From Polyangium mundeleinium (GTDB lineage Bacteria > Myxococcota_A > Polyangia > Polyangiales > Polyangiaceae), in the NCBI RefSeq assembly GCF_028369105.1, contig NZ_JAQNDO010000001.1, forward strand, positions 2,969,711 to 3,033,710: 64,000 nt of DNA. Direction: 5' to 3'. Below, in pieces: positions 1 through 64,000 of the stretch. The position numbers were made by a program, and so were the translations under genes. How positions within the stretch are numbered: the stretch's first letter is position 1; each line of letters begins with the position of its first letter. The notes under the pieces were generated by a model that made no database searches, was not told the DNA's origin, and saw only the letters and a program-made list of their open reading frames with translations.

Positions 1-678
1 CGTGACCGTGAAAGGCAGGCCGCCCTTGTTCGCGGCGAGCACGAGCTCGATCGCGTCGAGGAGGTTGTCCACGTACACGTGGTTCACGTGACAAACCTTG
101 CTATCGACGTAGATCCACGACCGCGCGGCCATCATGCGCGTCGGCCGCTCCGTCCAGGGGATCGAGCCGGGGCCATACACGTCGCCGGGCCTCACCACGT
201 AGACATCGAAGACGCCGGGCTCGTGCGCCGCGAGCGCGAGCGCCTCGCTCCGGATCTTCGTCGCGCAATAAGGGTTGTCGAAGCCGCCCAGGGGCCCGTC
301 CTCGGGCACGCCGTCGGGGAAATCGAAGCCGTGCACCATGACCGACGAGATCATCACGAAATGGCGCACGCCCGCGCGCCGCGCCGCGACCAGCATCGCC
401 CCCGTTCCGCCCACGTTCACCCGCTCGAAGAGCGTCATCGGGCCCGACTCCCGCACGACCGCGGCCGTGTGGTAGACGGTCTCCGCCCCCGCGCAGAGCG
501 CCGCGCAGGCCGCCGGATCCGACACGTCCCCGCGGAGGAGCTCGATCGAAGGGCCTCCCTCGCGATTCGGCACGAGATCCAGCCCGCGAACCCTGAAGCC
601 CGCGGCGAGCGCGCGCGCGGCGAGCGCCCGGCCGAGGAACCCCGATGCGCCCGTGATGGCCACGATCGATCGGCTCAT
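1..678 (-). CDS. NAD-dependent epimerase/dehydratase family protein (3' end missing)
   Basis: Reading leftward from the ATG at 678, an open frame runs off the window edge, giving 226 residues of an extended short-chain dehydrogenase. The N-terminus has the Rossmann nucleotide loop GASGFLG (residues 10-16), a DV acidic pair near 51, a Ser-Ser pair near 111 (SSVMVHG) and the catalytic Tyr-x3-Lys as YCATK (Y137, K141). Family members oxidise, epimerise or dehydrate nucleotide sugars or steroids with NAD(P). The later PGDVYGPG segment is also typical. The substrate cannot be told. The gene is divergent from the hydrolase at 749, with only 70 bases between the start codons, so a shared promoter region is likely. 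The C-terminal part lies outside the window. Confidence 0.85.
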   Translation of the reverse strand, partial: MSRSIVAITGASGFLGRALAARALAAGFRVRGLDLVPNREGGPSIELLRGDVSDPAACAALCAGAETVYHTAAVVRESGPMTLFERVNVGGTGAMLVAARRAGVRHFVMISSVMVHGFDFPDGVPEDGPLGGFDNPYCATKIRSEALALAAHEPGVFDVYVVRPGDVYGPGSIPWTERPTRMMAARSWIYVDSKVCHVNHVYVDNLLDAIELVLAANKGGLPFTVT

Positions 679-748
679 TCTTGTCCCCGCTCCTTATCTC
701 CGAAAGAGGGACCTTGACCGCAAGGCCCCTTTCGGTTTCCTTTCTCGC

Positions 749-1534
749 ATGCCCCACGTCGATCTGAATGGCCAAAAGATTTTCTACGAGGACTCCGGCG
801 GCGAGGGACCGCCCGTCGTGCTCGCGCACGGCTTCTTGATGGATCTGACGATGTTCGATCCGCAGGTCGCGGTCCTCGCGCCCGAGTTCCGCGTGATCCG
901 CTTCGACGCCCGCGGCTTCGGCCGCACGAAGAGCGACGGGAATCGCTTCACCTACTGGGACTCGGTCGAGGACTGCATTCGGCTCCTCGATCACCTCGGC
1001 ATCGAGCGCGCCGTCGTCGGTGGCATGTCCCAGGGCGGCTTTCTCACGCTGCGCGCCGCGTTGAAGTGGCCCGATCGCGTGAAGGCCCTCGTCCTCATCA
1101 ACTCGCAGGGCGGCGTGGACGACGCCGAGACGCTCGCCGGGAACCGCAGCATGCTGGAGACATGGCGGCAGCAGGGCCCGATTGATCCGATCGTCCATGG
1201 GATCGCCGGCCTCATCCTCGGCGCGCCCGAGCACTGGGAGCCCTGGGTCTCGATGTGGCGGAAGGCCTCGATCGAAGACCTCGTGGCCCCCACGCTCGCC
1301 CTGCTCGAGCGCGAGGACATCACCGATCGCCTCAGCGAGATCAAGCAGCCGGCGATCGTCTTCCACGGCGACGCGGACCTCGCGATTTCGCTCGAGCGCG
1401 GCCGCCTCCTCGCGGACAAACTCTCGGGCTGCAAGAGTTTCGTCACGGTGAAGGGCGCCGCGCACGCGTCGAACCTCACCCACGCCGATCAGGTGAACCC
1501 GCCGCTCCTCGCGTTCCTCCGCGCGTACGCGTGA
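749..1534 (+). CDS. alpha/beta hydrolase
   Basis: This 261-residue protein has the alpha/beta-hydrolase fold pattern. It shows an HGF oxyanion segment (residues 28-30), the strand-turn RFDARGFGRT, a nucleophile elbow GMSQGG (Ser94), an acidic residue in HGDAD near 210 and a late His in the GAAHASN stretch. It resembles small esterases, haloperoxidase-like and 3-oxoadipate enol-lactonase-like enzymes of about 260 residues. The frame stays open upstream to 653, but the family begins only a few residues before the VDLNGQKIFYEDSG strand, so the ATG at 749 is preferred. It has no signal peptide and is presumably cytosolic. The substrate is unknown. Confidence 0.88.
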   Translation: MPHVDLNGQKIFYEDSGGEGPPVVLAHGFLMDLTMFDPQVAVLAPEFRVIRFDARGFGRTKSDGNRFTYWDSVEDCIRLLDHLGIERAVVGGMSQGGFLTLRAALKWPDRVKALVLINSQGGVDDAETLAGNRSMLETWRQQGPIDPIVHGIAGLILGAPEHWEPWVSMWRKASIEDLVAPTLALLEREDITDRLSEIKQPAIVFHGDADLAISLERGRLLADKLSGCKSFVTVKGAAHASNLTHADQVNPPLLAFLRAYA

Positions 1535-1584
1535 GCCGCACGGGCTGAACATCCGAGCAGACACACCGGCGCCTACGCGCTAGG

Positions 1585-2631
1585 ATGCGCGGCATGCCGC
1601 GCCCCGTGCAGAACCCGCCGAACCCCTGGGCGAAGACCGAGGTCGAGTGGCTCGACGAGCCGCCGAACGCGACGCTCCAGGTCTTCGAGGAGCAGGCCCG
1701 CTCGATCCTCTCCGAGAACGAGAGCCCGGATCTGCCCTTCCGCTTCAGCCTGAACCCCTACCGCGGCTGCATCCACGCCTGCGCCTACTGTTATGCCCGC
1801 CCGAGCCACCAGTACCTCGGCTTCGGCGCGGGCACCGATTTCGATCGCAAGATCGTGGTCAAGACGAACGCGCCGCGCCTCCTCCGCGAGGCCTTCGAGA
1901 AGCCGAGCTGGCGCGGCGACGGGGTCGTCCTCTCGGGAAACACCGATTGTTATCAGCCGCTCGAAGCGAGCTACGAGCTCACGCGTCAATGTCTCGACGT
2001 TTGCCTCGCCTTCCAGAACCCGGTCTCGATCATCACGAAGAGCCGCCTCGTGGCGCGGGACGCGGGCCTGCTCGCGGAGCTCTCGCGGCGGGCGCGGGCG
2101 CACGTGTTCCTCAGCATTCCGTTCGCGAGGGACGAGGACGGGCGCAAGATCGAGCCCTGGGCGAGCAAGACGAGCCTGCGCTTCGGCGCGATGCGCGCCC
2201 TCGCGGACGCGGGGGTCCCGGTCGGGATCGCCATTGCGCCGGTCATTCCAGGGCTCAACGATTCGGACATCGCCGAGCTGCTCGAGCGCGCGCGGGAGGC
2301 GGGGGCGGGGACGGCGTTCCTGCAGCCCCTTCGGCTCTCGGCCGAGGTCCTGCCCGTCTTCGAAGAGCGGCTCGCCGAGGCGTATCCGCTGCGGGCGCAA
2401 AAAGTACGCAATGCGATCCAGGAGATGCGCGGCGGCAAGATGAACGAGAGCGCGTTCGGGGCGCGCTTCTCGGGGCTCGGGCCCCGGTGGGCCATGGTCG
2501 AGCGGGTGTTCGAGGCCCATTGCGCGCGCCTCGGCCTGAACCGGGAGCGCATCACCCGCGAGGCCCCGACCACGTTCCAGCGGCCGAAGAGACAGCTTTC
2601 GCTCTTCGACGACAGATCCCCAAACCGGTAA
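1585..2631 (+). CDS. PA0069-like (SPL family) radical SAM protein
   Basis: The 348-residue protein carries the radical-SAM cluster motif C-x3-C-x2-C in RGCIHACAYCYAR (around residue 54), which binds a [4Fe-4S] cluster and S-adenosylmethionine. The motif is preceded by the SLNPYRGC segment of the spore-photoproduct-lyase-like/PA0069 group. Downstream are VVLSGNTDCYQPLE, an ITKS strand and a VPVGIAIAPVIPGLND segment, all usual in that group. These proteins are found in many bacteria and their substrate is not established; repair or nucleic-acid roles have been proposed only by similarity. ATGs at 1585 and 1594 are both possible and neither has a strong ribosome-binding site. It stands alone. 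Confidence 0.85.
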   Translation: MRGMPRPVQNPPNPWAKTEVEWLDEPPNATLQVFEEQARSILSENESPDLPFRFSLNPYRGCIHACAYCYARPSHQYLGFGAGTDFDRKIVVKTNAPRLLREAFEKPSWRGDGVVLSGNTDCYQPLEASYELTRQCLDVCLAFQNPVSIITKSRLVARDAGLLAELSRRARAHVFLSIPFARDEDGRKIEPWASKTSLRFGAMRALADAGVPVGIAIAPVIPGLNDSDIAELLERAREAGAGTAFLQPLRLSAEVLPVFEERLAEAYPLRAQKVRNAIQEMRGGKMNESAFGARFSGLGPRWAMVERVFEAHCARLGLNRERITREAPTTFQRPKRQLSLFDDRSPNR

Positions 2632-2948
2632 CGATACCACGGCTCGGGGGCGCGGCGCGCCGTTTTCCCTTCCGCGGCGGCTCCTTGCCCTGAAATGAGG
2701 GAAACGAAAACCCTCCAGGGTACCATCCCGCGTCGAGGGGCGACCACGAGAATCCGCCGAGCGTTTCGAATTCGTTCATGAAGTGAGATGTTTCTCACCA
2801 AACTTACGACTTCGTCCGATTCGGCGCCAAAAATGAAGGACCGTGGCGGCGGACAGGTTACGCTGGAGATGGTCACTGCGTAACGACGTCCGGCGCCGCC
2901 CCCGACCCCGGCGTGCACGTCCCCGTAGTGCCGGAGGTGACGTGTGTC
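2632..2948. other. intergenic region, no gene seen
   Basis: These 317 bases separate the radical SAM gene from the first NlpC/P60-like lipoprotein gene. The frames here are interrupted or lack coding bias, and I see no convincing terminator hairpin. The only clear signal is a ribosome-binding site, GGAGGTGA at about 2932-2939, which sets the downstream start at 2949. The A+T content rises around 2770-2840 (many AAA and TTT runs), so the promoter of the lipoprotein gene may lie there, but no -35/-10 pair stands out. Confidence 0.4.
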
Positions 2949-4109
2949 ATGCCCAAGAACCCGGCCATTTTCCGTGTTTCCGTTGCCCTTCTTCCTTGCT
3001 TGACGCTCGCCGCGAGCCTCCCCGGCTGCCTCCTCGACGCAGAGGAGCCGCTCGATATCACGCAGCTCAGCGCCCCGCCCGAAGACGACCACGAAGCCAA
3101 AGAGGCCGAGATCGAAGAGGAAGAACCCGACGATTCCAAAGGGAAAAAAGCCAGCAGCGGCTCGGCGCCCCAGGCGGGCGCGGCGTGTACCGTGGCGGCC
3201 ACGTTCAAATACACGACGTCGGGGGACGTCACGACCGCCTCGATCAACACCACGGCCGTCGCATGGTTCACGAAAGGTTCGTACACGGTCCGGATGACCG
3301 GCCCCTCACGGACCTTTGCCGCCGGGGTGACCGGCGTCCCGTCGGTCACGACGACCATGTGGATTCGCACGCTCACCACACCCTTCGATCCGGCCACGAT
3401 GGGGACCACGGCCCGCAGCGCCTGGCTCAACGCAGCGCGTGCTGTCAATTGCGTGACGGGGATGTCGGACATCCTCGCCGTCGGGTACGAATACATCGAG
3501 GGCGCGCCGAAGGACGCCGGGTACGCGAACGGCGCGGACTACCACGATTACCTCGGGCTCGCCTGGGATCCGATCGACGCGAACATCATCGCCGCGGACA
3601 CCACGCAGTTGGGCAAGATCGATTGCTCGGGGTATCTGCGGCTCCTCTTCGGCCAGCATGCGAATTTTCTTTACAACGGCGTGGAGGCGAAGATCCCGAT
3701 GTCGCTGTACGTCAAGGGCACGCTCACCCGGTCGAGCAAGGATCAATATCAATCGGGGCCGGGCAAGATCATCGTGCCGTTCCGCACCCAGCCCACGGGC
3801 GCCACGGCCTTCAACGGGACCCCCACGGCCACGGAGCTCGCGGCGATCGAGGTTGGTGATATCGTATTTTTCGATTCGAGCTGCGATTACGCCGTGTCGA
3901 CCCCCTCCTGCGGCACGGACTGGACCTCGATCGGCCATACCGGGATCTACGTCGGTCGCGACACCTTGAACAACGCCCGCTTCCTCTCCTCCCGCTCGAC
4001 CGCGAACGGCCCCACCGTGGCGAACACGGGTGGCTGGTCGGTCTTCAACAACGCCACCGGCGTCAGCGGGACCTACCCGAAGCGGTTCCGCGGCGCGCGA
4101 CGGTTCTGA
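2949..4109 (+). CDS. NlpC/P60-like lipoprotein, copy 1
   Basis: A 386-residue exported protein. The start at 2949 is chosen because GGAGGTGA lies just upstream and because it gives a clean signal peptide ending near ASLPGC, a probable lipobox. An acidic, low-complexity linker (about residues 30-70) precedes a folded domain. The C-terminal half looks like an NlpC/P60 papain-like peptidase: the nucleophile Cys in DCSGYLRLL, the EVGDIVFFD strand and the His in GHTGIYVG. Such enzymes cleave peptidoglycan stem peptides. A 387-residue paralogue follows at 4421 with the same architecture and the same FRGARR ending, so the pair arose by tandem duplication. The physiological substrate is not known. 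Confidence 0.75.
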   Translation: MPKNPAIFRVSVALLPCLTLAASLPGCLLDAEEPLDITQLSAPPEDDHEAKEAEIEEEEPDDSKGKKASSGSAPQAGAACTVAATFKYTTSGDVTTASINTTAVAWFTKGSYTVRMTGPSRTFAAGVTGVPSVTTTMWIRTLTTPFDPATMGTTARSAWLNAARAVNCVTGMSDILAVGYEYIEGAPKDAGYANGADYHDYLGLAWDPIDANIIAADTTQLGKIDCSGYLRLLFGQHANFLYNGVEAKIPMSLYVKGTLTRSSKDQYQSGPGKIIVPFRTQPTGATAFNGTPTATELAAIEVGDIVFFDSSCDYAVSTPSCGTDWTSIGHTGIYVGRDTLNNARFLSSRSTANGPTVANTGGWSVFNNATGVSGTYPKRFRGARRF

Positions 4110-4420
4110 CGGCGCACCTTCGGCGCGGCGCGCTTCGCATTGCACTTTTCCCGCCCGAAAAGAACGGCAATGGCGATACGGAGGCGCGCGATCTGGACTT
4201 TTTTTCATATCGACTGTGCCTCCCGTGCCACAGCCCCCTCCCGTGGTCCGGACGGGACCCCGAAGGCCCCACCTGGCTTCGGGCCGCGCGACGGTTCTGA
4301 TCGTCGTAAATTCGGCCGGCACACCGCTTGCAGCTTATCGTTGCCGAACCACGCCGCTTCCCCCGGCGGCAGGCCCGGTATCCCCGGCGCCGCGTAACCC
4401 CGACCCTCGGAGGTTCCCCC
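4110..4420. other. intergenic region with a remnant of a duplicated gene end
   Basis: The gap between the two lipoprotein paralogues holds no open gene. Sixteen bases at 4285-4300 are identical to the last 16 bases of copy 1 (4094-4109), including its TGA stop. In the same frame the preceding codons read LRAARRF-stop against FRGARRF-stop in copy 1. This looks like the decayed 3' end of a third copy or a duplication footprint. A T7 run lies near 4198. The ribosome-binding site CGGAGG at 4408-4413 serves the next gene. Confidence 0.5.
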
Positions 4421-5584
4421 ATGGCCACGATTTTGGCTGCCGTTCGCTCTTTTGCAGGCGCGCTCCTCCCCAGCCTCGCGCTCGCCGCGACCCTCACCGG
4501 CTGCCTCGGCGGGGGAGGCGGCGCCGACGCCGGCGACGAAGATACCAAGGTCGTGGTCGGCGACGAAGGAGAGGAGACGGGCGGAGACGAGACGCCGACG
4601 ACGCCCGACGACGAACCGGTCGTGGAGGTCGAGGAAGAGCCGCAAAGCGCGGGGCCCTGCGGGAAGGTCGCGACGTTCTCGTTCGCGAAGTCGGGCGACA
4701 CGATGATCGCGTCGGTGGGCGGCGAGCCGGTCGCGTGGTTCACGCACGGCGGGTATTCCGTGCGGATGGCGGGGGCTTCGCGCACGTTCGGCGCGGCCAC
4801 GTCGGCGAGCACGGTCACCACGTCGACGTGGGTGCGGACCCTGAGCGAGCCTTTCGACGTGGAGAAGACCTCGGAGGCGAAGATCTCGGCGTGGCTGAAT
4901 GCGGCCCGCGGGGTGAACTGCGACGCGGGAACGCAGGACGTGATCGCGATCTCGTACGACTACGTGGAGGGCGGCTCGAAGGACGCGCGGTACGCGCTCG
5001 GCGCCGATTTCCACGACTTCCTCGGCATCGACTGGGATCCGATCGACGCGAAGAGCATCCTGGCCGACCTCGGCCTCGAAGGCGCGCTCGACTGCTCGGG
5101 CTACATGCGCCTCGTGTGGGGGAGCCGCACGAACTTCACGTATGAAGGCGAGGACGTGAGCCTTCCCCTTTCCCTGAAGTCGGTTCCTGGGCACCTGCCG
5201 CGCTCGAGCGAGGACATGTACCGGTTCGCCCCCGGCAAGATCGTCGTCCCCTTCCGCACGCATCCCGCGGGCGCCCCCGCCTTCCAGGGCGCGCCGACGA
5301 CGACCGAGCTCGCCGCGATCGAGCCTGGAGACCTCGTCTTTTTCGACACGCAGTGCAACTACACCATCGCCACGGCCCTGCTCTGCGGCAAGGATGTGGG
5401 CGCGATCAGCCACGTCGGCATGTTCGTGGGCCGCGACAACGGCGGGAACTACCGCTTCATTTCGAGCCGCACGACGGCGAACGGCCCGACCGTGGGCAAC
5501 ACCGGCGGCTGGTCGATCTTCAACGCGGGCGCGGACGGCACGGGCTCGTACCCGCAGCGCTTCCGCGGCGCCCGTCGCCTGTAA
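4421..5584 (+). CDS. NlpC/P60-like lipoprotein, copy 2
   Basis: The 387-residue paralogue of the preceding gene. The ATG at 4421 follows CGGAGG by seven bases and gives a signal peptide ending in the lipobox LTGC, then a Gly-rich and Asp/Glu-rich linker. The folded part aligns with copy 1 from the VATFSF strand to the last residue. The probable catalytic Cys is in DCSGYMRLV, the strand before the second half is EPGDLVFFD, and the His is in SHVGMFVG. Presumably an outer-membrane or periplasmic peptidoglycan peptidase or amidase. A strong hairpin follows four bases after the stop codon. Conservation between the copies is strongest in the catalytic half, while the linkers have diverged. Confidence 0.75.
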   Translation: MATILAAVRSFAGALLPSLALAATLTGCLGGGGGADAGDEDTKVVVGDEGEETGGDETPTTPDDEPVVEVEEEPQSAGPCGKVATFSFAKSGDTMIASVGGEPVAWFTHGGYSVRMAGASRTFGAATSASTVTTSTWVRTLSEPFDVEKTSEAKISAWLNAARGVNCDAGTQDVIAISYDYVEGGSKDARYALGADFHDFLGIDWDPIDAKSILADLGLEGALDCSGYMRLVWGSRTNFTYEGEDVSLPLSLKSVPGHLPRSSEDMYRFAPGKIVVPFRTHPAGAPAFQGAPTTTELAAIEPGDLVFFDTQCNYTIATALLCGKDVGAISHVGMFVGRDNGGNYRFISSRTTANGPTVGNTGGWSIFNAGADGTGSYPQRFRGARRL

Positions 5585-5588
5585 GGTG

Positions 5589-5612
5589 GCCTGAGGCTTC
5601 GACGCCTCAGGC
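5589..5612 (+). terminator. hairpin terminator after the lipoprotein pair
   Basis: A perfect 9-bp inverted repeat, GCCTGAGGC (5589-5597) and GCCTCAGGC (5604-5612), encloses a six-base loop TTCGAC. It starts four bases after the TAA stop. There is no T-run, so termination efficiency is uncertain, but position and stability fit a transcript end. Confidence 0.6.
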
Positions 5613-5661
5613 ACGTACGCAAACCTGGGTCTCCGTTTATCCACCTGGATCACGGATGTAC

Positions 5662-5678
5662 CAGGATCCCGGATCCTG
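5662..5678. promoter_or_regulatory. 17-bp perfect palindrome upstream of the flavoprotein gene
   Basis: CAGGATCC (5662-5669) and GGATCCTG (5671-5678) are mirror arms around one central C. Related GGAT and ATCC words flank it from 5644 to 5690. It lies about 90 bases upstream of the GTG at 5770 and downstream of the terminator, so it could be an operator for the flavoprotein gene. It could equally be part of a dispersed repeat. Confidence 0.3.
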
Positions 5679-5769
5679 AATCCTGCATCCGATCGCCTGG
5701 CTGGGCTTCCCGCGAGCTGCTCTCGGCGCCACGTTCCCCTCGGGGCGGCTCAACGAGGGGAGGCGAGGG

Positions 5770-6675
5770 GTGGAACGTTTCGACGTGCTCATCGTCGGCG
5801 GAGGTCCGGCCGGGCTCGGGGCGGCGCTGATTCTCGGGCGCTGCCGCCGCGAAGTGCTCGTCTGCGACGCGGGCACCCCTCGCAATGCGCCTGCGCGGGG
5901 CATTCACGGCCTGCTCGGGCACGATGGTTTGCCCCCGGCGGAGCTCTTGCGGCGGGGGCGCGAGGAGGCGCGGCGGTACGGCGTCACGATTCGCGACGTC
6001 GAGGTCTGCGACGTCCGGCGATGCGAGCATGGATTCGAGGCCGAGCTCGCGGACGGAGGCCGGGTCGAGGCGCGCAAGGTGGTGCTCGCGACGGGGATGC
6101 TCGACGTCATCCCGGCCATCGAGGGCATCCTCACGTATTATGGGCGCGGCGTGTACCATTGCCCGATTTGCGACGGGTGGGAGTGCCGGGACCAGCCGAT
6201 CGGCGTCCTCGGCCCTGCCCGCCGCGCGAGGCGCGCGGCATTGTCGCTCCTCCGCTGGAGCGACGACATCCTTGTCTTCACGCACGGCCCGGCCGCGCTC
6301 ACCGACGACGACAGGCGCCTCTTCGAAAAACATCGAATCGGATTGCGGGAGGCGCCCATCCAGCGGCTCGAAGGCGACGGCGAGGCGCTCGCGCGGGTCG
6401 TGCTTTCCGACGGCGAGGTCGTGCCGCGGCGGGCGATCTTCCTGAAGACGGGCGAAGTGCCGCGCTCGGACCTGCCCACGAAGCTCGGCTGCAAGATCAA
6501 CGGCGACGGCACGACGGAGGCGGAGTTCCACGGGAGCACGGAATCCGAGGGCGTCTTCGTCGTGGGCGACGCTTCGCCCCGGGTCCAGCTCGTCAGCGTG
6601 GCGCAGGCCGAAGGGGCAGCCGCCGCCGTCCGCATCAATGCCATCTTGCAGGAGGAGGACCTTTCTTTGCGTTAG
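5770..6675 (+). CDS. thioredoxin-reductase-like FAD oxidoreductase
   Basis: A 301-residue flavoprotein starting at a GTG after a GA-rich ribosome-binding stretch. It has the FAD loop GGGPAG near residue 11, the ATG motif near 108, a redox-active CPIC (C131, C134) and a late GD in VVGDAS for the FAD ribityl chain. The order matches thioredoxin reductase and its relatives of 300-320 residues. Unusually, the second nucleotide loop, normally GxGxxA/G for NADPH, reads GVLGPARRAR here, so NADPH use is doubtful. Another electron donor, or a pyridine-nucleotide-independent role, is possible. No thioredoxin gene is next to it; the OPT transporter follows 41 bases later. Confidence 0.8.
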   Translation: MERFDVLIVGGGPAGLGAALILGRCRREVLVCDAGTPRNAPARGIHGLLGHDGLPPAELLRRGREEARRYGVTIRDVEVCDVRRCEHGFEAELADGGRVEARKVVLATGMLDVIPAIEGILTYYGRGVYHCPICDGWECRDQPIGVLGPARRARRAALSLLRWSDDILVFTHGPAALTDDDRRLFEKHRIGLREAPIQRLEGDGEALARVVLSDGEVVPRRAIFLKTGEVPRSDLPTKLGCKINGDGTTEAEFHGSTESEGVFVVGDASPRVQLVSVAQAEGAAAAVRINAILQEEDLSLR

Positions 6676-6716
6676 GCCGAGACATCGGCGCGCTGGTTCT
6701 GTGATAGGGTGCCGCA

Positions 6717-9044
6717 ATGTCCGCGTCCGCGCCCTCCCCGGTCCCCGAAGTCGAGGCCGCCGCCCCCGAGCCTTCGGCCTCGCACGCGCCCCACGAGCCG
6801 TACGTACCCGCACGCGAGAGCCCACGTGAGCTCACCGTGCGCGCCGTGGCGCTCGGCGCGTTGCTCGGCATCGTCTTCGCCGCGTCTTCGGTGTACCTCG
6901 CGCTCAAGGTCGGCTTGACCGTCTCGGCGTCCATTCCGATCGCCGTCATGTCAATCACGATCTTCCGCTTCTTCGGGCGCGCGACGATCCTGGAGAACAA
7001 CATCGTCCAGACGACGGGCTCCGCGGGCGAGTCGATCGCGGCGGGCGTGGCATTCACGCTGCCCTCGCTCTTGCTCATGGGCTACGACCTCGCGGCGGGC
7101 CGGGTGCTTTTGCTCTCGGTGCTCGGCGGCCTGCTCGGCGTGTTGATGATGATCCCGCTCCGGCACGGGCTCATCGTGGAGGAGCACGGAAAACTGAAAT
7201 ACCCCGAGGGCACGGCCTGCGCCGACGTGCTCATCGTGGGCGAGACGGGCGGCACGAACGCGAAGACCGTGTTCGCGGGCTTCGGGCTCGGCTTTTTGTA
7301 CAAGCTCCTCGGCGACCCGCTGAAGCTCTTCAACATGAACCCCGCCTACCGGTTCACGAGCTGGAAGGGCGCGAGCGTCGCGGGGGAGCTCACGCCGGAG
7401 ATGCTCGGCGTCGGCTACATCATTGGCCCGAAGACGGCGAGCACCACGATGGCGGGCGGCGTGCTCGCGTATCTCATCCTGATCCCGCTCATCGCGTTCT
7501 TCGGCGACAAGATCGATAGCCCGATTTTCCCGGCGACGACGCTCATCCGCGACATGTCGCCGAACGACATCCGCAGCCGGTACGTGCTCTACATCGGCGC
7601 GGGCGCGGTGGCGACGGGCGGCTTCATCAGCCTCGGCCGCGCGTTGCCCACGATCGTCAAGGCGTTCCGGAGCGGCATCAAGAGCTTCCGCGCGGGCAAG
7701 GCCGAGAAGGCGACGCCGCGCACGGAGAAGGACCTGCCTTTCAACTTCGTGGTGTATGGCCTCGTCGCGCTCCTGCTCGCGATATGGCTCGCGCCCACGC
7801 TCGGGATCTCGCTGCCCACGGCGATCCTGATCATGCTCTTCGGCTTCGTGTTCGTGACGGTCTCCTCGCGGATCACGGGCGAAATCGGCTCGTCGTCGAA
7901 TCCGATCTCGGGCATGACGGTGGCGACGCTCCTCATCACGTGCCTGCTCTTCCTGGCGATGGGCTGGGTGGGCGTGGATCACCGGGCGATGGCGCTCTCG
8001 ACGGCGGCGATCGTGTGCATCGCGGCCTCGAACGGCGGGGCGACGAGCCAGGACCTGAAGACGGGGTATCTCGTGGGCGCGACGCCGCGGCGGCAGCAGA
8101 TTGGCCTGCTCGTCGGGGTCGTCACGAGCGCGCTCGTCATTGGATACACGCTCCTCTTCCTCAATGCGTCCTACACGACCCGGGCCGCCGAGACGTACGA
8201 GGCGCCCATTCCGGTCGAGTCGATCACGGCGCAGGTGGAGAAGGGCCCGGACGGGAAGGACTATCGCGTCGCCTACCAGCCGAACTCGGGCGCGGCCATT
8301 CCCCAAGGGAAATACCTGGTCGAAGACTCGGGGAAGGTGGCGTTCGTGATCGACCCGGGCATCGGCGGCCGCGTGCCGCACGAGCCGAAGAAGCTCGAAG
8401 GCGATACCGCCGTGCCTGCGAACGCGGCGAGCAAAGGTTCGATGCTCGGCCCGGATCGCAAATCGTACACGGTCTACGAGGTGGCCGAAGGCGGGGCGAT
8501 GCACGCGGGGCGGTATCTCGGCGAGGACGGGAAGCTCGTGTACGAGCTGCGCGAGGTGAAGAAGCTCGACGCCCCCAAGGCGAGCCTGTTCGCGCTGATC
8601 ATCGACGGCATTCTCACGCGCAAGTTGCCCTGGAGCCTCGTGCTCATCGGCGTGATGCTGGCGATCGTGATGGAGCTCTGCGGCGTGGCGGCGCTGCCGT
8701 TCGCGGTCGGCGTGTACCTGCCCATCTCGACGAGCGTGCCCATTTTCGTCGGTGGCCTCGTGCGGTGGCTCGTCGACCGGAAGCGCGGGCAGGCGGGCAG
8801 CGATGAAGAGTTCAGCCCGGGCACGCTGCTCAGCTCGGGATACATCGCGGGCGGCGCCATCGCGGGCCTCGTGGCGGCGCTCGTCGCGGGGCTTGGGATG
8901 GAACACAAGTTCGACCTCTCCACCGTGTTCACGCGTTTTTCGGCCTCGAACATCTCGGGCGTGCTCGCGTTCGGCGCGATCGCGGGCGCGCTTTACTGGG
9001 CCGCCGTTCGGGGGAAGTCGGCCGTCGGCAAGTCCGAGGGCTGA
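6717..9044 (+). CDS. OPT family oligopeptide transporter
   Basis: A 775-residue polytopic membrane protein. After a Pro/Ala-rich N-terminal tail of about 40 residues come many hydrophobic helices and the OPT signature region containing NIVQTTGSAGESIAAG, near residues 96-111. OPT proteins import oligopeptides or metal chelates using the proton gradient. A soluble insert around residues 480-620 (EAPIPVESITAQ onward) splits the helices into two groups, as often seen in bacterial OPT proteins. It ends with further helices and a basic tail. No peptidase or siderophore gene is adjacent, so the substrate is unknown. Confidence 0.9.
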   Translation: MSASAPSPVPEVEAAAPEPSASHAPHEPYVPARESPRELTVRAVALGALLGIVFAASSVYLALKVGLTVSASIPIAVMSITIFRFFGRATILENNIVQTTGSAGESIAAGVAFTLPSLLLMGYDLAAGRVLLLSVLGGLLGVLMMIPLRHGLIVEEHGKLKYPEGTACADVLIVGETGGTNAKTVFAGFGLGFLYKLLGDPLKLFNMNPAYRFTSWKGASVAGELTPEMLGVGYIIGPKTASTTMAGGVLAYLILIPLIAFFGDKIDSPIFPATTLIRDMSPNDIRSRYVLYIGAGAVATGGFISLGRALPTIVKAFRSGIKSFRAGKAEKATPRTEKDLPFNFVVYGLVALLLAIWLAPTLGISLPTAILIMLFGFVFVTVSSRITGEIGSSSNPISGMTVATLLITCLLFLAMGWVGVDHRAMALSTAAIVCIAASNGGATSQDLKTGYLVGATPRRQQIGLLVGVVTSALVIGYTLLFLNASYTTRAAETYEAPIPVESITAQVEKGPDGKDYRVAYQPNSGAAIPQGKYLVEDSGKVAFVIDPGIGGRVPHEPKKLEGDTAVPANAASKGSMLGPDRKSYTVYEVAEGGAMHAGRYLGEDGKLVYELREVKKLDAPKASLFALIIDGILTRKLPWSLVLIGVMLAIVMELCGVAALPFAVGVYLPISTSVPIFVGGLVRWLVDRKRGQAGSDEEFSPGTLLSSGYIAGGAIAGLVAALVAGLGMEHKFDLSTVFTRFSASNISGVLAFGAIAGALYWAAVRGKSAVGKSEG

Positions 9045-9088
9045 AGGAGAAGGGGGCGCGGCGCGGACCTTGCCAGCCGCCCCCCCCG

Positions 9089-9801
9089 ATGTCTCCTCGA
9101 AACACCCTGCAATACCTCCTCGTTTTTCCCCTTCTCCCCGCCTGCGCGGGCCCCGATCCCGAATTCCTCGCGGACGAAACCGAATCCATCGCCGAGGATG
9201 TGTCCGCGATCGCGCGACGCTGCGAGGACGGCTCCGATTGCGCCGGCGGGCTCGGCTGCGTCCAGGGAGTCTGCGCGGCGTGCAATCGTCACGCACACTG
9301 CGCGAGCAACGTGTGCGACCTTTACCAGGGCGGCCGGTGCATCCCCGAAAAAGAGGTCCTTTATGTGGGCCGCGAGGTGGTCACGCATTACGAAGAATGT
9401 GATAACGCCACGGGTGTGAGGCACGATCCCTTCTGCCAGATCCGGGACGCCATTCCGGCGCTGGGCAACGGCAAAACGGTGATCCGCGTCGCCCCGGGCT
9501 TTTATTTGCCGTTTCACGTGAGCGGCGGCGAGGTGTTCGCCGTGTATGGTCCGGCTGGCGAGGGCGGGATCGCCCAGGTCACCGAGGAGGACGTGGGCGG
9601 GCTCAGCGTGCGCGGCGGCGCGCGTGTCGTGCTCGATGGGCTCGAGCTCGGCCGCTATTCGCACAGCTCCGGCGTGCGCTGCGAGGGCCCGGGCACACGC
9701 GTCGTCGTGCGGCGCAGCCAGATCTTCGCCGACACACGGGCGCCCATGCACTCGAATGGCTGTGACCTCCGGCTCGAGCACACGGAGGTGTTCACGCGCG
9801 A

Positions 9802-9805
<4 letters not shown>
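9089..9805 (+). CDS. Cys-rich putative lipoprotein with short beta-helix part
   Basis: A 238-residue exported protein beginning with a short hydrophobic signal that ends in LLPAC, a possible lipobox. Residues about 45-90 hold eight closely spaced cysteines (RCEDGSDCAGGLGC and following), typical of the small disulfide modules in myxobacterial surface proteins. The rest has the Gly/Val-rich rhythm of a right-handed beta-helix (VIRVAPGFY, RVVLDGLELG, VVVRRSQIF) but only about four turns, fewer than usual. The gene may be shortened; its TAA overlaps the TAA of the convergent kinase gene by two bases. Function unknown. Confidence 0.7.
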
Positions 9806-12540
<2,735 letters not shown>

Positions 12541-12562
12541 GGTTGTTCCGAAAGGGGGCTTG

Positions 12563-13540
12563 TCAGCGCGCGTGACGGAGCTCCGCCAGCATTCCCTGGT
12601 AGGCGCGCTCGCGCTCGCGGTGCCGCCGGAGTTCGAGGGCCATGCGGATGCGCGCCCGGAGCAGCACCCTGTGGAAGGGCTTCGTCACGTAATCGTCGGC
12701 GCCGCGTTCGAGCGCGGAGACCACGCCGTCGAACTCGTCGAGCGCGGAGAGCACGATGATCGGCGCGCGCCCGAGCAGGTCCTCCGCCCGGAGGACGTCG
12801 AGCACCTCGATGCCGCTCCGATCCGGCATGACGAGGTCGAGCAGGACGAGATCAAATGCGCGCGCCCGGAGGAGCTCGAGCGCCGCGTCGCCGCCGCTCG
12901 CCTCCTCGACGTCGTGCCCCTGTCGGACGAGCCATTGGCGCAACACGTCCCGCGTGACCGAATTGTCGTCGACGAGCAGGATGTGGCCCCGCTCGGCGGA
13001 CGGCGCCTCGGCGAGGCGCGCCTCGTTCGTCGGATCCGCGGCCTTCGGCATGCCGCCAAGGGGGGGCGCGTGCGGCAAGAGCTCGAGCGCGTATCCGGCG
13101 AGGAGATCGTTCAGCATCACGCCCGCCGCCTGAATGCGGCAGAGCGTGGGGATGAGGGCGTATTGCCCGGCGCCCTCGGCCGCGGCGACGAGGCGCACGC
13201 AGAGGGGCGCGATGGCCGAGGCAGGCTCCGCGCAGGCGTCGCCGAGCGCGCGCACGAGGCGCGGCAAGGTCGACGTCGAGAGCGCCCGCAATGCCTCCGC
13301 GCCGAGGCGCTCGTTCACGAGCGCGAGGACGGCCGCGCCGGCGCCGCGCAAGGCCTCGAGCTCGGTTCGGAGCGCCTCGGGGCCCTCCAGCGTCTCCAGG
13401 AGGTCCTCGCTGTATCCGATCACGGCCGTGAGCGAGGTTCGCAATTCGTGGCGCAAATGCGCGACGAGGCGCCGCAGCTCCTCCTCGCCGGGCGGGGGGC
13501 GGCTCGGGGGCATGGTGTCGGGGCGATGGGATGGGCTCAT
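12563..13540 (-). CDS. response regulator with HisKA-like N-terminal domain
   Basis: A 325-residue protein with an unusual order. Residues 22-150 resemble a dimerisation/phosphotransfer bundle, with an H-box-like LRHELRTSLTAVIGYSE containing H31, but no ATP-binding domain follows. Residues 186-305 are a full receiver domain with the acidic pair at 191-192, phospho-acceptor D235 in LLDLVMPD, a Ser in IVLSALDE and Lys in YVTKPF. There is no DNA-binding output domain. It could relay phosphate between the partner kinase (22 bases downstream) and the small regulator upstream, whose stop overlaps this start in an ATGA. Whether H31 is phosphorylated is unknown. Confidence 0.8.
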   Translation of the reverse strand: MSPSHRPDTMPPSRPPPGEEELRRLVAHLRHELRTSLTAVIGYSEDLLETLEGPEALRTELEALRGAGAAVLALVNERLGAEALRALSTSTLPRLVRALGDACAEPASAIAPLCVRLVAAAEGAGQYALIPTLCRIQAAGVMLNDLLAGYALELLPHAPPLGGMPKAADPTNEARLAEAPSAERGHILLVDDNSVTRDVLRQWLVRQGHDVEEASGGDAALELLRARAFDLVLLDLVMPDRSGIEVLDVLRAEDLLGRAPIIVLSALDEFDGVVSALERGADDYVTKPFHRVLLRARIRMALELRRHRERERAYQGMLAELRHAR

Positions 13541-13911
13541 GAGGCCCTCCTCGCCAGCAGCGTCCGCATTTTTTCGAGCAGGCGGTCGATATCCACGGGT
13601 TTGACGTCGTACTCGTCCGCGCCGGCCGCGAAGGCGCGCGCGCGGTCCTCGGGCATTGCGCGCGCGGTGAGCACGACGATCGGCACGTCGCGCGTCCGCG
13701 CGTCCTCCTTGAGCTTGCGGATGACCTCCAGGCCGTCGATGTCCGGCAAGGTCATATCCATCAGGATCAGGTCCGGCAGCGCTTCGGCGACCCTGCGTAG
13801 GCTTGTGCCCCCGTCCTCCGCGAGCCGCACGGAAAACCCCCGGCGCACGAGGCGGCGCGAGAGCATCTCCCGGTTCATTTCATTGTCCTCGACGAGCAGG
13901 ATGTCGGACAT
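13537..13911 (-). CDS. single-domain response regulator (receiver only)
   Basis: A 124-residue CheY-like protein. The start at 13911 (MSDILLVEDNE) is preferred over upstream codons because GGGAGG lies at a good distance and receivers begin here. It has the acidic pocket ED near residue 8, phospho-acceptor D52 in LILMDMTLPD, Thr in VVLTARA and Lys in YDVKPVD. It has no output domain, so it acts through protein contacts or in a phosphorelay. Its end overlaps the next gene by four bases (ATGA), which indicates coupled translation. The likely donor is the permease-kinase fusion or the HisKA-like protein of the same operon. Confidence 0.9.
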   Translation of the reverse strand: MSDILLVEDNEMNREMLSRRLVRRGFSVRLAEDGGTSLRRVAEALPDLILMDMTLPDIDGLEVIRKLKEDARTRDVPIVVLTARAMPEDRARAFAAGADEYDVKPVDIDRLLEKMRTLLARRAS

Positions 13912-13933
13912 GGCGGCGGCCTCCCTTCGCGTG

Positions 13934-14638
13934 CTAGACGCTGCGGCCGGTGGGTTTGTCAAGGCGCCGGAGCGCGAATTGCAATGCGGCCTGGAGCTTT
14001 CCGAACGAGAGGAGCTCGCCGAGCGCGACGTCGAGCGCGACGAGCGCGGCAGCGACGCGCGGCGAGAGCCCCGAGAGCAGGCAGGTGGTGCCGAGCAGGC
14101 CGGCGGCGCGGCTCATTTTGACGAGGTGGTCGGCGGTCTCGGCGTCCACGTCGTCGACGCCGGTCAGGTCGAGCACGACGAACGTGCTCTGCGTGTCCAC
14201 GACCGCTTCGAGCAGGCCGCCCATCATTTCAGAGGCCCGGCGCGCGTCGAGCTCGCCCACGATGGGCAAGACGAGGATCCGGTCCCATACCTGGATGACG
14301 GGCGTGAAGAGCGCGCGGATGGTCCGCTGCTGCTCCTCGATCTTCTCGAGCTTGTCGGTGAGCTCCAGCGTCCGCTCCCGCACCTTTTCTTCGAGCCGTT
14401 CGTTGGCCTGCCGCAGCGCTTCCCGGGACGACGCGAGCTCCTTCTGGAACGACGCGAGCTTCTGGTACGCGTCCGAGAGCGAGTCGTTCACCGATTTCCA
14501 GAACGCTTGCTGCTGCTGCGACTCCCGCTGCATTTTTTTGATCTGCCAGAACGCCGCCTCCAGCTCCTTGCCAGAGAGGACGGCGCCCTCGGGAATCTCG
14601 CCGGCTCGAAAGAACTCCTGCGCAGACAATTCGGGCAT
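13934..14638 (-). CDS. STAS-domain protein with coiled coil (RsbR-like)
   Basis: A 234-residue cytosolic protein, first gene of the signalling operon. Residues about 30-110 are strongly helical and heptad-like (QQQQAFWKSVN through ERTLELTDKLEKIEEQQ), followed by a STAS domain at about 112-225. The domain shows the ILVLPIVGELDARR entry strand and a VVLDLTGVDDVDAETADHLVKM segment around the usual phosphorylation loop. The layout matches RsbR-type co-antagonists of stressosome-like complexes, where a kinase such as RsbT modifies Ser or Thr. No RsbT gene is adjacent; here it accompanies histidine-kinase components instead, so a mixed signalling pathway is possible. Confidence 0.85.
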   Translation of the reverse strand: MPELSAQEFFRAGEIPEGAVLSGKELEAAFWQIKKMQRESQQQQAFWKSVNDSLSDAYQKLASFQKELASSREALRQANERLEEKVRERTLELTDKLEKIEEQQRTIRALFTPVIQVWDRILVLPIVGELDARRASEMMGGLLEAVVDTQSTFVVLDLTGVDDVDAETADHLVKMSRAAGLLGTTCLLSGLSPRVAAALVALDVALGELLSFGKLQAALQFALRRLDKPTGRSV

Positions 14639-14820
14639 CGCGACCCCCGCTCCTGCCCACCCCCATAACCCTGGACACGAGCTTACCAGAGGTCGAGAAG
14701 ACGACCAAGTCCGGACGACGTGTCATTTCCGGGATCCGGTTTGCCGGATTCCACCATGCACCGGCAATCCAGCGCACGTGCTTGGTCTACGACGCGGTGC
14801 GCATCGACCAGGGAGCAGGA

Positions 14821-15810
14821 TCACTCGTCGATTGCGACGAGGTAGTCGTCGAGCGGCGGCACCTTGTCGATGATGCCGAGCTCGAGGAGCTGCTTGCTGA
14901 GCGTATCCCAGCGCTCGCGCGTCATCATGCCGAGCTTTTTCGTCTGCGCATTCTCGACGAGCGTCTTCTGCGCCGCGGCGACGGCGGTGAACGTCTCGGC
15001 GTCCATCGTGGTGTTGAGCTTTTGCATCACCGCATTCGCGGGGGCCGGGTCGTCGAGGTAGGCGCGCCAGCCTTCCCGCGCGGCGCGCACGAATGCGCGG
15101 ACGCGCTCCGGGTTCTCTTTCCAGAACGCCTTTCGCGTGATGATGACCGTGGCGTACGGGTCATACCCTTCGTCGGCGACGAGAAAGACCTTCGGCTCCG
15201 CGCCCTTCTTTCGCGCCGCGATCGGCTCCGACGTGATGAAGCATTGCTGGGCGTACTCCTTGTCCACGACGAACCGGGCGATGCCGCCGTCGTAGGGCAC
15301 GACCTTCACCTTATCGAAACCGTATTTCTTCTTGAGGTACGCGGCATACGCGGTGCCCGGCTCGATCGCGAGGGTGCCGCCCGCGAAGACGTCGGCCATG
15401 GTCTTTGCCTCGCGCGAGGCGTGGACCATGATGGCCTGCGGGAAGGTCTGGTACGTCGCGAAGATCGGGACGACGTCGGCGCCACGCGCGCGGGCGATGA
15501 CGACCTCGTCCCCGCCGACGACGCCGAAATCGCTCTGCCCGTTCGCGACCATCTGCAGGACGGGCACGCCCGCGCCGCCGGGCATGATTTCGACGTCGAG
15601 CCCGGCGCGCTTGAACGCGCCTCCGTCACGCGCCGCGTAAAACCCTCCGAACTCGGGCTCGGCCACCCAGTTCAGCGTGAGCTTGACCTTGCCGGCGCCC
15701 GCGCCCCCGCCCTCGGCAGAGCCCTTGCAGCCCGCGGCGCTCGCGAGGAGGCCGAGCGAGAGGAGGAGCCAGGTGCGGCGAGGCAGGCAGGAGGGAGGCG
15801 CCGTTCTCAT
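14821..15810 (-). CDS. NMT1/THI5-like ABC transporter substrate-binding lipoprotein
   Basis: A 329-residue lipoprotein. The start at 15810 gives a signal peptide with lipobox ASAAGC. The mature protein resembles periplasmic binding proteins of the NitT/TauT/THI5 group: LTLNWVAEPEFGGFYAARD near the start, a GGAGVPVLQMVANGQSDFGVVGGDE hinge region and a late WDTLSKQLLELG helix. These proteins bind nitrate, sulfonates or thiamine pyrimidine precursors. No ABC ATPase or permease lies beside it, so it must work with components elsewhere or have another role. A longer frame upstream to 16017 belongs to the shadow of the redoxin gene. Confidence 0.82.
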   Translation of the reverse strand: MRTAPPSCLPRRTWLLLSLGLLASAAGCKGSAEGGGAGAGKVKLTLNWVAEPEFGGFYAARDGGAFKRAGLDVEIMPGGAGVPVLQMVANGQSDFGVVGGDEVVIARARGADVVPIFATYQTFPQAIMVHASREAKTMADVFAGGTLAIEPGTAYAAYLKKKYGFDKVKVVPYDGGIARFVVDKEYAQQCFITSEPIAARKKGAEPKVFLVADEGYDPYATVIITRKAFWKENPERVRAFVRAAREGWRAYLDDPAPANAVMQKLNTTMDAETFTAVAAAQKTLVENAQTKKLGMMTRERWDTLSKQLLELGIIDKVPPLDDYLVAIDE

Positions 15811-15851
15811 GGGAGAAGGTTGATCCCACGGCCGCGGATGCGCTGCAAGCC

Positions 15852-16418
15852 TCAGCGGACCTGCGCCCGGAGGAGCGCAAACAGCTTGCTCCGCGCCGGG
15901 GCGTCGAGCTTGCCGTCCGCCGCGTATTCGATCCGCCCGTCCTTGCCCACGAGCACCACGCTGCTCACGCCGCGCCGCAGGCCGTACGTCTTCCGGAATG
16001 CGCCATCCCAGTCGCAATAGATGGTCTGCCCGACCTCCACGGCCTTTTTGCGCACAGAGCGCTCGGCGAAGCCGCGCAGCGGCCAGGCGCGATAATCACT
16101 CGTATCGGCAATGGCCACGAACTGGATCTGTTTGGCCTCGGCTTTCGTGTCCGCGAGCTTGTTGAGCTCGTCCTTCAAAGCCCGGTTTTGCGCCGCCGAC
16201 TTGCGATCCTCGTAAAGGATGAGCGTCGGCTTCGGCCGGGGAAACCCGAGGTCCATGACGCGCCCGTCCGGATCCTCGACGACCACCCGCCGCACCGGCT
16301 GGCCCACGCGCGGCAGGGCGAGCGCCGAGCCCGCGGGGATCAAAAGAAACAGGACCAGAAAAGCCGTCCCGAGGATTCCGGGAAATCCCCGCATTTTCCG
16401 GACGAACGCTTGCTTCAT
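15852..16418 (-). CDS. exported redoxin-domain protein (YtfJ-like)
   Basis: A 188-residue protein with a signal peptide (hydrophobic ILGTAFLVLFLLIPAGSALA, cut before LPRVG). The start at 16418 is supported by GGAGG seven bases upstream; the frame is open further but runs into a noncoding tandem repeat. The fold follows the thioredoxin-like redoxin pattern: a VGQPV lead, PTLILYEDRKSAAQNRALKDEL strand-helix, IQFVAIAD strand and GVSSVVLVGKDG strand. It lacks a CxxC motif; a single Cys occurs in IYCDWDGAF. This resembles the YtfJ-like periplasmic group, whose role is unclear. It may form an operon with the binding protein 41 bases downstream. Confidence 0.7.
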   Translation of the reverse strand: MKQAFVRKMRGFPGILGTAFLVLFLLIPAGSALALPRVGQPVRRVVVEDPDGRVMDLGFPRPKPTLILYEDRKSAAQNRALKDELNKLADTKAEAKQIQFVAIADTSDYRAWPLRGFAERSVRKKAVEVGQTIYCDWDGAFRKTYGLRRGVSSVVLVGKDGRIEYAADGKLDAPARSKLFALLRAQVR

Positions 16419-16550
16419 GGGATTGCCTCCTCGCCCCGATCGTCCGGGGGACGCGGGGCGTAGCACCGGTGGGTACAGGAGGCATGCCGAGGCAGGGCGG
16501 TATCTTCGGAATCGGGGGGACGCATCTCCAGAGGTCCCCCGCCCGATTTC

Positions 16551-16688
16551 GACGTGTCCGGTTCGCCCGCCGGAGCTCTCGCGCGCCATCCTGACGCGTC
16601 CGGATCGTCCTTGGGAGCTCTCGCGCGCCCTCCCGACGTGTCCGGCGCGTCCTTGGGAGCTCTTGCGCGCGATCCCGACGCGTCCGGA
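16551..16688. repeat. 42-bp tandem repeat, 3.3 copies
   Basis: Three consecutive 42-bp units start at 16551, 16593 and 16635, and a fourth begins at 16677 and breaks off after about 12 bases. Each unit opens with GACGYGTCCGG, contains GGAGCTCTYGCGCGC in its middle and ends with a variable YC-rich pair. Units 2 and 3 differ at only a few positions. The repeat lies between the stop of the hypothetical gene at 16699 and the start of the redoxin gene at 16418, both on the minus strand. A period of 42 equals 14 codons, but none of the overlapping frames looks like a real gene. Role unknown. Confidence 0.85.
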
Positions 16689-16698
16689 CGCTCGTTCT

Positions 16699-17355
16699 TC
16701 AGCCTTCCGAGCCGCCGCCCTTCTTCCGCCTCGCGCCGCTCGGCCTGGGGAAGAACTTCTCTGCGGCGGATTTTCCGAGCTCGCTGACGAGCAGACCATA
16801 CACCTTGGTCATGAGCCGCCGAAAGGCGTCCTCGGCGGCGTCGAGCCGGGTCGAGGCGAGCGACTCCGCGGTCAGGGACGCGGCGAGGGCTTTCTCGGCG
16901 GCTTCGAAGGCGGCGAGGCCGGCGGTGATCTTCGGGACGGCGTCGTTTCGGACCTCGTCATTCGCGGGGAGATGCTCGCTCAACCGCTTCTGGAGCTCGT
17001 CGTATCGCTTCTTTTCCTCGTCGAGGGGGGCGGCAGTGTAGTATCCGATGCCTTCGGGGAAGATGAGCGTATACGGCGCCTTCTTGACGGCGTCGGCGCT
17101 CCGCCCGGCGAGGCGCGCGCGCGCGTCTTGCGCGATGGTATCGAGCTCGTCGTCGGCCGCGTCGCGATCGGCGCGCGCGTCCTGCACGGGGCCCTTCGAA
17201 TCTTCCCATTCACGACCGTGCTGGAGGACGAGGAGCGTCGCCGCCTCGACGTCGGCCGCGAGTCCGGCCCGCAGGGCCCGGCGGAGGCGCCGCGAGACGT
17301 AACGGCCGTAATGGACATTGTGGTTGAACGCGGCGTCTTCGTCGGGGGGGCGCAT
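16699..17355 (-). CDS. hypothetical helical protein
   Basis: A 218-residue protein that I do not recognise. It is rich in Ala, Arg, Asp and Glu, with predicted long helices throughout (for example DARADRDAADDELDTIAQDARARL), only one short aromatic patch (TLIFPEGIGYYTAAPLD at about 97-113) and no cysteine. It ends in a basic, Gly-rich tail. There is no signal peptide or membrane segment. The ATG at 17355 begins MRPPDEDAAFNHNVHYG. The coding character is supported by a long frame with high G/C at third positions. It lies next to the 42-bp repeat and downstream of another helical hypothetical gene. Confidence 0.6.
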   Translation of the reverse strand: MRPPDEDAAFNHNVHYGRYVSRRLRRALRAGLAADVEAATLLVLQHGREWEDSKGPVQDARADRDAADDELDTIAQDARARLAGRSADAVKKAPYTLIFPEGIGYYTAAPLDEEKKRYDELQKRLSEHLPANDEVRNDAVPKITAGLAAFEAAEKALAASLTAESLASTRLDAAEDAFRRLMTKVYGLLVSELGKSAAEKFFPRPSGARRKKGGGSEG

Positions 17356-17463
17356 GGGAATGGGGTCTCCTTCTTCGATCGGGAAGGCAGGCTACGGGGG
17401 AATGGGGGAAGGTGTCAAGAGGATGACGGTGGCCGGTGGAGGGAGGGCCTGCGCAGGGTGTGC

Positions 17464-18585
17464 TCACGGGCCGCTTCGTTGCGCTTCGAGCTTGTCCCGG
17501 AGCTCGCGCAGAGAACGGAGCATGGATTGGTAATACGTCGGGGTCAGGCCTGCCTGCATGGGAACCTCGCCTTTCGCCTGTGCCTCGCTCCGGCGCTTTA
17601 GCTCCGCGTCGAGCCCACGCTCGAGCTCCGCGACGAGGGGTTCGAGCACGGCGAGGCCCTCCTCGGGCTTGTGGTTGCGCAAGCAGGCTTCCACGTACCT
17701 ACGTGCCATCCAGCATTGTTCCCAGAGCTCCGGGAAGCCCAGGCGAACCACCTCGTTCCAGGCCTCGCGGCAGACCTCGAAGGGTTGTTCGAGCATGGTT
17801 GCTGCCCTGAGCAGATCGTCGGCGATGCGTTCCTTCACGCTGAGCACGAGGTCCTGGGTGGCTTCGTCTTCGCCGGCGCGGGCCGTGAACTCCGCCTCGA
17901 CCCGCTTGTAATCGGCAGCGACGTCGGCGAAGCTCCGCTCCCGTGTCCTCGCGAAGGTTTTGTAAACGGCGAGGCACGCTTCGGAAAACTCGTCCCAGAG
18001 CGCATCGTTCCTCTCCTCTTCCGGGGTGGGAGGGTGCGCCTCGTCGAGCCGCCGGGTGCTTCGCTCTGGGTTGGGCTCTCCCCTCTGCTGCGCCAGAAGC
18101 GCGCCCTGGAGGTCGCCCAGGTTCGCCAGCTCCTGCTCGTAAAGGCCCGTGAACGTCTGCGCTGCCTTGGCTTCCTCGAACCCGCGCTCGAGCTCGGCGA
18201 GGAGGGGTTCGAGCACGGCCAGCCCCTCTTCGGTTTTCTCGTCATACCGGCAGCAATCCGCGTAAAACCTGCTCGCATCGCACCTCGCAGCGAGGTCTTT
18301 GAAGCCAAGGCGAACCGCCTCGTTCCAGGCTGCACGGCAGGCCTCGAAGGGCGGGTGCTTTTCGTATGCGAGCGAGAGGATGGTTTCGGCGATGCCCCGT
18401 CTCGTCTCGAGCACATGGAATTCATTGTCGGGTGCGCGCGCCACGAACTCGGCCTCGAGCCGACGGTGGTCGTTGACGGCCTCAGCGAAGGTACGGGTCC
18501 GCTCCAGCGATTCGACCAGGAGCCTGACATTGGCCACGACGAACTCCTTGCTGAGCTCGTCGCTCTCTTCTTCTTTCGTGGTCAT
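17464..18585 (-). CDS. hypothetical protein made of two internal repeats
   Basis: A 373-residue, Glu- and Leu-rich cytosolic protein of unknown function. It consists of two related halves, about residues 20-165 and 208-365. Both contain an ERTR/TRER-F-A-D turn, an FEACRAAWNEAVRLGF or FEVCREAWNEVVRLGF helix, a following Cys-containing helix and the shared stretch EEGLAVLEPL-x-AELERG. A charged Pro-rich linker joins them. The helix pairs look like TPR-type repeats, so a scaffold role is plausible. No start-codon rival is close to the ATG at 18585. No similarity to a named family is evident by eye. Confidence 0.65.
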   Translation of the reverse strand: MTTKEEESDELSKEFVVANVRLLVESLERTRTFAEAVNDHRRLEAEFVARAPDNEFHVLETRRGIAETILSLAYEKHPPFEACRAAWNEAVRLGFKDLAARCDASRFYADCCRYDEKTEEGLAVLEPLLAELERGFEEAKAAQTFTGLYEQELANLGDLQGALLAQQRGEPNPERSTRRLDEAHPPTPEEERNDALWDEFSEACLAVYKTFARTRERSFADVAADYKRVEAEFTARAGEDEATQDLVLSVKERIADDLLRAATMLEQPFEVCREAWNEVVRLGFPELWEQCWMARRYVEACLRNHKPEEGLAVLEPLVAELERGLDAELKRRSEAQAKGEVPMQAGLTPTYYQSMLRSLRELRDKLEAQRSGP

Positions 18586-18613
18586 GTTCGTCCTACGACT
18601 GCCGTTTGTGTGA

Positions 18614-19339
18614 TTACTTTGGATACTTGCACGATACGAGTTCGTCGCCGAGCGGGATCATGTCGGGCCATTTGCCGTTCGAACACTTCTTCCAGCACGC
18701 GTGGCACAAGCTCGCCCCCCGATGTTCCCCCGGTCCGTTCCACGGATGCTTCTCCAGGCAAGCGCCCAGCTGGTCACTACAAGTCTCTTTCTTCCTTCGA
18801 CCCGCCTCCGCAATCTCCGACTTGCCAATCTCCACCGACGCGGCGATCACGACGACGATGGGGGCCGCCTCGATGATGAGGTCGGCGAGGGCGATCGCCA
18901 CGACCACGAGCGCAGGGTTGCCGACGAGCCCGCGCTCGGCCGGTGTCTGCCCGTTCGCAGGAGCGGGCGACGCGGACAGGCGCAGCTTGCGCATCCTGAG
19001 CAAATCCTCCGGGATGGTCATGCCTCGCAGCGCGAGCCGCATGCAGCCCGTGAGATCGGCGTGGGCCACGCCCTTCGACGCCACATCGATCACGCGGCCG
19101 TCTTCGTCGACCTTCACCGCGACGTCGAACGTGTAGTATCCCCCCGAAAGGTCACCACCGAACTCATCCACGCATTCGCGCAGGCGCTCCGCGGTGGCGA
19201 CGGGGACGCGCGGGCGGTCGTCCTGCTGCGCCAGTTGTCGGACCGTGGCCCCGCAGCCGAGCGGCACGAGCGCCGTCGTCGCGCAAGCGAGGAGCCCGCC
19301 GGAGACGAGGGTTCGTACACGCGGAGAGAAAGCACGCAT
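18614..19339 (-). CDS. lipoprotein with TonB-C-like and Cys-rich C-terminal parts
   Basis: A 241-residue protein. The start at 19339 gives a signal peptide ending in LVPLGC, a plausible lipobox. Residues about 45-110 resemble the TonB C-terminal/AgmX-type fold common in myxobacterial lipoproteins: YYTFDVAVKVDEDGRVIDV then a Cys-Met pair in LTGCMRLALRGM. A hydrophobic stretch near 150-175 (ALVVVAIALADLIIEAAPIVVVIAA) may cross a membrane or lie in a bundle. The last 45 residues contain seven cysteines (CSDQLGAC, CHACWKKC, CKYPK) of unknown function. A related TonB-C-like lipoprotein lies at 21367, on the other side of the ABC exporter gene. Confidence 0.65.
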   Translation of the reverse strand: MRAFSPRVRTLVSGGLLACATTALVPLGCGATVRQLAQQDDRPRVPVATAERLRECVDEFGGDLSGGYYTFDVAVKVDEDGRVIDVASKGVAHADLTGCMRLALRGMTIPEDLLRMRKLRLSASPAPANGQTPAERGLVGNPALVVVAIALADLIIEAAPIVVVIAASVEIGKSEIAEAGRRKKETCSDQLGACLEKHPWNGPGEHRGASLCHACWKKCSNGKWPDMIPLGDELVSCKYPK

Positions 19340-19370
19340 ACCCAAGCGGACCACGCCACAAAGACTCGCG

Positions 19371-21290
19371 TCAATGCGGCGGGCGAGGGGGCGGGCCCGG
19401 CATCGGACCGGCGGCGGGGCCCGGCGGCGCCGCTTGTTTTCGTTGCCCCTCCGAAAGCAGCGCCCGATAGGCCTCCGAGGTCTGCACGAGCTCCTCGTGC
19501 GTGCCCATTGCCGCAATACGGCCCTTGTCGAGCACCACATGGAACGTCGATTTCACGAGGTGCGGCGCATGCGTGACGAGAATCGTCGTCCGTCCGGCCG
19601 AGAGCTCGACCACGCTGCGGAGGAGCTCCTCCGCCGTGGCCCCCGGCAGCCCCGCTTCCGGCTCGTCGAGGACGAGCAGGCGGGCGTCGCGGAGGAGCAT
19701 ACGCGCCAGCATGATCCGCCGTTGCTCCCCGCCCGAGAAGTTCGGCGGCACCTTGCGGACGACCGCCTCGAGCCCCCGGCCGCCTTTGTCCTCGGCCAGG
19801 TCGTCGAGCCGCACGCGCGCGAGGATGCGCCGCATGGCCGCTTCGTCCGGCGGATCGGCGAGGCCAAGCGCGAGGTTCTGCGCGACGCTGCGCTCGAAGA
19901 GCACCGACGCCTGGCCGAGCACCGCGAAGAGGCGCGAAAGGTCGCGCGGCGAGAGGCGCGTGAGGTCGACGCCGCCGACCTCGATCTTGCCGCGCGTCGG
20001 ATCGTCGAGCCGCAAGAGCAGGCGGACGAGCGTGGACTTGCCCGAGCCCGATGCGCCGCAAATGGCCACCACCGCGCCCGCGGGGATCCGGAGCGAGACG
20101 TCGTGGAGGACGTCCTCCTGGGCGCCCTCGGGCCGGTAGCCGACGTGATCGAGGACGACCTCGTCGTTCGTGATCGCCGCGAGCGGGAGCGGGCTCTCGG
20201 GCTCGGGCGGGTGTGGCGGCAAGGAGAGCAGATCGCGGAGCGAGGCGAGCAGCGGCGCGCGTTCGAGCAGGCCCGCGCGGAGGCCGTCGAGCGCCTCGAA
20301 GCGGGCGAGCAGGAGCGGCGTGACGAGCAGGAGTTTTGCCACGTCGCCGGCCTCGTAGCTCCGACCCGAGAGGCGGAGCGCGACGAGGATGACGAGCGGC
20401 GACATCGCCACGAGGACGCTCTTGATCTGCCCCGACGCCGCGAGCGCCGCGGCAAAGCTCCGGCGCGCGTCGGCCGCGCGGTGGGCCGCGTCCGTGACCT
20501 CGGTGAGCGCCGTTTGCCGCGCGCCGAGCAGGCGCAGCTCTTCGGTGCCCGCGAGCATCTCGCCGAGCGCGCCGAAGACCGCCGTGTCCGAGCGCTGCAT
20601 CGCCTGCATCCGCTCGCCCACGCGGCGCGAGGCGCGATCGGAGAGCAGCCGCGAGAGCACGAAGAGCAGCGCCGTGCCCACGAGGACGGGCCACGCGCCG
20701 CCCGTCGCGAGCTCGAACGCGAGGACCAGGAGCGTGACGATCGCCTGCGGCAAGCCCGTGATGACAGCGACGGCAAAATCCGATACGGCCGCCGCGTCGC
20801 GCGCAATGACGAGCTTCACCGCCTCGAAGCCGCGCACGGCAGGCGCCTTCACGCCGGGCGGCGCGGGCGGCCCACCTTTCGGCGCGAGGGCGCGCGCGCC
20901 GGCTGCGTCCACCGCGCGCGGCGAGGCCCAGAGCGCGGCGCGCACGAGCTCCACGCGGAGCGCCGCCGTGAGCTCGGCCGAGAGCTCCGATCCGGCGCGG
21001 CTCTGCGCCATCGTGACGCTGACGCTGATCGTCACGGCCACGAGCGTCGCCGCGATGACGAGCCACGGGCTCTGCCCCGACACGAAGCGCGCGAACAGGC
21101 CCGCGAGGCCGGGGCTCGGCGACGCGGGTCGCCCCTGGATCGCGCCGATCGCGACCCCCACGAGGCCCGGCAGGACGCCCGCCATCACGCCCGCGAGCGA
21201 CGCGAGGCCCGCCGCGAAAACGAAGCCGACGAGCGGGCCCCCGCGCAAGGAGCGCCGGACGACGCGGAGGATCCTCCAGAGATCGCGCAC
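19371..21290 (-). CDS. ABC transporter, fused permease and ATPase
   Basis: A 639-residue half-transporter beginning with GTG at 21290. The N-terminal ~360 residues contain about six hydrophobic helices, followed by a nucleotide-binding domain with Walker A GASGSGKST (about residue 412), the signature FSGGEQRR, Walker B LLVLDEPEAG and an H-loop in VTHAPHLV. The order is that of type IV ABC exporters of lipids, peptides or drugs. The signature has E where LSGGQ has Q, a tolerated change. A Pro/Gly-rich tail ends the protein. It lies between two TonB-C-like lipoprotein genes, one transcribed the same way and one divergent, which hints at an envelope role. Substrate unknown. Confidence 0.9.
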   Translation of the reverse strand: MRDLWRILRVVRRSLRGGPLVGFVFAAGLASLAGVMAGVLPGLVGVAIGAIQGRPASPSPGLAGLFARFVSGQSPWLVIAATLVAVTISVSVTMAQSRAGSELSAELTAALRVELVRAALWASPRAVDAAGARALAPKGGPPAPPGVKAPAVRGFEAVKLVIARDAAAVSDFAVAVITGLPQAIVTLLVLAFELATGGAWPVLVGTALLFVLSRLLSDRASRRVGERMQAMQRSDTAVFGALGEMLAGTEELRLLGARQTALTEVTDAAHRAADARRSFAAALAASGQIKSVLVAMSPLVILVALRLSGRSYEAGDVAKLLLVTPLLLARFEALDGLRAGLLERAPLLASLRDLLSLPPHPPEPESPLPLAAITNDEVVLDHVGYRPEGAQEDVLHDVSLRIPAGAVVAICGASGSGKSTLVRLLLRLDDPTRGKIEVGGVDLTRLSPRDLSRLFAVLGQASVLFERSVAQNLALGLADPPDEAAMRRILARVRLDDLAEDKGGRGLEAVVRKVPPNFSGGEQRRIMLARMLLRDARLLVLDEPEAGLPGATAEELLRSVVELSAGRTTILVTHAPHLVKSTFHVVLDKGRIAAMGTHEELVQTSEAYRALLSEGQRKQAAPPGPAAGPMPGPPPRPPH

Positions 21291-21366
21291 GGGCCGCGGA
21301 TGCTACCCGAAGACAGGCGAGCAAGGGCGCCCGTTGCAAGCGGCGCGCTTTCGGTAGACCCTACGC

Positions 21367-22071
21367 GTGGTGCGAAGAGAGCAGAACGGAGGCCTCGTGG
21401 TGGCGGTCGCATGGTGCGCCGCGTTCGCCGCGTGCACGAGCGAGCCCCCGCCTGCGCCTGCGCCCGTGCCCGCGCCGCGCGCAGCCTCGTCCGTGTTCTC
21501 GCCCGAGGTCGCCGCGCGCTTGCCGCTCGCCGAGCCCGAGGACGGCGGCGCGCCCGTCGCGAAGGCGCCCGTGCCGGGGGTGCTGGAGGAGATCCTCGCC
21601 GCCGCGCCGAAGGCCTCGGCCACGTCGACGGGCCCGGACGGAGGGACGCTCGTGGGTGCGGAGACGGGCGTCCGCGACGAGACGCGGGCCACGACGGAAG
21701 GCCTCGACGCGTCTGCGCCGCGCATGGGCAAACGAATGCAGATCCAGGGGGGGAGCCCCGACGTCCACGAGGGAATCCCTTCGCCGGCCGTCGAGCGCGC
21801 CGCGCGGGCGCAGCTCTATTATCCGCTCGTCACGCGCTGCCGTGGTGTCGATGGCAAGATCCTACCGCCCGACACAATCGTGCTCCGGTTCAAAATCGAC
21901 GTGGACGGCTACCTCGTGTCCTCGTCGATCAGCGCGAGCGGCACCGAGGCGCGCTACGAGGCGGCGGCGAACTGCATGCAGCGCGAGCTCTCGGCGGCGG
22001 CGTTCCGGGCGCCCGCGGCCGCGCGGGGCGTCGCGACCTGGGTGAACGCCACGGTTCCGTCCGTCGATTGA
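21367..22071 (+). CDS. TonB-C-like lipoprotein
   Basis: A 234-residue protein starting with GTG, with a signal peptide ending near FAACTS (lipobox AAC), then a Pro/Ala-rich linker to about residue 130. The C-terminal ~95 residues carry the TonB C-terminal/AgmX-like pattern: YYPLVTRCRG, then IVLRFKIDVDGYLVSSSISASG and a Cys-Met helix NCMQRELSAAAF. Such lipoproteins are very common in myxobacteria and probably act in envelope complexes. It is divergent from the ABC exporter gene with 76 bases between the starts, so the two may share a control region. It shares its fold with the protein at 18614. Confidence 0.7.
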   Translation: MVRREQNGGLVVAVAWCAAFAACTSEPPPAPAPVPAPRAASSVFSPEVAARLPLAEPEDGGAPVAKAPVPGVLEEILAAAPKASATSTGPDGGTLVGAETGVRDETRATTEGLDASAPRMGKRMQIQGGSPDVHEGIPSPAVERAARAQLYYPLVTRCRGVDGKILPPDTIVLRFKIDVDGYLVSSSISASGTEARYEAAANCMQRELSAAAFRAPAAARGVATWVNATVPSVD

Positions 22072-22304
22072 TTGACGCCCGAGCGTGCTCCGCCGTTCGG
22101 AGGCTCCCGGTTCGGCTTGCATGAGCGGCGCGGCGAGCCCAGCCTGACGCGATGCCTCGCGGCGCGGGCAGGGCAGGGGAGTGCGGAACGCGGGCCTTTT
22201 TCGTGGGCCGCATCGCTTGCCCAATCGGCTTGCGTGGTCTTTTCGAGCCTTCGCTTCCGTCCGTGAAATACCGGGATGGAGTATAAGGGCCGAGCGCCGC
22301 CGCG

Positions 22305-25300
22305 ATGACCGAGAGTACGAGGGGTGAGCGGAGACCGACGGTGGACCTGAGCGACCAGTCCCAAACCCTGGTGATCATCGGCAACGGGATGGTCGGCTGG
22401 AAGCTCTGCCAGCGAATGGTGGAGTACGGCGCGAACGACGAGATCCGCATCCTCGTCTTCGGCGAGGAGTCGTTCCCGGCCTACGACCGCGTCCACCTCA
22501 CGGAATACTTCGCCGGGCGCCCGCTCTCGACGTTCTCGCTCGCGCCGCCGAACTGGTACGAGCAAAACCGGATCGAGCTCTTCCTGGGCGATCCGATCGT
22601 CGAGGTCGATCGCGAGCAGAGCGTGGTGCGCTCGCGCTCGGGCCTGCGCGTCGAGTACAACCGCCTCGTCTTCGCCACGGGCTCGCGCCCGTTCGTGCCG
22701 CCGATCGAGGGCGCCGACCTGCCGGGCGTCTTCGTCTACCGCACGCTCGACGACGTCGCCGACATCGAGGAGTACGCCTGTGATTTCGCGCCTCTGAAGA
22801 GCGCCGCGGTCATCGGCGGGGGGCTGCTCGGGCTCGAAGCGGCGAAGGCGGTCTTCGACCTCGAGCTCGACGTGCACGTCGTCGAGGTCTCGCCGTACCT
22901 CATGCCGCGGCAGCTCGACGCCGAGGGCGGCGCGGTCCTGCGCGACAAGGTCGAGCGGATGGGCGTGAAGATCCGCTGCGGCAAGAAGCTCCTCCGGATC
23001 GAGGAGGTCACGCTCGATCCGCCCGGCGGAGCGTACGGGGCCGCCTCGTACCGGACTCCGGCGCCACACGCCGTCGACGCGGTCGCCGGCGAGATCGGCC
23101 CCCCGATGGGCCTGCGCCTCCACTTCGACGACGGCGAGACGCTCCTCGTGGGCATGGTGATCTTCGCGGCCGGCGTGCGCCCGCGCGGCGAGCTCGCGAA
23201 AGCGGCGGGCCTGCAGATGGCCGGCGACGGCGGGATCGTGGTCGATGATCGGCTGCAGGCGATCGACCGGAAGACACGCCAGCCCGACGAGCAGATCTTC
23301 GCCGTCGGCGAGTGCGTGTCGCACCGGGGCACGACCTACGGCCTCGTCCTGCCGGGCTACCAGATGGTCGACGTGCTCGCGGCGAACCTGCTCGGCGCCG
23401 AGCGCAAGTTCGACGGCGCCGACATCTCGGCGAAGCTCAAGCTGATGGGCGAGACTGTCGCGGCGCTCGGCGAGCACGACGGCGATCAGCGGCTCGGCGG
23501 CAACGCGCTCGTGTGGAGCGGCGGCGGCGTCTACCGCAAGCTCGTGATCCGCGACGGACGGCTCATCGGCGCGGTGACCGTGGGCGAGTGGGAGAACCTC
23601 GACCGCATCCGCGAGCTGCTCAAAGCGCCGCTGCCGCTGTCGTTCTGGGACATGCGCAGGTTCCGCGGCACGGGCAACCTGTGGCCGAAGTCCGAGTCCT
23701 CGCCCGTCACGGACTGGCCCGCCGAGGCGATCGTCTGCGGCTGCGTGCGGGTGACACGCGGCGCGCTCGCGCTGGCGATCGAGGGCGGCTGCCCGTCGGT
23801 CGAGGCGCTCGGGACGAAGACGGGCGCGGGGACGCTCTGCGGCTCGTGCAAACCGCTGCTCTCGGAGCTGCTCGGCCAGGACGGACCCGTGAGCGTCTTC
23901 GAGCCGATGCCCGCGTCGTGGCGCGAGGGGCCGCGCAGCCGGCGCGGCGATGGCGGGCCGCGCTCGCGCCGGGGCGAGGGGCCGCGCAGCCGGCGTGGCG
24001 GGGAGCTCTCGCCCTCGTCGCGGCTCGACTCGTCGCAACGCACGAGCGTCCTACCTCCGTCGTCGCTCGCCAGCGTCTCGTCGTCGTCGCTCGACAGCGA
24101 CGCGCCGCGCTCGCGCCGCGACGGAATGCCTTCCTCGCTCGAGGCCCTCGCGGGGATCGAGCTCGTGCCGCCCTCGGTCCGCGACCTCGCGCCGTCCTCG
24201 CATCGCTTCTCGATCACCATCACCGATCGACCGCCGGGGCTCCCGGTCGCAGCGGGCCTCGGCGTCCGCAGCGCCGCGCCCCTCGCCGCGCCCGCGCCGG
24301 TCGACGACGACGACATCGAGCCGGCGCCGATGTCCGTACGAGGCCGAATGATCCAAGCGCCGGCCGAGGACGACGCCGACGAGGGCCCCGCGTCGATGCG
24401 CAGCGCGTCCCTGGCCACGCGCTTGGCCGTGGACCTGCCGCCCCCGAGCACGCTCCGCTCCTCGATCCCGCCGCCTTCGTCGGTGGAGCCGTTCCAGGCG
24501 GCGAACTTTCGGGCCTCCTCGTTCGAGGTGAAGGAGGCGCCGGAGGAGGCGCCCGTCGCGCGTCGTGGCGTCGCGCTCGCGTCGGAGACGCCGCCGGCCG
24601 GCACCGAGATCGCGCCGCGGTCCGACGCGACGCTCCTCGACCCCCGCGCCGACCTCTCGCCGCGCTCGGACGCGACGCTCGTGGAGGCCCCGCCGCCCCG
24701 CGATCCCATGAAGACCCCGCCGACGGGGACCGAGATCGCGCCGCGCTCGTCGCGCCTCTCGATCGAGCCGGCCCCGCGGGCCGACACCGCGCCGACGCCG
24801 CCCGCGGGCATGCCGGTCGTCCCGCGATCGGTGCATTCGTTCGAGGTCCAAGCACCTACCTCGGTCCGCGCGTCCTCGCTCACGCCGCCTTCGGGCGTCG
24901 CGCTCACGCCGCGCAGCCCGCTCCGCACATCGACGCCGCCGGCCGGCATCGCGCTCATCGGGCTCGGCGGCGAGGCGCTCCCGCCTGCGCTCCCGCAAAC
25001 CCCGGCGACGGGCCTCGTCCTCGGCCTCGCCGCGCGCGCCACCACCGAGGGCCCGATCCGCCGATCGACCCCGCCTGCCGGCTCGGTGCGCGTCGTGTCC
25101 GTCGCGCCGCCGCCGCCCTCCTCGGGGGCCGCCCCGTCCTCCTCGCGGACCCTCCCGCCCTCGTCCGTCTCGCCGACCTCGTCGCGCCCGCTCTCCAGCG
25201 GCGTCATCCTCCCGCCCTTGGACGTGGCCATCCTCGCGGTCGACGAGCCTCTGCCGCGGCTCGCCCCCTTGCCCGTGATCGAGTCGACCCTCTTCTCGGC

Positions 25301-26159
25301 CTCGGATGCGCCGCCCTCCTCGGCGCGGCGGCTCTCGGCGATGGAGGGCCTCATCGACACGGAGGACCGCAAGGAGAGCTCGTCGACCCGCTACTCGCGC
25401 ATCTCCCTCCTCGCGGGCGTCGAGGAGGGCGAGATCACCGACAGCCTCTCCATCCCGCGCGACGGGCTCACGCCGAGCCTCACGCCGAGCGTCCCTCCCG
25501 TGGATCGGGCGCCGATGTCCCGGCGGAGCTGGGTGCCGCCGAAGCGCCTCAGCATGCCGCCGGGCGCGCTCCAGACCCCGAGCGTGCCGCCCGTGCGCCC
25601 CTCGATCGCGGCTCCGATCCAGGCTCCGCCGGAGCGCGGTCGCAAGATTCTCCTCGTTGCGTCGGTCGTGGCCTTATCCTGGGTCCTGGTGCTGGCCCTC
25701 GCCCCCTCCATCGCTCCCCCCCGCTCCATCCGGACGGGCTTCTTCCTGGACGCGCTCCTGCGTCCGGGCGTCGCGAAGCAGGTGACCGGCTACGCGCTCG
25801 TCGCGCTGGCCGTGGCGAGCCTCGGGATCTCGCTGCGCAAGCGGTGGCGGCGGTTCCGGTCGGCGGACGTGCCCGTCTGGCGCACGGTCCACGCCGTCCT
25901 CGGGGCGGCGACCATGCTCCTGTTTTTCCTGCACACGGGCCTCTCTGCGGGGACCCGGATCAACCTCGTCCTGGCGATCGACTTCCTCGCCGTGGTGCTC
26001 CTCGGCGCGGTCGCGGGGGGCGTCTTCGCGGTGAGCTCCCGGTGGAGCCCTCTCGCGGCGCGGGATCGCCGTTTGCGGGCTTCCTCCGTTCACCTTTTCC
26101 TGACCTGGCCGCTACCGATCCTCGTCGCCCTCCATGTGCTTGCCGTGTACTACTACTGA
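22305..26159 (+). CDS. NirB-like NADH oxidoreductase fused to BFD domain and di-heme membrane domain
   Basis: A 1284-residue fusion. Residues 20-440 resemble the FAD/NAD(P)H domains of NirB-type nitrite reductase: IIGNGMVGWKLC, FATGSRPF, an NAD loop GGGLLGLEAAK and VGECVSHRG. Residues 470-525 form a BFD-like [2Fe-2S] domain with C478, C480, C512 and C515. Residues 530-1105 are a disordered Ser/Pro/Arg-rich linker with repeated TPPxG and PRS words. Residues 1110-1284 have five helices; helices 3 and 5 each carry two His separated by 13 residues, the heme ligation pattern of NOX and ferric-reductase cytochromes b. No siroheme domain is present. It begins a redox operon and probably passes electrons from cytosolic NADH across the membrane. 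Confidence 0.85.
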   Translation: MTESTRGERRPTVDLSDQSQTLVIIGNGMVGWKLCQRMVEYGANDEIRILVFGEESFPAYDRVHLTEYFAGRPLSTFSLAPPNWYEQNRIELFLGDPIVEVDREQSVVRSRSGLRVEYNRLVFATGSRPFVPPIEGADLPGVFVYRTLDDVADIEEYACDFAPLKSAAVIGGGLLGLEAAKAVFDLELDVHVVEVSPYLMPRQLDAEGGAVLRDKVERMGVKIRCGKKLLRIEEVTLDPPGGAYGAASYRTPAPHAVDAVAGEIGPPMGLRLHFDDGETLLVGMVIFAAGVRPRGELAKAAGLQMAGDGGIVVDDRLQAIDRKTRQPDEQIFAVGECVSHRGTTYGLVLPGYQMVDVLAANLLGAERKFDGADISAKLKLMGETVAALGEHDGDQRLGGNALVWSGGGVYRKLVIRDGRLIGAVTVGEWENLDRIRELLKAPLPLSFWDMRRFRGTGNLWPKSESSPVTDWPAEAIVCGCVRVTRGALALAIEGGCPSVEALGTKTGAGTLCGSCKPLLSELLGQDGPVSVFEPMPASWREGPRSRRGDGGPRSRRGEGPRSRRGGELSPSSRLDSSQRTSVLPPSSLASVSSSSLDSDAPRSRRDGMPSSLEALAGIELVPPSVRDLAPSSHRFSITITDRPPGLPVAAGLGVRSAAPLAAPAPVDDDDIEPAPMSVRGRMIQAPAEDDADEGPASMRSASLATRLAVDLPPPSTLRSSIPPPSSVEPFQAANFRASSFEVKEAPEEAPVARRGVALASETPPAGTEIAPRSDATLLDPRADLSPRSDATLVEAPPPRDPMKTPPTGTEIAPRSSRLSIEPAPRADTAPTPPAGMPVVPRSVHSFEVQAPTSVRASSLTPPSGVALTPRSPLRTSTPPAGIALIGLGGEALPPALPQTPATGLVLGLAARATTEGPIRRSTPPAGSVRVVSVAPPPPSSGAAPSSSRTLPPSSVSPTSSRPLSSGVILPPLDVAILAVDEPLPRLAPLPVIESTLFSASDAPPSSARRLSAMEGLIDTEDRKESSSTRYSRISLLAGVEEGEITDSLSIPRDGLTPSLTPSVPPVDRAPMSRRSWVPPKRLSMPPGALQTPSVPPVRPSIAAPIQAPPERGRKILLVASVVALSWVLVLALAPSIAPPRSIRTGFFLDALLRPGVAKQVTGYALVALAVASLGISLRKRWRRFRSADVPVWRTVHAVLGAATMLLFFLHTGLSAGTRINLVLAIDFLAVVLLGAVAGGVFAVSSRWSPLAARDRRLRASSVHLFLTWPLPILVALHVLAVYYY

Positions 26160-26174
26160 GAGGCGGGCCTGCTG

Positions 26175-27482
26175 ATGAGCACGCGTACCTCGATATTGGC
26201 CTGGCTCCTGCTCACGGGGCTCGTGGGTGGCTTTGGGGCGTTCCGGCTCACTTCCCGGGACCAAACGCTTTATTTGCCGGACCAGACCTCGCACGGGCAT
26301 CATCAAATCGAAATGGCGTGTGCGTCCTGCCACACGCCGTTCGGCGGCGTCAAAGACGACGCCTGCACGAATTGCCACGGCGAACAGCGCACCGCGGCCG
26401 ACTCGCACCCCGCGTCGAAGTTCAACGACCCGCGCAACGCCGGGAACCTCGAAAAGATCGACGCGCGCCGCTGCGTCACCTGCCACGTCGAGCACTGGCC
26501 CGAGGGGACGCACCGCGAGGGCCACACGATGCCCGTGGATTTCTGCGTCACGTGCCACGCCGACGTCGGCACCGAGCGGCCGAGCCACGCGGGCATGTCG
26601 TTTACCACTTGCAGCGACGCGGGCTGCCACAACTACCACGACAACCGCGCGCTCTGGGAAGATTACCTGAAGAAGCACCTCGGCGAGCCCTTCGTGCTCG
26701 CGTCGGCGAAGGTCTTGCCGCGCGGGGTCGCGATGGTCGCGAAGGGGCCGAAGTCGCTCGCCGCGAAGGATCAGGACGCGCCGCGCACGGTGGCGTTCTC
26801 GGCGGCGCTCGTCTCGGAGTGGGAGGAGTCGGCGCACGCGCGCGTGGGCATCAACTGCTCGGGTTGTCACGGCGGAACGCAGGGGGTGGACTGGGTGAAC
26901 AAGCCCATGCTGACGATCTGCGCCGGCTGCCACACCGAACAAAACAAGGGGTTTGGCCTGGGCAAGCACGGAATGCGCGTCGCTGCGGGCCTCGGCCCGA
27001 TGAGCCCCGGGCTCGCGCGTTTGCCGATGCGGGCCGAGGCCAAGGAGCTCGAGGTCGGCTGTGAGAGTTGTCACGGCGGGCACTCGGTGAACGCCCGAAA
27101 AGCGGCCGTGGACTCGTGCCTCGGCTGCCACGACGACGAGCACAGCCGGTCGTACCAGCGGTCGCCGCACTTCAAGCTGTGGGAGGCCGAGATAAACCGC
27201 ACGGCTTCACCCGGGACGGGTGTATCGTGTGCAACGTGCCACATGCCACGAGAGAAGTCGTCGAGCAGTGCGGCTGTCGTGGTGCAGCACAACCAGAACG
27301 ACAACTTGAGGCCGAGCGAGAAGATGGTCCGCAACGTCTGCACGAGCTGCCACGGCGTGGGCTTCTCGCTCGACGCGGTCGCGGACCCGGAGCTCGTCCG
27401 GCACAACTTCGCCGGTCGCCCGAAGAAACACGTGGCGAGCGTGGACATGGTCGAGAAGCGCGCAGCGCAGGGGAAGCGCTGA
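26175..27482 (+). CDS. membrane-anchored multiheme cytochrome c (11 heme sites)
   Basis: A 435-residue protein with one N-terminal helix (ILAWLLLTGLVGGFGAF) that serves as signal anchor. The rest lies in the periplasm and has ten CxxCH heme sites (CASCH, CTNCH, two CVTCH, CSGCH, CAGCH, CESCH, CLGCH, CATCH, CTSCH) plus one CX4CH site, CSDAGCH. Extra histidines are numerous, as needed for bis-His ligation. The N-terminal quarter has the close spacing of cytochrome c3-like domains; the last part (CATCHMP to CTSCHGVGF) resembles hydroxylamine-oxidoreductase-like multiheme proteins. It follows the oxidoreductase fusion by 15 bases and probably receives its electrons. The terminal acceptor is unknown. 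Confidence 0.88.
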   Translation: MSTRTSILAWLLLTGLVGGFGAFRLTSRDQTLYLPDQTSHGHHQIEMACASCHTPFGGVKDDACTNCHGEQRTAADSHPASKFNDPRNAGNLEKIDARRCVTCHVEHWPEGTHREGHTMPVDFCVTCHADVGTERPSHAGMSFTTCSDAGCHNYHDNRALWEDYLKKHLGEPFVLASAKVLPRGVAMVAKGPKSLAAKDQDAPRTVAFSAALVSEWEESAHARVGINCSGCHGGTQGVDWVNKPMLTICAGCHTEQNKGFGLGKHGMRVAAGLGPMSPGLARLPMRAEAKELEVGCESCHGGHSVNARKAAVDSCLGCHDDEHSRSYQRSPHFKLWEAEINRTASPGTGVSCATCHMPREKSSSSAAVVVQHNQNDNLRPSEKMVRNVCTSCHGVGFSLDAVADPELVRHNFAGRPKKHVASVDMVEKRAAQGKR

Positions 27483-27499
27483 GCAAGGAGAAGGACGAC

Positions 27500-28096
27500 G
27501 TGAAGATGGGACACTCGAAGGCGGGCGCGATGGTGTGCGGTGCCGTGGCCCTCGCCGGCGTGACGGCGTTTGGGTGCGGTGGTCAGGGTGGCGGCGGCGC
27601 GGCGGCGGGCATCCAGCCGCAGCAGATGGCGGACGCGCTCTATGCCGTCATCGCGGCCGATCGCGCGACGTACGCGGGCCAGGTCGTTGATCGCCTCGTG
27701 AAGGAGAACGCGATCAAGGCGACCGAGCGGTTCAAGGAGGAGAAGACGCTCCCCTTGCCGGCGCAGATGCTGCGCATGGGGGCCGAGCACGCGCAGAAGA
27801 CGAACTCGAGCTTCTCGTACGCGCTCCTCTCGCAGTGGCCGATCAACCAGCAGAACAAGGCGAAGACGGAGGCCGAGAAGGCGGGCCTCAAGTTCGTCGC
27901 GGAGAACCCGGGCAAGAACTACTACACGGAGGAGAAAATCGCGGACAAGACCTATTTCACCGCGGTTTATCCGGACAAGGCCGTCGCCGCCGCGTGCGCG
28001 AATTGCCACAACGAGCACGCCGACAGCCCGCGCAAGGACTTCAAGGAAGGCGATATGATGGGCGGGCTCGTGATCCGCATCCCCGTGAACAAGTAA
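27500..28096 (+). CDS. DUF3365 (Tll0287-like) heme lipoprotein
   Basis: A 198-residue protein. The GTG at 27500 is chosen because AAGGAG lies nine bases upstream; ATG at 27506 is an alternative. The signal peptide ends near AFGC, a lipobox-like site, followed by a Gly-rich spacer. The main domain matches DUF3365/Tll0287-type heme domains: a long helix (MADALYAVIAADRATYAGQVV), the TYFTAVYPDKAV strand and CANCH with C166, C169 and H170. Such domains bind c-type heme and may sense redox state or gases. Third gene of the redox operon, 17 bases after the multiheme gene; it could be a sensor or an electron partner. Confidence 0.82.
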   Translation: MKMGHSKAGAMVCGAVALAGVTAFGCGGQGGGGAAAGIQPQQMADALYAVIAADRATYAGQVVDRLVKENAIKATERFKEEKTLPLPAQMLRMGAEHAQKTNSSFSYALLSQWPINQQNKAKTEAEKAGLKFVAENPGKNYYTEEKIADKTYFTAVYPDKAVAAACANCHNEHADSPRKDFKEGDMMGGLVIRIPVNK

Positions 28097-28099
28097 CAC

Positions 28100-28130
28100 C
28101 TCGGCCGGGGGGGCCGAGCGGGGGGGTTTT
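28100..28130 (+). terminator. intrinsic terminator after the redox operon
   Basis: The arms CTCGGCC (28100-28106) and GGCCGAG (28112-28118) form a 7-bp GC-rich stem with a GGGGG loop. A G-run and TTTT at 28127-28130 follow. It starts four bases after the TAA and lies between convergent genes. It may also slow transcription from the minus-strand gene that ends at 28129. Confidence 0.65.
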
Positions 28131-29385
28131 ACTTGTCCGTCGGCGCGGCCGGCGCAGGCGACGACGGCGCTTCAGGCGACGACGGCGCTTCAGGCGACGA
28201 CGGCGCTTCCGGGGAGGGCGTGTCGGGGGACGCGGACGTATTCGCGGGTGGTGGTGGTGGCGGGGGCAGCGCCTTGGGCGGCGCGGCGAAGAAGGGTTCG
28301 GGCGCGGACGCGAGCCGGAGGAGCGTGGGCGACTGCGTGGAGACCTCGGCCGTGTAGGCCTCGGCGCCCTGGGTGGTCTCGCCGGCGTTCAGCGTGGTGG
28401 TCACGCGGTAGAGGCCCGGGCGCGGGAACGTGCCGCGCGGGCAGACCTCGTGGAGCAGGATCGTGAACGAGGTCGAGGCGCCGGGTTTCAAGGTCCGGAA
28501 CGCGTCCGGCGGCAGCCCGCGCGGCGGATCGCCGAGGCAGCTCTTCGTGTGCCCGTAAGGCCCGTCGATACGGAACGAGAACATCCACGGCCGGAGCGCC
28601 ACGAAGATCGGCCGGAGCCCCGCGTTTTTCGCGGTCACCGTCAGCGAGACCCCGTTCGGCGCGGCCACGTCCTTGAACGCATCGGCCGAGATTTCGAGCC
28701 TCCCGGCGCGCTCGTCGACGACCGGCGCAGGCGCGGCCGGCTTGCCGTCCGCAGGCTTCGCCCCGTTCGCGTTTGCGTTCGCGGCCGGCGGGGGCGGAGG
28801 CGGGCTCTCGCCGAGCACGATCGCGGGCGCGAGGAGCTCCGGCGCGGGCGCGATCGTCGGCTCGCGCTCGGTGCTCTCGGCGGCGAAGGGCGGCTCGGGC
28901 GGCTTTTTCGTGCCTTTTTTCGGCGGATCCCAGCCGAAGCGCGCGTGCAAAGTGACGCCTGGCCGCAGCGCCGCTGCGGCTTTGCCGAAGCAGAAGAGCC
29001 GCGGATCGAAGGGCTCGACGTACGACTGCCCCGGGCCGAGCAGGAGCGCGCGGTTTTCCGGGAAGCTCGACGGCCGGAGCGACTTTGGTAGCTCGCACGT
29101 CGTGGGCTTTTTCTCGCCTTCCACCTCGATCTCGAACCGGAGCAGCCGCGGGTCGGCGGGCACGCGCAGCGGCACCGTGCCCTCGTTGTCGATCCGCATC
29201 GTCCACGGCCCGGTCATCGTCGGCGCGACGATCCAGAGGCGCGCTTGCGCGGGCGGGAGCGGCGGCGGCTCGGGCGCTTTCTGGGCCTTCGTGGTCTTGG
29301 CGGGCGGCGCGGCGTGGGCGCTCGGCGAGACGAGGCTCGAAAGGCAGAACAACGAGGCGAGGAGGGAAGCGCGCGAGGATCGCAT
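28129..29385 (-). CDS. exported protein of unknown function with two beta domains
   Basis: A 418-residue protein with a clear signal peptide ([18 protein letters not shown]). Two beta-rich regions, about residues 45-165 and 225-335, share similar strands ([21 protein letters not shown] and [18 protein letters not shown]) and paired Cys in each (TTCELP and LFCFG; SCLGD and EVCPRG). They look like immunoglobulin-like modules as found in intracellular-protease-inhibitor or chaperone-like proteins, but I do not recognise a family. A Pro/Ala linker joins them. The C-terminus is a low-complexity tail with an 18-bp repeat encoding PSSPEA three times at about 28158-28211. It is convergent with the redox operon and divergent from thiE. 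Confidence 0.7.
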
Positions 29386-29457
29386 CACGAAGGCTCCGGA
29401 GTCGGTCGAGAGGCGGCTTTCCGCTTTCCTTCCGAGGGCGTCAACCTTAGCGTACAA

Positions 29458-30156
29458 ATGAGCGCTCGCATGCGAGGTCTGTACGCCATCGTGGACACCG
29501 CCGCGCTCGACCGGCGCGGAATCGACGTCGTCGCCTTCGCCGAGGCGGTGCTCGCTGCCGGCCCCGCCGCGCTCCAGCTCCGCGACAAGGCCTCGGGCGT
29601 GCGGCGGACGCTCGCGCTCCTCGCCGAGCTCACGAAGCTCGCCGCGCGCGCCGGCGTCCCGCTCTACGCGAACGATCGTCCCGATCTCGCGTTGCTCACG
29701 GGCTGCCCGGGGATCCACGTAGGTCAAACAGATCTGCCCGTGCCGCTCGTGCGCGCGCTCGCGGGGCGGACGGGAGGGGCGTTCGCGGTTGGCCTCTCGA
29801 CGTACGACGAGGCGCAGATCGACGCCGGCGTCGCCGAGGGCGCGGACTACCTCGGGATCGGGCCGGTCTTTGGGACGCAAAACAAAGACGACGCCGAACC
29901 GCCGATCGGTCTCCCGCGCCTCGCGGCCCTCGCGCAGCACGCGCGGTCGGTCGGGTATACACGTCCGCTCGTGGCGATCGGCGGGATCAGCCTGGAGAAC
30001 GCGGCCGCGGTCGGCGCGGTCGTCGACGCCGCGGCGGTCATCGGCGCGTTGCTCCCGCTCGCGAGCGGAGACGCGGGGCTCGCGGAAACGACGGCGCGCG
30101 CGCGGACGCTGCACGAGGCGATCACCGGCGCAGCGCCCCGAACGGAGCAGCCATGA
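29458..30156 (+). CDS. thiE: thiamine phosphate synthase
   Basis: A 232-residue TIM-barrel enzyme that joins hydroxymethylpyrimidine diphosphate and thiazole phosphate to thiamine phosphate. Recognisable segments are GLYAIVDT at the start, the LQLRDK diphosphate-binding strand, [33 protein letters not shown] and [12 protein letters not shown], in the family order and length. ATG at 29458 is used; 29470 is an alternative and neither has a clear ribosome-binding site. No TPP riboswitch is visible in the short upstream gap. It overlaps the next gene by four bases (ATGA), so the two are probably co-translated. Other thiamine genes are not nearby. Confidence 0.93.
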
Positions 30157-30779
30157 GCCTCGTCGCCATCGCCGTCACGGCCGCCGTGGCCGCGTCCCTC
30201 GGCTACCTCGCGAGCCGGCGTCGCGAGAGCGCGCGCGAGGTCGAGGGCCCGGACGAGACCAAGGCGCTCGATGAAAAGAAGAAGCCTCGCGCCTTGAAGG
30301 CGCCCCCGCCTGCCGATCCGCTCGCCGGGCTCACGCTCGCGCTCGGCGATGTCGTCTCCGCGGAGGGCGACGAGCGCTGGCTCGCGGGCGCGATCGTGGC
30401 GCGGGAGCAGGCGCTCGCCGCGGTGATTTTCGTGGCGCCGGAGGGCCTCGCGCATCACGCCGTGGCGCTCGTCCCCGCCGATGCGCGTACAGTCCTCTGG
30501 CTCAGCCCCGAGGCCGTGGACACGCCGCCCGAGCCGCCCGGGACGCTGGAGATCCGGGGCATGGTGATGCAACGCAGGAGCCGCTTGCCCGTGACGTTCG
30601 AGCGCTTCGGCCAGGGCGCGCCCACGCTCGGCGCGTCGGGCCTCTTCGCCGTGTACGAGGCCGGCGGCCGCGAGGTCGCGATCGTCGTCACGAGCGAAGG
30701 CAAGGCGCTCGCGTGGGCGGGTCGCCGCCTCGACGAGGGCGAGTACGACCGCATGGGCCGCGGCGACGCCGAAGGTTGA
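30153..30779 (+). CDS. hypothetical membrane-anchored protein
   Basis: A 208-residue protein that starts within the stop codon of thiE (ATGA overlap). One N-terminal helix ([18 protein letters not shown]) is followed by Arg/Lys-rich residues and a Pro linker. A beta-rich domain of about 140 residues ([24 protein letters not shown] onward) follows, resembling small DUF4178-like barrel domains. The linker charge suggests the domain is cytosolic. It ends one base before the stop of the convergent holB. No catalytic motif is visible. Despite the overlap with thiE there is nothing that links it to thiamine synthesis. Confidence 0.7.
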
Positions 30780-31778
30780 TCAGGGCATCGCGTCGCGCAG
30801 CTCGGACACGAGCTGGATGATCGACAGGTTCGGCGAGGCGTTGCGCTCGAGGTAGCTGATCGTGCGGAGCACGAACTCGTAGCGCCGGGCGTCGATCACG
30901 GCCGCGCGAGGATCCCGCGCCGCGTGGACGCGCGACGAGCGGGCGAGCGCCGCGCCGAGGGCACGCAGATCGTCGCGCAGCCGATCCTTGTTCTTCGTGT
31001 CGAGCGCTTCCGCGAGCACCACCGCCGGCCCGAGATCCGGCGCTGCCACGGCCGAGAGCATCGACGTGACGAACTCGTCGCGCGCCGCCGTCCGCTCGGC
31101 GTCCGCGAGATCGAGCGCCGCTGCCGCGCTTCCTGCGGCGAGCTCGATCGCGAGCTCCTGCTGGCCCGCCGGCATCCCCTTCGCCTCCAGGATCTTGTGC
31201 AGCACGGCGTCCGAGAGCGGCCCGAAGCGGATCTTCAGCGTGCGCGATCGAATCGTATCGAGCATGCGATCCGGCCGCGACGTGATCAGCACGAAGTGCG
31301 TGCCTTGCCGCGGCTCTTCCAGCGTCTTCAGGAGCGCGTTCGCGGCCGAGGCCGTGATCTCCTCGGCCCTGCGGATGATGAAGAGCCGCGCGCGTCCCTC
31401 GTGGGGCGGGTAGGCCGCGTGGGGCAGCACGATACGCCGCACCTGCTCGACCGAGATGCCCTGCACCTCCTCGGTCTTCTTGTCGAGCGTCGCCGGCGGG
31501 TAGAGGCCCTTCTCGACGAGGATCACGTCCGGGTGCTTCGGCACCTCCGGGCGCTCGGCCCCGAGCGTCACCGCGCGATGGCAAGCGTCGCATCGCCCGC
31601 AGCCGAGCTTGTCGCCGCCGGTGCACACGAGCGCCTGCGCCAGCGCGAAGGCGGCCATCTCTTTGCCCACGCCGTCGGGTCCCTCGAAGCGGTAGGCGTG
31701 ATGAACGCGCCCGCTCTCGAGGGCCCGCACGAGGGTCCGGATGGCCTCGTCCTGGCCCAGGATGCGCGAAAACGGCAC
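30780..31778 (-). CDS. holB: DNA polymerase III delta' subunit (clamp-loader)
   Basis: A 332-residue AAA+ protein of the replication clamp loader. Starting from the GTG at 31778 it reads VPFSRILGQDEAIRTL, the usual family beginning. A longer frame to 31913 runs into the control region of the divergent gene and lacks similarity. Visible are Walker A GPDGVGKE (residues 33-40), a zinc module with C52, C60, C63 and C66, and a sensor-1-like FVLITSRPDRML; the central ANALLKTLEEP segment is diagnostic for delta'/gamma subunits. The C-terminal collar domain ends with LSIIQLVSELRDAMP. It is convergent with the thiE pair and stands alone. Confidence 0.9.
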   Translation of the reverse strand: MPFSRILGQDEAIRTLVRALESGRVHHAYRFEGPDGVGKEMAAFALAQALVCTGGDKLGCGRCDACHRAVTLGAERPEVPKHPDVILVEKGLYPPATLDKKTEEVQGISVEQVRRIVLPHAAYPPHEGRARLFIIRRAEEITASAANALLKTLEEPRQGTHFVLITSRPDRMLDTIRSRTLKIRFGPLSDAVLHKILEAKGMPAGQQELAIELAAGSAAAALDLADAERTAARDEFVTSMLSAVAAPDLGPAVVLAEALDTKNKDRLRDDLRALGAALARSSRVHAARDPRAAVIDARRYEFVLRTISYLERNASPNLSIIQLVSELRDAMP

Positions 31779-31939
31779 GCGCGACTGCCTAGCACGGAGC
31801 CCCGCCGCGTTGAAGTGCGCGTTGCGCGACGCGGCCAGAGCACCCTCTTCAGATCCGTTCTTTTCCCGGCTCGTTGAATGTGGAGGGCCCACCGAACAAC
31901 CAAGATCCGCCAATGATGAGGATTCCGAAGGGAGGAGTC

Positions 31940-34900
31940 ATGCGCGGATCGTCTCGTGCTGCCTTGCTCGGCGCGCTCGTGGTTCTCGCGGGGGGGCTTT
32001 CGCCCGGCCTCGCTCATGCCGACACCTGGCCCGTCGCGCGCCACGACGCCGCGCGCACCGGGGCCTCGGGGGGAGCCGTGCCCGTGGTCGAGCCCGTCGT
32101 CACGTGGCGCGCCTACATGGGCGGCCGCCCGACGGGCCGCGTCGCGCGTTTTGGCCTCGGGAATCCTTCGCAGTTCGTCGCCGCCGTCGGCGGGCGGTTC
32201 GTCGCCAAGCACGGCGTGTCGCAGGCGACGTTATGGAAGAGCGACATCCTCGGCGTCGGCGTGGTCGAGGCCTTCACCGATCTCGACGGGGATGGCAAGA
32301 GCGAGGTCGTGGTCCGCACCGAGACTCGCGCGCACGTCCTCGACGGCGCGACGGGCGTGGTCCTCTGGAGCTCGCCCCTTGGCGAATTCCGCTCGCCTGC
32401 ATCCGTCCGCGTGACCGATCTCGACGGCAATGGTTTGCCCGACGTCTACATCGACGAATGCACGAGCTGCGCGACGCCCGGCACGATGACGGCCGGCGCG
32501 TTCTCGTTTGCCGGGGGATTCGGCGTGGCGAGCGCGCTCTGGATGCGCCCGGCGAATGCGTCGCCGCCGCCCTCGCACAGCGGCTCGGACACGATCGTCG
32601 ACCTCGACGACGACGGTTTGCCCGAGGTCGTGCTCACCTCGCCGGCCGAGATCGTGATCGTACGCGGCAACGACGGCCAGACCGTGACCACGCTCGTCTT
32701 GCCGGGCGGCGCCCAAGACAAACCTTTCTCGCAGGCGTACGCGCTCGCGGCCGAGATCGACGGTTTGCCCGGCAAGGAGCTCGTCGTCGTGCAGCCGTAC
32801 GGCCAGGTCGCGGCGAAGGTCGGCCCGCCGGGGCTCACGGTGTTCAAGATCGACCCCCAGACGAAGGCCGGGACGCTCCTCTTCCAGCGAAAGACGGCCG
32901 GATACGACGCCGAAATGGTCACGCTCGCCGACGTCGCCAAGGACCTCGACGGCGACGGCATCGACGAGCTCGTCTTTTCGCACCGCGCGTCCGCCGCGTC
33001 CCCGTTCACCACGGAGATCCTGAAGGGGGCGGCGGGCACGACCGCCGCCGTGCTCCCGGGCGCGCGCTTCGAGGGCGCGGCCGATCTCGGCGCTTCGACC
33101 GGCGCGGAGCTCGTCGTCGCGACCGCCGCGGGCCTCTCCGTCCACCATTTCGACGGCAATGCCCTCGCGACCCTGGCCGGCCCGATCCCCGAGGTGCGCG
33201 CCCATTCGATGCCCGACCCCGCGCGCGGCCAGCGAGGCCCGCTCGACCGTCGCCTCGCCGTGCTCCCGCGGCCCGGACAAGCCGCGGCGTTGCTCGTCGG
33301 GAGGCCGAAATCCGAGCTGCCCTACGCTTCCCTGGAGAACCCGCACACCTTCCGGGACATCCAGGCATTCACGTTCGACGCGGCCGGCCCGAAGAAGATC
33401 GGCGACCATACGCCGCTCGTCGGCGACGTCACCGGCGTCTTCGGGGCCGATTTCTCCACGCGCCCTTATCCGCAGGTCGCCGTCGGGACGACCGCGGGCA
33501 CGATCGTGGTGCTCGGCCAAACCTTGCAGGGGACCAACGGCATCGTGGTTTGGGGCGGCAGCGCGACGGGCTCGCTCGTCGGCGGCGGCATGCAGCCGAG
33601 CTCGGGCGCCGTGGGCGGGCCGCTCGTCGGGAGCGACGACCTCGGGCCGTTCGTGGTCCTGCCGGGCTCGCCGCTCGGCCTCTACGTCGGCGACGCGCGG
33701 TTCGCCTCGCTCATCGTCCCGCCGCTGCCGCGCTTCATTCAGGCCGGCATGCAAGCGGCGAGCATCGTGGACCTCGACACGCTCGGAATGGCCGTCGTCG
33801 GCGTGGAGGGCAGCGCGCTCGTGGCGCGTCGCTCGCAGGATGGCGCCTCCCTCGGCGCCGTCGACCTCGGCCCCGGCGCGCCGCACGGCACGCCCTTGCC
33901 GCTCCGCGTGCAGGGCGCGAGCGCGCCGCGCGTCGGCATCGACTGGCGCATCGAGGGCGTGCAGATCGTCCAGTCCGCGGTCGATTTCGCCTCCAAGAGC
34001 CTTGTTTGGCAGGGCGTACCCTTGCCGTTCGGTGGCTTCTTCGGTTCGAGCGTCGGCGACCTCGACGGCGACGGGACGGACGCGTGGTATTCGATGAACG
34101 ACGGCCTGAACGCGCGCGACGCCGCCACGGGCCTCGTCAAAACGACGCCCGGCAATTCCATGTGGTATTCGCTTCCCATGCTCGCCTCGTTCCAGGGCGG
34201 GCCCGGGCCCGAGCTCCTGCTCCAGGCGGGCGCGTCCTCGCCGCGGCTGCTCCAGGCGGATCTCGGCACCGCGTGGCAATCGGAGAGCTCCGAGCAGGTC
34301 AATGGAATGGCCGGCGCGCGCGTCGTTTGTGGCAATGCCGCGCGCTTCGTGACGCCGGCCGTCCTCTCGCCCACGCTGCGCGCCTTCGACGGCGCGACCG
34401 GCGCGCTCCTCGGCGTCCGCGCGCTCGCTGGCGGGAGCGTCTTCCCCACCGTGGACGCCGCGATCGCCGCGGGAAAGCGCCCCGGCGTGCTCTCGAACGC
34501 GACCTCCGTCGCTTCGCTCGGCCCGGGCGGCCCTGCCATTCTCGCGGGCTCGACGGACGGACACCTCTATGCCCTCGACGCCTGCACGCTCGATCTACGC
34601 TGGTCGAAGTTCCTCGGCGGCTCGGTCGCGGAGCCCGTCGTGGGTGACACCGACGGCGACGGCGCGGACGAGATCCTCGTGGGCGTTGCGGACGGCTACA
34701 TCCACCACATCGACGTCCCCGGCTGCCTCTCGCCGAGCTGGGTCTCGTTTGGCGAGACAGACGATGGACCGACCGAGGCGCCCCACGTCGTCAAGCCCGG
34801 CGAGGCGGTGAAGGTCACGTTCGCGCCGGTTGCCGAGGCGAAGACCTACGAATACGCGCTCGTCGGTCCGGACGATCAGCCCCTCTGGTCGCCGGCCTAC

Positions 34901-35542
34901 AAGTCCGCCGCGGGGCCCTCGGTTTCGGTCGACCTCACCGGCATGCTCGCCTCGCGCCCGTACCGCGTGGCCGTCCGCGCGATCGGTCCGAACGGTGGGA
35001 GCCCGGAAGCCTTCTCGAGGCCTGTCGTCATTGCGGACGGCAACCCCCCGACGCTCGACGCCGCCGCGACGGCCGAAAGCACGGCCGTGCACGTCGCCTT
35101 CGAGGCGACGGACGACCTCGCGCTCGACCATTGGCTCGTCCGGATGCACGAGGCGGGCGCGGCCGAGGAAGAGGCGCTCGTCGCCGGGGAAGGCCTCTTC
35201 AGTGGCCCCGCGGGCAAGGCCGAGCTCTCCGTCACGCCGCCGGCCTCGCTCTTCGGCAAGAAGGTCGTGGTGCGCGTCTCCGTCCTCGACTCCGCGGGCA
35301 ACCCGGCGATGGTCTCGGTGAATGCGTCCGTTGATGACGAAGGCCACGTCACGCACGTCGATCCGCCCGTGATCCTGCCTGCGGAGCCGAAACCCGGGGC
35401 TGCTCCGTCCGGCCCCACCACGTTCGGCGGTTGTGGCGCTTCAGGCCGAACGCCGGACGCGTCCGCCCTCGTGGTGGCGCTCGCGCTCGGCCTCGGCGGT
35501 CTCTTCCGTCGCGCGCGGCGCAGCTCGAACGAGCCCGGCTGA
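31940..35542 (+). CDS. FG-GAP/VCBS repeat surface protein with MYXO-CTERM tail
   Basis: A 1200-residue exported protein. The ATG at 31940 follows GGAGGAG and gives a signal peptide ending at AHA-DTW. The body contains repeated calcium-binding DxDxDG loops of FG-GAP/VCBS type (DLDGDGKSE, DLDGNGLPD, DLDDDGLPE, DLDGDGIDE, DLDGDGTDA, DTDGDGADE), which build a beta-propeller. A Fn3-like module lies at about 945-1040 and another beta domain follows. The C-terminus has a Cys (FGGCGASGR), a hydrophobic helix and an RRARR tail, the MYXO-CTERM sorting signal cut by myxosortase. It is therefore surface-anchored. Its ligand is unknown. Confidence 0.88.
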   Translation: MRGSSRAALLGALVVLAGGLSPGLAHADTWPVARHDAARTGASGGAVPVVEPVVTWRAYMGGRPTGRVARFGLGNPSQFVAAVGGRFVAKHGVSQATLWKSDILGVGVVEAFTDLDGDGKSEVVVRTETRAHVLDGATGVVLWSSPLGEFRSPASVRVTDLDGNGLPDVYIDECTSCATPGTMTAGAFSFAGGFGVASALWMRPANASPPPSHSGSDTIVDLDDDGLPEVVLTSPAEIVIVRGNDGQTVTTLVLPGGAQDKPFSQAYALAAEIDGLPGKELVVVQPYGQVAAKVGPPGLTVFKIDPQTKAGTLLFQRKTAGYDAEMVTLADVAKDLDGDGIDELVFSHRASAASPFTTEILKGAAGTTAAVLPGARFEGAADLGASTGAELVVATAAGLSVHHFDGNALATLAGPIPEVRAHSMPDPARGQRGPLDRRLAVLPRPGQAAALLVGRPKSELPYASLENPHTFRDIQAFTFDAAGPKKIGDHTPLVGDVTGVFGADFSTRPYPQVAVGTTAGTIVVLGQTLQGTNGIVVWGGSATGSLVGGGMQPSSGAVGGPLVGSDDLGPFVVLPGSPLGLYVGDARFASLIVPPLPRFIQAGMQAASIVDLDTLGMAVVGVEGSALVARRSQDGASLGAVDLGPGAPHGTPLPLRVQGASAPRVGIDWRIEGVQIVQSAVDFASKSLVWQGVPLPFGGFFGSSVGDLDGDGTDAWYSMNDGLNARDAATGLVKTTPGNSMWYSLPMLASFQGGPGPELLLQAGASSPRLLQADLGTAWQSESSEQVNGMAGARVVCGNAARFVTPAVLSPTLRAFDGATGALLGVRALAGGSVFPTVDAAIAAGKRPGVLSNATSVASLGPGGPAILAGSTDGHLYALDACTLDLRWSKFLGGSVAEPVVGDTDGDGADEILVGVADGYIHHIDVPGCLSPSWVSFGETDDGPTEAPHVVKPGEAVKVTFAPVAEAKTYEYALVGPDDQPLWSPAYKSAAGPSVSVDLTGMLASRPYRVAVRAIGPNGGSPEAFSRPVVIADGNPPTLDAAATAESTAVHVAFEATDDLALDHWLVRMHEAGAAEEEALVAGEGLFSGPAGKAELSVTPPASLFGKKVVVRVSVLDSAGNPAMVSVNASVDDEGHVTHVDPPVILPAEPKPGAAPSGPTTFGGCGASGRTPDASALVVALALGLGGLFRRARRSSNEPG

Positions 35543-35714
35543 CCAAGCGCAACCGCATCCGTGCACCCCGCCGCTGCGCAGGCGCTGCCCATCCGAATTC
35601 GTGGAACAGCGAGAGTCGACCGTCAGGCGGGCGCGAGGCTCGCCGCGCATTCCACGAGACTCCCGCGTCGGCCTTTGCCGGCGCGTGGCACGACGATGGC
35701 AGTGGACCCCTCGC

Positions 35715-36428
35715 ATGCACCGAATCTCGAACATGCTCTCGACCGGGTTTTCCGCGGCTCTCGTGCTTTCGACGCTGGTGATCCCGGTGAACGAGGCGAA
35801 TGCCTTTCCGTGGTCTGGACTCGAGTGGAACCTGAAGGACAGCGGCGACGCGGCGGTCGGCCCCGGCCCGAACGTGTTCTCTGGGGACAACGTATTCGTC
35901 GACGATCAAAACCGCCTGCACATGCTCATCGAGGACGAGGACGGCGACGGCGTGTGGCGGAGCTCCGAGATCATCTCCACGCGCGCCGTGGGCTACGGCA
36001 CGTACACGATGACGCTGGAAACCCCGATTCGTACGTTCCACAACCAGGCGGTGCTCGGCTTCTTCACCTGGAGCACGCGCGGAAGATCGAACGAGATGGA
36101 CGTGGAGATCGCGCGGTTCCGCGGCACGGCCGCGGGCGACCCGAGGCTCGTGCATTCGCTCCAGCCGCAGAGCTCCCATTACGCGGTTCCGGACCTCTGG
36201 AACGCGACGTTCCACCAGTTCGTATGGGACCGCTCGCGCACCACGTTCCTCACGCGCCCCCTCGCCGGCGCAGGGACGCCCATCCAATCCAGCTTCGGCT
36301 CGCCGCCGCGGCCGACGAACACCACGAATCTCCGCATCAACTTCTGGTTGCGCGCCGGCGTGGCGCCCGCCGGGGCCACGAGCCCGCTCGAGGTCATCAT
36401 CCGGAGCGTGTCGTACACCCCGGCCTGA
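35715..36428 (+). CDS. GH16-like exported glucanase
   Basis: A 237-residue protein with a signal peptide that ends at ANA-FPWSG. The domain reads as a jelly-roll: FSGDNVFVDDQNRLHMLIE, SSEIIST, GYGTYTMTLETP and the motif NEMDVEIARF. The ExDxE core (EMDVE) matches the catalytic pair of glycoside hydrolase family 16, which cleave beta-1,3 or beta-1,3/1,4 glucans. Family size is usually 230-280 residues, so it is complete without a binding module. ATGs at 35715 and 35733 are both possible. It follows the MYXO-CTERM protein by 172 bases, in which no gene is seen. Substrate unproven. Confidence 0.8.
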   Translation: MHRISNMLSTGFSAALVLSTLVIPVNEANAFPWSGLEWNLKDSGDAAVGPGPNVFSGDNVFVDDQNRLHMLIEDEDGDGVWRSSEIISTRAVGYGTYTMTLETPIRTFHNQAVLGFFTWSTRGRSNEMDVEIARFRGTAAGDPRLVHSLQPQSSHYAVPDLWNATFHQFVWDRSRTTFLTRPLAGAGTPIQSSFGSPPRPTNTTNLRINFWLRAGVAPAGATSPLEVIIRSVSYTPA

Positions 36429-36583
36429 TTGTCCTTCCCGTGAACTGTGAAGAAGTTCGCGCCTGCGCGGCGCGCGTTGACAGCCCCCCCGCCGCGCCAC
36501 AAGCTCCTCCCACGGCGCGAGGCATGAAGCCCGCGCTCGAAACACCCGCCGGGCGCGCTCAGCCCCGGCGAGGAGGAGTGAAC

Positions 36584-37117
36584 ATGCATCCTGCATTCGT
36601 GGCGTGGTGGCACGCGGGCCGAGGCGGCTCGTGTGGCCCTGAGGGTTGGTCCGGTCGTCGTCGTGCGTGGTTCGGAGGGGGCTGCGGCCCCGGACGAGGC
36701 GGCGGTCATGGACACGGGGGGCACGGGGGCGGCGACGACCTGCCCGGCGGCTCCGATTTCGACGGCGCGGGCGGCGGTAACTTCGGCGTGCGCCGGCCGC
36801 TGCGATTCCTGGCCCACCGGCTGGAGCTCGACGACGTGCAAATCGCGGAGCTCGCGACGATCCTGGACGAGCTGAAAATCGAGCGGGCGCAGGCCGCCGT
36901 GGATCATCGACGCACGACGAGCGCGTTCGCCGACGCGGTGCTCGGCGAGCAGCTCGACGAACCGCGGCTCGATCAGATCCGCGCGGATCGGGTGAAGAGC
37001 GCCGAGCGGCTGCAGGCGTCGGTGGTGCGCGCGATTGGGCGCATTCACGCGCTCCTGTCGGCCGAGCAGCGGAAGAAGCTCGCCTATCTGCTGCGAACCG
37101 GCGCGCTCGCCATCTGA
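36584..37117 (+). CDS. Spy/CpxP-like protein with Gly/His-rich N-terminus
   Basis: A 177-residue protein beginning MHPAFVAWWHAGR; the ATG at 36584 follows AGGAGGAG. Residues about 15-65 are Gly-, His- and Cys-rich (GGGHGHGGHGGG), a likely metal-binding stretch. Residues about 70-175 are helical and match Spy/CpxP-type folding factors: LELDDVQIAELATILDELK and the later LLSAEQRKKLAYLLRTG, close to the LTxxQ motif. Classical Spy proteins are periplasmic, but no signal peptide is visible here, so it may act in the cytosol or leave by another route. It is convergent with the MBL hydrolase gene, with a strong hairpin between them. Confidence 0.72.
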   Translation: MHPAFVAWWHAGRGGSCGPEGWSGRRRAWFGGGCGPGRGGGHGHGGHGGGDDLPGGSDFDGAGGGNFGVRRPLRFLAHRLELDDVQIAELATILDELKIERAQAAVDHRRTTSAFADAVLGEQLDEPRLDQIRADRVKSAERLQASVVRAIGRIHALLSAEQRKKLAYLLRTGALAI

Positions 37118-37127
37118 ATCCCGGCGC

Positions 37128-37149
37128 GTGGGGGGCTCCGGCCCCCCAC
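37128..37149. terminator. GC-rich hairpin between convergent genes
   Basis: GTGGGGGGC (37128-37136) and GCCCCCCAC (37141-37149) pair perfectly around a TCCG loop. It starts 11 bases after the stop of the Spy-like gene and 45 bases beyond the stop of the minus-strand MBL gene, so it can end transcription from both sides. No T-run follows on either strand. Confidence 0.6.
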
Positions 37150-37193
37150 ACGCTCCTTCCGTCTCACGGACGGCGCTCGTCCCCCGTGCGCGG

Positions 37194-38117
37194 CTAGCGC
37201 CCGAGGTGTCGCGTCTCGCCCACGTCGAGGATCCAGAGCTTTTCCTCGGCGCCGCCCTCGGCCTGCCATGCCGCGCGCGCCCGCTCCGGCGGCTCGCCGA
37301 TCGGCTCGTCCGTCAGCTTGAACGTCCCCCAATGCATGGCCACGAAATGCTTCGCCCCGAGCATTTTCGCGGCCGACGCCGCCTCCTCGGGCCCCATGTG
37401 CTGCGGCTCCATGAACCAGCGCGGCTCGTACGCACCAATGGGAAGCATCGCCCAGTCGATCGGCCCCGCGCGGCGCCCGATCTCCTCGAACGTATCCCAA
37501 TAAGCGGTATCGCCGGAGTGATACGCCGTGCCCTCGGGCCCACGAATCACGTATCCGCCCCAGAGCGCGTCATTCCGATCCCAGGGCAAATGCATCGACC
37601 AGTGCCGCGCCGGCACGAGCGTGATCTCCAGCGAATCGATCCCCGTCGTCTCCCACCAGTCGAGCTCCACGATCTTCGCCGACGCGCCGGCCGCCTTCAA
37701 AAAGCGCGCATTGCCGAGCGGCGCCACGTACGTCGGCCGATCGCCGAGCCGCTCGATGCTCCACGCGTCGAGGTGATCCCGGTGGTTGTGCGTGATGACG
37801 ACGATGTCGATCGGCGGCAATTCCTGCCAGCCGATGCCCGGCGCCACGAGCCGCTTGATCGGGCCGATTCGCTCGCCGAGGACCGGATCGAAGAGGATGT
37901 TCTTCTTGCCGAGCGTGAGGAGAAAACTCGCGTGCCCGATCCAGGTCAGGCTCGGCGCGGGGCTCTTCACGAGGTCCGCGTCGTACGGCCGGTGCGGCGT
38001 GATGAACCCGCCCGGATCCTTGATCTTCTTGCCCTTCAGCGGATCGAGGACCCGCCAGCGGAAGAGGTCGGCCGGGCCGCGGCGCGGCTGGGTGGCGAGG
38101 TGATCGAATCGACCCAC
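37194..38117 (-). CDS. MBL-fold metallohydrolase (NAPE-PLD-like)
   Basis: A 307-residue protein of the metallo-beta-lactamase fold. It has the signature THNHRDHLD with H110, H112, D114 and H115, an earlier TWIGHASFLL strand, LVPARHWSMH and, towards the end, YHSGDTAY and AMHWGTFKL, which supply the remaining metal ligands. The order and length match the N-acyl-phosphatidylethanolamine-phospholipase-D-like/UlaG-like group (metal-dependent hydrolases of phosphodiesters or lactones). It is cytosolic. The 33-base gap to the larE-like gene upstream suggests co-transcription. Substrate unknown. Confidence 0.9.
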   Translation of the reverse strand: MGRFDHLATQPRRGPADLFRWRVLDPLKGKKIKDPGGFITPHRPYDADLVKSPAPSLTWIGHASFLLTLGKKNILFDPVLGERIGPIKRLVAPGIGWQELPPIDIVVITHNHRDHLDAWSIERLGDRPTYVAPLGNARFLKAAGASAKIVELDWWETTGIDSLEITLVPARHWSMHLPWDRNDALWGGYVIRGPEGTAYHSGDTAYWDTFEEIGRRAGPIDWAMLPIGAYEPRWFMEPQHMGPEEAASAAKMLGAKHFVAMHWGTFKLTDEPIGEPPERARAAWQAEGGAEEKLWILDVGETRHLGR

Positions 38118-38150
38118 GGGACCTCCTCCTGTTCGTTCCTCGTTTTCGTG

Positions 38151-38993
38151 TCAGCTCACGATACGCAGGCTTTTGCCGACGAGGACCTCGTTGTGGCTGC
38201 CGACGCGGTAGCCGGCGAGGTCGAGCGTGACGTACTTGAACCCGTGCTGCTTGCCCGCCTCGACGATCGCGTCGCGCATCTCCGGCTCGGCCGCGCGCCC
38301 GAGCTCCGCGAGCGCGAGCTCGATCCGCGCGAGCTCGCCGTGGTAGCGCACGCGCACCTGGCGGAAGCCGAGCCGCTTCAGCGCGCCCTCGAAGCCGCCG
38401 ATCTGCGTCAGCCGCTCGCGCGTGACGCTCGTGCCGTAGGGGATGCGGCTCGAAAGGCAGGCGGCCGCGGGTTTGTCCCATATCGGCAATCCGAGCGCGG
38501 CCGCGCCCGCCCGCACGTCGGCCTTCGTGAACCCGAGCTCGACGAGCGGGCTCACGACCTCGGCGAGCCGCGCCGCTTCGAGCCCCGGCCGGTAATCGCC
38601 GAGATCGTCGACGTTCGTCCCGTTCAGGATCGCCGCGAGCCCCCACTCGACCCGCTTCTGCGCGGCGATGCGGTAAAGCTCGCTCTTGCAGTGGAAGCAG
38701 CGGTCGGGGTTGTTCGCGACGTAGCCGGGATCCTCGATCTCGTTCGACGCGACGAGCCGATGATCGGCGCCGATCGCGCGCGCGACCGTGACGGCGTCCT
38801 CGTGCTCGCCCGGCGCGAGGCTCGGCGAGACCGCGGTCATGCCGATGGCGCGCGGCCCGAGGGCCGCGTGGGCGGCGGCGAGCACGAACGCGCTGTCGAC
38901 CCCGCCGGAGTAACAAACCAGGACCGAGTCGAGCTCGACGAGCCTCTCGCGCAGGCGAGCGAGCTTCTCCTCGATGGCAGGAGCCAGGGCCAT
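38151..38993 (-). CDS. larE: ATP-dependent sacrificial sulfur transferase LarE-like
   Basis: A 280-residue PP-loop enzyme. SGGVDSA (residues 29-35) is the pyrophosphatase loop that adenylates the substrate; PDRCFHCKSELY carries C99 and C102; the WDKPAAACLSSRIPYG segment contains C179, matching the Cys that LarE of Lactiplantibacillus gives up as sulfur donor in synthesis of the nickel-pincer cofactor. The end is VGSHNEVLVGK. LarB and LarC are not nearby, so another sulfur-transfer role is possible. The ATG at 38993 or the GTG at 39011 may be used; the upstream sequence lacks a good ribosome-binding site. It sits just downstream of the 39016 gene. Confidence 0.87.
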   Translation of the reverse strand: MALAPAIEEKLARLRERLVELDSVLVCYSGGVDSAFVLAAAHAALGPRAIGMTAVSPSLAPGEHEDAVTVARAIGADHRLVASNEIEDPGYVANNPDRCFHCKSELYRIAAQKRVEWGLAAILNGTNVDDLGDYRPGLEAARLAEVVSPLVELGFTKADVRAGAAALGLPIWDKPAAACLSSRIPYGTSVTRERLTQIGGFEGALKRLGFRQVRVRYHGELARIELALAELGRAAEPEMRDAIVEAGKQHGFKYVTLDLAGYRVGSHNEVLVGKSLRIVS

Positions 38994-39015
38994 GGGAGGA
39001 GGATCTAACACGCCG

Positions 39016-39420
39016 TCACTCCGCGGGAGGGGAGGCGGCCTGCTTTTCGTCGGTCTTCTCCGGCGCGGCCGTCGGCGCGGGCCCGTCCACCTTGCCGTCG
39101 GGCGCCTTCGATTCGTCGGGTTTGGTCTCGGCCCCGGTCGCCTTTGGTGTGTACTCGAACACCTGCAGGTTTGGTTCGAGCAGCTTGAAGACGCCTTTTT
39201 GCACGTCGTCGCCCATCTGGCCGGTGATCACCGCGATCCAGTGCGGGTGCGTGTTCGCGGCTTGTTCGAGGCGGTTCCACATGCGGGGGCGCAGGCTCAC
39301 GCGCGCGCCGCGCTTGCCGAAGTCGACCAGAAACTCCTTCCAGCCGTTCTTGTCCGTGGTCACCTCGGTGGGGAGCCGGTTGATCTTGATGGTGACTTCG
39401 AGCTTGCCGACGAGCGCCAT
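39016..39420 (-). CDS. conserved hypothetical protein, FinO-like annotated family
   Basis: A 134-residue protein. The start at 39420 follows GGAGG by about nine bases. Residues 1-90 form a compact domain (GKLEVTIKINRLP, KNGWKEFLVDFGKRG, SLRPRMWNRLEQA, HPHWIAVITGQMG and EPNLQVFEYTPK). From memory, this pattern is like small cyanobacterial proteins annotated 'fertility inhibition FinO-like', which I cannot verify. The last 40 residues are a Pro/Ala/Lys/Glu-rich disordered tail. No signal peptide. It lies 22 bases upstream of the larE-like gene and is divergent from the OmpA-like gene. If related to FinO/ProQ it could bind RNA. Confidence 0.6.
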   Translation of the reverse strand: MALVGKLEVTIKINRLPTEVTTDKNGWKEFLVDFGKRGARVSLRPRMWNRLEQAANTHPHWIAVITGQMGDDVQKGVFKLLEPNLQVFEYTPKATGAETKPDESKAPDGKVDGPAPTAAPEKTDEKQAASPPAE

Positions 39421-39537
39421 AGGAGCCTCCGCGCCCTCCGGACGGTGCCCAAATCGGCGCCGGAACACAAGTCGGGCCCGCCTCGTACCGAGTTACTTGC
39501 GGGAGAAGGCCGGAATGGGTGACGCTTGGGGCCTCTC

Positions 39538-40287
39538 ATGAACCGCACCTCGCTTGGAAGGTCCGTCGCGCTCGCCGCCACGCTGGGGGCTTTGGCTGCG
39601 CTCGTCGGCTGCTCGGACAACCGCTTGCCGCCCGTGCCCGTGCCGAAGGCGGAGCAGAAGAGCCAACTGCCGCGCTGGTACCCCGAGAAGGCCTGGACCG
39701 CGAAGGAAGGCCAGAGCCAGATCTACATCGAGGGCAAGATCGTCTTCCAGACCGGCAGCGCCACGATCCACAAGTTCGGCGAGACCGAGAAGGTCCTGAA
39801 GACGCTGCTCGCGTTCGTCAACGAGCACCCCGAGGTCACGCGCCTGCGGATCGAGGGGCACACGGACGACAACGGCGCCGAGGACAAGAACCAGGACCTC
39901 AGCGCGCGGCGCGCGCTCAGCGTGTGCAACTGGCTCGTCGACAACGGCGTGAGCCACCTGCGCCTGCTCGCCGTCGGCTTCGGCGAGACGAAGCCCATCG
40001 CGCCGAACGAGCTCGAGATGGGCCGCGCGGAGAACCGCCGCACCGAGTTCCACGTCGCCGAGGTCGACGGCAAGCCCTTCCTCGGCAAGGACCCGACGGG
40101 CGGCGGCATGGTGCTCGACGTGCCGAGCCTCGAAGAGCGCAAGGCCGAGGAAGAGGCGCGCAAGAAGCCTGTGATCGCGGTCGTGCCGACCTTGAACTTC
40201 AAGCCCACGGGCAACGAAGTGAAGAAGGTCCAGGACAAGCAGATCTCGCTCGACCCAACGCAGAAGAAGCCCGAGCAGAAGAAGTAG
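39538..40287 (+). CDS. OmpA-family lipoprotein
   Basis: A 249-residue outer-membrane lipoprotein. The signal peptide ends at ALVGCSD (lipobox LVGC). The OmpA C-terminal domain (about residues 60-170) binds peptidoglycan: IVFQTGSATIHKFGE, LRIEGHTDDNG, DLSARRALSVCNWLVDNGV and ENRRTEFHV are the typical stretches. A Lys/Glu-rich tail follows. The ATG at 39538 overlaps the TGA of a tiny eight-codon frame (39515-39541) that has its own GGAGAAGG, which could couple translation. The TTG at 39526 is an alternative start. The gene is convergent with the spermidine-synthase fusion gene, 12 bases apart. Confidence 0.88.
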   Translation: MNRTSLGRSVALAATLGALAALVGCSDNRLPPVPVPKAEQKSQLPRWYPEKAWTAKEGQSQIYIEGKIVFQTGSATIHKFGETEKVLKTLLAFVNEHPEVTRLRIEGHTDDNGAEDKNQDLSARRALSVCNWLVDNGVSHLRLLAVGFGETKPIAPNELEMGRAENRRTEFHVAEVDGKPFLGKDPTGGGMVLDVPSLEERKAEEEARKKPVIAVVPTLNFKPTGNEVKKVQDKQISLDPTQKKPEQKK

Positions 40288-40299
40288 AGCGCGCTCGGC

Positions 40300-42672
40300 C
40301 TAAGGCCCGAGGTGCCGCTCGGCCGCGTTCGGCGTGCGGTACTGCTCCAGCATCGCGAGCGTCTCGTGGAGCGACTGCCAGTAGTCGAGCACGTTGCCCT
40401 TCGGCGTCGCGTATTCGAGGAAGAGGTTGTCGTCGGTGGAGACGAGCGGCTCGCCCGGCGTCTCGCCGACGAACCGATCGAGCTCCGCGCCCGAGGCCAT
40501 GAGCTCGTCGAGCAAGCCCGGCAGCGTGCCCGCGCCGAGCGTCTCGCGGATCGCGGGCACCGTGGCGAGGCGATCGAGCTCGGCGCGCGAGGCGACGAGG
40601 GGCCGCGCGCTCGCCACGAGGATGCCCTGCGATCCGCCGACGAAGAGCGCGACGTGCGGGAAGACGACGCGCAGCGTGCGCACGATGGCCGCGAGCTCGC
40701 GCCTGCGGATGTGGTGGAGCTGCACCCACTGCTGGAGGATGCCGCCGTCTGCGAGGCGCGCGCGCACGAGCTCGTAGAACTCGCGGCTGTAGAGGCTCGC
40801 GGCACCTGCGAACCACACGCTCGTGAGCTCCATCGTGACGAGGTCGTAGCCGCCCGGCGACACGAGCAGGTGGTTGCGGCCGTCTTCGAGCGAGAGCACC
40901 GTGCGCGGATCGTCGAGTGAATTGCGCGCCGGCCCGGAAAAATACTTCCGCGACGCGTCCACGATGGCGGGCGAGATCTCGGCGACCTCGATGCGCTCCC
41001 ACGGGTAGGTGGCGATCGTGCCGAGCGTCGTGCCCGTGCCGAGGCCGATGACGAGCACGCGCTTCTCGGTGCCACGGAGGAACATCGAGGGGAAGTGCGC
41101 GAACCTGCGCTGCGCGGCCATCTCGGGACCGTTGTCGCCCTGGAACTTGCCGTTCGTGTAGAGCGTGAGCACCTCGGCGCGCCGCGCCACCGTGGTCACG
41201 CCGCCGTGCACGTCCTCGCGCACCATCTCGATGCGATCGGGCGGCGGGCCCGCGGAGAAGTACACGTTCGCGCCGTTCGTCATGCGCGCCATGTCCCAGC
41301 GCGGCAGCACGAGCGCGACCACGATCGCGGCCGCGGGCAAGGCGAACCGCGTCACGGCGGAGCCCTTCTCTCCGGCGGCCACGCGCGAGGCGAGCACCGA
41401 GGCGATCGCGAGCGCCGCGACGACGCCGAGCAGCGTGCCCTGCGATCCGAGCACCGGGAGGATGACGTACCCCGTGATGATTGAGCCGAAGATCGTGCCG
41501 ACGGTGTTCACCACGGTCAGCCGTCCGACGCGCGCGCCGACGTCGGGCATCGAGGCGATGCGGTGGAGCAGGAGCGGAAACGTCGTGCCGAGGAAGACCG
41601 TCGGGACCGCGAGGATCAGGAGCGCGGCGAGCGCGCGGACGAGCTCGCGGCCCGTCCAGGAGTGCACATGTTTGCCTGCGAAGAGGAAGAGGCGCGGCAG
41701 CTCGGCCCAGAGCGGCATGGTGAGCGCGAGCGAGATCGCGGCGGCGCCGAGGCCGAACGCGAGCGCGCGGTCGCCGCGCTTCTCGGCGAGGGCAGGGGAG
41801 CGCGCCGCGCCGATCGCCAGGCACACGAGGAAGACGGCGAGCATCAGGCCGAACGCATACGCGCTGTTGCCGATGAGCAGCGCGAGCAGGTGCGTCTCGA
41901 CGACCTCGGCCGCGAACACGATGAACCCCGACGCGAACGCGAACGCGAGCGCCGTGTTCTCGTGGTACGGACCCTGCGCCTGCGCCGCGGGCGCCGTTCG
42001 TTTCGGGCTCTCGTCGCTCGTCTCCGTCGCGGGCGCAGGGCTCTCCTCGGGCGCGCGCCTTCCCGTGACGATCGCGGTCACGCCGATCGTCACGTTCGCC
42101 AGCGCCGCAGCCCAGATCGTGCCGCGCACGCCGAGCGCGGGCAGGACGAGGTACGCGCTCGTCAGCGCGCCGATCGCGCCTCCCGCCGTGTTGATGGCGT
42201 AGAGCAACGACAGACGGCGCTGGCTTCGCTCGCCGACCTCGCCGGCGACGACCCGCGACAGGATCGGCAGCGTCGCGCCCATCGCCACCGTCGGAACGAT
42301 CACCACGAGCGCCGTCAACGCGCCGCGCGCCGCCGTGAGGATCGCGAGCGAGCCCGGGGCCTTCTGCGCGACGTGGACATACGCCGCGGTGAGCGCTTCG
42401 AGCGCGGCGGGCGAGGCGGCGACGACGAGGCCGACGATGATTTCCAGCACCCCGTAGGCCACGAGCGGGCGGGCGATGCGCGCGGCGCGCTTGCCGCCGA
42501 GGTGCGCGCCGAGCGCCATGCCTCCCATGAACGCGGCGAGCACCGTGCTCACGGCGTACGCCGTCGCGCCGAAGACGTAGCCGAGCAGCTTGCCGAACGC
42601 GACCTCGTAGAGGAGCCCGGTCGAACCGGAGACGAGGAAGAGCGTCACGACGAGGGAAAACCGAGGGCGCAC
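40300..42672 (-). CDS. MFS-like membrane domain fused to spermidine synthase
   Basis: A 790-residue fusion. Residues 1-470 have about 12 hydrophobic helices with MFS-like spacing (SLVVTLFLVSGSTGLLYEVAFGKLLGY at the start, then a central charged loop of about 40 residues). Residues 500-790 resemble spermine/spermidine synthase and related methyltransferases: VLVIGLGTGTTLGTI is the SAM/decarboxy-SAM-binding loop, followed by EVAEISPAIV and DGRNHLLV. Such fusions are widespread in bacteria and their substrate is unproven. The gene is divergent from the nucleoside ABC operon with about 97 bases between. Confidence 0.87.
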   Translation of the reverse strand: MRPRFSLVVTLFLVSGSTGLLYEVAFGKLLGYVFGATAYAVSTVLAAFMGGMALGAHLGGKRAARIARPLVAYGVLEIIVGLVVAASPAALEALTAAYVHVAQKAPGSLAILTAARGALTALVVIVPTVAMGATLPILSRVVAGEVGERSQRRLSLLYAINTAGGAIGALTSAYLVLPALGVRGTIWAAALANVTIGVTAIVTGRRAPEESPAPATETSDESPKRTAPAAQAQGPYHENTALAFAFASGFIVFAAEVVETHLLALLIGNSAYAFGLMLAVFLVCLAIGAARSPALAEKRGDRALAFGLGAAAISLALTMPLWAELPRLFLFAGKHVHSWTGRELVRALAALLILAVPTVFLGTTFPLLLHRIASMPDVGARVGRLTVVNTVGTIFGSIITGYVILPVLGSQGTLLGVVAALAIASVLASRVAAGEKGSAVTRFALPAAAIVVALVLPRWDMARMTNGANVYFSAGPPPDRIEMVREDVHGGVTTVARRAEVLTLYTNGKFQGDNGPEMAAQRRFAHFPSMFLRGTEKRVLVIGLGTGTTLGTIATYPWERIEVAEISPAIVDASRKYFSGPARNSLDDPRTVLSLEDGRNHLLVSPGGYDLVTMELTSVWFAGAASLYSREFYELVRARLADGGILQQWVQLHHIRRRELAAIVRTLRVVFPHVALFVGGSQGILVASARPLVASRAELDRLATVPAIRETLGAGTLPGLLDELMASGAELDRFVGETPGEPLVSTDDNLFLEYATPKGNVLDYWQSLHETLAMLEQYRTPNAAERHLGP

Positions 42673-42769
42673 GCCGCGGACGATAGTCCAAGGGGCCGAG
42701 ATCGCACGGCGCGAAAAAGGTCATCGGCGCCGATCCCGGCGCGCAGGGCCCGCGGTATCCTCGGGGCCG

Positions 42770-44278
42770 ATGCGCGGCCCCGTGATGAAGATCGAAGACA
42801 TCGCCGTTCGTTACGGCGATTGCTGGTCCATCCGGTCGGCCACGATCACCCTCGAACCCGGCGTGATCCACGCGATCCTGGGAGAAAACGGCGCCGGCAA
42901 GTCGACGCTGCTCAAAGCGGCGGCGGGGTTCGCCCCGCGCGTGGCGGGCACGGTGCGGATCGAGGACGGCGCGGCAGCCATTGGGATGGTGCACCAGCAC
43001 TTCATGCTGGTTTCGGCGTTCACGGCGCTGGAGAACCTCGTCCTCGGCAGCGAACCCACGGGCTCGTTCGGACGCCTCGACCTCGCGAAGGCGCGGCGCG
43101 AGGCCGAGGCGCTCATGGAAAAGACGGGCCTTCGGGTGAACCTCGACGCGCGCACCTCGGATCTCGCGGTGGGCGAGCGGCAGCGGCTGGAGATCCTGCG
43201 CGTGCTCTACCGCGGCGCCCGCGCGATCTTGCTCGACGAGCCGACCGCGGTGCTCTCGCCGCTCGAAGCGGAGGAGCTCTACACGACGCTCGGCGCGCTC
43301 GCCGAGGGAGGCGCGACGATCGCCGTCGTCACGCACCGCATGGACGAGGTCATCCGGTTCGCCGGCCACGTCACGATCATGCGGCGCGGCAGGACCGTGC
43401 TTTCGCGGCCGATCGCAGCGGACGAGCGTGACCATCCGAAGCGGCTCGAGGACGAGCTCACGCGGGCGATCATGGGTGGAGAGCCGCCGCCCGAGGCGAG
43501 CCCGCCCGCGCTCGCGGAGGACGCCGAGATCGCGTTCTCGATCGAGGATCTCGTGCTCGTCGACGCCACGGGCAAACGCGTGCTCGACGGCCTCAACCTC
43601 GCCGTGAAGAAGGGCGAGATCGTGGGCATCGCGGGCATCGAGGGCAACGGGCAGCGCGAGCTCGTGCGTGCTGTCGCGGGGCTCGAACCCGGCGTGGCCG
43701 GATCGATCGTCCTCGGCGGCGCGCGCCTGCCCGCCGTGAGGACCACGGAGGATCTGCGCAAGCGACGCCGCGCGATCGCCGTGGTCCACGAGGATCGCCA
43801 CGCCGACGGGCTCATGCTCGATGCGTCCGTGGGCGACAACCTCGTGCTCGGCGAGCTCGGTCAGATCGACGGGCCCAGCGCGGAAGCCGCGTTGATCAAG
43901 CATCGTATCGATCGCTTCGGCGTGAACCCGCCCGACGCGGCGAGGCGCGCGGGCGAGCTGTCCGGCGGCAACCAGCAGAAGGTCGTCGTGGGACGCGCGC
44001 TCGATCGCATCGAAGCGAGCCCCGAGCGCGCGCTCGTCGTGCTCGGACAACCGACCCGCGGCGTCGACGTCGGGGCGGCGGCGACGATCCACGGCGCCAT
44101 CGTCACGGCCGCGGAAAAGGGCCTCGCCGTGCTCGTGGTGAGCGCGGACCTCGGCGAGCTCAGGCGCCTCTCGCACCGCATCCTCGTCCTGCACCGCGGC
44201 CGTATCGTGACGGAACTCCCGCCCACGTCCTCCGACGACGTCATCGGCCGGGCCATGCTCGGCATGGAGGACGCGTGA
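42770..44278 (+). CDS. nucleoside-type ABC transporter ATPase (two ABC domains)
   Basis: A 502-residue ATPase with tandem domains, as in RbsA and the YufO/NupO group that imports nucleosides or similar. Domain 1 has Walker A GENGAGKST, the Q-loop-like MVHQHFMLV diagnostic for the BMP-type family, signature LAVGERQRLEIL and Walker B AILLDEPT. Domain 2 (from about residue 255) has a degenerate Walker A, GIEGNGQREL, and signature LSGGNQQK. ATG at 42770 or 42785 can serve as start. It overlaps the first permease gene by four bases (GTGA). The BMP-type binding protein is not in the window. Confidence 0.92.
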   Translation: MRGPVMKIEDIAVRYGDCWSIRSATITLEPGVIHAILGENGAGKSTLLKAAAGFAPRVAGTVRIEDGAAAIGMVHQHFMLVSAFTALENLVLGSEPTGSFGRLDLAKARREAEALMEKTGLRVNLDARTSDLAVGERQRLEILRVLYRGARAILLDEPTAVLSPLEAEELYTTLGALAEGGATIAVVTHRMDEVIRFAGHVTIMRRGRTVLSRPIAADERDHPKRLEDELTRAIMGGEPPPEASPPALAEDAEIAFSIEDLVLVDATGKRVLDGLNLAVKKGEIVGIAGIEGNGQRELVRAVAGLEPGVAGSIVLGGARLPAVRTTEDLRKRRRAIAVVHEDRHADGLMLDASVGDNLVLGELGQIDGPSAEAALIKHRIDRFGVNPPDAARRAGELSGGNQQKVVVGRALDRIEASPERALVVLGQPTRGVDVGAAATIHGAIVTAAEKGLAVLVVSADLGELRRLSHRILVLHRGRIVTELPPTSSDDVIGRAMLGMEDA

Positions 44279-45384
44279 ACGACAAACGCGTCCGCGCCCT
44301 GCTCCCGATCGTCCTCGCGATCGCGGGCGGCATCCTGATCTTCAACCTGATCGCGTTCGCGTTCGGGGAAGCGCCGGCCTCGGCGTTGCGCCTCGCGTTC
44401 GAGGGCACGTGGGGCACGCCGTACGGCCTCGGCCAGGTCCTCTTCAAGGCCACGCCGCTGCTCTTCACGGGCCTCGCGTTCGAGGTCGCGCTGCGCGCGG
44501 GCCTCTTCAACATCGGCGCCGAGGGACAACTCGCGCTCGCGAGCCTCGTGGGCGGGCTCGTCGCCTCGAAGCTCCCCGCCTCGCTCCCCATGCCGATCGC
44601 GCTGCCGATCGTGCTCGCCACCGCCGCCGCGGTCGGCGCGTTCGTCGCGTTCATCCCCGCGATCCTGCGCGCGCGTCGCGGTGTGCACGAGATCATCACG
44701 GCGATCATGGTCAACCGCATCGTGGACGCGATCCTCCCGTGGACGTTCTCCACGGTGCTCGGCTCCTCCACGCTCCGCACCGCGGACATCGCGCCCGGCG
44801 CCGCGCTCCCGCGCCTCGATCGTGTCGTGCCGTCCTTCGCGGGCAGCGCCGCGAGTTTTGCGTTCCCTCTTGCGGTCGTGATCGTCTTCGTCGCGATGGC
44901 CCTGCTCGAACGCACCCGGCTCGGTCGGGAGATCCGCTGGGTCGGGTTTCGCCCCGAGGCTTGCCGCGCCGAGGGCATCGACGTCGAGCGGCGCTTGCTC
45001 CTCGCGATGCTCCTCTCCGGCGCGATCGCGGCGCTCGCCGTCTCCTCGACGGCGCTCGGGTACAAGGGGTACTACGAGCTCGGCCTCGGCGCGGGCGCGG
45101 GGTGGAGCGGCATCGCGGTCGCCATGCTCGGCCGCGGCAAGGCCGTCGGCATCGTCCTCGCCGCGATCTTCCTCGGCACGCTGGAGCAAGCCGGCCTCGC
45201 GGTGAACGCGCGTGTCCCGAAGGAGGCGATGGACGTCCTCGAAGCGACGCTCATCGTCCTCGTCGCCGTCGCGAGCCGCGTCGCGTTCAAGGGCGCGCGC
45301 GCCGCGACGAACGAAGGCCCCGAGCCTGCACCTCCCCGCGACAAACCTACCCCCACGCCTGCCTCCGAGGAGGCCCGCTCGTGA
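44275..45384 (+). CDS. BMP-type ABC transporter permease 1
   Basis: A 369-residue membrane protein with about nine hydrophobic helices, of the BPD_transp_2 group that includes NupP/YufP. It begins GTG within the stop of the ATPase gene. Typical stretches are FNLIAFAFGEAPASALRLAFEGTWGT near the start, the EVALRAGLFNIGAEGQLALAS EAA-like region and GGLVASKLP. A charged Pro-rich tail ends the protein. Together with the second permease and the ATPase it builds an importer of nucleosides or related compounds. The last bases overlap the next gene by four. Confidence 0.9.
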   Translation: MNDKRVRALLPIVLAIAGGILIFNLIAFAFGEAPASALRLAFEGTWGTPYGLGQVLFKATPLLFTGLAFEVALRAGLFNIGAEGQLALASLVGGLVASKLPASLPMPIALPIVLATAAAVGAFVAFIPAILRARRGVHEIITAIMVNRIVDAILPWTFSTVLGSSTLRTADIAPGAALPRLDRVVPSFAGSAASFAFPLAVVIVFVAMALLERTRLGREIRWVGFRPEACRAEGIDVERRLLLAMLLSGAIAALAVSSTALGYKGYYELGLGAGAGWSGIAVAMLGRGKAVGIVLAAIFLGTLEQAGLAVNARVPKEAMDVLEATLIVLVAVASRVAFKGARAATNEGPEPAPPRDKPTPTPASEEARS

Positions 45385-46292
45385 GCTCGATCTTCTCCCT
45401 CACCATGCTCGCCGAGTCGATCCGCATTGCCGTGCCGTACACGTGCGCGGCGATCGGCGGCGTGTGGGCCGAGCGCGCGGGCGTCATCCAGATCGGCCTC
45501 GAAGGCATCCTGCTCACGGGCGCGTTCACCGCGGTCGCCGTCACGCACGCGACGAACAGCCCCACGCTTGGCCTCGTCGCGGCGATCGGCGCTGGCATCG
45601 CGCTCTCGCTCGGCCACGGCCAGCTCACCGAGCGCGCCCGCGTTCATGCCGTCATCAGCGGCATCGCCTTGAACCTCTTCGCGCTCGCCGCGACCCGCAT
45701 GGGCCTGCGCGCCCTCTACGACAGCGCCTCGAACTCCCCTGGGATCGAGGCGTACCGGTTCGGCCCCACGGGCGCCACGGGCGGCGCGATGCTCCTGCGT
45801 GTCCTCGCCGATCCCGTCTTCTTCCTTGCGCTCGCCGCCGTCGCCGCGACCCCCTTCCTCCTGCAAAACACCCGCTTCGGCCTGCGCGTGCGCGCCGCCG
45901 GCGAGAACCCCGTCGCCACCGCGAGCGTCGGCATCTCCGTCACGCGCGTCCGCCTCACCGCGCTCGCCGTCTCCGGCGCGATCTGCGCGCTCGGCGGCGC
46001 ACACCTCGCCTACGACCAGCAGCGCTTCGAGTCCGGCATGTCCGCGGGCCGTGGCTTCATCGCGCTCGCGGCCGTCGTCGTCTCGGGCTGGCGCGCGGGC
46101 CGCGCCGCGCTCGCGTGCCTCGCGTTCGGCATGCTCGAAGCGCTGCAAATCGTGCTCCAGGACGAGGTGCGCAAGACGGCGATCGGTGATCTGATCCAGA
46201 CCTTGCCCTACGTCGCGACGTTGCTCGTGCTCGCGCTCGCGCCACGCCGCGCGGGCGCGCCCGAGGGACTCGGCAAACACGCCGCCGACTAA
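45381..46292 (+). CDS. BMP-type ABC transporter permease 2
   Basis: A 303-residue membrane protein starting with GTG in a GTGA overlap with permease 1. It has about eight helices and the NupQ/YufQ pattern: RIAVPYTCAAIGGVWAERAGVIQIGLEGILLTGAF, then LRVRAAGENPVATASVGISVTRVR and a late GRGFIALAAVVVSGWRAG, all usual for this permease group. Last gene of the three-gene transporter operon. Its TAA is followed directly by the phased palindrome array, with no classical terminator. Confidence 0.9.
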   Translation: MSSIFSLTMLAESIRIAVPYTCAAIGGVWAERAGVIQIGLEGILLTGAFTAVAVTHATNSPTLGLVAAIGAGIALSLGHGQLTERARVHAVISGIALNLFALAATRMGLRALYDSASNSPGIEAYRFGPTGATGGAMLLRVLADPVFFLALAAVAATPFLLQNTRFGLRVRAAGENPVATASVGISVTRVRLTALAVSGAICALGGAHLAYDQQRFESGMSAGRGFIALAAVVVSGWRAGRAALACLAFGMLEALQIVLQDEVRKTAIGDLIQTLPYVATLLVLALAPRRAGAPEGLGKHAAD

Positions 46293-46307
46293 GGTCCCGA
46301 GCGCCCT

Positions 46308-46836
46308 TGCACGCGCGCGAGGGCCTGCAACGTCCGCTCCGCGGCGCGCTCACGCCGGCGCAGAGCGAGGCAACCTCCTGCCGGCACGGCCCTTGCGCGC
46401 GTACAAAACGACGCGTGCCCGTTGCGAGGCGTGTCTTGCACGCACGCAAATCGACGCGTGCCCGTTGCGAGGCGTGCCTTGCGTGCACGCAAAACGACGC
46501 GTGCCCCTTGCGAGGCGTGCCATGCACGTGTGCAAACGCGGCCAGCGACGTTCGTTCACCGCGGTTGCACGGGTGCAACGCTCCGCCATCCCACGCCACA
46601 TTCCTGCTTGCGCGCGTGCAAACACCGCCGTCACGGGGTCGGGAGGCGCCTTGCACCGGATGCAACGCACCCCTCGCAGCCGCGAGGACCGTCTTGCATG
46701 GAGCAACGACCGTGGCTGACGCTCGACGGGGCGATTTTGCGTGCGTGCAACACACGCCGCGCAACGGCAAGCCGACCCGTTGCACCGGGGATCCCCTCAA
46801 CTCCACGCCGGCACGCCCCGCTTTGCGCGAAAGCTC
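46308..46836. repeat. array of TTGC-N6-GCAA palindromes phased at 43 bp
   Basis: Palindromes start at 46393, 46436, 46479, 46522, 46565, 46608, 46651, 46694 and 46737, exactly 43 bp apart. Arms are TTGC and GCAA around 6 variable, mainly alternating purine/pyrimidine bases (46651 has 7, 46694 has 5; 46393 reads ACAA and 46522 ATGC in one arm). Left half-sites continue at 46780 and 46823 in phase; a degenerate copy with GCAG at 46360-46363 is in phase on the left, and one copy at 46308 is shifted by one base. The first three spacers (29 bp) are nearly identical, the others are unrelated. It lies between two convergent genes. Confidence 0.9.
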
Positions 46837-46896
46837 GCGTCCTTAGCTCGCGTCCTTTTTCCGCCCGCCCTCCCCCCGTTCAACCCTCCCAACCCC

Positions 46897-49488
46897 TCAG
46901 CCAGGCCGTTTCACCACATCCACAAAGCTCTCCACCGCCCGCCCCTCAGCCATCCCGATCACCCGCGACTCCCGCGACGGCCCCGTCGACCGCACGACCT
47001 CGTCGAGCGGCACGCCCCACGCGCGCGCCAGCGCCTCCAGCACCGCGCCCGCCAGCGTGCGCAACACCGCGCGCCACGGCTCGCCGCTCGGCGCTTCTTC
47101 GCTCGGCCAGAGCGTCGGATCACGCGCATCCAGGATCGCCGGCAGGTGCATCCGCACCACCAGCACGTTCGGCGCGAACGTGATCTTCCCGCGCCACCAC
47201 GGACCACGACCGCTCTGGTGATCCCGCACGAGGAGCACCTCGTCCGGCACCACGTCCCACGCCGCGATCGCCTGCTCCGACAGCCAGCCCTTGGCGCCCT
47301 CCGCGATCGGCAGCGTGTCGAGCCGACCGCCGCACGCCCGCACGATCTGCGCGCATGCCATCTGCTCCGCCGGCTCCTTCACGAGCGCTGGCAAGAGCGC
47401 GGCTTGCTCCGACGCCCACCGCGCGAGCTCCTGCCGCTCCACCACCGGCACCACTGTCGCCTGCCGCGTCGCCCCGGGACGACCCACGAGCACGCCCGAG
47501 ATCCCTCGCATCGAGCACGCGCGCAGGCCGCCCACGGCCACCACGCCCGCGTAGGTCGGGTGGATGCAGGCGCGGCCCACCGTGTCGCCCGACGAGGTCA
47601 CGAGCGGCCGGAGGTTCTGCGCCATCTCCGGGATCTCGCGCGGCCAGAGCCTTTCGAACGGCTCGGGCTCCGGGCTCCACGTCCGGCCGAGCAACTCGTA
47701 GCCGTCGATCGTCATCCAGTCCGATGCCGGCACCACGCGTGTGCGCTTGCCATGCGCGTCCTCCACGTCGAGGTGCACGTCGAGCGCCGGACAGAGCCAC
47801 GCGCAAAGCTCCTCCAGCGTCCAGCAGCGATCGTGCCCGCGACGGTAGAAGATCCCGTCCGGCGCATCCGGCGGCGCGCGCAGCCACACCCGCACGCGTG
47901 TCCCCGCGTCGCTCATCACCTCCGCTTCCGCGGCTGCGCGCAGGATCGGGCGCGTCGTCCCGCCCGCGTAGAGCTCGAGCACGCTCGTCTCCTTGCGCCC
48001 CCGATCGGACGTGCGTGTCGTGATCCGGGCCCTTTGACCCCAAAGGAACACCGCGAACGGCCCGAGCCCACCACCGCCGCGGCGGAAGCCCTTCGCCAGG
48101 AGCCCCGGCGGATCCCGGCGCAGGAGCAGCGACGACCAGTACTCGCTCGCCGTGTCGCGCAGCGGCGCCGACAGCGCTTCTGCGGGCATCCCCGTGCCCG
48201 TGTCCTCGATTTCGAGCCAGTGCCCTTCCTCGTCCTCGCCGAGCCGCACCGTGATCGTGCCCCAGTCGCTCGGCCACTCCTCCAGCATGCGCCGCGCGCG
48301 CACCGCGCTCGCCGCGTTCTGCACGAGCTCCCGCAGCGGCATCGACGCGTCGCTCTCGTCGAGCCGCGTCGCCCCGAGCCGCTCCACGAGCGACGGGATG
48401 TCCGTCACGTGCACCCGCGTATCCACCGGCGTCCATCCCTCGACGGGGAGGAAATCCGCGAGGCGGCTCGGATCCTCCACGCCTGCCACGCCGCGCGCCC
48501 CGAGCCTCGGCCGACCTGCCTCCGCGAGGAGCGTGTCCACGATCCGGAGCTCGCGATCCACCGCGACCAGCGTGTCCATCCCGAGCCAGAACGCGGGCGC
48601 CTCTTCCACCGTGAAGGGGCTGTCGGCGAGGAAGATGAGCCGGCTGTTCGCGACGTACGGCTCGCGCAGCTTCTCTTGCAGGATCCAGTGCTCCCGCCGC
48701 GCCCCTGCGGGCCTGCGCGCCGCGCGCCAGAAATGCGGCGCGCGCGAAAAATCGATCCGCGACACGTCCGCGACGCGCAAGAGACAGGCGAGCTTGAACG
48801 CGTCCACCGTCCAGCCCGAGGGCATCCCGGCGAGCGGCGCGATCGTCTCGTGGAAGTGCTCCGGCAGCTCCGTCGCGAGCCACAGGTGGCTCCGCGCGAC
48901 GCGGCCGATCGTCGACCCGTACGCCTGCCTGAGCTCCACCGGCTCGACCAGGTGGTGCTCCTGCCCGTGCGCGTCTCCGTAAGGCGCGAGCGTGAGCCGC
49001 TCGGCGTGCCTGGCGTAGAGCGTGCGCAACGCCTCCGTGATCGCCTCTTGCTCGATGTCGGCCGGCGGCTGCTGCAACTCGGCCGTCGTCGGCGCGCGCC
49101 CGAGCTTGCGCACCAGCATGCCCACGACCGCGTCGACCCACGTGCGCTCGCCCTTCAGCGCGTCCGTCCCGCCGTGCATCATCGCCAGCGAGAGCGCGAG
49201 ATCGTGCACGACGAGCGACGACGCGAGGACGAACGCCTCGGGCGGCGTCAGCGAGAAGCTCGGCCCCGCCACCGCGTCCGCGCTGATCCACAGATCGTCG
49301 GTGTGCAAAAGATCCGAGAGGCTCGGCTCGTCGGTGCGCGCTGCGACCATCTCGTTTGCGATGGCCGTGGCGCGCCCGCGGATGCGCGAAAGCGCGTCGC
49401 GCAAGGTCGCGCGAGGTCCCGCTACGACGTCAGCCTCGCGGGGCGCGAGTGTGCTTTCCCAGAGCGTGGTCGTCTCGAGGTGCGCCAT
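46897..49488 (-). CDS. HD domain plus HSP90-like ATPase protein (putative conflict-system protein)
   Basis: An 863-residue cytosolic protein. Residues about 80-270 contain an HD-type metal pocket: TPPEAFVLASSLVVHDLALS has H95-D96 and more His occur in SHLWLATELPEHFHE and beyond. This resembles the HD-CE domain known from bacterial conflict systems. Residues about 370-560 form a GHKL (HSP90-like) ATP-binding fold: N-box LRELVQNAASAV, IEDTGTGM and RRGGGGLGPF. The remaining 300 residues look like HSP90 middle-domain material. Family members of this combination are mostly known from genomic surveys and predicted to act in defence. No toxin or nuclease neighbour is visible; it is convergent with the ABC operon and abuts the palindrome array. 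Confidence 0.72.
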   Translation of the reverse strand: MAHLETTTLWESTLAPREADVVAGPRATLRDALSRIRGRATAIANEMVAARTDEPSLSDLLHTDDLWISADAVAGPSFSLTPPEAFVLASSLVVHDLALSLAMMHGGTDALKGERTWVDAVVGMLVRKLGRAPTTAELQQPPADIEQEAITEALRTLYARHAERLTLAPYGDAHGQEHHLVEPVELRQAYGSTIGRVARSHLWLATELPEHFHETIAPLAGMPSGWTVDAFKLACLLRVADVSRIDFSRAPHFWRAARRPAGARREHWILQEKLREPYVANSRLIFLADSPFTVEEAPAFWLGMDTLVAVDRELRIVDTLLAEAGRPRLGARGVAGVEDPSRLADFLPVEGWTPVDTRVHVTDIPSLVERLGATRLDESDASMPLRELVQNAASAVRARRMLEEWPSDWGTITVRLGEDEEGHWLEIEDTGTGMPAEALSAPLRDTASEYWSSLLLRRDPPGLLAKGFRRGGGGLGPFAVFLWGQRARITTRTSDRGRKETSVLELYAGGTTRPILRAAAEAEVMSDAGTRVRVWLRAPPDAPDGIFYRRGHDRCWTLEELCAWLCPALDVHLDVEDAHGKRTRVVPASDWMTIDGYELLGRTWSPEPEPFERLWPREIPEMAQNLRPLVTSSGDTVGRACIHPTYAGVVAVGGLRACSMRGISGVLVGRPGATRQATVVPVVERQELARWASEQAALLPALVKEPAEQMACAQIVRACGGRLDTLPIAEGAKGWLSEQAIAAWDVVPDEVLLVRDHQSGRGPWWRGKITFAPNVLVVRMHLPAILDARDPTLWPSEEAPSGEPWRAVLRTLAGAVLEALARAWGVPLDEVVRSTGPSRESRVIGMAEGRAVESFVDVVKRPG

Positions 49489-49583
49489 CTTCCGAGGGTA
49501 GTCCGACTCGGCCCGCGAGGGGGAGGGAGAAGGGAGAGGGGAGGCGAGGGGAGGCGTGATCGCTCGCGGCGCGCGCGGCCGCG

Positions 49584-52142
49584 TTACGGCGAGGGCGAGC
49601 GTGGCTCCTGCGTGACAGCTTTTTCCGAAGCTTCCCGCGGGAACCGCTCCTTGTGCGTCACGAGCATCCGCTCGGCGATCGCAACCACGTCACCTACGTC
49701 CTTGCCGTATCCGTCGGCGTGGATTTCCTCAGCGAACGAAGACGTCGTCACGGCGCCGCCGATCATCACCACGTGCGGCAAACCCTGGCCTCGCACGGCG
49801 TCGATGACGTCCTTCATGCGCATCATCGTCGTCGTCATGAGCGCCGACAGACCGATGATCTGCGCCTTGTGCTCGCGCGCGGCGGCGAGGATGTCTTCGA
49901 GCGGCACGTTGCGCCCGAGATCGTGCACGTCGAAGCCGAAGTTGCGGAGCATCAGACCCACGATGTTCTTGCCGATGTCGTGGATGTCGCCCTTCACCGT
50001 GGCGAGGATGACCGTGCCCTTCTTCTCGATGTTGCCCGACGCTTCGAGCAGCGGCATCAGCACGGCGACGCCGGCCTTCATCGCGTCCGCGCTCGCGATG
50101 AGGTGCGGGATGAACTTCTTGCCCGAGCCGAACAGATCGCCGAGGTGCCGGATCGCCGGCGTGAGCACGTTCAGGAAGATGTCGAAGGGATCCATGCCCT
50201 CCGCGAGCGCGCGCTTGACGAGCCCGGGCACGCCGTCCTTGTCGCCCTCGACGACCGCGCCCCACAGGAGATCACGTGTCCCCTTCGCCTTGCCCGCGCC
50301 CGCCTCGCCCTTCGGCTCGTCGCCGCCCGGCGTCGCCACGTTGAGGAGCTGCCCCGCCTTCGCCGCTTCGAGCATGGCCTGATCACGCTTCCGCTGCGCT
50401 TCGAGCGGCACGGCCAGGTCGATGTACCGCCGGCAGTTCAGATCACGCCCCGCGAACAGGCTCGCCGCCGCCACGGTCTCCTGCAGCAGCGGGTCGACCG
50501 CGTTGCAGATCGCGCTGTCGAGCCCCGCCGCGATGGCCTGCGCGAGGAACGTGTTGTGCACGGTCTTCCGCAGCGGGATCCCGAACGACACGTTGGACAA
50601 CCCCAGCGTCGTCGCGCATCCGAGCTCGTTCGTGATGATGCGGATCGTCTCGATCGTCTGCGCCGCGGCCACGGGCGCCGCGCTCACCGGGATCGAGATG
50701 CAGTCGAAGACGACCCACTCCTTGGGGATCCCGTGCTCCTCGCACATCCGCAGGATCTTCTCGGCGTTGCGCACCCGATCGATCGCGCGCTCGGGGATCT
50801 CGCTCTCGGCGCACATCCCGATCACGGCGCAGCCGTAACGCTTGATGATCGGCAGCAAGAACTCCGCCTTCTCGCGCACCGGATCGACGCTGTTCACGAG
50901 CGGGCGCCCGGGGAACGCCCGGATCCCGCGCTCCAGCGCGTGCACGTTCGCCGAGTCCACCACGAGCGGCAGATCCGTCACGTTTTGCACCGCGAGCACG
51001 GCCTTCTCCAGCATCGCCGCTTCGTCCACGAGCGGGACGCCGACGTTCACGTCGAGGGCCATCGCGCCGCCCTCGGCCTGCGCCCGCGCGTCTTGCACGA
51101 TGAGGTCCGTCCGGCCCTCGCGGATCGCCTGCGAAAAGATCTTCCGCCCCGTCGGGTTGATCCGCTCGCCGATCGTCACGAACGGCGCGCCCTTCCCCAT
51201 CCGGAGGCTCCGGCTCCGCGAGGTGATCCACGTGCCCGGCAGGCGGTTCGTCGTCGCGTGGGGCTTGTGCCCGACCTCCGAGGCGATCATGCGGATGTAC
51301 TCGGGCGTCGTGCCGCAGCAGCCGCCCACGATCGCCGCGCCGCGATCCACGAACTGCCGCGCGAACGGCGCCATCTGCTCGGCCGTCTGCGGGAAGACCG
51401 TCCGGCCGTGCCGCATCACGGGAAGGCCCGCGTTCGGCTGCACCGAGAGCGGCAGCGACGTCGCCCGCCCCATGCGCCCCACGACCTCCAGCATGTCCTC
51501 CGGGCCCACGGAGCAGTTCACGCCGATCACGTCCGCGCCGCAGGCTTCGAGCACGATCGCCGCCGTCTCCGGATCCGTGCCCGTGTCCGTCAATCCGCGC
51601 ACCGTGTACGTCATGTGCGCGATCACCGGGACCGTCCGCGAGACGTCGCGCACGCCGATGAGCGCCGCCTTCATCTCGACGAGATCGAACATCGTCTCGA
51701 TCACGATCACGTCCACGCCCGCGTCCACGAGCGCCCGCGCCTGCTCCGAGAAGATCTCGACGGCCTCCTCGAACGGCAGCTCCCCGCCCGGCTGCAACGT
51801 CGTCCCGCTCGGGCCGATGTCGCCCGCGACGAGCGTGCGTGCGTCCCCGATGGCCCGCCGCGCGTTTTGCACGGCGGCCGCGTTGAGCTCGCGCACGCGA
51901 TCCGCCGCGTTGTACTCGCCGAGCCGCAGGCGCGAGGCCCCGAACGTGTTCGTCAGGAGGATGTCCGCCCCGGCGTTCACGTACTCGCGGTGCACCGCGA
52001 TGATCGCGTCGGGTTGCTCCACGTTCCAGAGGTCCGGCGCGTATCCGTCGGGCAGCCCGCGCGCCTGCAAGAACGCGCCCATCGAGCCATCGAGGATCAG
52101 CACCTCGCTTCGCAGCCGCCTCGCGAATTCCTGACGATTCAC
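49584..52142 (-). CDS. metH: cobalamin-dependent methionine synthase, catalytic and B12 modules
   Basis: An 852-residue protein with three MetH modules in order. Homocysteine S-methyltransferase (1-290) has zinc ligands C210 and C275-C276 (GGCCGTTP). The pterin-binding module (about 310-600) has GERINPTGRK and LPLVVDSANV segments. The B12 cap and binding module ends the protein, with the cobalt-binding DIHDIG near residue 720. Classical MetH has about 1200 residues; the C-terminal SAM-dependent activation domain is missing here and is encoded separately nine bases upstream. It methylates homocysteine with methyl-tetrahydrofolate. Confidence 0.9.
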   Translation of the reverse strand: MNRQEFARRLRSEVLILDGSMGAFLQARGLPDGYAPDLWNVEQPDAIIAVHREYVNAGADILLTNTFGASRLRLGEYNAADRVRELNAAAVQNARRAIGDARTLVAGDIGPSGTTLQPGGELPFEEAVEIFSEQARALVDAGVDVIVIETMFDLVEMKAALIGVRDVSRTVPVIAHMTYTVRGLTDTGTDPETAAIVLEACGADVIGVNCSVGPEDMLEVVGRMGRATSLPLSVQPNAGLPVMRHGRTVFPQTAEQMAPFARQFVDRGAAIVGGCCGTTPEYIRMIASEVGHKPHATTNRLPGTWITSRSRSLRMGKGAPFVTIGERINPTGRKIFSQAIREGRTDLIVQDARAQAEGGAMALDVNVGVPLVDEAAMLEKAVLAVQNVTDLPLVVDSANVHALERGIRAFPGRPLVNSVDPVREKAEFLLPIIKRYGCAVIGMCAESEIPERAIDRVRNAEKILRMCEEHGIPKEWVVFDCISIPVSAAPVAAAQTIETIRIITNELGCATTLGLSNVSFGIPLRKTVHNTFLAQAIAAGLDSAICNAVDPLLQETVAAASLFAGRDLNCRRYIDLAVPLEAQRKRDQAMLEAAKAGQLLNVATPGGDEPKGEAGAGKAKGTRDLLWGAVVEGDKDGVPGLVKRALAEGMDPFDIFLNVLTPAIRHLGDLFGSGKKFIPHLIASADAMKAGVAVLMPLLEASGNIEKKGTVILATVKGDIHDIGKNIVGLMLRNFGFDVHDLGRNVPLEDILAAAREHKAQIIGLSALMTTTMMRMKDVIDAVRGQGLPHVVMIGGAVTTSSFAEEIHADGYGKDVGDVVAIAERMLVTHKERFPREASEKAVTQEPRSPSP

Positions 52143-52151
52143 GCGGTCTCC

Positions 52152-52859
52152 TTAGCTCGATTCCGCCCCGATGACGACCGGATCCCCCTCGTCTTCCGGA
52201 GTTCGCCCGTCCTCCCGCGCCACGAACGCCACCACCGTCGTCACGGATTTCCTGGGCCAGAGGCTCATCGCCTCGTTCACCGTCACGCCGATCCGCGAAG
52301 CCTCCACGAACGGGCAAAGCGCGCCTTGCGCCTCCATCGGATAGCCGATGTAGCCTGGCCGGTACCGCGCCGACCGGGCGAGCCCCGCCCGCGCGAGATC
52401 CGACGTGATCCGCGCCTCCACCACACGCGCCGCCCGATCCACGAGGAACGTTCCGAGCGCGTCGAGGAACCACGCCTCGGCCGGCTCGCCGCGCCGCGCG
52501 AGCTCATCCAGCGCCTCGTCCCATCGCTCGCCGAGCGTGACCACCAGGAACGCGACCTCGCGCGCCCCTGCGAACCGCTCCGCGAGCACGGAGGAACGCA
52601 AGAGCCCGGGCGGCGACTCCTCTGTGACCACCTCGTCCTCGCGGATCTCCACGACCTCCGCCGTTCGAAACACGCCCTCGAACGAGGCCATCCCGAGCGC
52701 GCGATCGAGCGCGAGCGTGATCGCCTCGCGCACGCCGCGTTCGTCGATGTCCGCGATCCGGGTCGCGTGGGGCACCCGGAGCGCGCGCAGGACCTCGCGC
52801 TCGTCCGGCGCTGGGATCCCGCTTCGCACCATGTTCACGCCGCGACGTAGGAGCCGCAT
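52152..52859 (-). CDS. stand-alone methionine synthase activation domain
   Basis: A 235-residue protein. Its second half carries the SAM-binding activation-domain pattern of MetH: SARYRPGYIGYPMEAQGALC, IGVTVNEAMSLWPRKSV (family RPGYG-YP and MxPxKSVS). Together with the downstream metH gene it rebuilds a full enzyme from two chains, as known for Thermotoga and other bacteria. SAM and reduced flavodoxin normally reactivate the oxidised cobalt. ATG at 52859 is used; a frame with TTG at 52895 is also open. First gene of the operon, with a divergent promoter region shared with the IscA/ErpA gene. Confidence 0.82.
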   Translation of the reverse strand: MRLLRRGVNMVRSGIPAPDEREVLRALRVPHATRIADIDERGVREAITLALDRALGMASFEGVFRTAEVVEIREDEVVTEESPPGLLRSSVLAERFAGAREVAFLVVTLGERWDEALDELARRGEPAEAWFLDALGTFLVDRAARVVEARITSDLARAGLARSARYRPGYIGYPMEAQGALCPFVEASRIGVTVNEAMSLWPRKSVTTVVAFVAREDGRTPEDEGDPVVIGAESS

Positions 52860-52889
52860 GCCCTTTTGTTCCGTAGCGTCATCTACCAC

Positions 52890-52918
52890 TGGCAAGTGGC
52901 TAGGAGGTTGCCTATCTT
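52890..52918 (+). promoter_or_regulatory. possible promoter of the IscA/ErpA gene
   Basis: A TATCTT -10-like box at 52913-52918 follows TGGCAA at 52890-52895 with 17 bases between. The -10 is identical to the one proposed for rnpB at 54624. The -35 fit is weak. A start near 52925 would leave a leader of about 88 bases. Confidence 0.3.
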
Positions 52919-53012
52919 AGGGAGCGTCTGGGAGCCGCCGACCTCAGCGCGGCCTCTGCGACGCACACCACCCGCGTCCATGGCTTCTCCGGACGAGGCT
53001 ACGAGGAGAACT

Positions 53013-53339
53013 ATGTCTATCAGCATCACGCCTAAGGCAGCCGAGAAGGTCGTCGAGATTGCGACGGCCGAGGATCTCATGGGGCAGGGCCTGCGTCTGC
53101 GTGTCATCGGCGGCGGTTGTGCCGGCTTCTCCTACGATCTCTACTTCGAGGACAAGCCGACCGACCTCGACGAGACCTTCGAGGACAAGGGCATCAAGCT
53201 CTACGTCGACCCGCTGAGCTATCAGTACCTCGACGGGACGGAGATCGATTACGTGGAAGGCCTCCACGGCTCGGGGTTCAAGTTCTCGAACCCGAACACG
53301 AAGAGCACCTGCGGCTGCGGCTCTTCGTTCTCCGCCTAG
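53013..53339 (+). CDS. erpA: iron-sulfur cluster insertion protein (IscA/ErpA type)
   Basis: A 108-residue A-type carrier protein. The ATG at 53013 follows GAGGAG; upstream in-frame codons belong to the leader. It has the three conserved cysteines, one in GGGCAGFSY and two in STCGCGSSF, plus KAAEKVVEI near the start and the DPLSYQYLDGTEIDYVEG strand pair. It binds and delivers [2Fe-2S] or [4Fe-4S] clusters to apo-proteins. The name ErpA rather than IscA is a guess from the lone position without isc genes. It is divergent from the methionine-synthase activation gene. Confidence 0.9.
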   Translation: MSISITPKAAEKVVEIATAEDLMGQGLRLRVIGGGCAGFSYDLYFEDKPTDLDETFEDKGIKLYVDPLSYQYLDGTEIDYVEGLHGSGFKFSNPNTKSTCGCGSSFSA

Positions 53340-53720
53340 CACGCCCCCGCGCGCCCGCCCGCGGCGCTCCGCCGCGCCACGCCGCCCGCTCTCTCGCGGA
53401 CGGCAAACTCCTCGAAAATCCCCACGAACTTCCGGTTTTCTGCGTTCTTCGGGCCTTGCCGAAGCGCGCCTCCACGGCCGTTCCGGTCGCACAGCGTGCA
53501 GCCACGCCGCACCCCTGGTCCTTTCTCCCTGGGGCCATGTCACCCCGTGAGCCAGGGGCGTGCCACACGCGGACCAGGTCCGAACCAATCGCGGGCGGCG
53601 TGAGTCATGCAGGGAGTCGGTCCGTCGGGGCCGACGTCCTCGAAGGCCCCTCGAAACGGCGTCCACGGCGGGTAGGCCCGAGCGACGACGCGGTGCGCCC
53701 CACTGGAAATCGCACCTTTC
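53340..53720. other. intergenic region with one hairpin, no gene seen
   Basis: These 381 bases hold no gene. CGCGGCG (53360-53366) and CGCCGCG (53370-53376) form a 7-bp stem with a CTC loop shortly after the IscA/ErpA stop and may end its transcript, though no T-run follows. The rest would be the control region of the sigma-factor gene; no promoter could be assigned. Confidence 0.4.
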
Positions 53721-54590
53721 ATGAGAATGAGGGAAGACGTGCAGACCTCTCGAGACCAAAGCAGCGCGGTTTCTCGGTATATCGCGCACGTTCGGCAAAT
53801 TCCGGAGCTCTCGCGCGAGGAGGAGGTCGAGCTCGCCCGTGCTTTCCGGGATCGGGGAGACGAGCGCGCGGCCGCCCGGCTGGCGCTCGCCAACCTGCGG
53901 CATGTCGTGTCCATCGCGATCAGCTACCGGCGTTATGGCATTCCTCTCGCCGATCTCATCGCCGAGGGGAACTTCGGGATCGTGCACGCGATCCGCAAGT
54001 ACGACCCGGATCGCGGCAATCGGTTCGTCACGTATGCGGCATACTGGATCCGTGCGTACATCCTGAACCACGTGATTCATTCATGGAGCCTCGTCGGCGT
54101 CGGATCCGGCCCGCTCCGGTCGAAGATGTTTTTCCGTCTCCGCCGAGAGCGCGCGCGTATCGCGGGGCTCGTGGGCGAGGGCGAAGCGGGGGACAAGCTC
54201 CTGGCCGAGAAGTTTGGCGCGCCCGCGGAGAAGGTCGTCGAGATGGCCCGCCGGCTCGAAGCCCGGGACGTCTCGCTCGACACGAAGGTGTTCGAGGACG
54301 GGGCGCGTTCGCTCGTCGATACCCTCGTCGCCGAGGATCAGGATCAAGAGGAGCGATTCTCGCGCGCCGAGGAGGGGGCGCTCCTGCGCGAGCGCCTCGA
54401 GCAGGCCGTGCAGAACCTCGATCCGCGCGAGCGATACATCGTGGAGACGCGCATGATGGCCGATCCGGAGGAGGAGCTCTCGCTCGCCGAGATTGGCAGG
54501 CGCCTCGGCGTCTCGCGCGAACGCGCGCGCCAGCTCGAGGCCCGCGCCAAGCGCAAGCTGCGCGACCGGCTCCACCCGCTCGCGGCATGA
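53721..54590 (+). CDS. RNA polymerase sigma factor, RpoH-like (sigma-32 group)
   Basis: A 289-residue group-3 sigma factor of heat-shock type. Region 1.2 is SRYIAHVRQIPELSREEE; region 2 contains NLRHVVSIAISYRRYGIPLADLIAEGNFGIVHAIRKYDPDRGNRFVTYAAYWIRAYI; the following SWSLVGVGSGPLRSKMFFRLRRER matches the RpoH box; region 4 has the helix-turn-helix LSLAEIGRRLGVSRERARQLEARAKRKLR. The length fits the family. Myxobacteria carry several such paralogues (SigB, SigC and SigE of Myxococcus), some used in development rather than heat shock, so the stimulus is open. ATG at 53721 or 53727. The rnpB gene follows closely. Confidence 0.92.
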   Translation: MRMREDVQTSRDQSSAVSRYIAHVRQIPELSREEEVELARAFRDRGDERAAARLALANLRHVVSIAISYRRYGIPLADLIAEGNFGIVHAIRKYDPDRGNRFVTYAAYWIRAYILNHVIHSWSLVGVGSGPLRSKMFFRLRRERARIAGLVGEGEAGDKLLAEKFGAPAEKVVEMARRLEARDVSLDTKVFEDGARSLVDTLVAEDQDQEERFSRAEEGALLRERLEQAVQNLDPRERYIVETRMMADPEEELSLAEIGRRLGVSRERARQLEARAKRKLRDRLHPLAA

Positions 54591-54600
54591 AGTCACCACC

Positions 54601-54629
54601 TCGACTTTCGGATCGGGGGGCGTTATCTT
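54601..54629 (+). promoter_or_regulatory. promoter of rnpB
   Basis: TCGACT (54601-54606, four matches to TTGACA) and TATCTT (54624-54629) are separated by 17 bases. Transcription would begin 7-9 bases later, near 54636-54638, which is exactly where the P1 helix of RNase P RNA starts. The agreement supports both calls. Confidence 0.6.
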
Positions 54630-54637
54630 CCGCCTCG

Positions 54638-55046
54638 TCGCAGCGGAGCAGGTGATCGCCGGCGGGTTTCCGCGGGAGGAAAGTCCGAGCTCCGCAGGGC
54701 AGGGTGCCGGGTAACGCCCGGTGAGGGTGACCTCGAGGAGAGTGCAACAGAGAACCAGACCGCCGGCTTGAAGGTGCCCTCGTGGTGCTCGTCCAGTCGG
54801 TAAGGGTGAAACGGTGGGGTAAGAGCCCACCGCATCTCCGGTAACGGGGGTGGCATGGCAAACCCCACCCGGTGCAAGGCCGCGTAGGGAGGCGATGGGA
54901 TCGAGAGGTCCCGGGAGGACGGCCCGTCCGATGCCTCCGGGTTGGCTGCTGGAGGCACGTAGCAATGCGTGCCCTAGAGGAATGATCGCCGACGCTCCGG
55001 GGGTGACCTCGGGGCGAGACAGAACTCGGCTTATGAGCCGCTGCGA
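54638..55046 (+). ncRNA. rnpB: RNase P RNA, bacterial type A
   Basis: The catalytic RNA of tRNA 5' processing, about 409 bases. The 5' end TCGCAGCGG (54638-54646) pairs perfectly with CCGCTGCGA (55038-55046) to form P1. Core conserved elements are present in order: GAGGAAAGTCCGAGCTCC near 54677, AGAGTGCAACAGAGAACCAG near 54740, GGTAAGGGTGAAACGGTGG with TAAGAGCCCACCG near 54800, GGCAAACCCCACCCGGTGCAAGG near 54860, AGAGGAATGATCGCC near 54977 and ACAGAACTCGGCTTAT near 55020. It lies 47 bases after the sigma-factor gene but has its own promoter and a strong terminator. Confidence 0.96.
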
Positions 55047-55051
55047 CCGAG

Positions 55052-55087
55052 AGGCTCCGATCGAACGATCGGGGCCTTTCGCTTTTT
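55052..55087 (+). terminator. intrinsic terminator of rnpB
   Basis: AGGCTCCGATC (55052-55062) pairs with GATCGGGGCCT (55067-55077), 11 bp with one T-G wobble and a GAAC loop. TTCGC and TTTTT (55083-55087) follow. The hairpin begins five bases after the RNase P RNA end. Confidence 0.9.
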
Positions 55088-55249
55088 GTCGCAGCTTGTC
55101 GAATGCGAGTGCAACCGAGCGATGTCGGCCGCCGAAGCGGGCTCTGCCATAAGCGTTTTTCCTGGCGATGCCAGGCACGTCCTCGCCTCGCATGGCGTGG
55201 CCTCGGCCGTATGTTACGTTGTGGCAACCCGTCCGTCGTCTCTTCACCG

Positions 55250-56896
55250 ATGGAGCAAACCATCCCCTCCGAAGTACCCGCGCGTTCCACATTTGCCGTG
55301 ATCTGGCCTTGGCTGCTCGCGATTTCCGTCGCGATGGCTTCGATTGCGATCGCCCTCCTGCTGATCCGGCCGCTCGACGGCCTGTTCTTGATGGGGCCGA
55401 TCGGGATCCTCGCGCTTCTGGCGCTCGTCGCGGGGTTTCTTCCGAGCCTGGTTTCGCTCGTCCTCTCCACGATCGGCTTCGGGGTTTACTGGTTTGTGGC
55501 GTCGTCGGGGGACGAGCCTCCGGGGGTTGTCTTTCCCTACGTATTTCGTCTCATCACGTTTTTCGTGACCGGCTTGATCGTGAGCCTCGTCATGGGCTCG
55601 GAGCGCCGGGCGCGGCAGCGCGCGCAGGGCGAGCGTTTGCTCGCCGAGCGCTCCCGGCTGGAGGCCGAGCGGGCCGCCGCGGCCGCCCGGGCCTCGCTCG
55701 CGGCGCTGCACGAGAGCGAAGAGCGACATCGCGCCCTCGCCGAGGCGCTGCAGGAGGCCGATCGTCGCAAAGACGAGTTTCTGGCCATTCTCTCGCACGA
55801 GCTACGAAACCCCTTGGCTCCGGTCCGCAACAGCCTCTATGTGCTCGGCCGCGCGGCGCCGGGCAGCGAGCAGGCGAAGCGCGCCGAGCGCGTGATCGAG
55901 CGGCAGATCGTTCACATGACGCGGCTCATCGACGATCTGCTCGACGTGACGCGTATCTCGCGCGGCAAGATCCACCTCCAGCACGGGCCGGTCGAGCTCT
56001 GCGAGCTCGTGCATCGCGCCATCGAGGATCTCCGCTCGGTCTTCGAACAAGGCGGGGTGACGCTCAGCGTGGAGCTGCCCGACGGGCCCGTTTGGGTGAA
56101 CGGCGACGGGACGCGGCTCGCGCAGGTCGTGGGCAATTTGCTGCACAATGCGGCCAAGTTCACGGATCGTGGCGGGCGGGTGCAGGTCGTGGTGTCGCTC
56201 GTGGAGGGGGGACGAACCTACATTTGCGTGCGTGATACCGGCATGGGCATTGCGCCGGAGGTCTTGCCCCGACTCTTCAATCCTTTCACGCAGGCCGACA
56301 GGACGCTCACGCGGAGCCGCGGGGGGCTCGGGCTCGGCCTCTCGCTGGTCAAGGGTTTGGTCGAGCTACACGGCGGTGACGTGCGCGCCGAGAGCGAGGG
56401 CCCGGGCCGGGGCGCCACCTTCACGATCGAGCTGCCCGTGCGGGAGCCCGCGGCCCCGAACGGCGCGGCGAGCGTGGGCCGCGAGGAGCACCGCTGCGGC
56501 CGTATCCTGGTCATCGAGGACAACGCGGACGCGGCCGCGAGCCTCGCCGAGGCGCTCGCGGTCGGGCGGCGCAACGTGCACGTGGAGGTCGCCCATTCCG
56601 GCCCCGAGGGGATCGAGAAGGCGCGGAGCTTCGATCCCGAGGTGATCCTGTGTGATCTCGGTTTGCCCGGGATGAACGGCTACGAGGTCGCGCAGGCGCT
56701 CCGCGCGGATCCGACGCACCGGGACAAGCTCCTCATCGCGCTGACGGGGTACGCCTCGCCCGAGGATCGGAAGCTCTCGCGGGCGGCCGGCTTCGATCGG
56801 CACCTCGCGAAGCCGTTGGACCTCAAGACGCTGGACCGGCTGCTCGCGGAGCTCTGTGATCCCGCGGGGCCTACGGGGCGGGCGTCCGCGGCGTGA
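55250..56896 (+). CDS. hybrid sensor histidine kinase
   Basis: A 548-residue membrane kinase. The ATG at 55250 begins MEQTIPSEVP; about four hydrophobic helices (residues 15-120, PLDGLFLMGPIGILALLALV and neighbours, DUF4118-like) anchor it without a large outer domain. A coiled coil leads to the kinase core: H183 in LSHELRNPLAP, N-box NLLHNAAKF, DTGMGIAPE, RGGLGLGLSLV. A C-terminal receiver has D469 in VILCDLGLPG and ALTGYAS. The nearly soluble sensor suggests detection within the membrane. It has no adjacent regulator gene. The convergent formate dehydrogenase gene ends three bases away, so a link is only positional. Confidence 0.9.
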   Translation: MEQTIPSEVPARSTFAVIWPWLLAISVAMASIAIALLLIRPLDGLFLMGPIGILALLALVAGFLPSLVSLVLSTIGFGVYWFVASSGDEPPGVVFPYVFRLITFFVTGLIVSLVMGSERRARQRAQGERLLAERSRLEAERAAAAARASLAALHESEERHRALAEALQEADRRKDEFLAILSHELRNPLAPVRNSLYVLGRAAPGSEQAKRAERVIERQIVHMTRLIDDLLDVTRISRGKIHLQHGPVELCELVHRAIEDLRSVFEQGGVTLSVELPDGPVWVNGDGTRLAQVVGNLLHNAAKFTDRGGRVQVVVSLVEGGRTYICVRDTGMGIAPEVLPRLFNPFTQADRTLTRSRGGLGLGLSLVKGLVELHGGDVRAESEGPGRGATFTIELPVREPAAPNGAASVGREEHRCGRILVIEDNADAAASLAEALAVGRRNVHVEVAHSGPEGIEKARSFDPEVILCDLGLPGMNGYEVAQALRADPTHRDKLLIALTGYASPEDRKLSRAAGFDRHLAKPLDLKTLDRLLAELCDPAGPTGRASAA

Positions 56897-56899
56897 CGA

Positions 56900-59752
56900 T
56901 CATTCGGCCGCCTCGGCCGTATCGCCGGAGGCGCGCGAGAGGCGGACTGCGCAGAACTTGAATTCGGGGATTTTTCCGAACGGGTCGATGGCGTCGATCG
57001 TGAGGATGTTGGCGGCGGCCTCGCGGAAGTGGAATGCGATGAAGACGCTGCCGACGCCGACGTTCGTGGTCGGGCGGGCGACGAGCTCGATCGAGCCGCG
57101 GCGCGAGGTGACGCGGACGCGTTCGCCCGGACGAACGCCGAGCCGCGCGAGGTCCTCGGGGTGGACCTCGACGAAGGCCTCGGGGGCGATGGCGTCGAGC
57201 GCGTAGGAGCGCCGGGTCATCGTGCCCGTGTGCCAGTGTTCGAGCAGGCGGCCCGTGTTGAGGACGAAGGGGTATTCGGCGTCGGGCGTCTCGCGGGCCG
57301 GCGTGTATTCACAAGGGACGAGCTTTCCGCGGCCGTCGGGGGTGGGGAAGCCGTCGTCGAAGAGGATCTGCACGCCGTCCTTGGCCGAGCGATCCGGCGA
57401 GGGCCAGAGGCGGCCGGCCTTTCCGAGGATGTCGTAATCGAGGTTCTGGTAGGCGTCCGTGAGCGAGGTGAACTCGTCGAAGATGTCAGAGACGCGGGTA
57501 TAGGGCATCGGATACCCCATGCGGTTCGAGATCTCGCAGACGATCTGCCAATCGAGCCGCGCCTCGCCCGGCGGTTTCAGGGCGGGGCGGCCGATCTGGA
57601 CGCGGCGATCGGTGTTCGTGTAGGTGCCGAGTTTTTCGAGGTAACTCGAAGCCGGCAGGATCACGTCGGCGAACTCGGCCGTCTCCGTGAGGAAGATGTC
57701 CTGCACGACGAGGAAATCGAGCTTCGCCAGGGCTTTTTTGACCTTGTTGACGTTGGGATCCGAGAGGAACGGGTTCTCGCCCATACAATACAGGGCCTTG
57801 AGCTTGCCTTCGAGCGCGGCCGTCGTGATTTCGGTGACGGTGAGGCCGGGCTTCGGATCGAGCGGGACGCCCCAGGCTTGCTCGAATTTGGCGCGGATGG
57901 CCGGGTCGGCGACGCGCTGGTAATCGGGGTACATCATGGGGATGAGGCCGGCGTCGCTCGCGCCCTGGACGTTGTTTTGCCCGCGCAAGGGGTGCAGGCC
58001 CGTGCCGGGGCGGCCGACGTTGCCCGTGACGAGGCATAACGAGATGAGGCAACGCGCGTTGTCCGTGCCGTGCGTGTGCTGGGAGATGCCCATGCCCCAG
58101 AACGTGATCGCCGCCCGCGCAGAGCCGTAGGCCCGTGCGATCTCGCGGATGAGGTCCGGCGCGACGCCGCAGATCTCGCTCGCGACCTCGGGGCTGTAGC
58201 GCGCCACGGTCTCCCGCAGGGCCTCGAAGCCGGTCGTGTGTCGTTCGACGTAATCGGCGCGGTACAGGCCCTCGGCGAGGAGGACGTGGAGGACGCCATT
58301 GTAGAAGGCGACGTCCGTGCCAGGGCGGATGCGGGCGTAACGCCAGGCGTACTGGGCGACGTCGGGGCGGCGCGGGTCGACGACGATGAGCTTCGTGCCG
58401 CGCGCCGCGGCTTGTTTGAAGAAGGACGAGGCGACGGGGTGGTTCGCCGTGGTATTCGTGCCCGCGAGGAGCGCGACGTCGGCCTCGGCGATGCCAGCGA
58501 ACGTGTTCGTGACCGCGCCCGAGCCAATCGTCTCGAGCAGCGCCGCGACGCTCGACGCATGGCAAAGCCGCGTGCAATGGTCGACGTTGTTCGTGCCGAA
58601 GGCGGCGCGCACGAGCTTCTGGAAGACGTACGCCTCCTCGATCGAGCATTTCGCCGAGCCAAACCCGGCCATCGCGGCGGGGCCGTGGGTATCCCGCGCC
58701 TCGCGGAGGCGGGTCGCCACGACGTCGAGCGCTTCGTCCCAGCTCGCCTCGCGGAATGCGGGGAGGACGTCCTCGTACCGGACGAGGTGCCCTTTTCGGC
58801 GTCCGCCGCGCGCCTCCTGTGCGCTGGGCGATGCGTCCGAGAGCGGGCCTTTCGGATAACGCACGCGGAGGAGGGGTTTCTGGAGCCGCTGCGGGTGCAT
58901 GGCGTAATCGTAGCCATAACGGCCCTTCACGCAGAGCCGCTCGTGGTTCGCCTCGCCGTCGCGGCCGTCGACGTACACGATGCGGTTCGTCTGCTCGTCG
59001 ACGTTGTACGTGAGCGCGCAGCCGACGCCGCAATAAGGACAAACGCTGTCGACCTGCTTCAAATGCACGCGCGGCGCGAGCGGGGCGCTGACGGGCTTGT
59101 TGACGAGCGCGCCCGTGGGACAAACGGCCATGCATTCGCCGCACGAGACACACGTGCTCTCGCCCATCGGCCGATCGAGGTCGAAGCCGATCCGCGCGCC
59201 ATACCCCTTGCCCGTCCGGCCGATGACGTCGTTGTGCTGGATGTCGTCGCAGCCGCGGACGCACCGATCGCAGAGGATGCAGGCGTCGTGATTCACGGCA
59301 ATGACCTTCGACGATCTGTCCTCGCCACGGGCATGGCCATGGGGCAGGCGGCTGCCATCGGCGCCATAACGGTGGGCGAGCGCATGAAGCTCATTGCCCC
59401 CGGTGGTGCTCTCCTTGGGGCAAACCTCGGGTTGGTCGCTCATCAGGAGCTCGAGCAGGACCTTGCGCTGACGCTCGACCCGCGGCGAGGCGGTCGCGAC
59501 CTTCATGTTCGGCTCACAAGGCCGCACGCACGAAGCCGCGAGCGTCCGGCCGCCGACGTCGACGACGCAGAGCCGACAGACGCCGACGGGGTTGAGGCGT
59601 TCGTCGTGGCAGAGGACCGGGATGTTGATGCCGAGGGCCTTCGCCGCCTGCCAGATCGTCGTGCCCTCGGGGACGGTGACGCTCGTGCCGTCGATCGTGA
59701 GCGTGACGGTGCGCGGGGACGTGGCTATGTCCGGTGCCGCGGGCGCTTGCAT
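56900..59752 (-). CDS. formate dehydrogenase alpha subunit with NuoG-like Fe-S domains
   Basis: A 950-residue molybdo- or tungsto-enzyme. The N-terminus is NuoG-like: a [2Fe-2S] domain with C48, C59, C62 and C75, a His-Cys-rich segment, and a ferredoxin part with C158, C161, C164, C168 and C201, C204, C207, C211. The catalytic part has [4Fe-4S] ligands C238, C241, C245 and C274. The metal ligand is Cys397 in TRLCHAS, encoded TGC, where FdhF has selenocysteine. The C-terminal domain binds the molybdopterin cofactor. It resembles cytosolic NAD-linked formate dehydrogenases, but beta and gamma subunits and FdhD are absent from the window. Confidence 0.92.
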   Translation of the reverse strand: MQAPAAPDIATSPRTVTLTIDGTSVTVPEGTTIWQAAKALGINIPVLCHDERLNPVGVCRLCVVDVGGRTLAASCVRPCEPNMKVATASPRVERQRKVLLELLMSDQPEVCPKESTTGGNELHALAHRYGADGSRLPHGHARGEDRSSKVIAVNHDACILCDRCVRGCDDIQHNDVIGRTGKGYGARIGFDLDRPMGESTCVSCGECMAVCPTGALVNKPVSAPLAPRVHLKQVDSVCPYCGVGCALTYNVDEQTNRIVYVDGRDGEANHERLCVKGRYGYDYAMHPQRLQKPLLRVRYPKGPLSDASPSAQEARGGRRKGHLVRYEDVLPAFREASWDEALDVVATRLREARDTHGPAAMAGFGSAKCSIEEAYVFQKLVRAAFGTNNVDHCTRLCHASSVAALLETIGSGAVTNTFAGIAEADVALLAGTNTTANHPVASSFFKQAAARGTKLIVVDPRRPDVAQYAWRYARIRPGTDVAFYNGVLHVLLAEGLYRADYVERHTTGFEALRETVARYSPEVASEICGVAPDLIREIARAYGSARAAITFWGMGISQHTHGTDNARCLISLCLVTGNVGRPGTGLHPLRGQNNVQGASDAGLIPMMYPDYQRVADPAIRAKFEQAWGVPLDPKPGLTVTEITTAALEGKLKALYCMGENPFLSDPNVNKVKKALAKLDFLVVQDIFLTETAEFADVILPASSYLEKLGTYTNTDRRVQIGRPALKPPGEARLDWQIVCEISNRMGYPMPYTRVSDIFDEFTSLTDAYQNLDYDILGKAGRLWPSPDRSAKDGVQILFDDGFPTPDGRGKLVPCEYTPARETPDAEYPFVLNTGRLLEHWHTGTMTRRSYALDAIAPEAFVEVHPEDLARLGVRPGERVRVTSRRGSIELVARPTTNVGVGSVFIAFHFREAAANILTIDAIDPFGKIPEFKFCAVRLSRASGDTAEAAE

Positions 59753-59865
59753 ACGGCGGATTGTGGCACGAGGAGGGCCGGACAGAAGCCGGGGAATGCA
59801 TCGGCTCGGCGCGTCAAAGGCGCGCAGGCCGCGTCATGCAGGGGCGAGCGGACGGACGGCCGCTG

Positions 59866-60360
59866 TCATTCGCAGCCCATTCCGTCGGGGGCGGGCAGGC
59901 CGCAGGTCGAGAGCCAGTCGAGCAGGAGTTGTTTGTCGGCCTCGGGGATCGTGGCCATGAGGGGCATGAAGCCGCTCTCGACGACCTCGGCCATACGCAC
60001 GAAACGGGGCTTCGTGGTCACGCCGTGGAGAAGCCGCGTGTCCTCGTACGTGAGCAGCGAGTAAGGCGCGCCCGAGAGCGGCGGTGATTGGTGACAGCCG
60101 TGGCAGTGCGTCTGGAGGACGGCAAAGACGTCGCAGGGGAAATCGCCGGTGGCCGGTGTGTCGTCGCAGGTCGGGCCCGCGTCGCCGCCGCCGCCGCCGC
60201 CCGCGCCGCTCGTCGGCAGGGGAGGGATCGGGGGGCTGCCCGGCGGGACACATTGCCCGCCGAGGCAACCTTCTTCGAGATCCGCGGTGCACGCGAAGCC
60301 GAGGGCAGCGAGGAGAGAGAACAAGGCGATCGGCGCGAGGCGACGGAAAAGGAGAGGCAT
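59866..60360 (-). CDS. c-type cytochrome lipoprotein
   Basis: A 164-residue protein with a signal peptide ending near ALGFACTAD (possible lipobox) and a short Cys-containing, Pro/Gly-rich linker. The domain of about 90 residues has a heme site LQTHCHGCHQSPP with C-x2-C-H and a later Met in GFMPLMA, probable axial ligand, plus two Cys near the end. Such small cytochromes shuttle electrons in the periplasm. The GC-rich linker with repeated Gly suggests a flexible tether. It lies upstream of the formate dehydrogenase gene on the same strand, with 113 bases between, so co-expression is possible but not shown. Confidence 0.75.
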   Translation of the reverse strand: MPLLFRRLAPIALFSLLAALGFACTADLEEGCLGGQCVPPGSPPIPPLPTSGAGGGGGGDAGPTCDDTPATGDFPCDVFAVLQTHCHGCHQSPPLSGAPYSLLTYEDTRLLHGVTTKPRFVRMAEVVESGFMPLMATIPEADKQLLLDWLSTCGLPAPDGMGCE

Positions 60361-60487
60361 TGCGGGAGAATAGCGCAACCGGGCGGGCGTGGCGTGGCGG
60401 CTCTCTCGGGGAAACAGCGCGAGCCCCGCGAACGGCGCGGGGCCCGGGAGAGGCGTGGACCTCGCGCGAGGGCGAGGTCCGTCTCTC

Positions 60488-61150
60488 TCACTTGCAGGTG
60501 TCGGACATCGCGATCGTGTGCGGGCAATGCGTCGCCGCGGCCGTCTCGTCGCTCGCCGCCACCGTGAGGTGGTAGAGGCGGCACTCGGTCGTATTGCCGG
60601 CCGTGAAGTTCGCCGCGTTGTACGTCATGTTCGCGGCCGTCCAGCCCATGCACGACGTCATGCATTCGCCTTCCTGCGGCCACTGGGTCGGGCAGGTCTC
60701 CACCGCGAGCGAACAGAAAGCCTGGCAGAGCGAGCCGCACGTCGCGCCGCCGCTCGGACCGCCGTGCTGGCAGTGCGTCGCCGGATCCCCCGTCGCCGCG
60801 CTCGTGTGATAGACGCGACACTGCATCGTGTTGCCGGCCGCGTCGCCGTCTTTGCCGTCGGCCGGGAGGCCCGTGCAGCTCCCCATGCAGCTCGCCTTAT
60901 CGGCATACTGCTGATTTTCACCCGTGCAGTTCGCCGCGATGTCCGTGCAGTATTTGTCGCAGTCGACCGCAGCGCTGCCGCCCGAGCCGCCCGAGCCACC
61001 CATGCCGCCCGTGCCGCCCGTGCCGCCGGACGCACCCGAGCCGCCCGAACCGCCCGAACCGCCGCTGTTCTCATCGCCGCAACCCGTCGTCGCGATGAGA
61101 GAGGTGGAAGCGAGCAAAGCACCCAGGAAAACAAGTCCATGTTTGGTCAT
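60488..61150 (-). CDS. Cys-rich lipoprotein with two repeats
   Basis: A 220-residue lipoprotein. The start at 61150 gives a signal peptide with lipobox ATTGC, then a Gly/Ser linker of about 30 residues. Two Cys-rich modules follow, about residues 63-130 and 136-215. Each has C-x3-C, a CMxSCMG or CMGSCTG turn, a GN(T)-x-CR-YH stretch (MQCRVYH, TECRLYH) and a final THC. The modules look like heme-free, disulfide-rich domains seen in myxobacterial envelope proteins. Function unknown. No clear neighbour relation; a 310-base gap without a gene lies upstream. Confidence 0.7.
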   Translation of the reverse strand: MTKHGLVFLGALLASTSLIATTGCGDENSGGSGGSGGSGASGGTGGTGGMGGSGGSGGSAAVDCDKYCTDIAANCTGENQQYADKASCMGSCTGLPADGKDGDAAGNTMQCRVYHTSAATGDPATHCQHGGPSGGATCGSLCQAFCSLAVETCPTQWPQEGECMTSCMGWTAANMTYNAANFTAGNTTECRLYHLTVAASDETAAATHCPHTIAMSDTCK

Positions 61151-61777
61151 GTAAAGCACTCTCTCCGTTTTCCGACCAGAACGTCAACCCTCGGGCGTTC
61201 CCCGTGCGAAATTCGCTCGCAAAGGGGATCACGCCCAGGGCGAGAGGGGTCGGAGTCCATGCATACGCGCGGCGTCGCGCAGCGGTTCCATGGTTCGATG
61301 TCCGCGATTCGCGCGGGAATCTCTGGCGGCAGTGATTTTGCTCACGCTCCCCGCGAGCCGGGATTTCCTGCCCCCGCCGCGCCATAAGGTGGATACCGGA
61401 CGCTGCGTCGATTCCGGGGACGGTCTCTTTTCATACGAATCAGGAGCAGTCGGTAGAATGTGAAAAGAATGGAGCCCGCCCCGAAGGGAGGCTCCAATCC
61501 GACGCGGGCGCGGCGACTGCGCACTGGCTTTACCGTGTCCGCGCCGCACACCGGGGGCCGGTCCACGCGCTCCCGAAATGCAGTCGCCGAAGGCCGCATG
61601 GCAAGAGCTGCTCGCCCGACCGCTCTGCCGACCGTCCAGGGCTTCCGTTTTTCGTCCCGGTTGACCTGCCGACGACCATGGCGGAGCCCCGGCGTCTGGT
61701 CCGGCGATTGCTCGTGTTCCTGTGACATGTCGACGCGACCCTCGCCCAGAAACGTTCTCGCCACGAAGAGCGAAGGC
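61151..61777. other. long intergenic region, no reliable gene
   Basis: These 627 bases contain several overlapping open frames, including a plus-strand extension of the next gene to 61460, none with convincing family features. A -10-like TAGAAT lies at 61454-61459 with TTCATA at 61430-61435, 18 bases apart, and may start the transcript of the downstream gene, leaving a long leader. Confidence 0.35.
61430..61459 (+). promoter_or_regulatory. possible promoter of the zinc-ribbon gene
   Basis: TTCATA (61430-61435, four matches to TTGACA), an 18-base spacer and TAGAAT (61454-61459, five matches to TATAAT). A start near 61466 would give a leader of about 310 bases before the ATG at 61778. The long leader lowers confidence. 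Confidence 0.3.
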
Positions 61778-62389
61778 ATGAGCGACGCGGCGCCCGTCTC
61801 GTCGAACCGGGGCAGCGGCATCCGTCGCGCCGTCATGCCCGAGCCCCTGCCCCCGCCGAGCGACGCGCTCGCCGCAGCGCTGACGTTCCTCGAGGGTGTG
61901 GCCTCGCGGCGGATGTGCCGGGAGGAGCTGCGCTCCTGGATCGACCGGAACCTCGTGCAGCCGGGTTACATGGCCCGTCCCTGGCGGATTCAGGAGCCGC
62001 TGTTCGGCGCGTTGCCCGCCGACAAGCACTGCAGCGCGTTCCTGCCTGAGATCCCGCCGACGGACGAGACGGCCGCGATCCTGGTCCGCACGCGCGCGCG
62101 TGTGGTCGGCCACCTGCGCGGGCTGCTCCAGTCCCCGGTCGACGACCGCTTCCTCTCGGCCGCGATCTTCGCCGGCCGCGTCCGCAGGGTCGTCGTGGGC
62201 GATACGATGCAATGGGTGCCGCGCCCCCGGAGCCACGACATCCTGAGTGACATCGTGACGAGCCTGTTCGTCTCGGACATCCTCGGCCGGCGGGAGTTTT
62301 ACGCGCAAAACCTGTGCATCTGCGACACGTGTGGCCGCGTGCGCTTCGACCCGGAGCCGCCGCAGCGCACCAAGTGCTTCTTCTGCTAG
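61778..62389 (+). CDS. conserved hypothetical protein with C-terminal zinc ribbon
   Basis: A 203-residue protein that I do not recognise. The frame is open upstream, but the ATG at 61778 starts MSDAAPVSSNRG and the region before it has no coding features; ATG at 61727 is an alternative. The middle is helical and contains ALTFLEGVASRRMCREELRSWIDRNLVQPG, then a mixed segment with IAFAGRVRRVVVGDTMQWVP-like strands. The last 25 residues hold C-x2-C-x2-C-type ligands in CICDTCGRVRF and CFFC, a zinc ribbon. No signal peptide. A role in nucleic-acid binding or protein contact is possible. Confidence 0.6.
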   Translation: MSDAAPVSSNRGSGIRRAVMPEPLPPPSDALAAALTFLEGVASRRMCREELRSWIDRNLVQPGYMARPWRIQEPLFGALPADKHCSAFLPEIPPTDETAAILVRTRARVVGHLRGLLQSPVDDRFLSAAIFAGRVRRVVVGDTMQWVPRPRSHDILSDIVTSLFVSDILGRREFYAQNLCICDTCGRVRFDPEPPQRTKCFFC

Positions 62390-62475
62390 AGCATCGAGGC
62401 CCTGTCCGCCCCTGACGTTCCTCGCCCGCGAACAAGGCGTTGCCAAGCGCGCTTCTTCATGGGTGAAGTAGGGGC

Positions 62476-63513
62476 ATGATTGATCTGCGCTCGGATACCG
62501 TGACGCGGCCCACCGCCGCGATGCGGGAGGCCATGGCCCGGGCCGAGGTGGGCGACGACGTCTACGGGGAGGACCCGACGGTCGCGCGCCTGGAGAAGCT
62601 CACCGCCGAGATCACCGGCAAAGCGGCGGCGTTGTTCGTGCCGAGCGGGACGATGAGCAACCAGATCGCCTTGCTCTGTCACACGCAGCGCGGCGACGAG
62701 GTGATCATCGGCGAAGGCGCGCACTGCGCGTTCTACGAGTCGGGCGCGGGCGCGGCCTGGTCCGGGGTGCAGTTCGAGGTCGCCGGGCGCGGAGGGTTGT
62801 TCGGGCCGGACGAGCTGAAGGCGGTCATCAAGCCGCCGGCCGACTACCACCCGCGGACGCGGGTCGTGGCGCTGGAGAACACGCACAACCGGGCGGGCGG
62901 TCGGGTGTTCCCGCAGCGCGACGTGCTCGCGATCGGCGAGGTCGCGCGGGCACACGGGCTCGCGATGCATCTCGACGGCGCGCGTGTGTGGAACGCCTCG
63001 GTCGCATCGGGACTCTCGGTCGCGGAGCTGTGCGCGCCGTTCGAGACCGTGAGTGTTTGCTTCTCAAAGGGTCTCGGCGCGCCGGTGGGATCGGCGATCT
63101 GCGGCGACGCGGCGACGATCGTACGGGCGCGTAGGTTCCGGAAGATGCTCGGCGGTGGCATGCGGCAGGTCGGCGTGCTCGCGGCGGGTGCCCTGTACGC
63201 GGTCGAGCATCACCGCGCGCGGCTCGCGGAAGATCACGCCGCGGCGCGCGTGATCGGCGCGGCGATCCGCGAGGTGTCCGGGGCGAGCGTGCCCGAGGTC
63301 GAGACAAACCTCGTGCAGGTGGATCTGCCCGTGGCGGCCGACGAGCTCGTCGCGGCCGCGCGCGCACGTGGCGTGCTCGTTGGTGCTTCGGGCGCGCGGC
63401 GCGTGCGCGTGGTGACGCACCTCGATCTTCCGGCCGCGCGCGTCGCCGAGGCCGCGGCCGCGCTCGCGGAGGCGACGCGTGAGGTCGTGACGCGAAAGGC
63501 GACGCCCGCGTGA
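62476..63513 (+). CDS. ltaE: low-specificity threonine aldolase
   Basis: A 345-residue PLP enzyme cleaving threonine or allo-threonine to glycine and acetaldehyde. The start [20 protein letters not shown] is characteristic. [11 protein letters not shown], the DGAR segment (residues 167-170) and [12 protein letters not shown] with the PLP-binding K198 complete the fold-type I set. The length matches the family. The gene overlaps the next lipoprotein gene by four bases (GTGA), indicating coupled translation although the products appear unrelated. It is preceded by an 86-base gap. Confidence 0.93.
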
Positions 63514-64000
63514 GCACGAGGCGCGTCGCCGGGTTCGTCCTCGCGTGGTGGCTCGTGGGGTGCGGGCCGAGCCTCGGCGACGCGTACGAGCGCTCGTTTG
63601 CCGCGGGGCAGCGGGCGTATCACGCGGGGCGCTACGAGGAGGCCGCGAAGAGCTACGACGAGGCTGCGCGCGTCGCCGAGCGCGTGAAGGATCGCGACGA
63701 GGCCCTCTTCCTCGTGGCGCGCATGCACGAGCGGCGCGGCGCGCACGCCGAGGCGAAGGTCGCGCTCCAGAAGCTCGCCGAGACCTCGCCCGACGGGCCA
63801 CGCGCGGGCCGCGCCGCGTTCGAGCTGGCCGATCTCGAGATCGAGCACGGCGACGCGGAGCGCGGCTACGGGATGCTCTTCGACGCGACGGCGAAGCACA
63901 CGAAGCACGGCCTCGCGCGCAGAGCCGTGAAGCGGATCGTGGAGCACGAGCGCGAGCGCGGCGGCGACGAGGCGGTGCTCGTGTGGGCGAAGGGGCCAGC
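63510..64000 (+). CDS. TPR-like lipoprotein (3' end missing)
   Basis: About 163 residues are visible from a GTG that overlaps the stop of the aldolase gene. The signal peptide is short ([11 protein letters not shown], lipobox LVGC). The mature protein consists of helix pairs with TPR-like spacing: [54 protein letters not shown] and [29 protein letters not shown]. This resembles BamD-like or other outer-membrane assembly lipoproteins, and many myxobacterial repeat lipoproteins. The frame leaves the window at 64000, so its length and further domains are unknown. Confidence 0.8.

Follow-up and report, generated by a model that had tools for sequence, protein, structure and literature searches.

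Between two convergent genes of Polyangium mundeleinium lies an array of short palindromes in strict 43-bp phase (46307..46836; positions refer to the window, the whole 64,000-nucleotide stretch of DNA that was analysed, and the arrays and sites given here are unstranded). With a probability of about 0.6, this is a DNA docking array, present here as an orphan copy, from a gene-plus-array system in which a protein is presumed to bind the palindromes. The tie between the window array and the partner gene of this system, which lies far away, is drawn because the two share a palindrome. The wider proposal, for which the chances appear even, is a new class of two-part chromosomal elements, each pairing a small protein with an array of its own, the dyads of which are spaced about two helical turns apart. 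Several to a dozen distinct pairs would exist per genome, in at least two phyla and through families between which no sequence similarity is detectable, and one Polyangium pair would have its array scattered to at least eight further loci as a docking network for one protein. Such arrays are not described in the accessible text of the open-access literature searched, a scope outside which preprints and most subscription journals fall.

The window array comprises 13 positions joined by 12 steps of 43 bp, with each unit consisting of the palindrome TTGCRYSSRYGCAA and a 29-bp spacer and with some positions being degenerate. The initial annotation described nine TTGC-N6-GCAA sites 43 bp apart from position 46393. 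As a comb, this description stands well clear of chance: in the window, the highest-scoring comb of nine sites at 43-bp steps starts at 46393 and matches 64 of 72 letters, compared to at most 39 in 60 simulated first-order Markov windows, and the next best comb period, excluding multiples of 43, scores 38. However, only five of the nine sites are exact, namely TTGCACGCACGCAA (46436..46449), TTGCGTGCACGCAA (46479..46492), TTGCACGGGTGCAA (46565..46578), TTGCGCGCGTGCAA (46608..46621) and TTGCGTGCGTGCAA (46737..46750). The sites at 46393 and 46522 retain seven of the eight letters of the motif, and those at 46651 and 46694 have their right half displaced by one base, with the phase being regained inside the same unit. 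To the left, the phase extends two steps beyond 46393 via a degenerate unit at 46350 to 46307 (TTGCACGCGCGCGA). To the right, the left half-sites reported at 46780 and 46823 do keep the phase, the latter being the rightmost phased half-site. The near identity reported for the first three 29-bp spacers is likewise borne out: three tandem units with the next site (46393..46535; TRF 46404-46528, 2.9 copies of 43 bp, 89% matches) are a recent unit duplication. These three spacers raise the mean inter-unit spacer identity of the array, which is 0.42. The statement that the other spacers share nothing holds roughly between units, since the spacer letters shared between the units of an array amount to 0.397 versus 0.306 expected (31 array loci), but not between genomes. 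In an alignment judged by eye, most of the window spacers recur in the orthologous array of the Polyangium genome G003 and several in that of G002.

The array occupies most of the intergenic stretch (46293..46896) between a permease gene (BPD_transp_2; 45381..46292, forward strand) and the gene of an 863-aa HD-CE/HATPase-like protein (46897..49488, reverse strand), both of which end at the array. According to the initial annotation, absence of the phasing from homologous loci in close relatives would speak against a functional constraint. The relatives are divided on this point: G002 and G003 carry an ortholog of the array, while the array is missing in G004 and G005, in which 16-24 bp instead separate the aligned gene ends and, by eye, the two stop codons are 7 bp apart in the printed sequences. 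The contig of G001 ends at this site, and tree support for the branch deciding between gain and loss of the window array is 73.

In the 13.25-Mb genome of P. mundeleinium, the paired pattern with up to two mismatches occurs at 69 places, compared to four for a reversed control, and the matches listed group into at least nine arrays plus scattered weak ones. The refined palindrome TTGCRYSSRYGCAA has 33 exact occurrences (reversed control: seven), of which 32 lie inside arrays; a solitary regulator site was rejected because the palindrome is nearly missing outside arrays. Recurrence of the 43-bp-step pattern in related genomes, proposed initially as a check, is observed in five of the six Polyangium genomes. 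In a search of 183 genomes of the order, a looser pattern has 38, 26, 13, 11 and 3 matches in these five and none in G004; outside the genus it has one match in each of ten genomes, and the control also has one to three in each of ten others. In addition, a search of 59 relatives, the own genome included, matched four genomes, all Polyangium (control: none). A scan of genome contigs returned 11 stretches, of which four belong to uncultured bins and seven to the Polyangium genomes 6x1, fumosum DSM 14668 and 15x6. Apart from these bins, arrays with a TTGCRYSSRYGCAA-type palindrome are confined to Polyangium as far as searched. Array finding relied mostly on the palindrome pattern and thus favours intact sites.

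Relative to genes called by a codon-usage caller made for this analysis, none of 31 array loci lies inside a gene and two touch a gene edge. Flanking genes are in tandem at 15 loci, convergent at 10 and divergent at six; orthologs are counted separately here, as in the step-length, lag, Mantel and control-gene counts, so that none of these counts is independent. The convergent setting stressed in the initial annotation is therefore no property of the class, and with such mixed orientation over 31 loci neither an operator of the neighbour genes nor a terminator between convergent genes was retained as a candidate. At a further array site of the genome (C1:8472556), G002, G003 and G005 also have the array, G004 has a 28-bp gap and G001 has other genes. 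Extra genes, AAA/OLD-type ATPase-like by eye, lie between the same neighbours at this site in G003 and G001 (L149 and L148).

The initial annotation held that palindrome and spacing are retained while spacers have drifted. In favour of this, the fraction of differing comparisons among 12 dispersed copies found by pattern is 0.084 in half-sites, 0.241 in the inner six positions (mostly transitions) and 0.204 in spacers, although the bootstraps of the half-site and spacer comparison treat pairs as independent and hence overstate its certainty. Three copies found only by BLAST show, against those 12, a weaker effect on the same side (half-sites 0.118, spacers 0.219); L032, L037 and L049 were excluded from the dispersed-copy comparisons, that of half-sites with spacers included. 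Step lengths at the 31 array loci are 43 bp in 196 cases, 42 bp in nine, 44 bp in none and other values in nine. On the other hand, the spacers of one lineage, lineage A, are recognisably conserved between dispersed copies; its arrays occupy different loci in four species with a shared unit order and a nearly ungapped phase. An argument for phase constraint from indel rates was dropped, as indels per substitution show a trend but are not clearly lower in arrays than in flanks (0.079 versus 0.133).

The partner gene was found by flank comparison: sequence next to one array turns up again next to others and contains a gene, which encodes a protein of about 235 aa. Its copy in the own genome (G000:C1:8049416-8050102) has an array of the window-type palindrome 5' of the gene; a G002 copy lies at L018:2564-3268. 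The closest clade comprises six genes with 64-100% identity to the query. Each of them is accompanied by an array on its 5' side, at a distance of 129-221 bp, and this includes a paralog in G002 whose array belongs to another lineage (L041). G004, the sole genome of the six in the genus in which no full array was found, also lacks a closest-clade gene; what remains there is 92 bp of an array and, after it, sequence that by eye looks like the C-terminus of the partner gene. That the losses of gene and array coincide in this one genome is suggestive only. The family protein matches nothing in Pfam or NCBIfam, neither a DNA-binding domain nor a transposase family. It is probably mostly helical, but both single-sequence AlphaFold models are poor (pLDDT 59 and 50); given this quality and the lack of a recognised DNA-binding domain, helicity and binding are not well supported. 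The window itself contains a second gene-array pair (16550-17355). An array of the class with a 42-bp period and 3.3 copies (16550..16688; top lag 42 beside the gene) lies directly 3' of the stop codon of a 218-aa ORF (16699..17355, reverse strand), the product of which has no Pfam family and matches family alignment A2 with 82% hhalign probability (E 1e-5).

The association between gene and array extends beyond the genus. A protein search of the 183 genomes revealed 46 family places, spread over 13 genomes that also represent other genera and families. Of these places, 40 were examined, six being without a locus. The top autocorrelation lag within the adjacent 460 bp on either side is 41-43 at 35 of 40 loci (30 upstream), the weak cases L142 and L166 included, compared to 6.4% of random windows for lags 41-43 and 0.7% for 43 alone. 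Three further loci of the 40 have a lag of 44 upstream, and two (L167 and L178) have no array by top lag. By a score threshold, a 41-44-bp array lies beside 33 of 40 family loci versus two of 134 control genes (Fisher 2.6e-26), the latter being drawn from the window and Polyangium loci only, with genes beside known arrays excluded. The palindromes differ between lineages, such as CGGACACGCGTCCG with CCTGCGAATCGCAGG (L168), GATCGAACGTTCGATC with CGTCACCGTGACG (L134) and CCCCGAAGTTTTGGGG (L173). Furthermore, arrays become less similar as protein identity drops (Mantel r 0.45, p 0.001; 28 loci, that is, 28 of 35 array consensuses), a correlation that is partly due to the inclusion of orthologs. 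Chromosomes contain several paralogous gene-array pairs, and some of the arrays are found 3' of the gene rather than 5'. No neighbour gene within about 1.5 kb is common to the 40 family loci, with the largest group spanning five. A conserved operon partner was therefore rejected as a general feature; only a gene downstream of the family gene, which we take to be Uma2-like, recurs in five loci (L132, L133, L135, L136 and L142). A phage or plasmid origin was rejected as well, since five viral scans revealed no viral relatives and one DUF6261 protein has no plasmid relatives.

DUF6261 represents a second family with such arrays, from another phylum. Two stretches of the contig scan fall in a MAG labelled Parabacteroides (Bacteroidales), in which array L021 sits 5' of a DUF6261 (PF19775) gene (E 1.6e-34). 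This 2.7-Mb MAG, G183, contains 15 DUF6261 matches, a large paralog set, and most are preceded by different arrays. All 13 assessable upstream regions have a top lag of 41 or 42, or about double (82-85), with a match of 0.76-0.97, a result from one MAG with no control set of its own and with two of the 15 matches at contig ends. The other stretch in this MAG, array L023:6140-6489, is built on the TTGCACCGGTGCAA palindrome that L021 also carries, and no ORF resembling DUF6261 was seen next to it; orphan copies therefore seem to exist in that MAG too. Sequence comparison of DUF6261 with the Myxococcota family revealed no relationship (hhalign 0.8%), and the accessible open-access text contains only an apparently unrelated mention of DUF6261.

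The geometry of the arrays was compared for those with at least four units in which a palindrome is kept (11 of 13 for DUF6261, 25 of 40 for Myxococcota). A single palindrome only is found in 20 of these 36 arrays, and in 12 a second palindrome lies half a period, or about two helical turns, away. The consensus contains two palindromes in 6 of 11 DUF6261 arrays and 10 of 25 Myxococcota arrays, with their centres half a period apart to within 0.5 bp in six of six and six of ten, respectively. Paired positions in the consensuses average 7.6 versus 2.7 after shuffling, and 36 of 43 arrays lie above their shuffled level. In Polyangium, the spacer centre has, by eye and with array orientations fitted, a weak consensus symmetric about the expected second dyad. 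Self-complementarity of the individual Polyangium spacers was rejected (p 0.93).

A structured RNA had been among the roles first considered for the window array. Were the palindromes RNA stems, a greater tolerance of G-U than of A-C would be expected on the sense strand of the gene. The ratios of G-T to A-C mispairs are 53:51 in lineage A, 33:26 in DUF6261 arrays and 67:77 in Myxococcota arrays. In fixed windows of 13, 14, 15 and 16 bases, DUF6261 arrays show 12:2, 3:4, 10:13 and 18:13, so that the 13-base result points to RNA but is not repeated at 14-16 bases; Myxococcota arrays show 4:11 at 14 bases and 1:6 at 16. With no clear preference for wobble mispairs, the symmetry resembles that of DNA rather than RNA. 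In addition, the predicted pairs lack covariation (2 of 86) and Rfam has no match in window positions 45000-48000 up to an E-value of 1. Both strands have low folding z-scores (-3.6 to -5.0), although repeated palindromes alone give such values. The RNA role was rejected on these grounds. Z-DNA, which the initial annotation had derived from alternating pyrimidine/purine centres, is not supported either, because CG centres are common in the array sites and break the purine-pyrimidine alternation. Taken together, DNA-level symmetry is supported, and the palindromes on balance look like double-stranded DNA sites for a dimer.

Among the candidate roles listed initially, a protein-binding array is thus the best reading, given the gene-array association, the phase and the DNA-like symmetry. 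In the proposed mechanism, the family protein would dimerise on each palindrome. Dyads every 41-44 bp, with a half-way palindrome in some arrays, would present sites on the same helix face about every two turns, along which neighbouring dimers could assemble cooperatively. The array beside the gene might serve autoregulation or act as a nucleoprotein seed, and orphan arrays, such as that of the window, may recruit or bridge the family protein elsewhere on the chromosome. In plasmid partition centromeres bound by small proteins (ParR/parC, iteron-like), phased repeats immediately precede the gene that encodes the binding protein, and a partner motor gene belongs to the operon. The arrays resemble them in placing a helically phased array beside a gene, with binding being presumed here; no neighbour family extends beyond five of 40 loci within about 1.5 kb, and several paralogous pairs per genome are chromosomal. 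By analogy, the system would work most like a centromere-type array, without being classed as one. The gene-array association links a DNA element of strict geometry to the unexplained DUF6261 and to a family for which neither Pfam nor NCBIfam has a model. Families without a function become testable protein-site pairs, several different ones per genome, which would be useful for studying protein-site co-evolution, protein assembly on phased dyads and the organisation of chromosomes by dispersed arrays.

A mobile or selfish array, in which the gene-array module and its orphans spread as parasites and the palindromes serve as recombination or replication sites without host benefit, is an unlikely alternative. 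The six closest-clade genes lie in five different surroundings (G001, two in G002, G005, and one common to G000 and G003); elsewhere only the gene, with or without array, is shared with G000. The dispersal of lineage A with a common unit order, the presence or absence of the array at the window site among relatives and the alignment of arrays L031 and L041 at 0.183 differences without common flanks are also expected from movement. However, no target-site duplication or fixed ends are apparent by eye at the window site or in lineage A arrays, the protein has no match among transposase families and three species retain orthologous arrays. Moreover, rearrangement and fragmented assemblies could mimic movement, and the G002:C18 copy of the partner gene is at a contig end. 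Dispersed intergenic palindrome arrays with a cognate gene beside one copy are reminiscent of REP/BIME elements and REPINs/RAYT, as far as the accessible text of these papers goes (PMC2817692, PMC3733652, PMC3116915). The parts accessible give more than 100 REP copies (PMC2817692), compared to at least nine array loci here, which also have a strict 41-44-bp phase. Instead of a cognate tyrosine (Y1) transposase there is a protein without Pfam or NCBIfam match, and instead of very many single or paired palindromes nearly all exact copies lie in arrays.

Each unit of a guide-RNA array like TIGR-Tas would combine two spacers with two alternating repeats, and the array would be transcribed and loaded on a helical dimeric protein. 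The accessible description of TIGR arrays gives a 36-nt unit, processed guide RNAs of 36 nt, two alternating repeats, hypervariable spacers and a helical Tas protein with a Nop domain, with palindromic elements in a stem-loop variant (PMC12045711). On the basis of that text it is the nearest published geometry known to us, sharing alternating repeats per unit, a single adjoining gene and a protein that is probably helical. Part of the arrays do have two alternating repeats per unit of about 42 nt beside a single gene, the orphan Polyangium arrays have variable spacers and the 13-base windows of DUF6261 arrays favour G-T. Nevertheless, this reading is improbable. The unit measures 41-44 bp here, and the two hypervariable spacers of about 9 nt described in the accessible text contrast with gene-adjacent linkers that are not guide-like, their identity between units outside the palindromes being 0.71 in DUF6261 (11 arrays) and 0.61 in Myxococcota (25 arrays); only orphan Polyangium spacers are more variable. 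As further differences from TIGR-Tas as described there, the arrays have no consistent wobble bias and the family has no viral relatives in the five scans. The Nop model has no match at E<=1 in 26 family members or one DUF6261 member, though Pfam might miss a divergent Nop. Alternating-repeat arrays beside a single gene thus need not be guide-RNA systems.

CRISPR repeats measure about 21 bp or more and are accompanied by unrelated spacers and cas genes. The arrays share with them a constant short repeat and variable spacers of constant length, but the repeat is 14 bp, spacers are common to dispersed arrays and no Cas protein was found among 14 neighbour proteins scanned. Type III toxin-antitoxin systems have near-identical RNA repeats 5' of the toxin gene. 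A similar arrangement, in which the array would be a repeat RNA that neutralises the adjacent protein, agrees with the short tandem repeats that immediately precede one small gene; it is highly improbable, as units diverge strongly within many arrays, arrays also occur 3' of genes and as orphans, PADLOC has no match for four proteins scanned and the RNA-level pairing signal is inconsistent. An ordinary minisatellite, with 43-bp units born from slippage and drifting neutrally, would explain near-identical neighbouring units in some arrays and a period set by duplication at birth, but is scarcely credible with half-sites held while between-unit spacer divergence reaches about 1.4 substitutions per site with little length drift, and with arrays favouring one gene family over controls.

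Other repeats were encountered alongside these arrays. In an uncultured bin without DUF6261 matches, L019:3233-3676 is a 42-bp array of 10.5 copies with TTGCACTGTGCAA. Five places of the own genome (G000:C1:6198414, 6248395, 6301767, 6316432 and 6469405) belong to another dispersed repeat that weakly matches the paired pattern. A dispersed palindromic repeat of about 140 bp with a GAAGAACTGCGCATTGCGCAGTTCTTC core occurs at L036:4825-4965 and many other loci, sometimes near arrays, and has at least tens of copies in G000, G003 and G005 among the matches listed.
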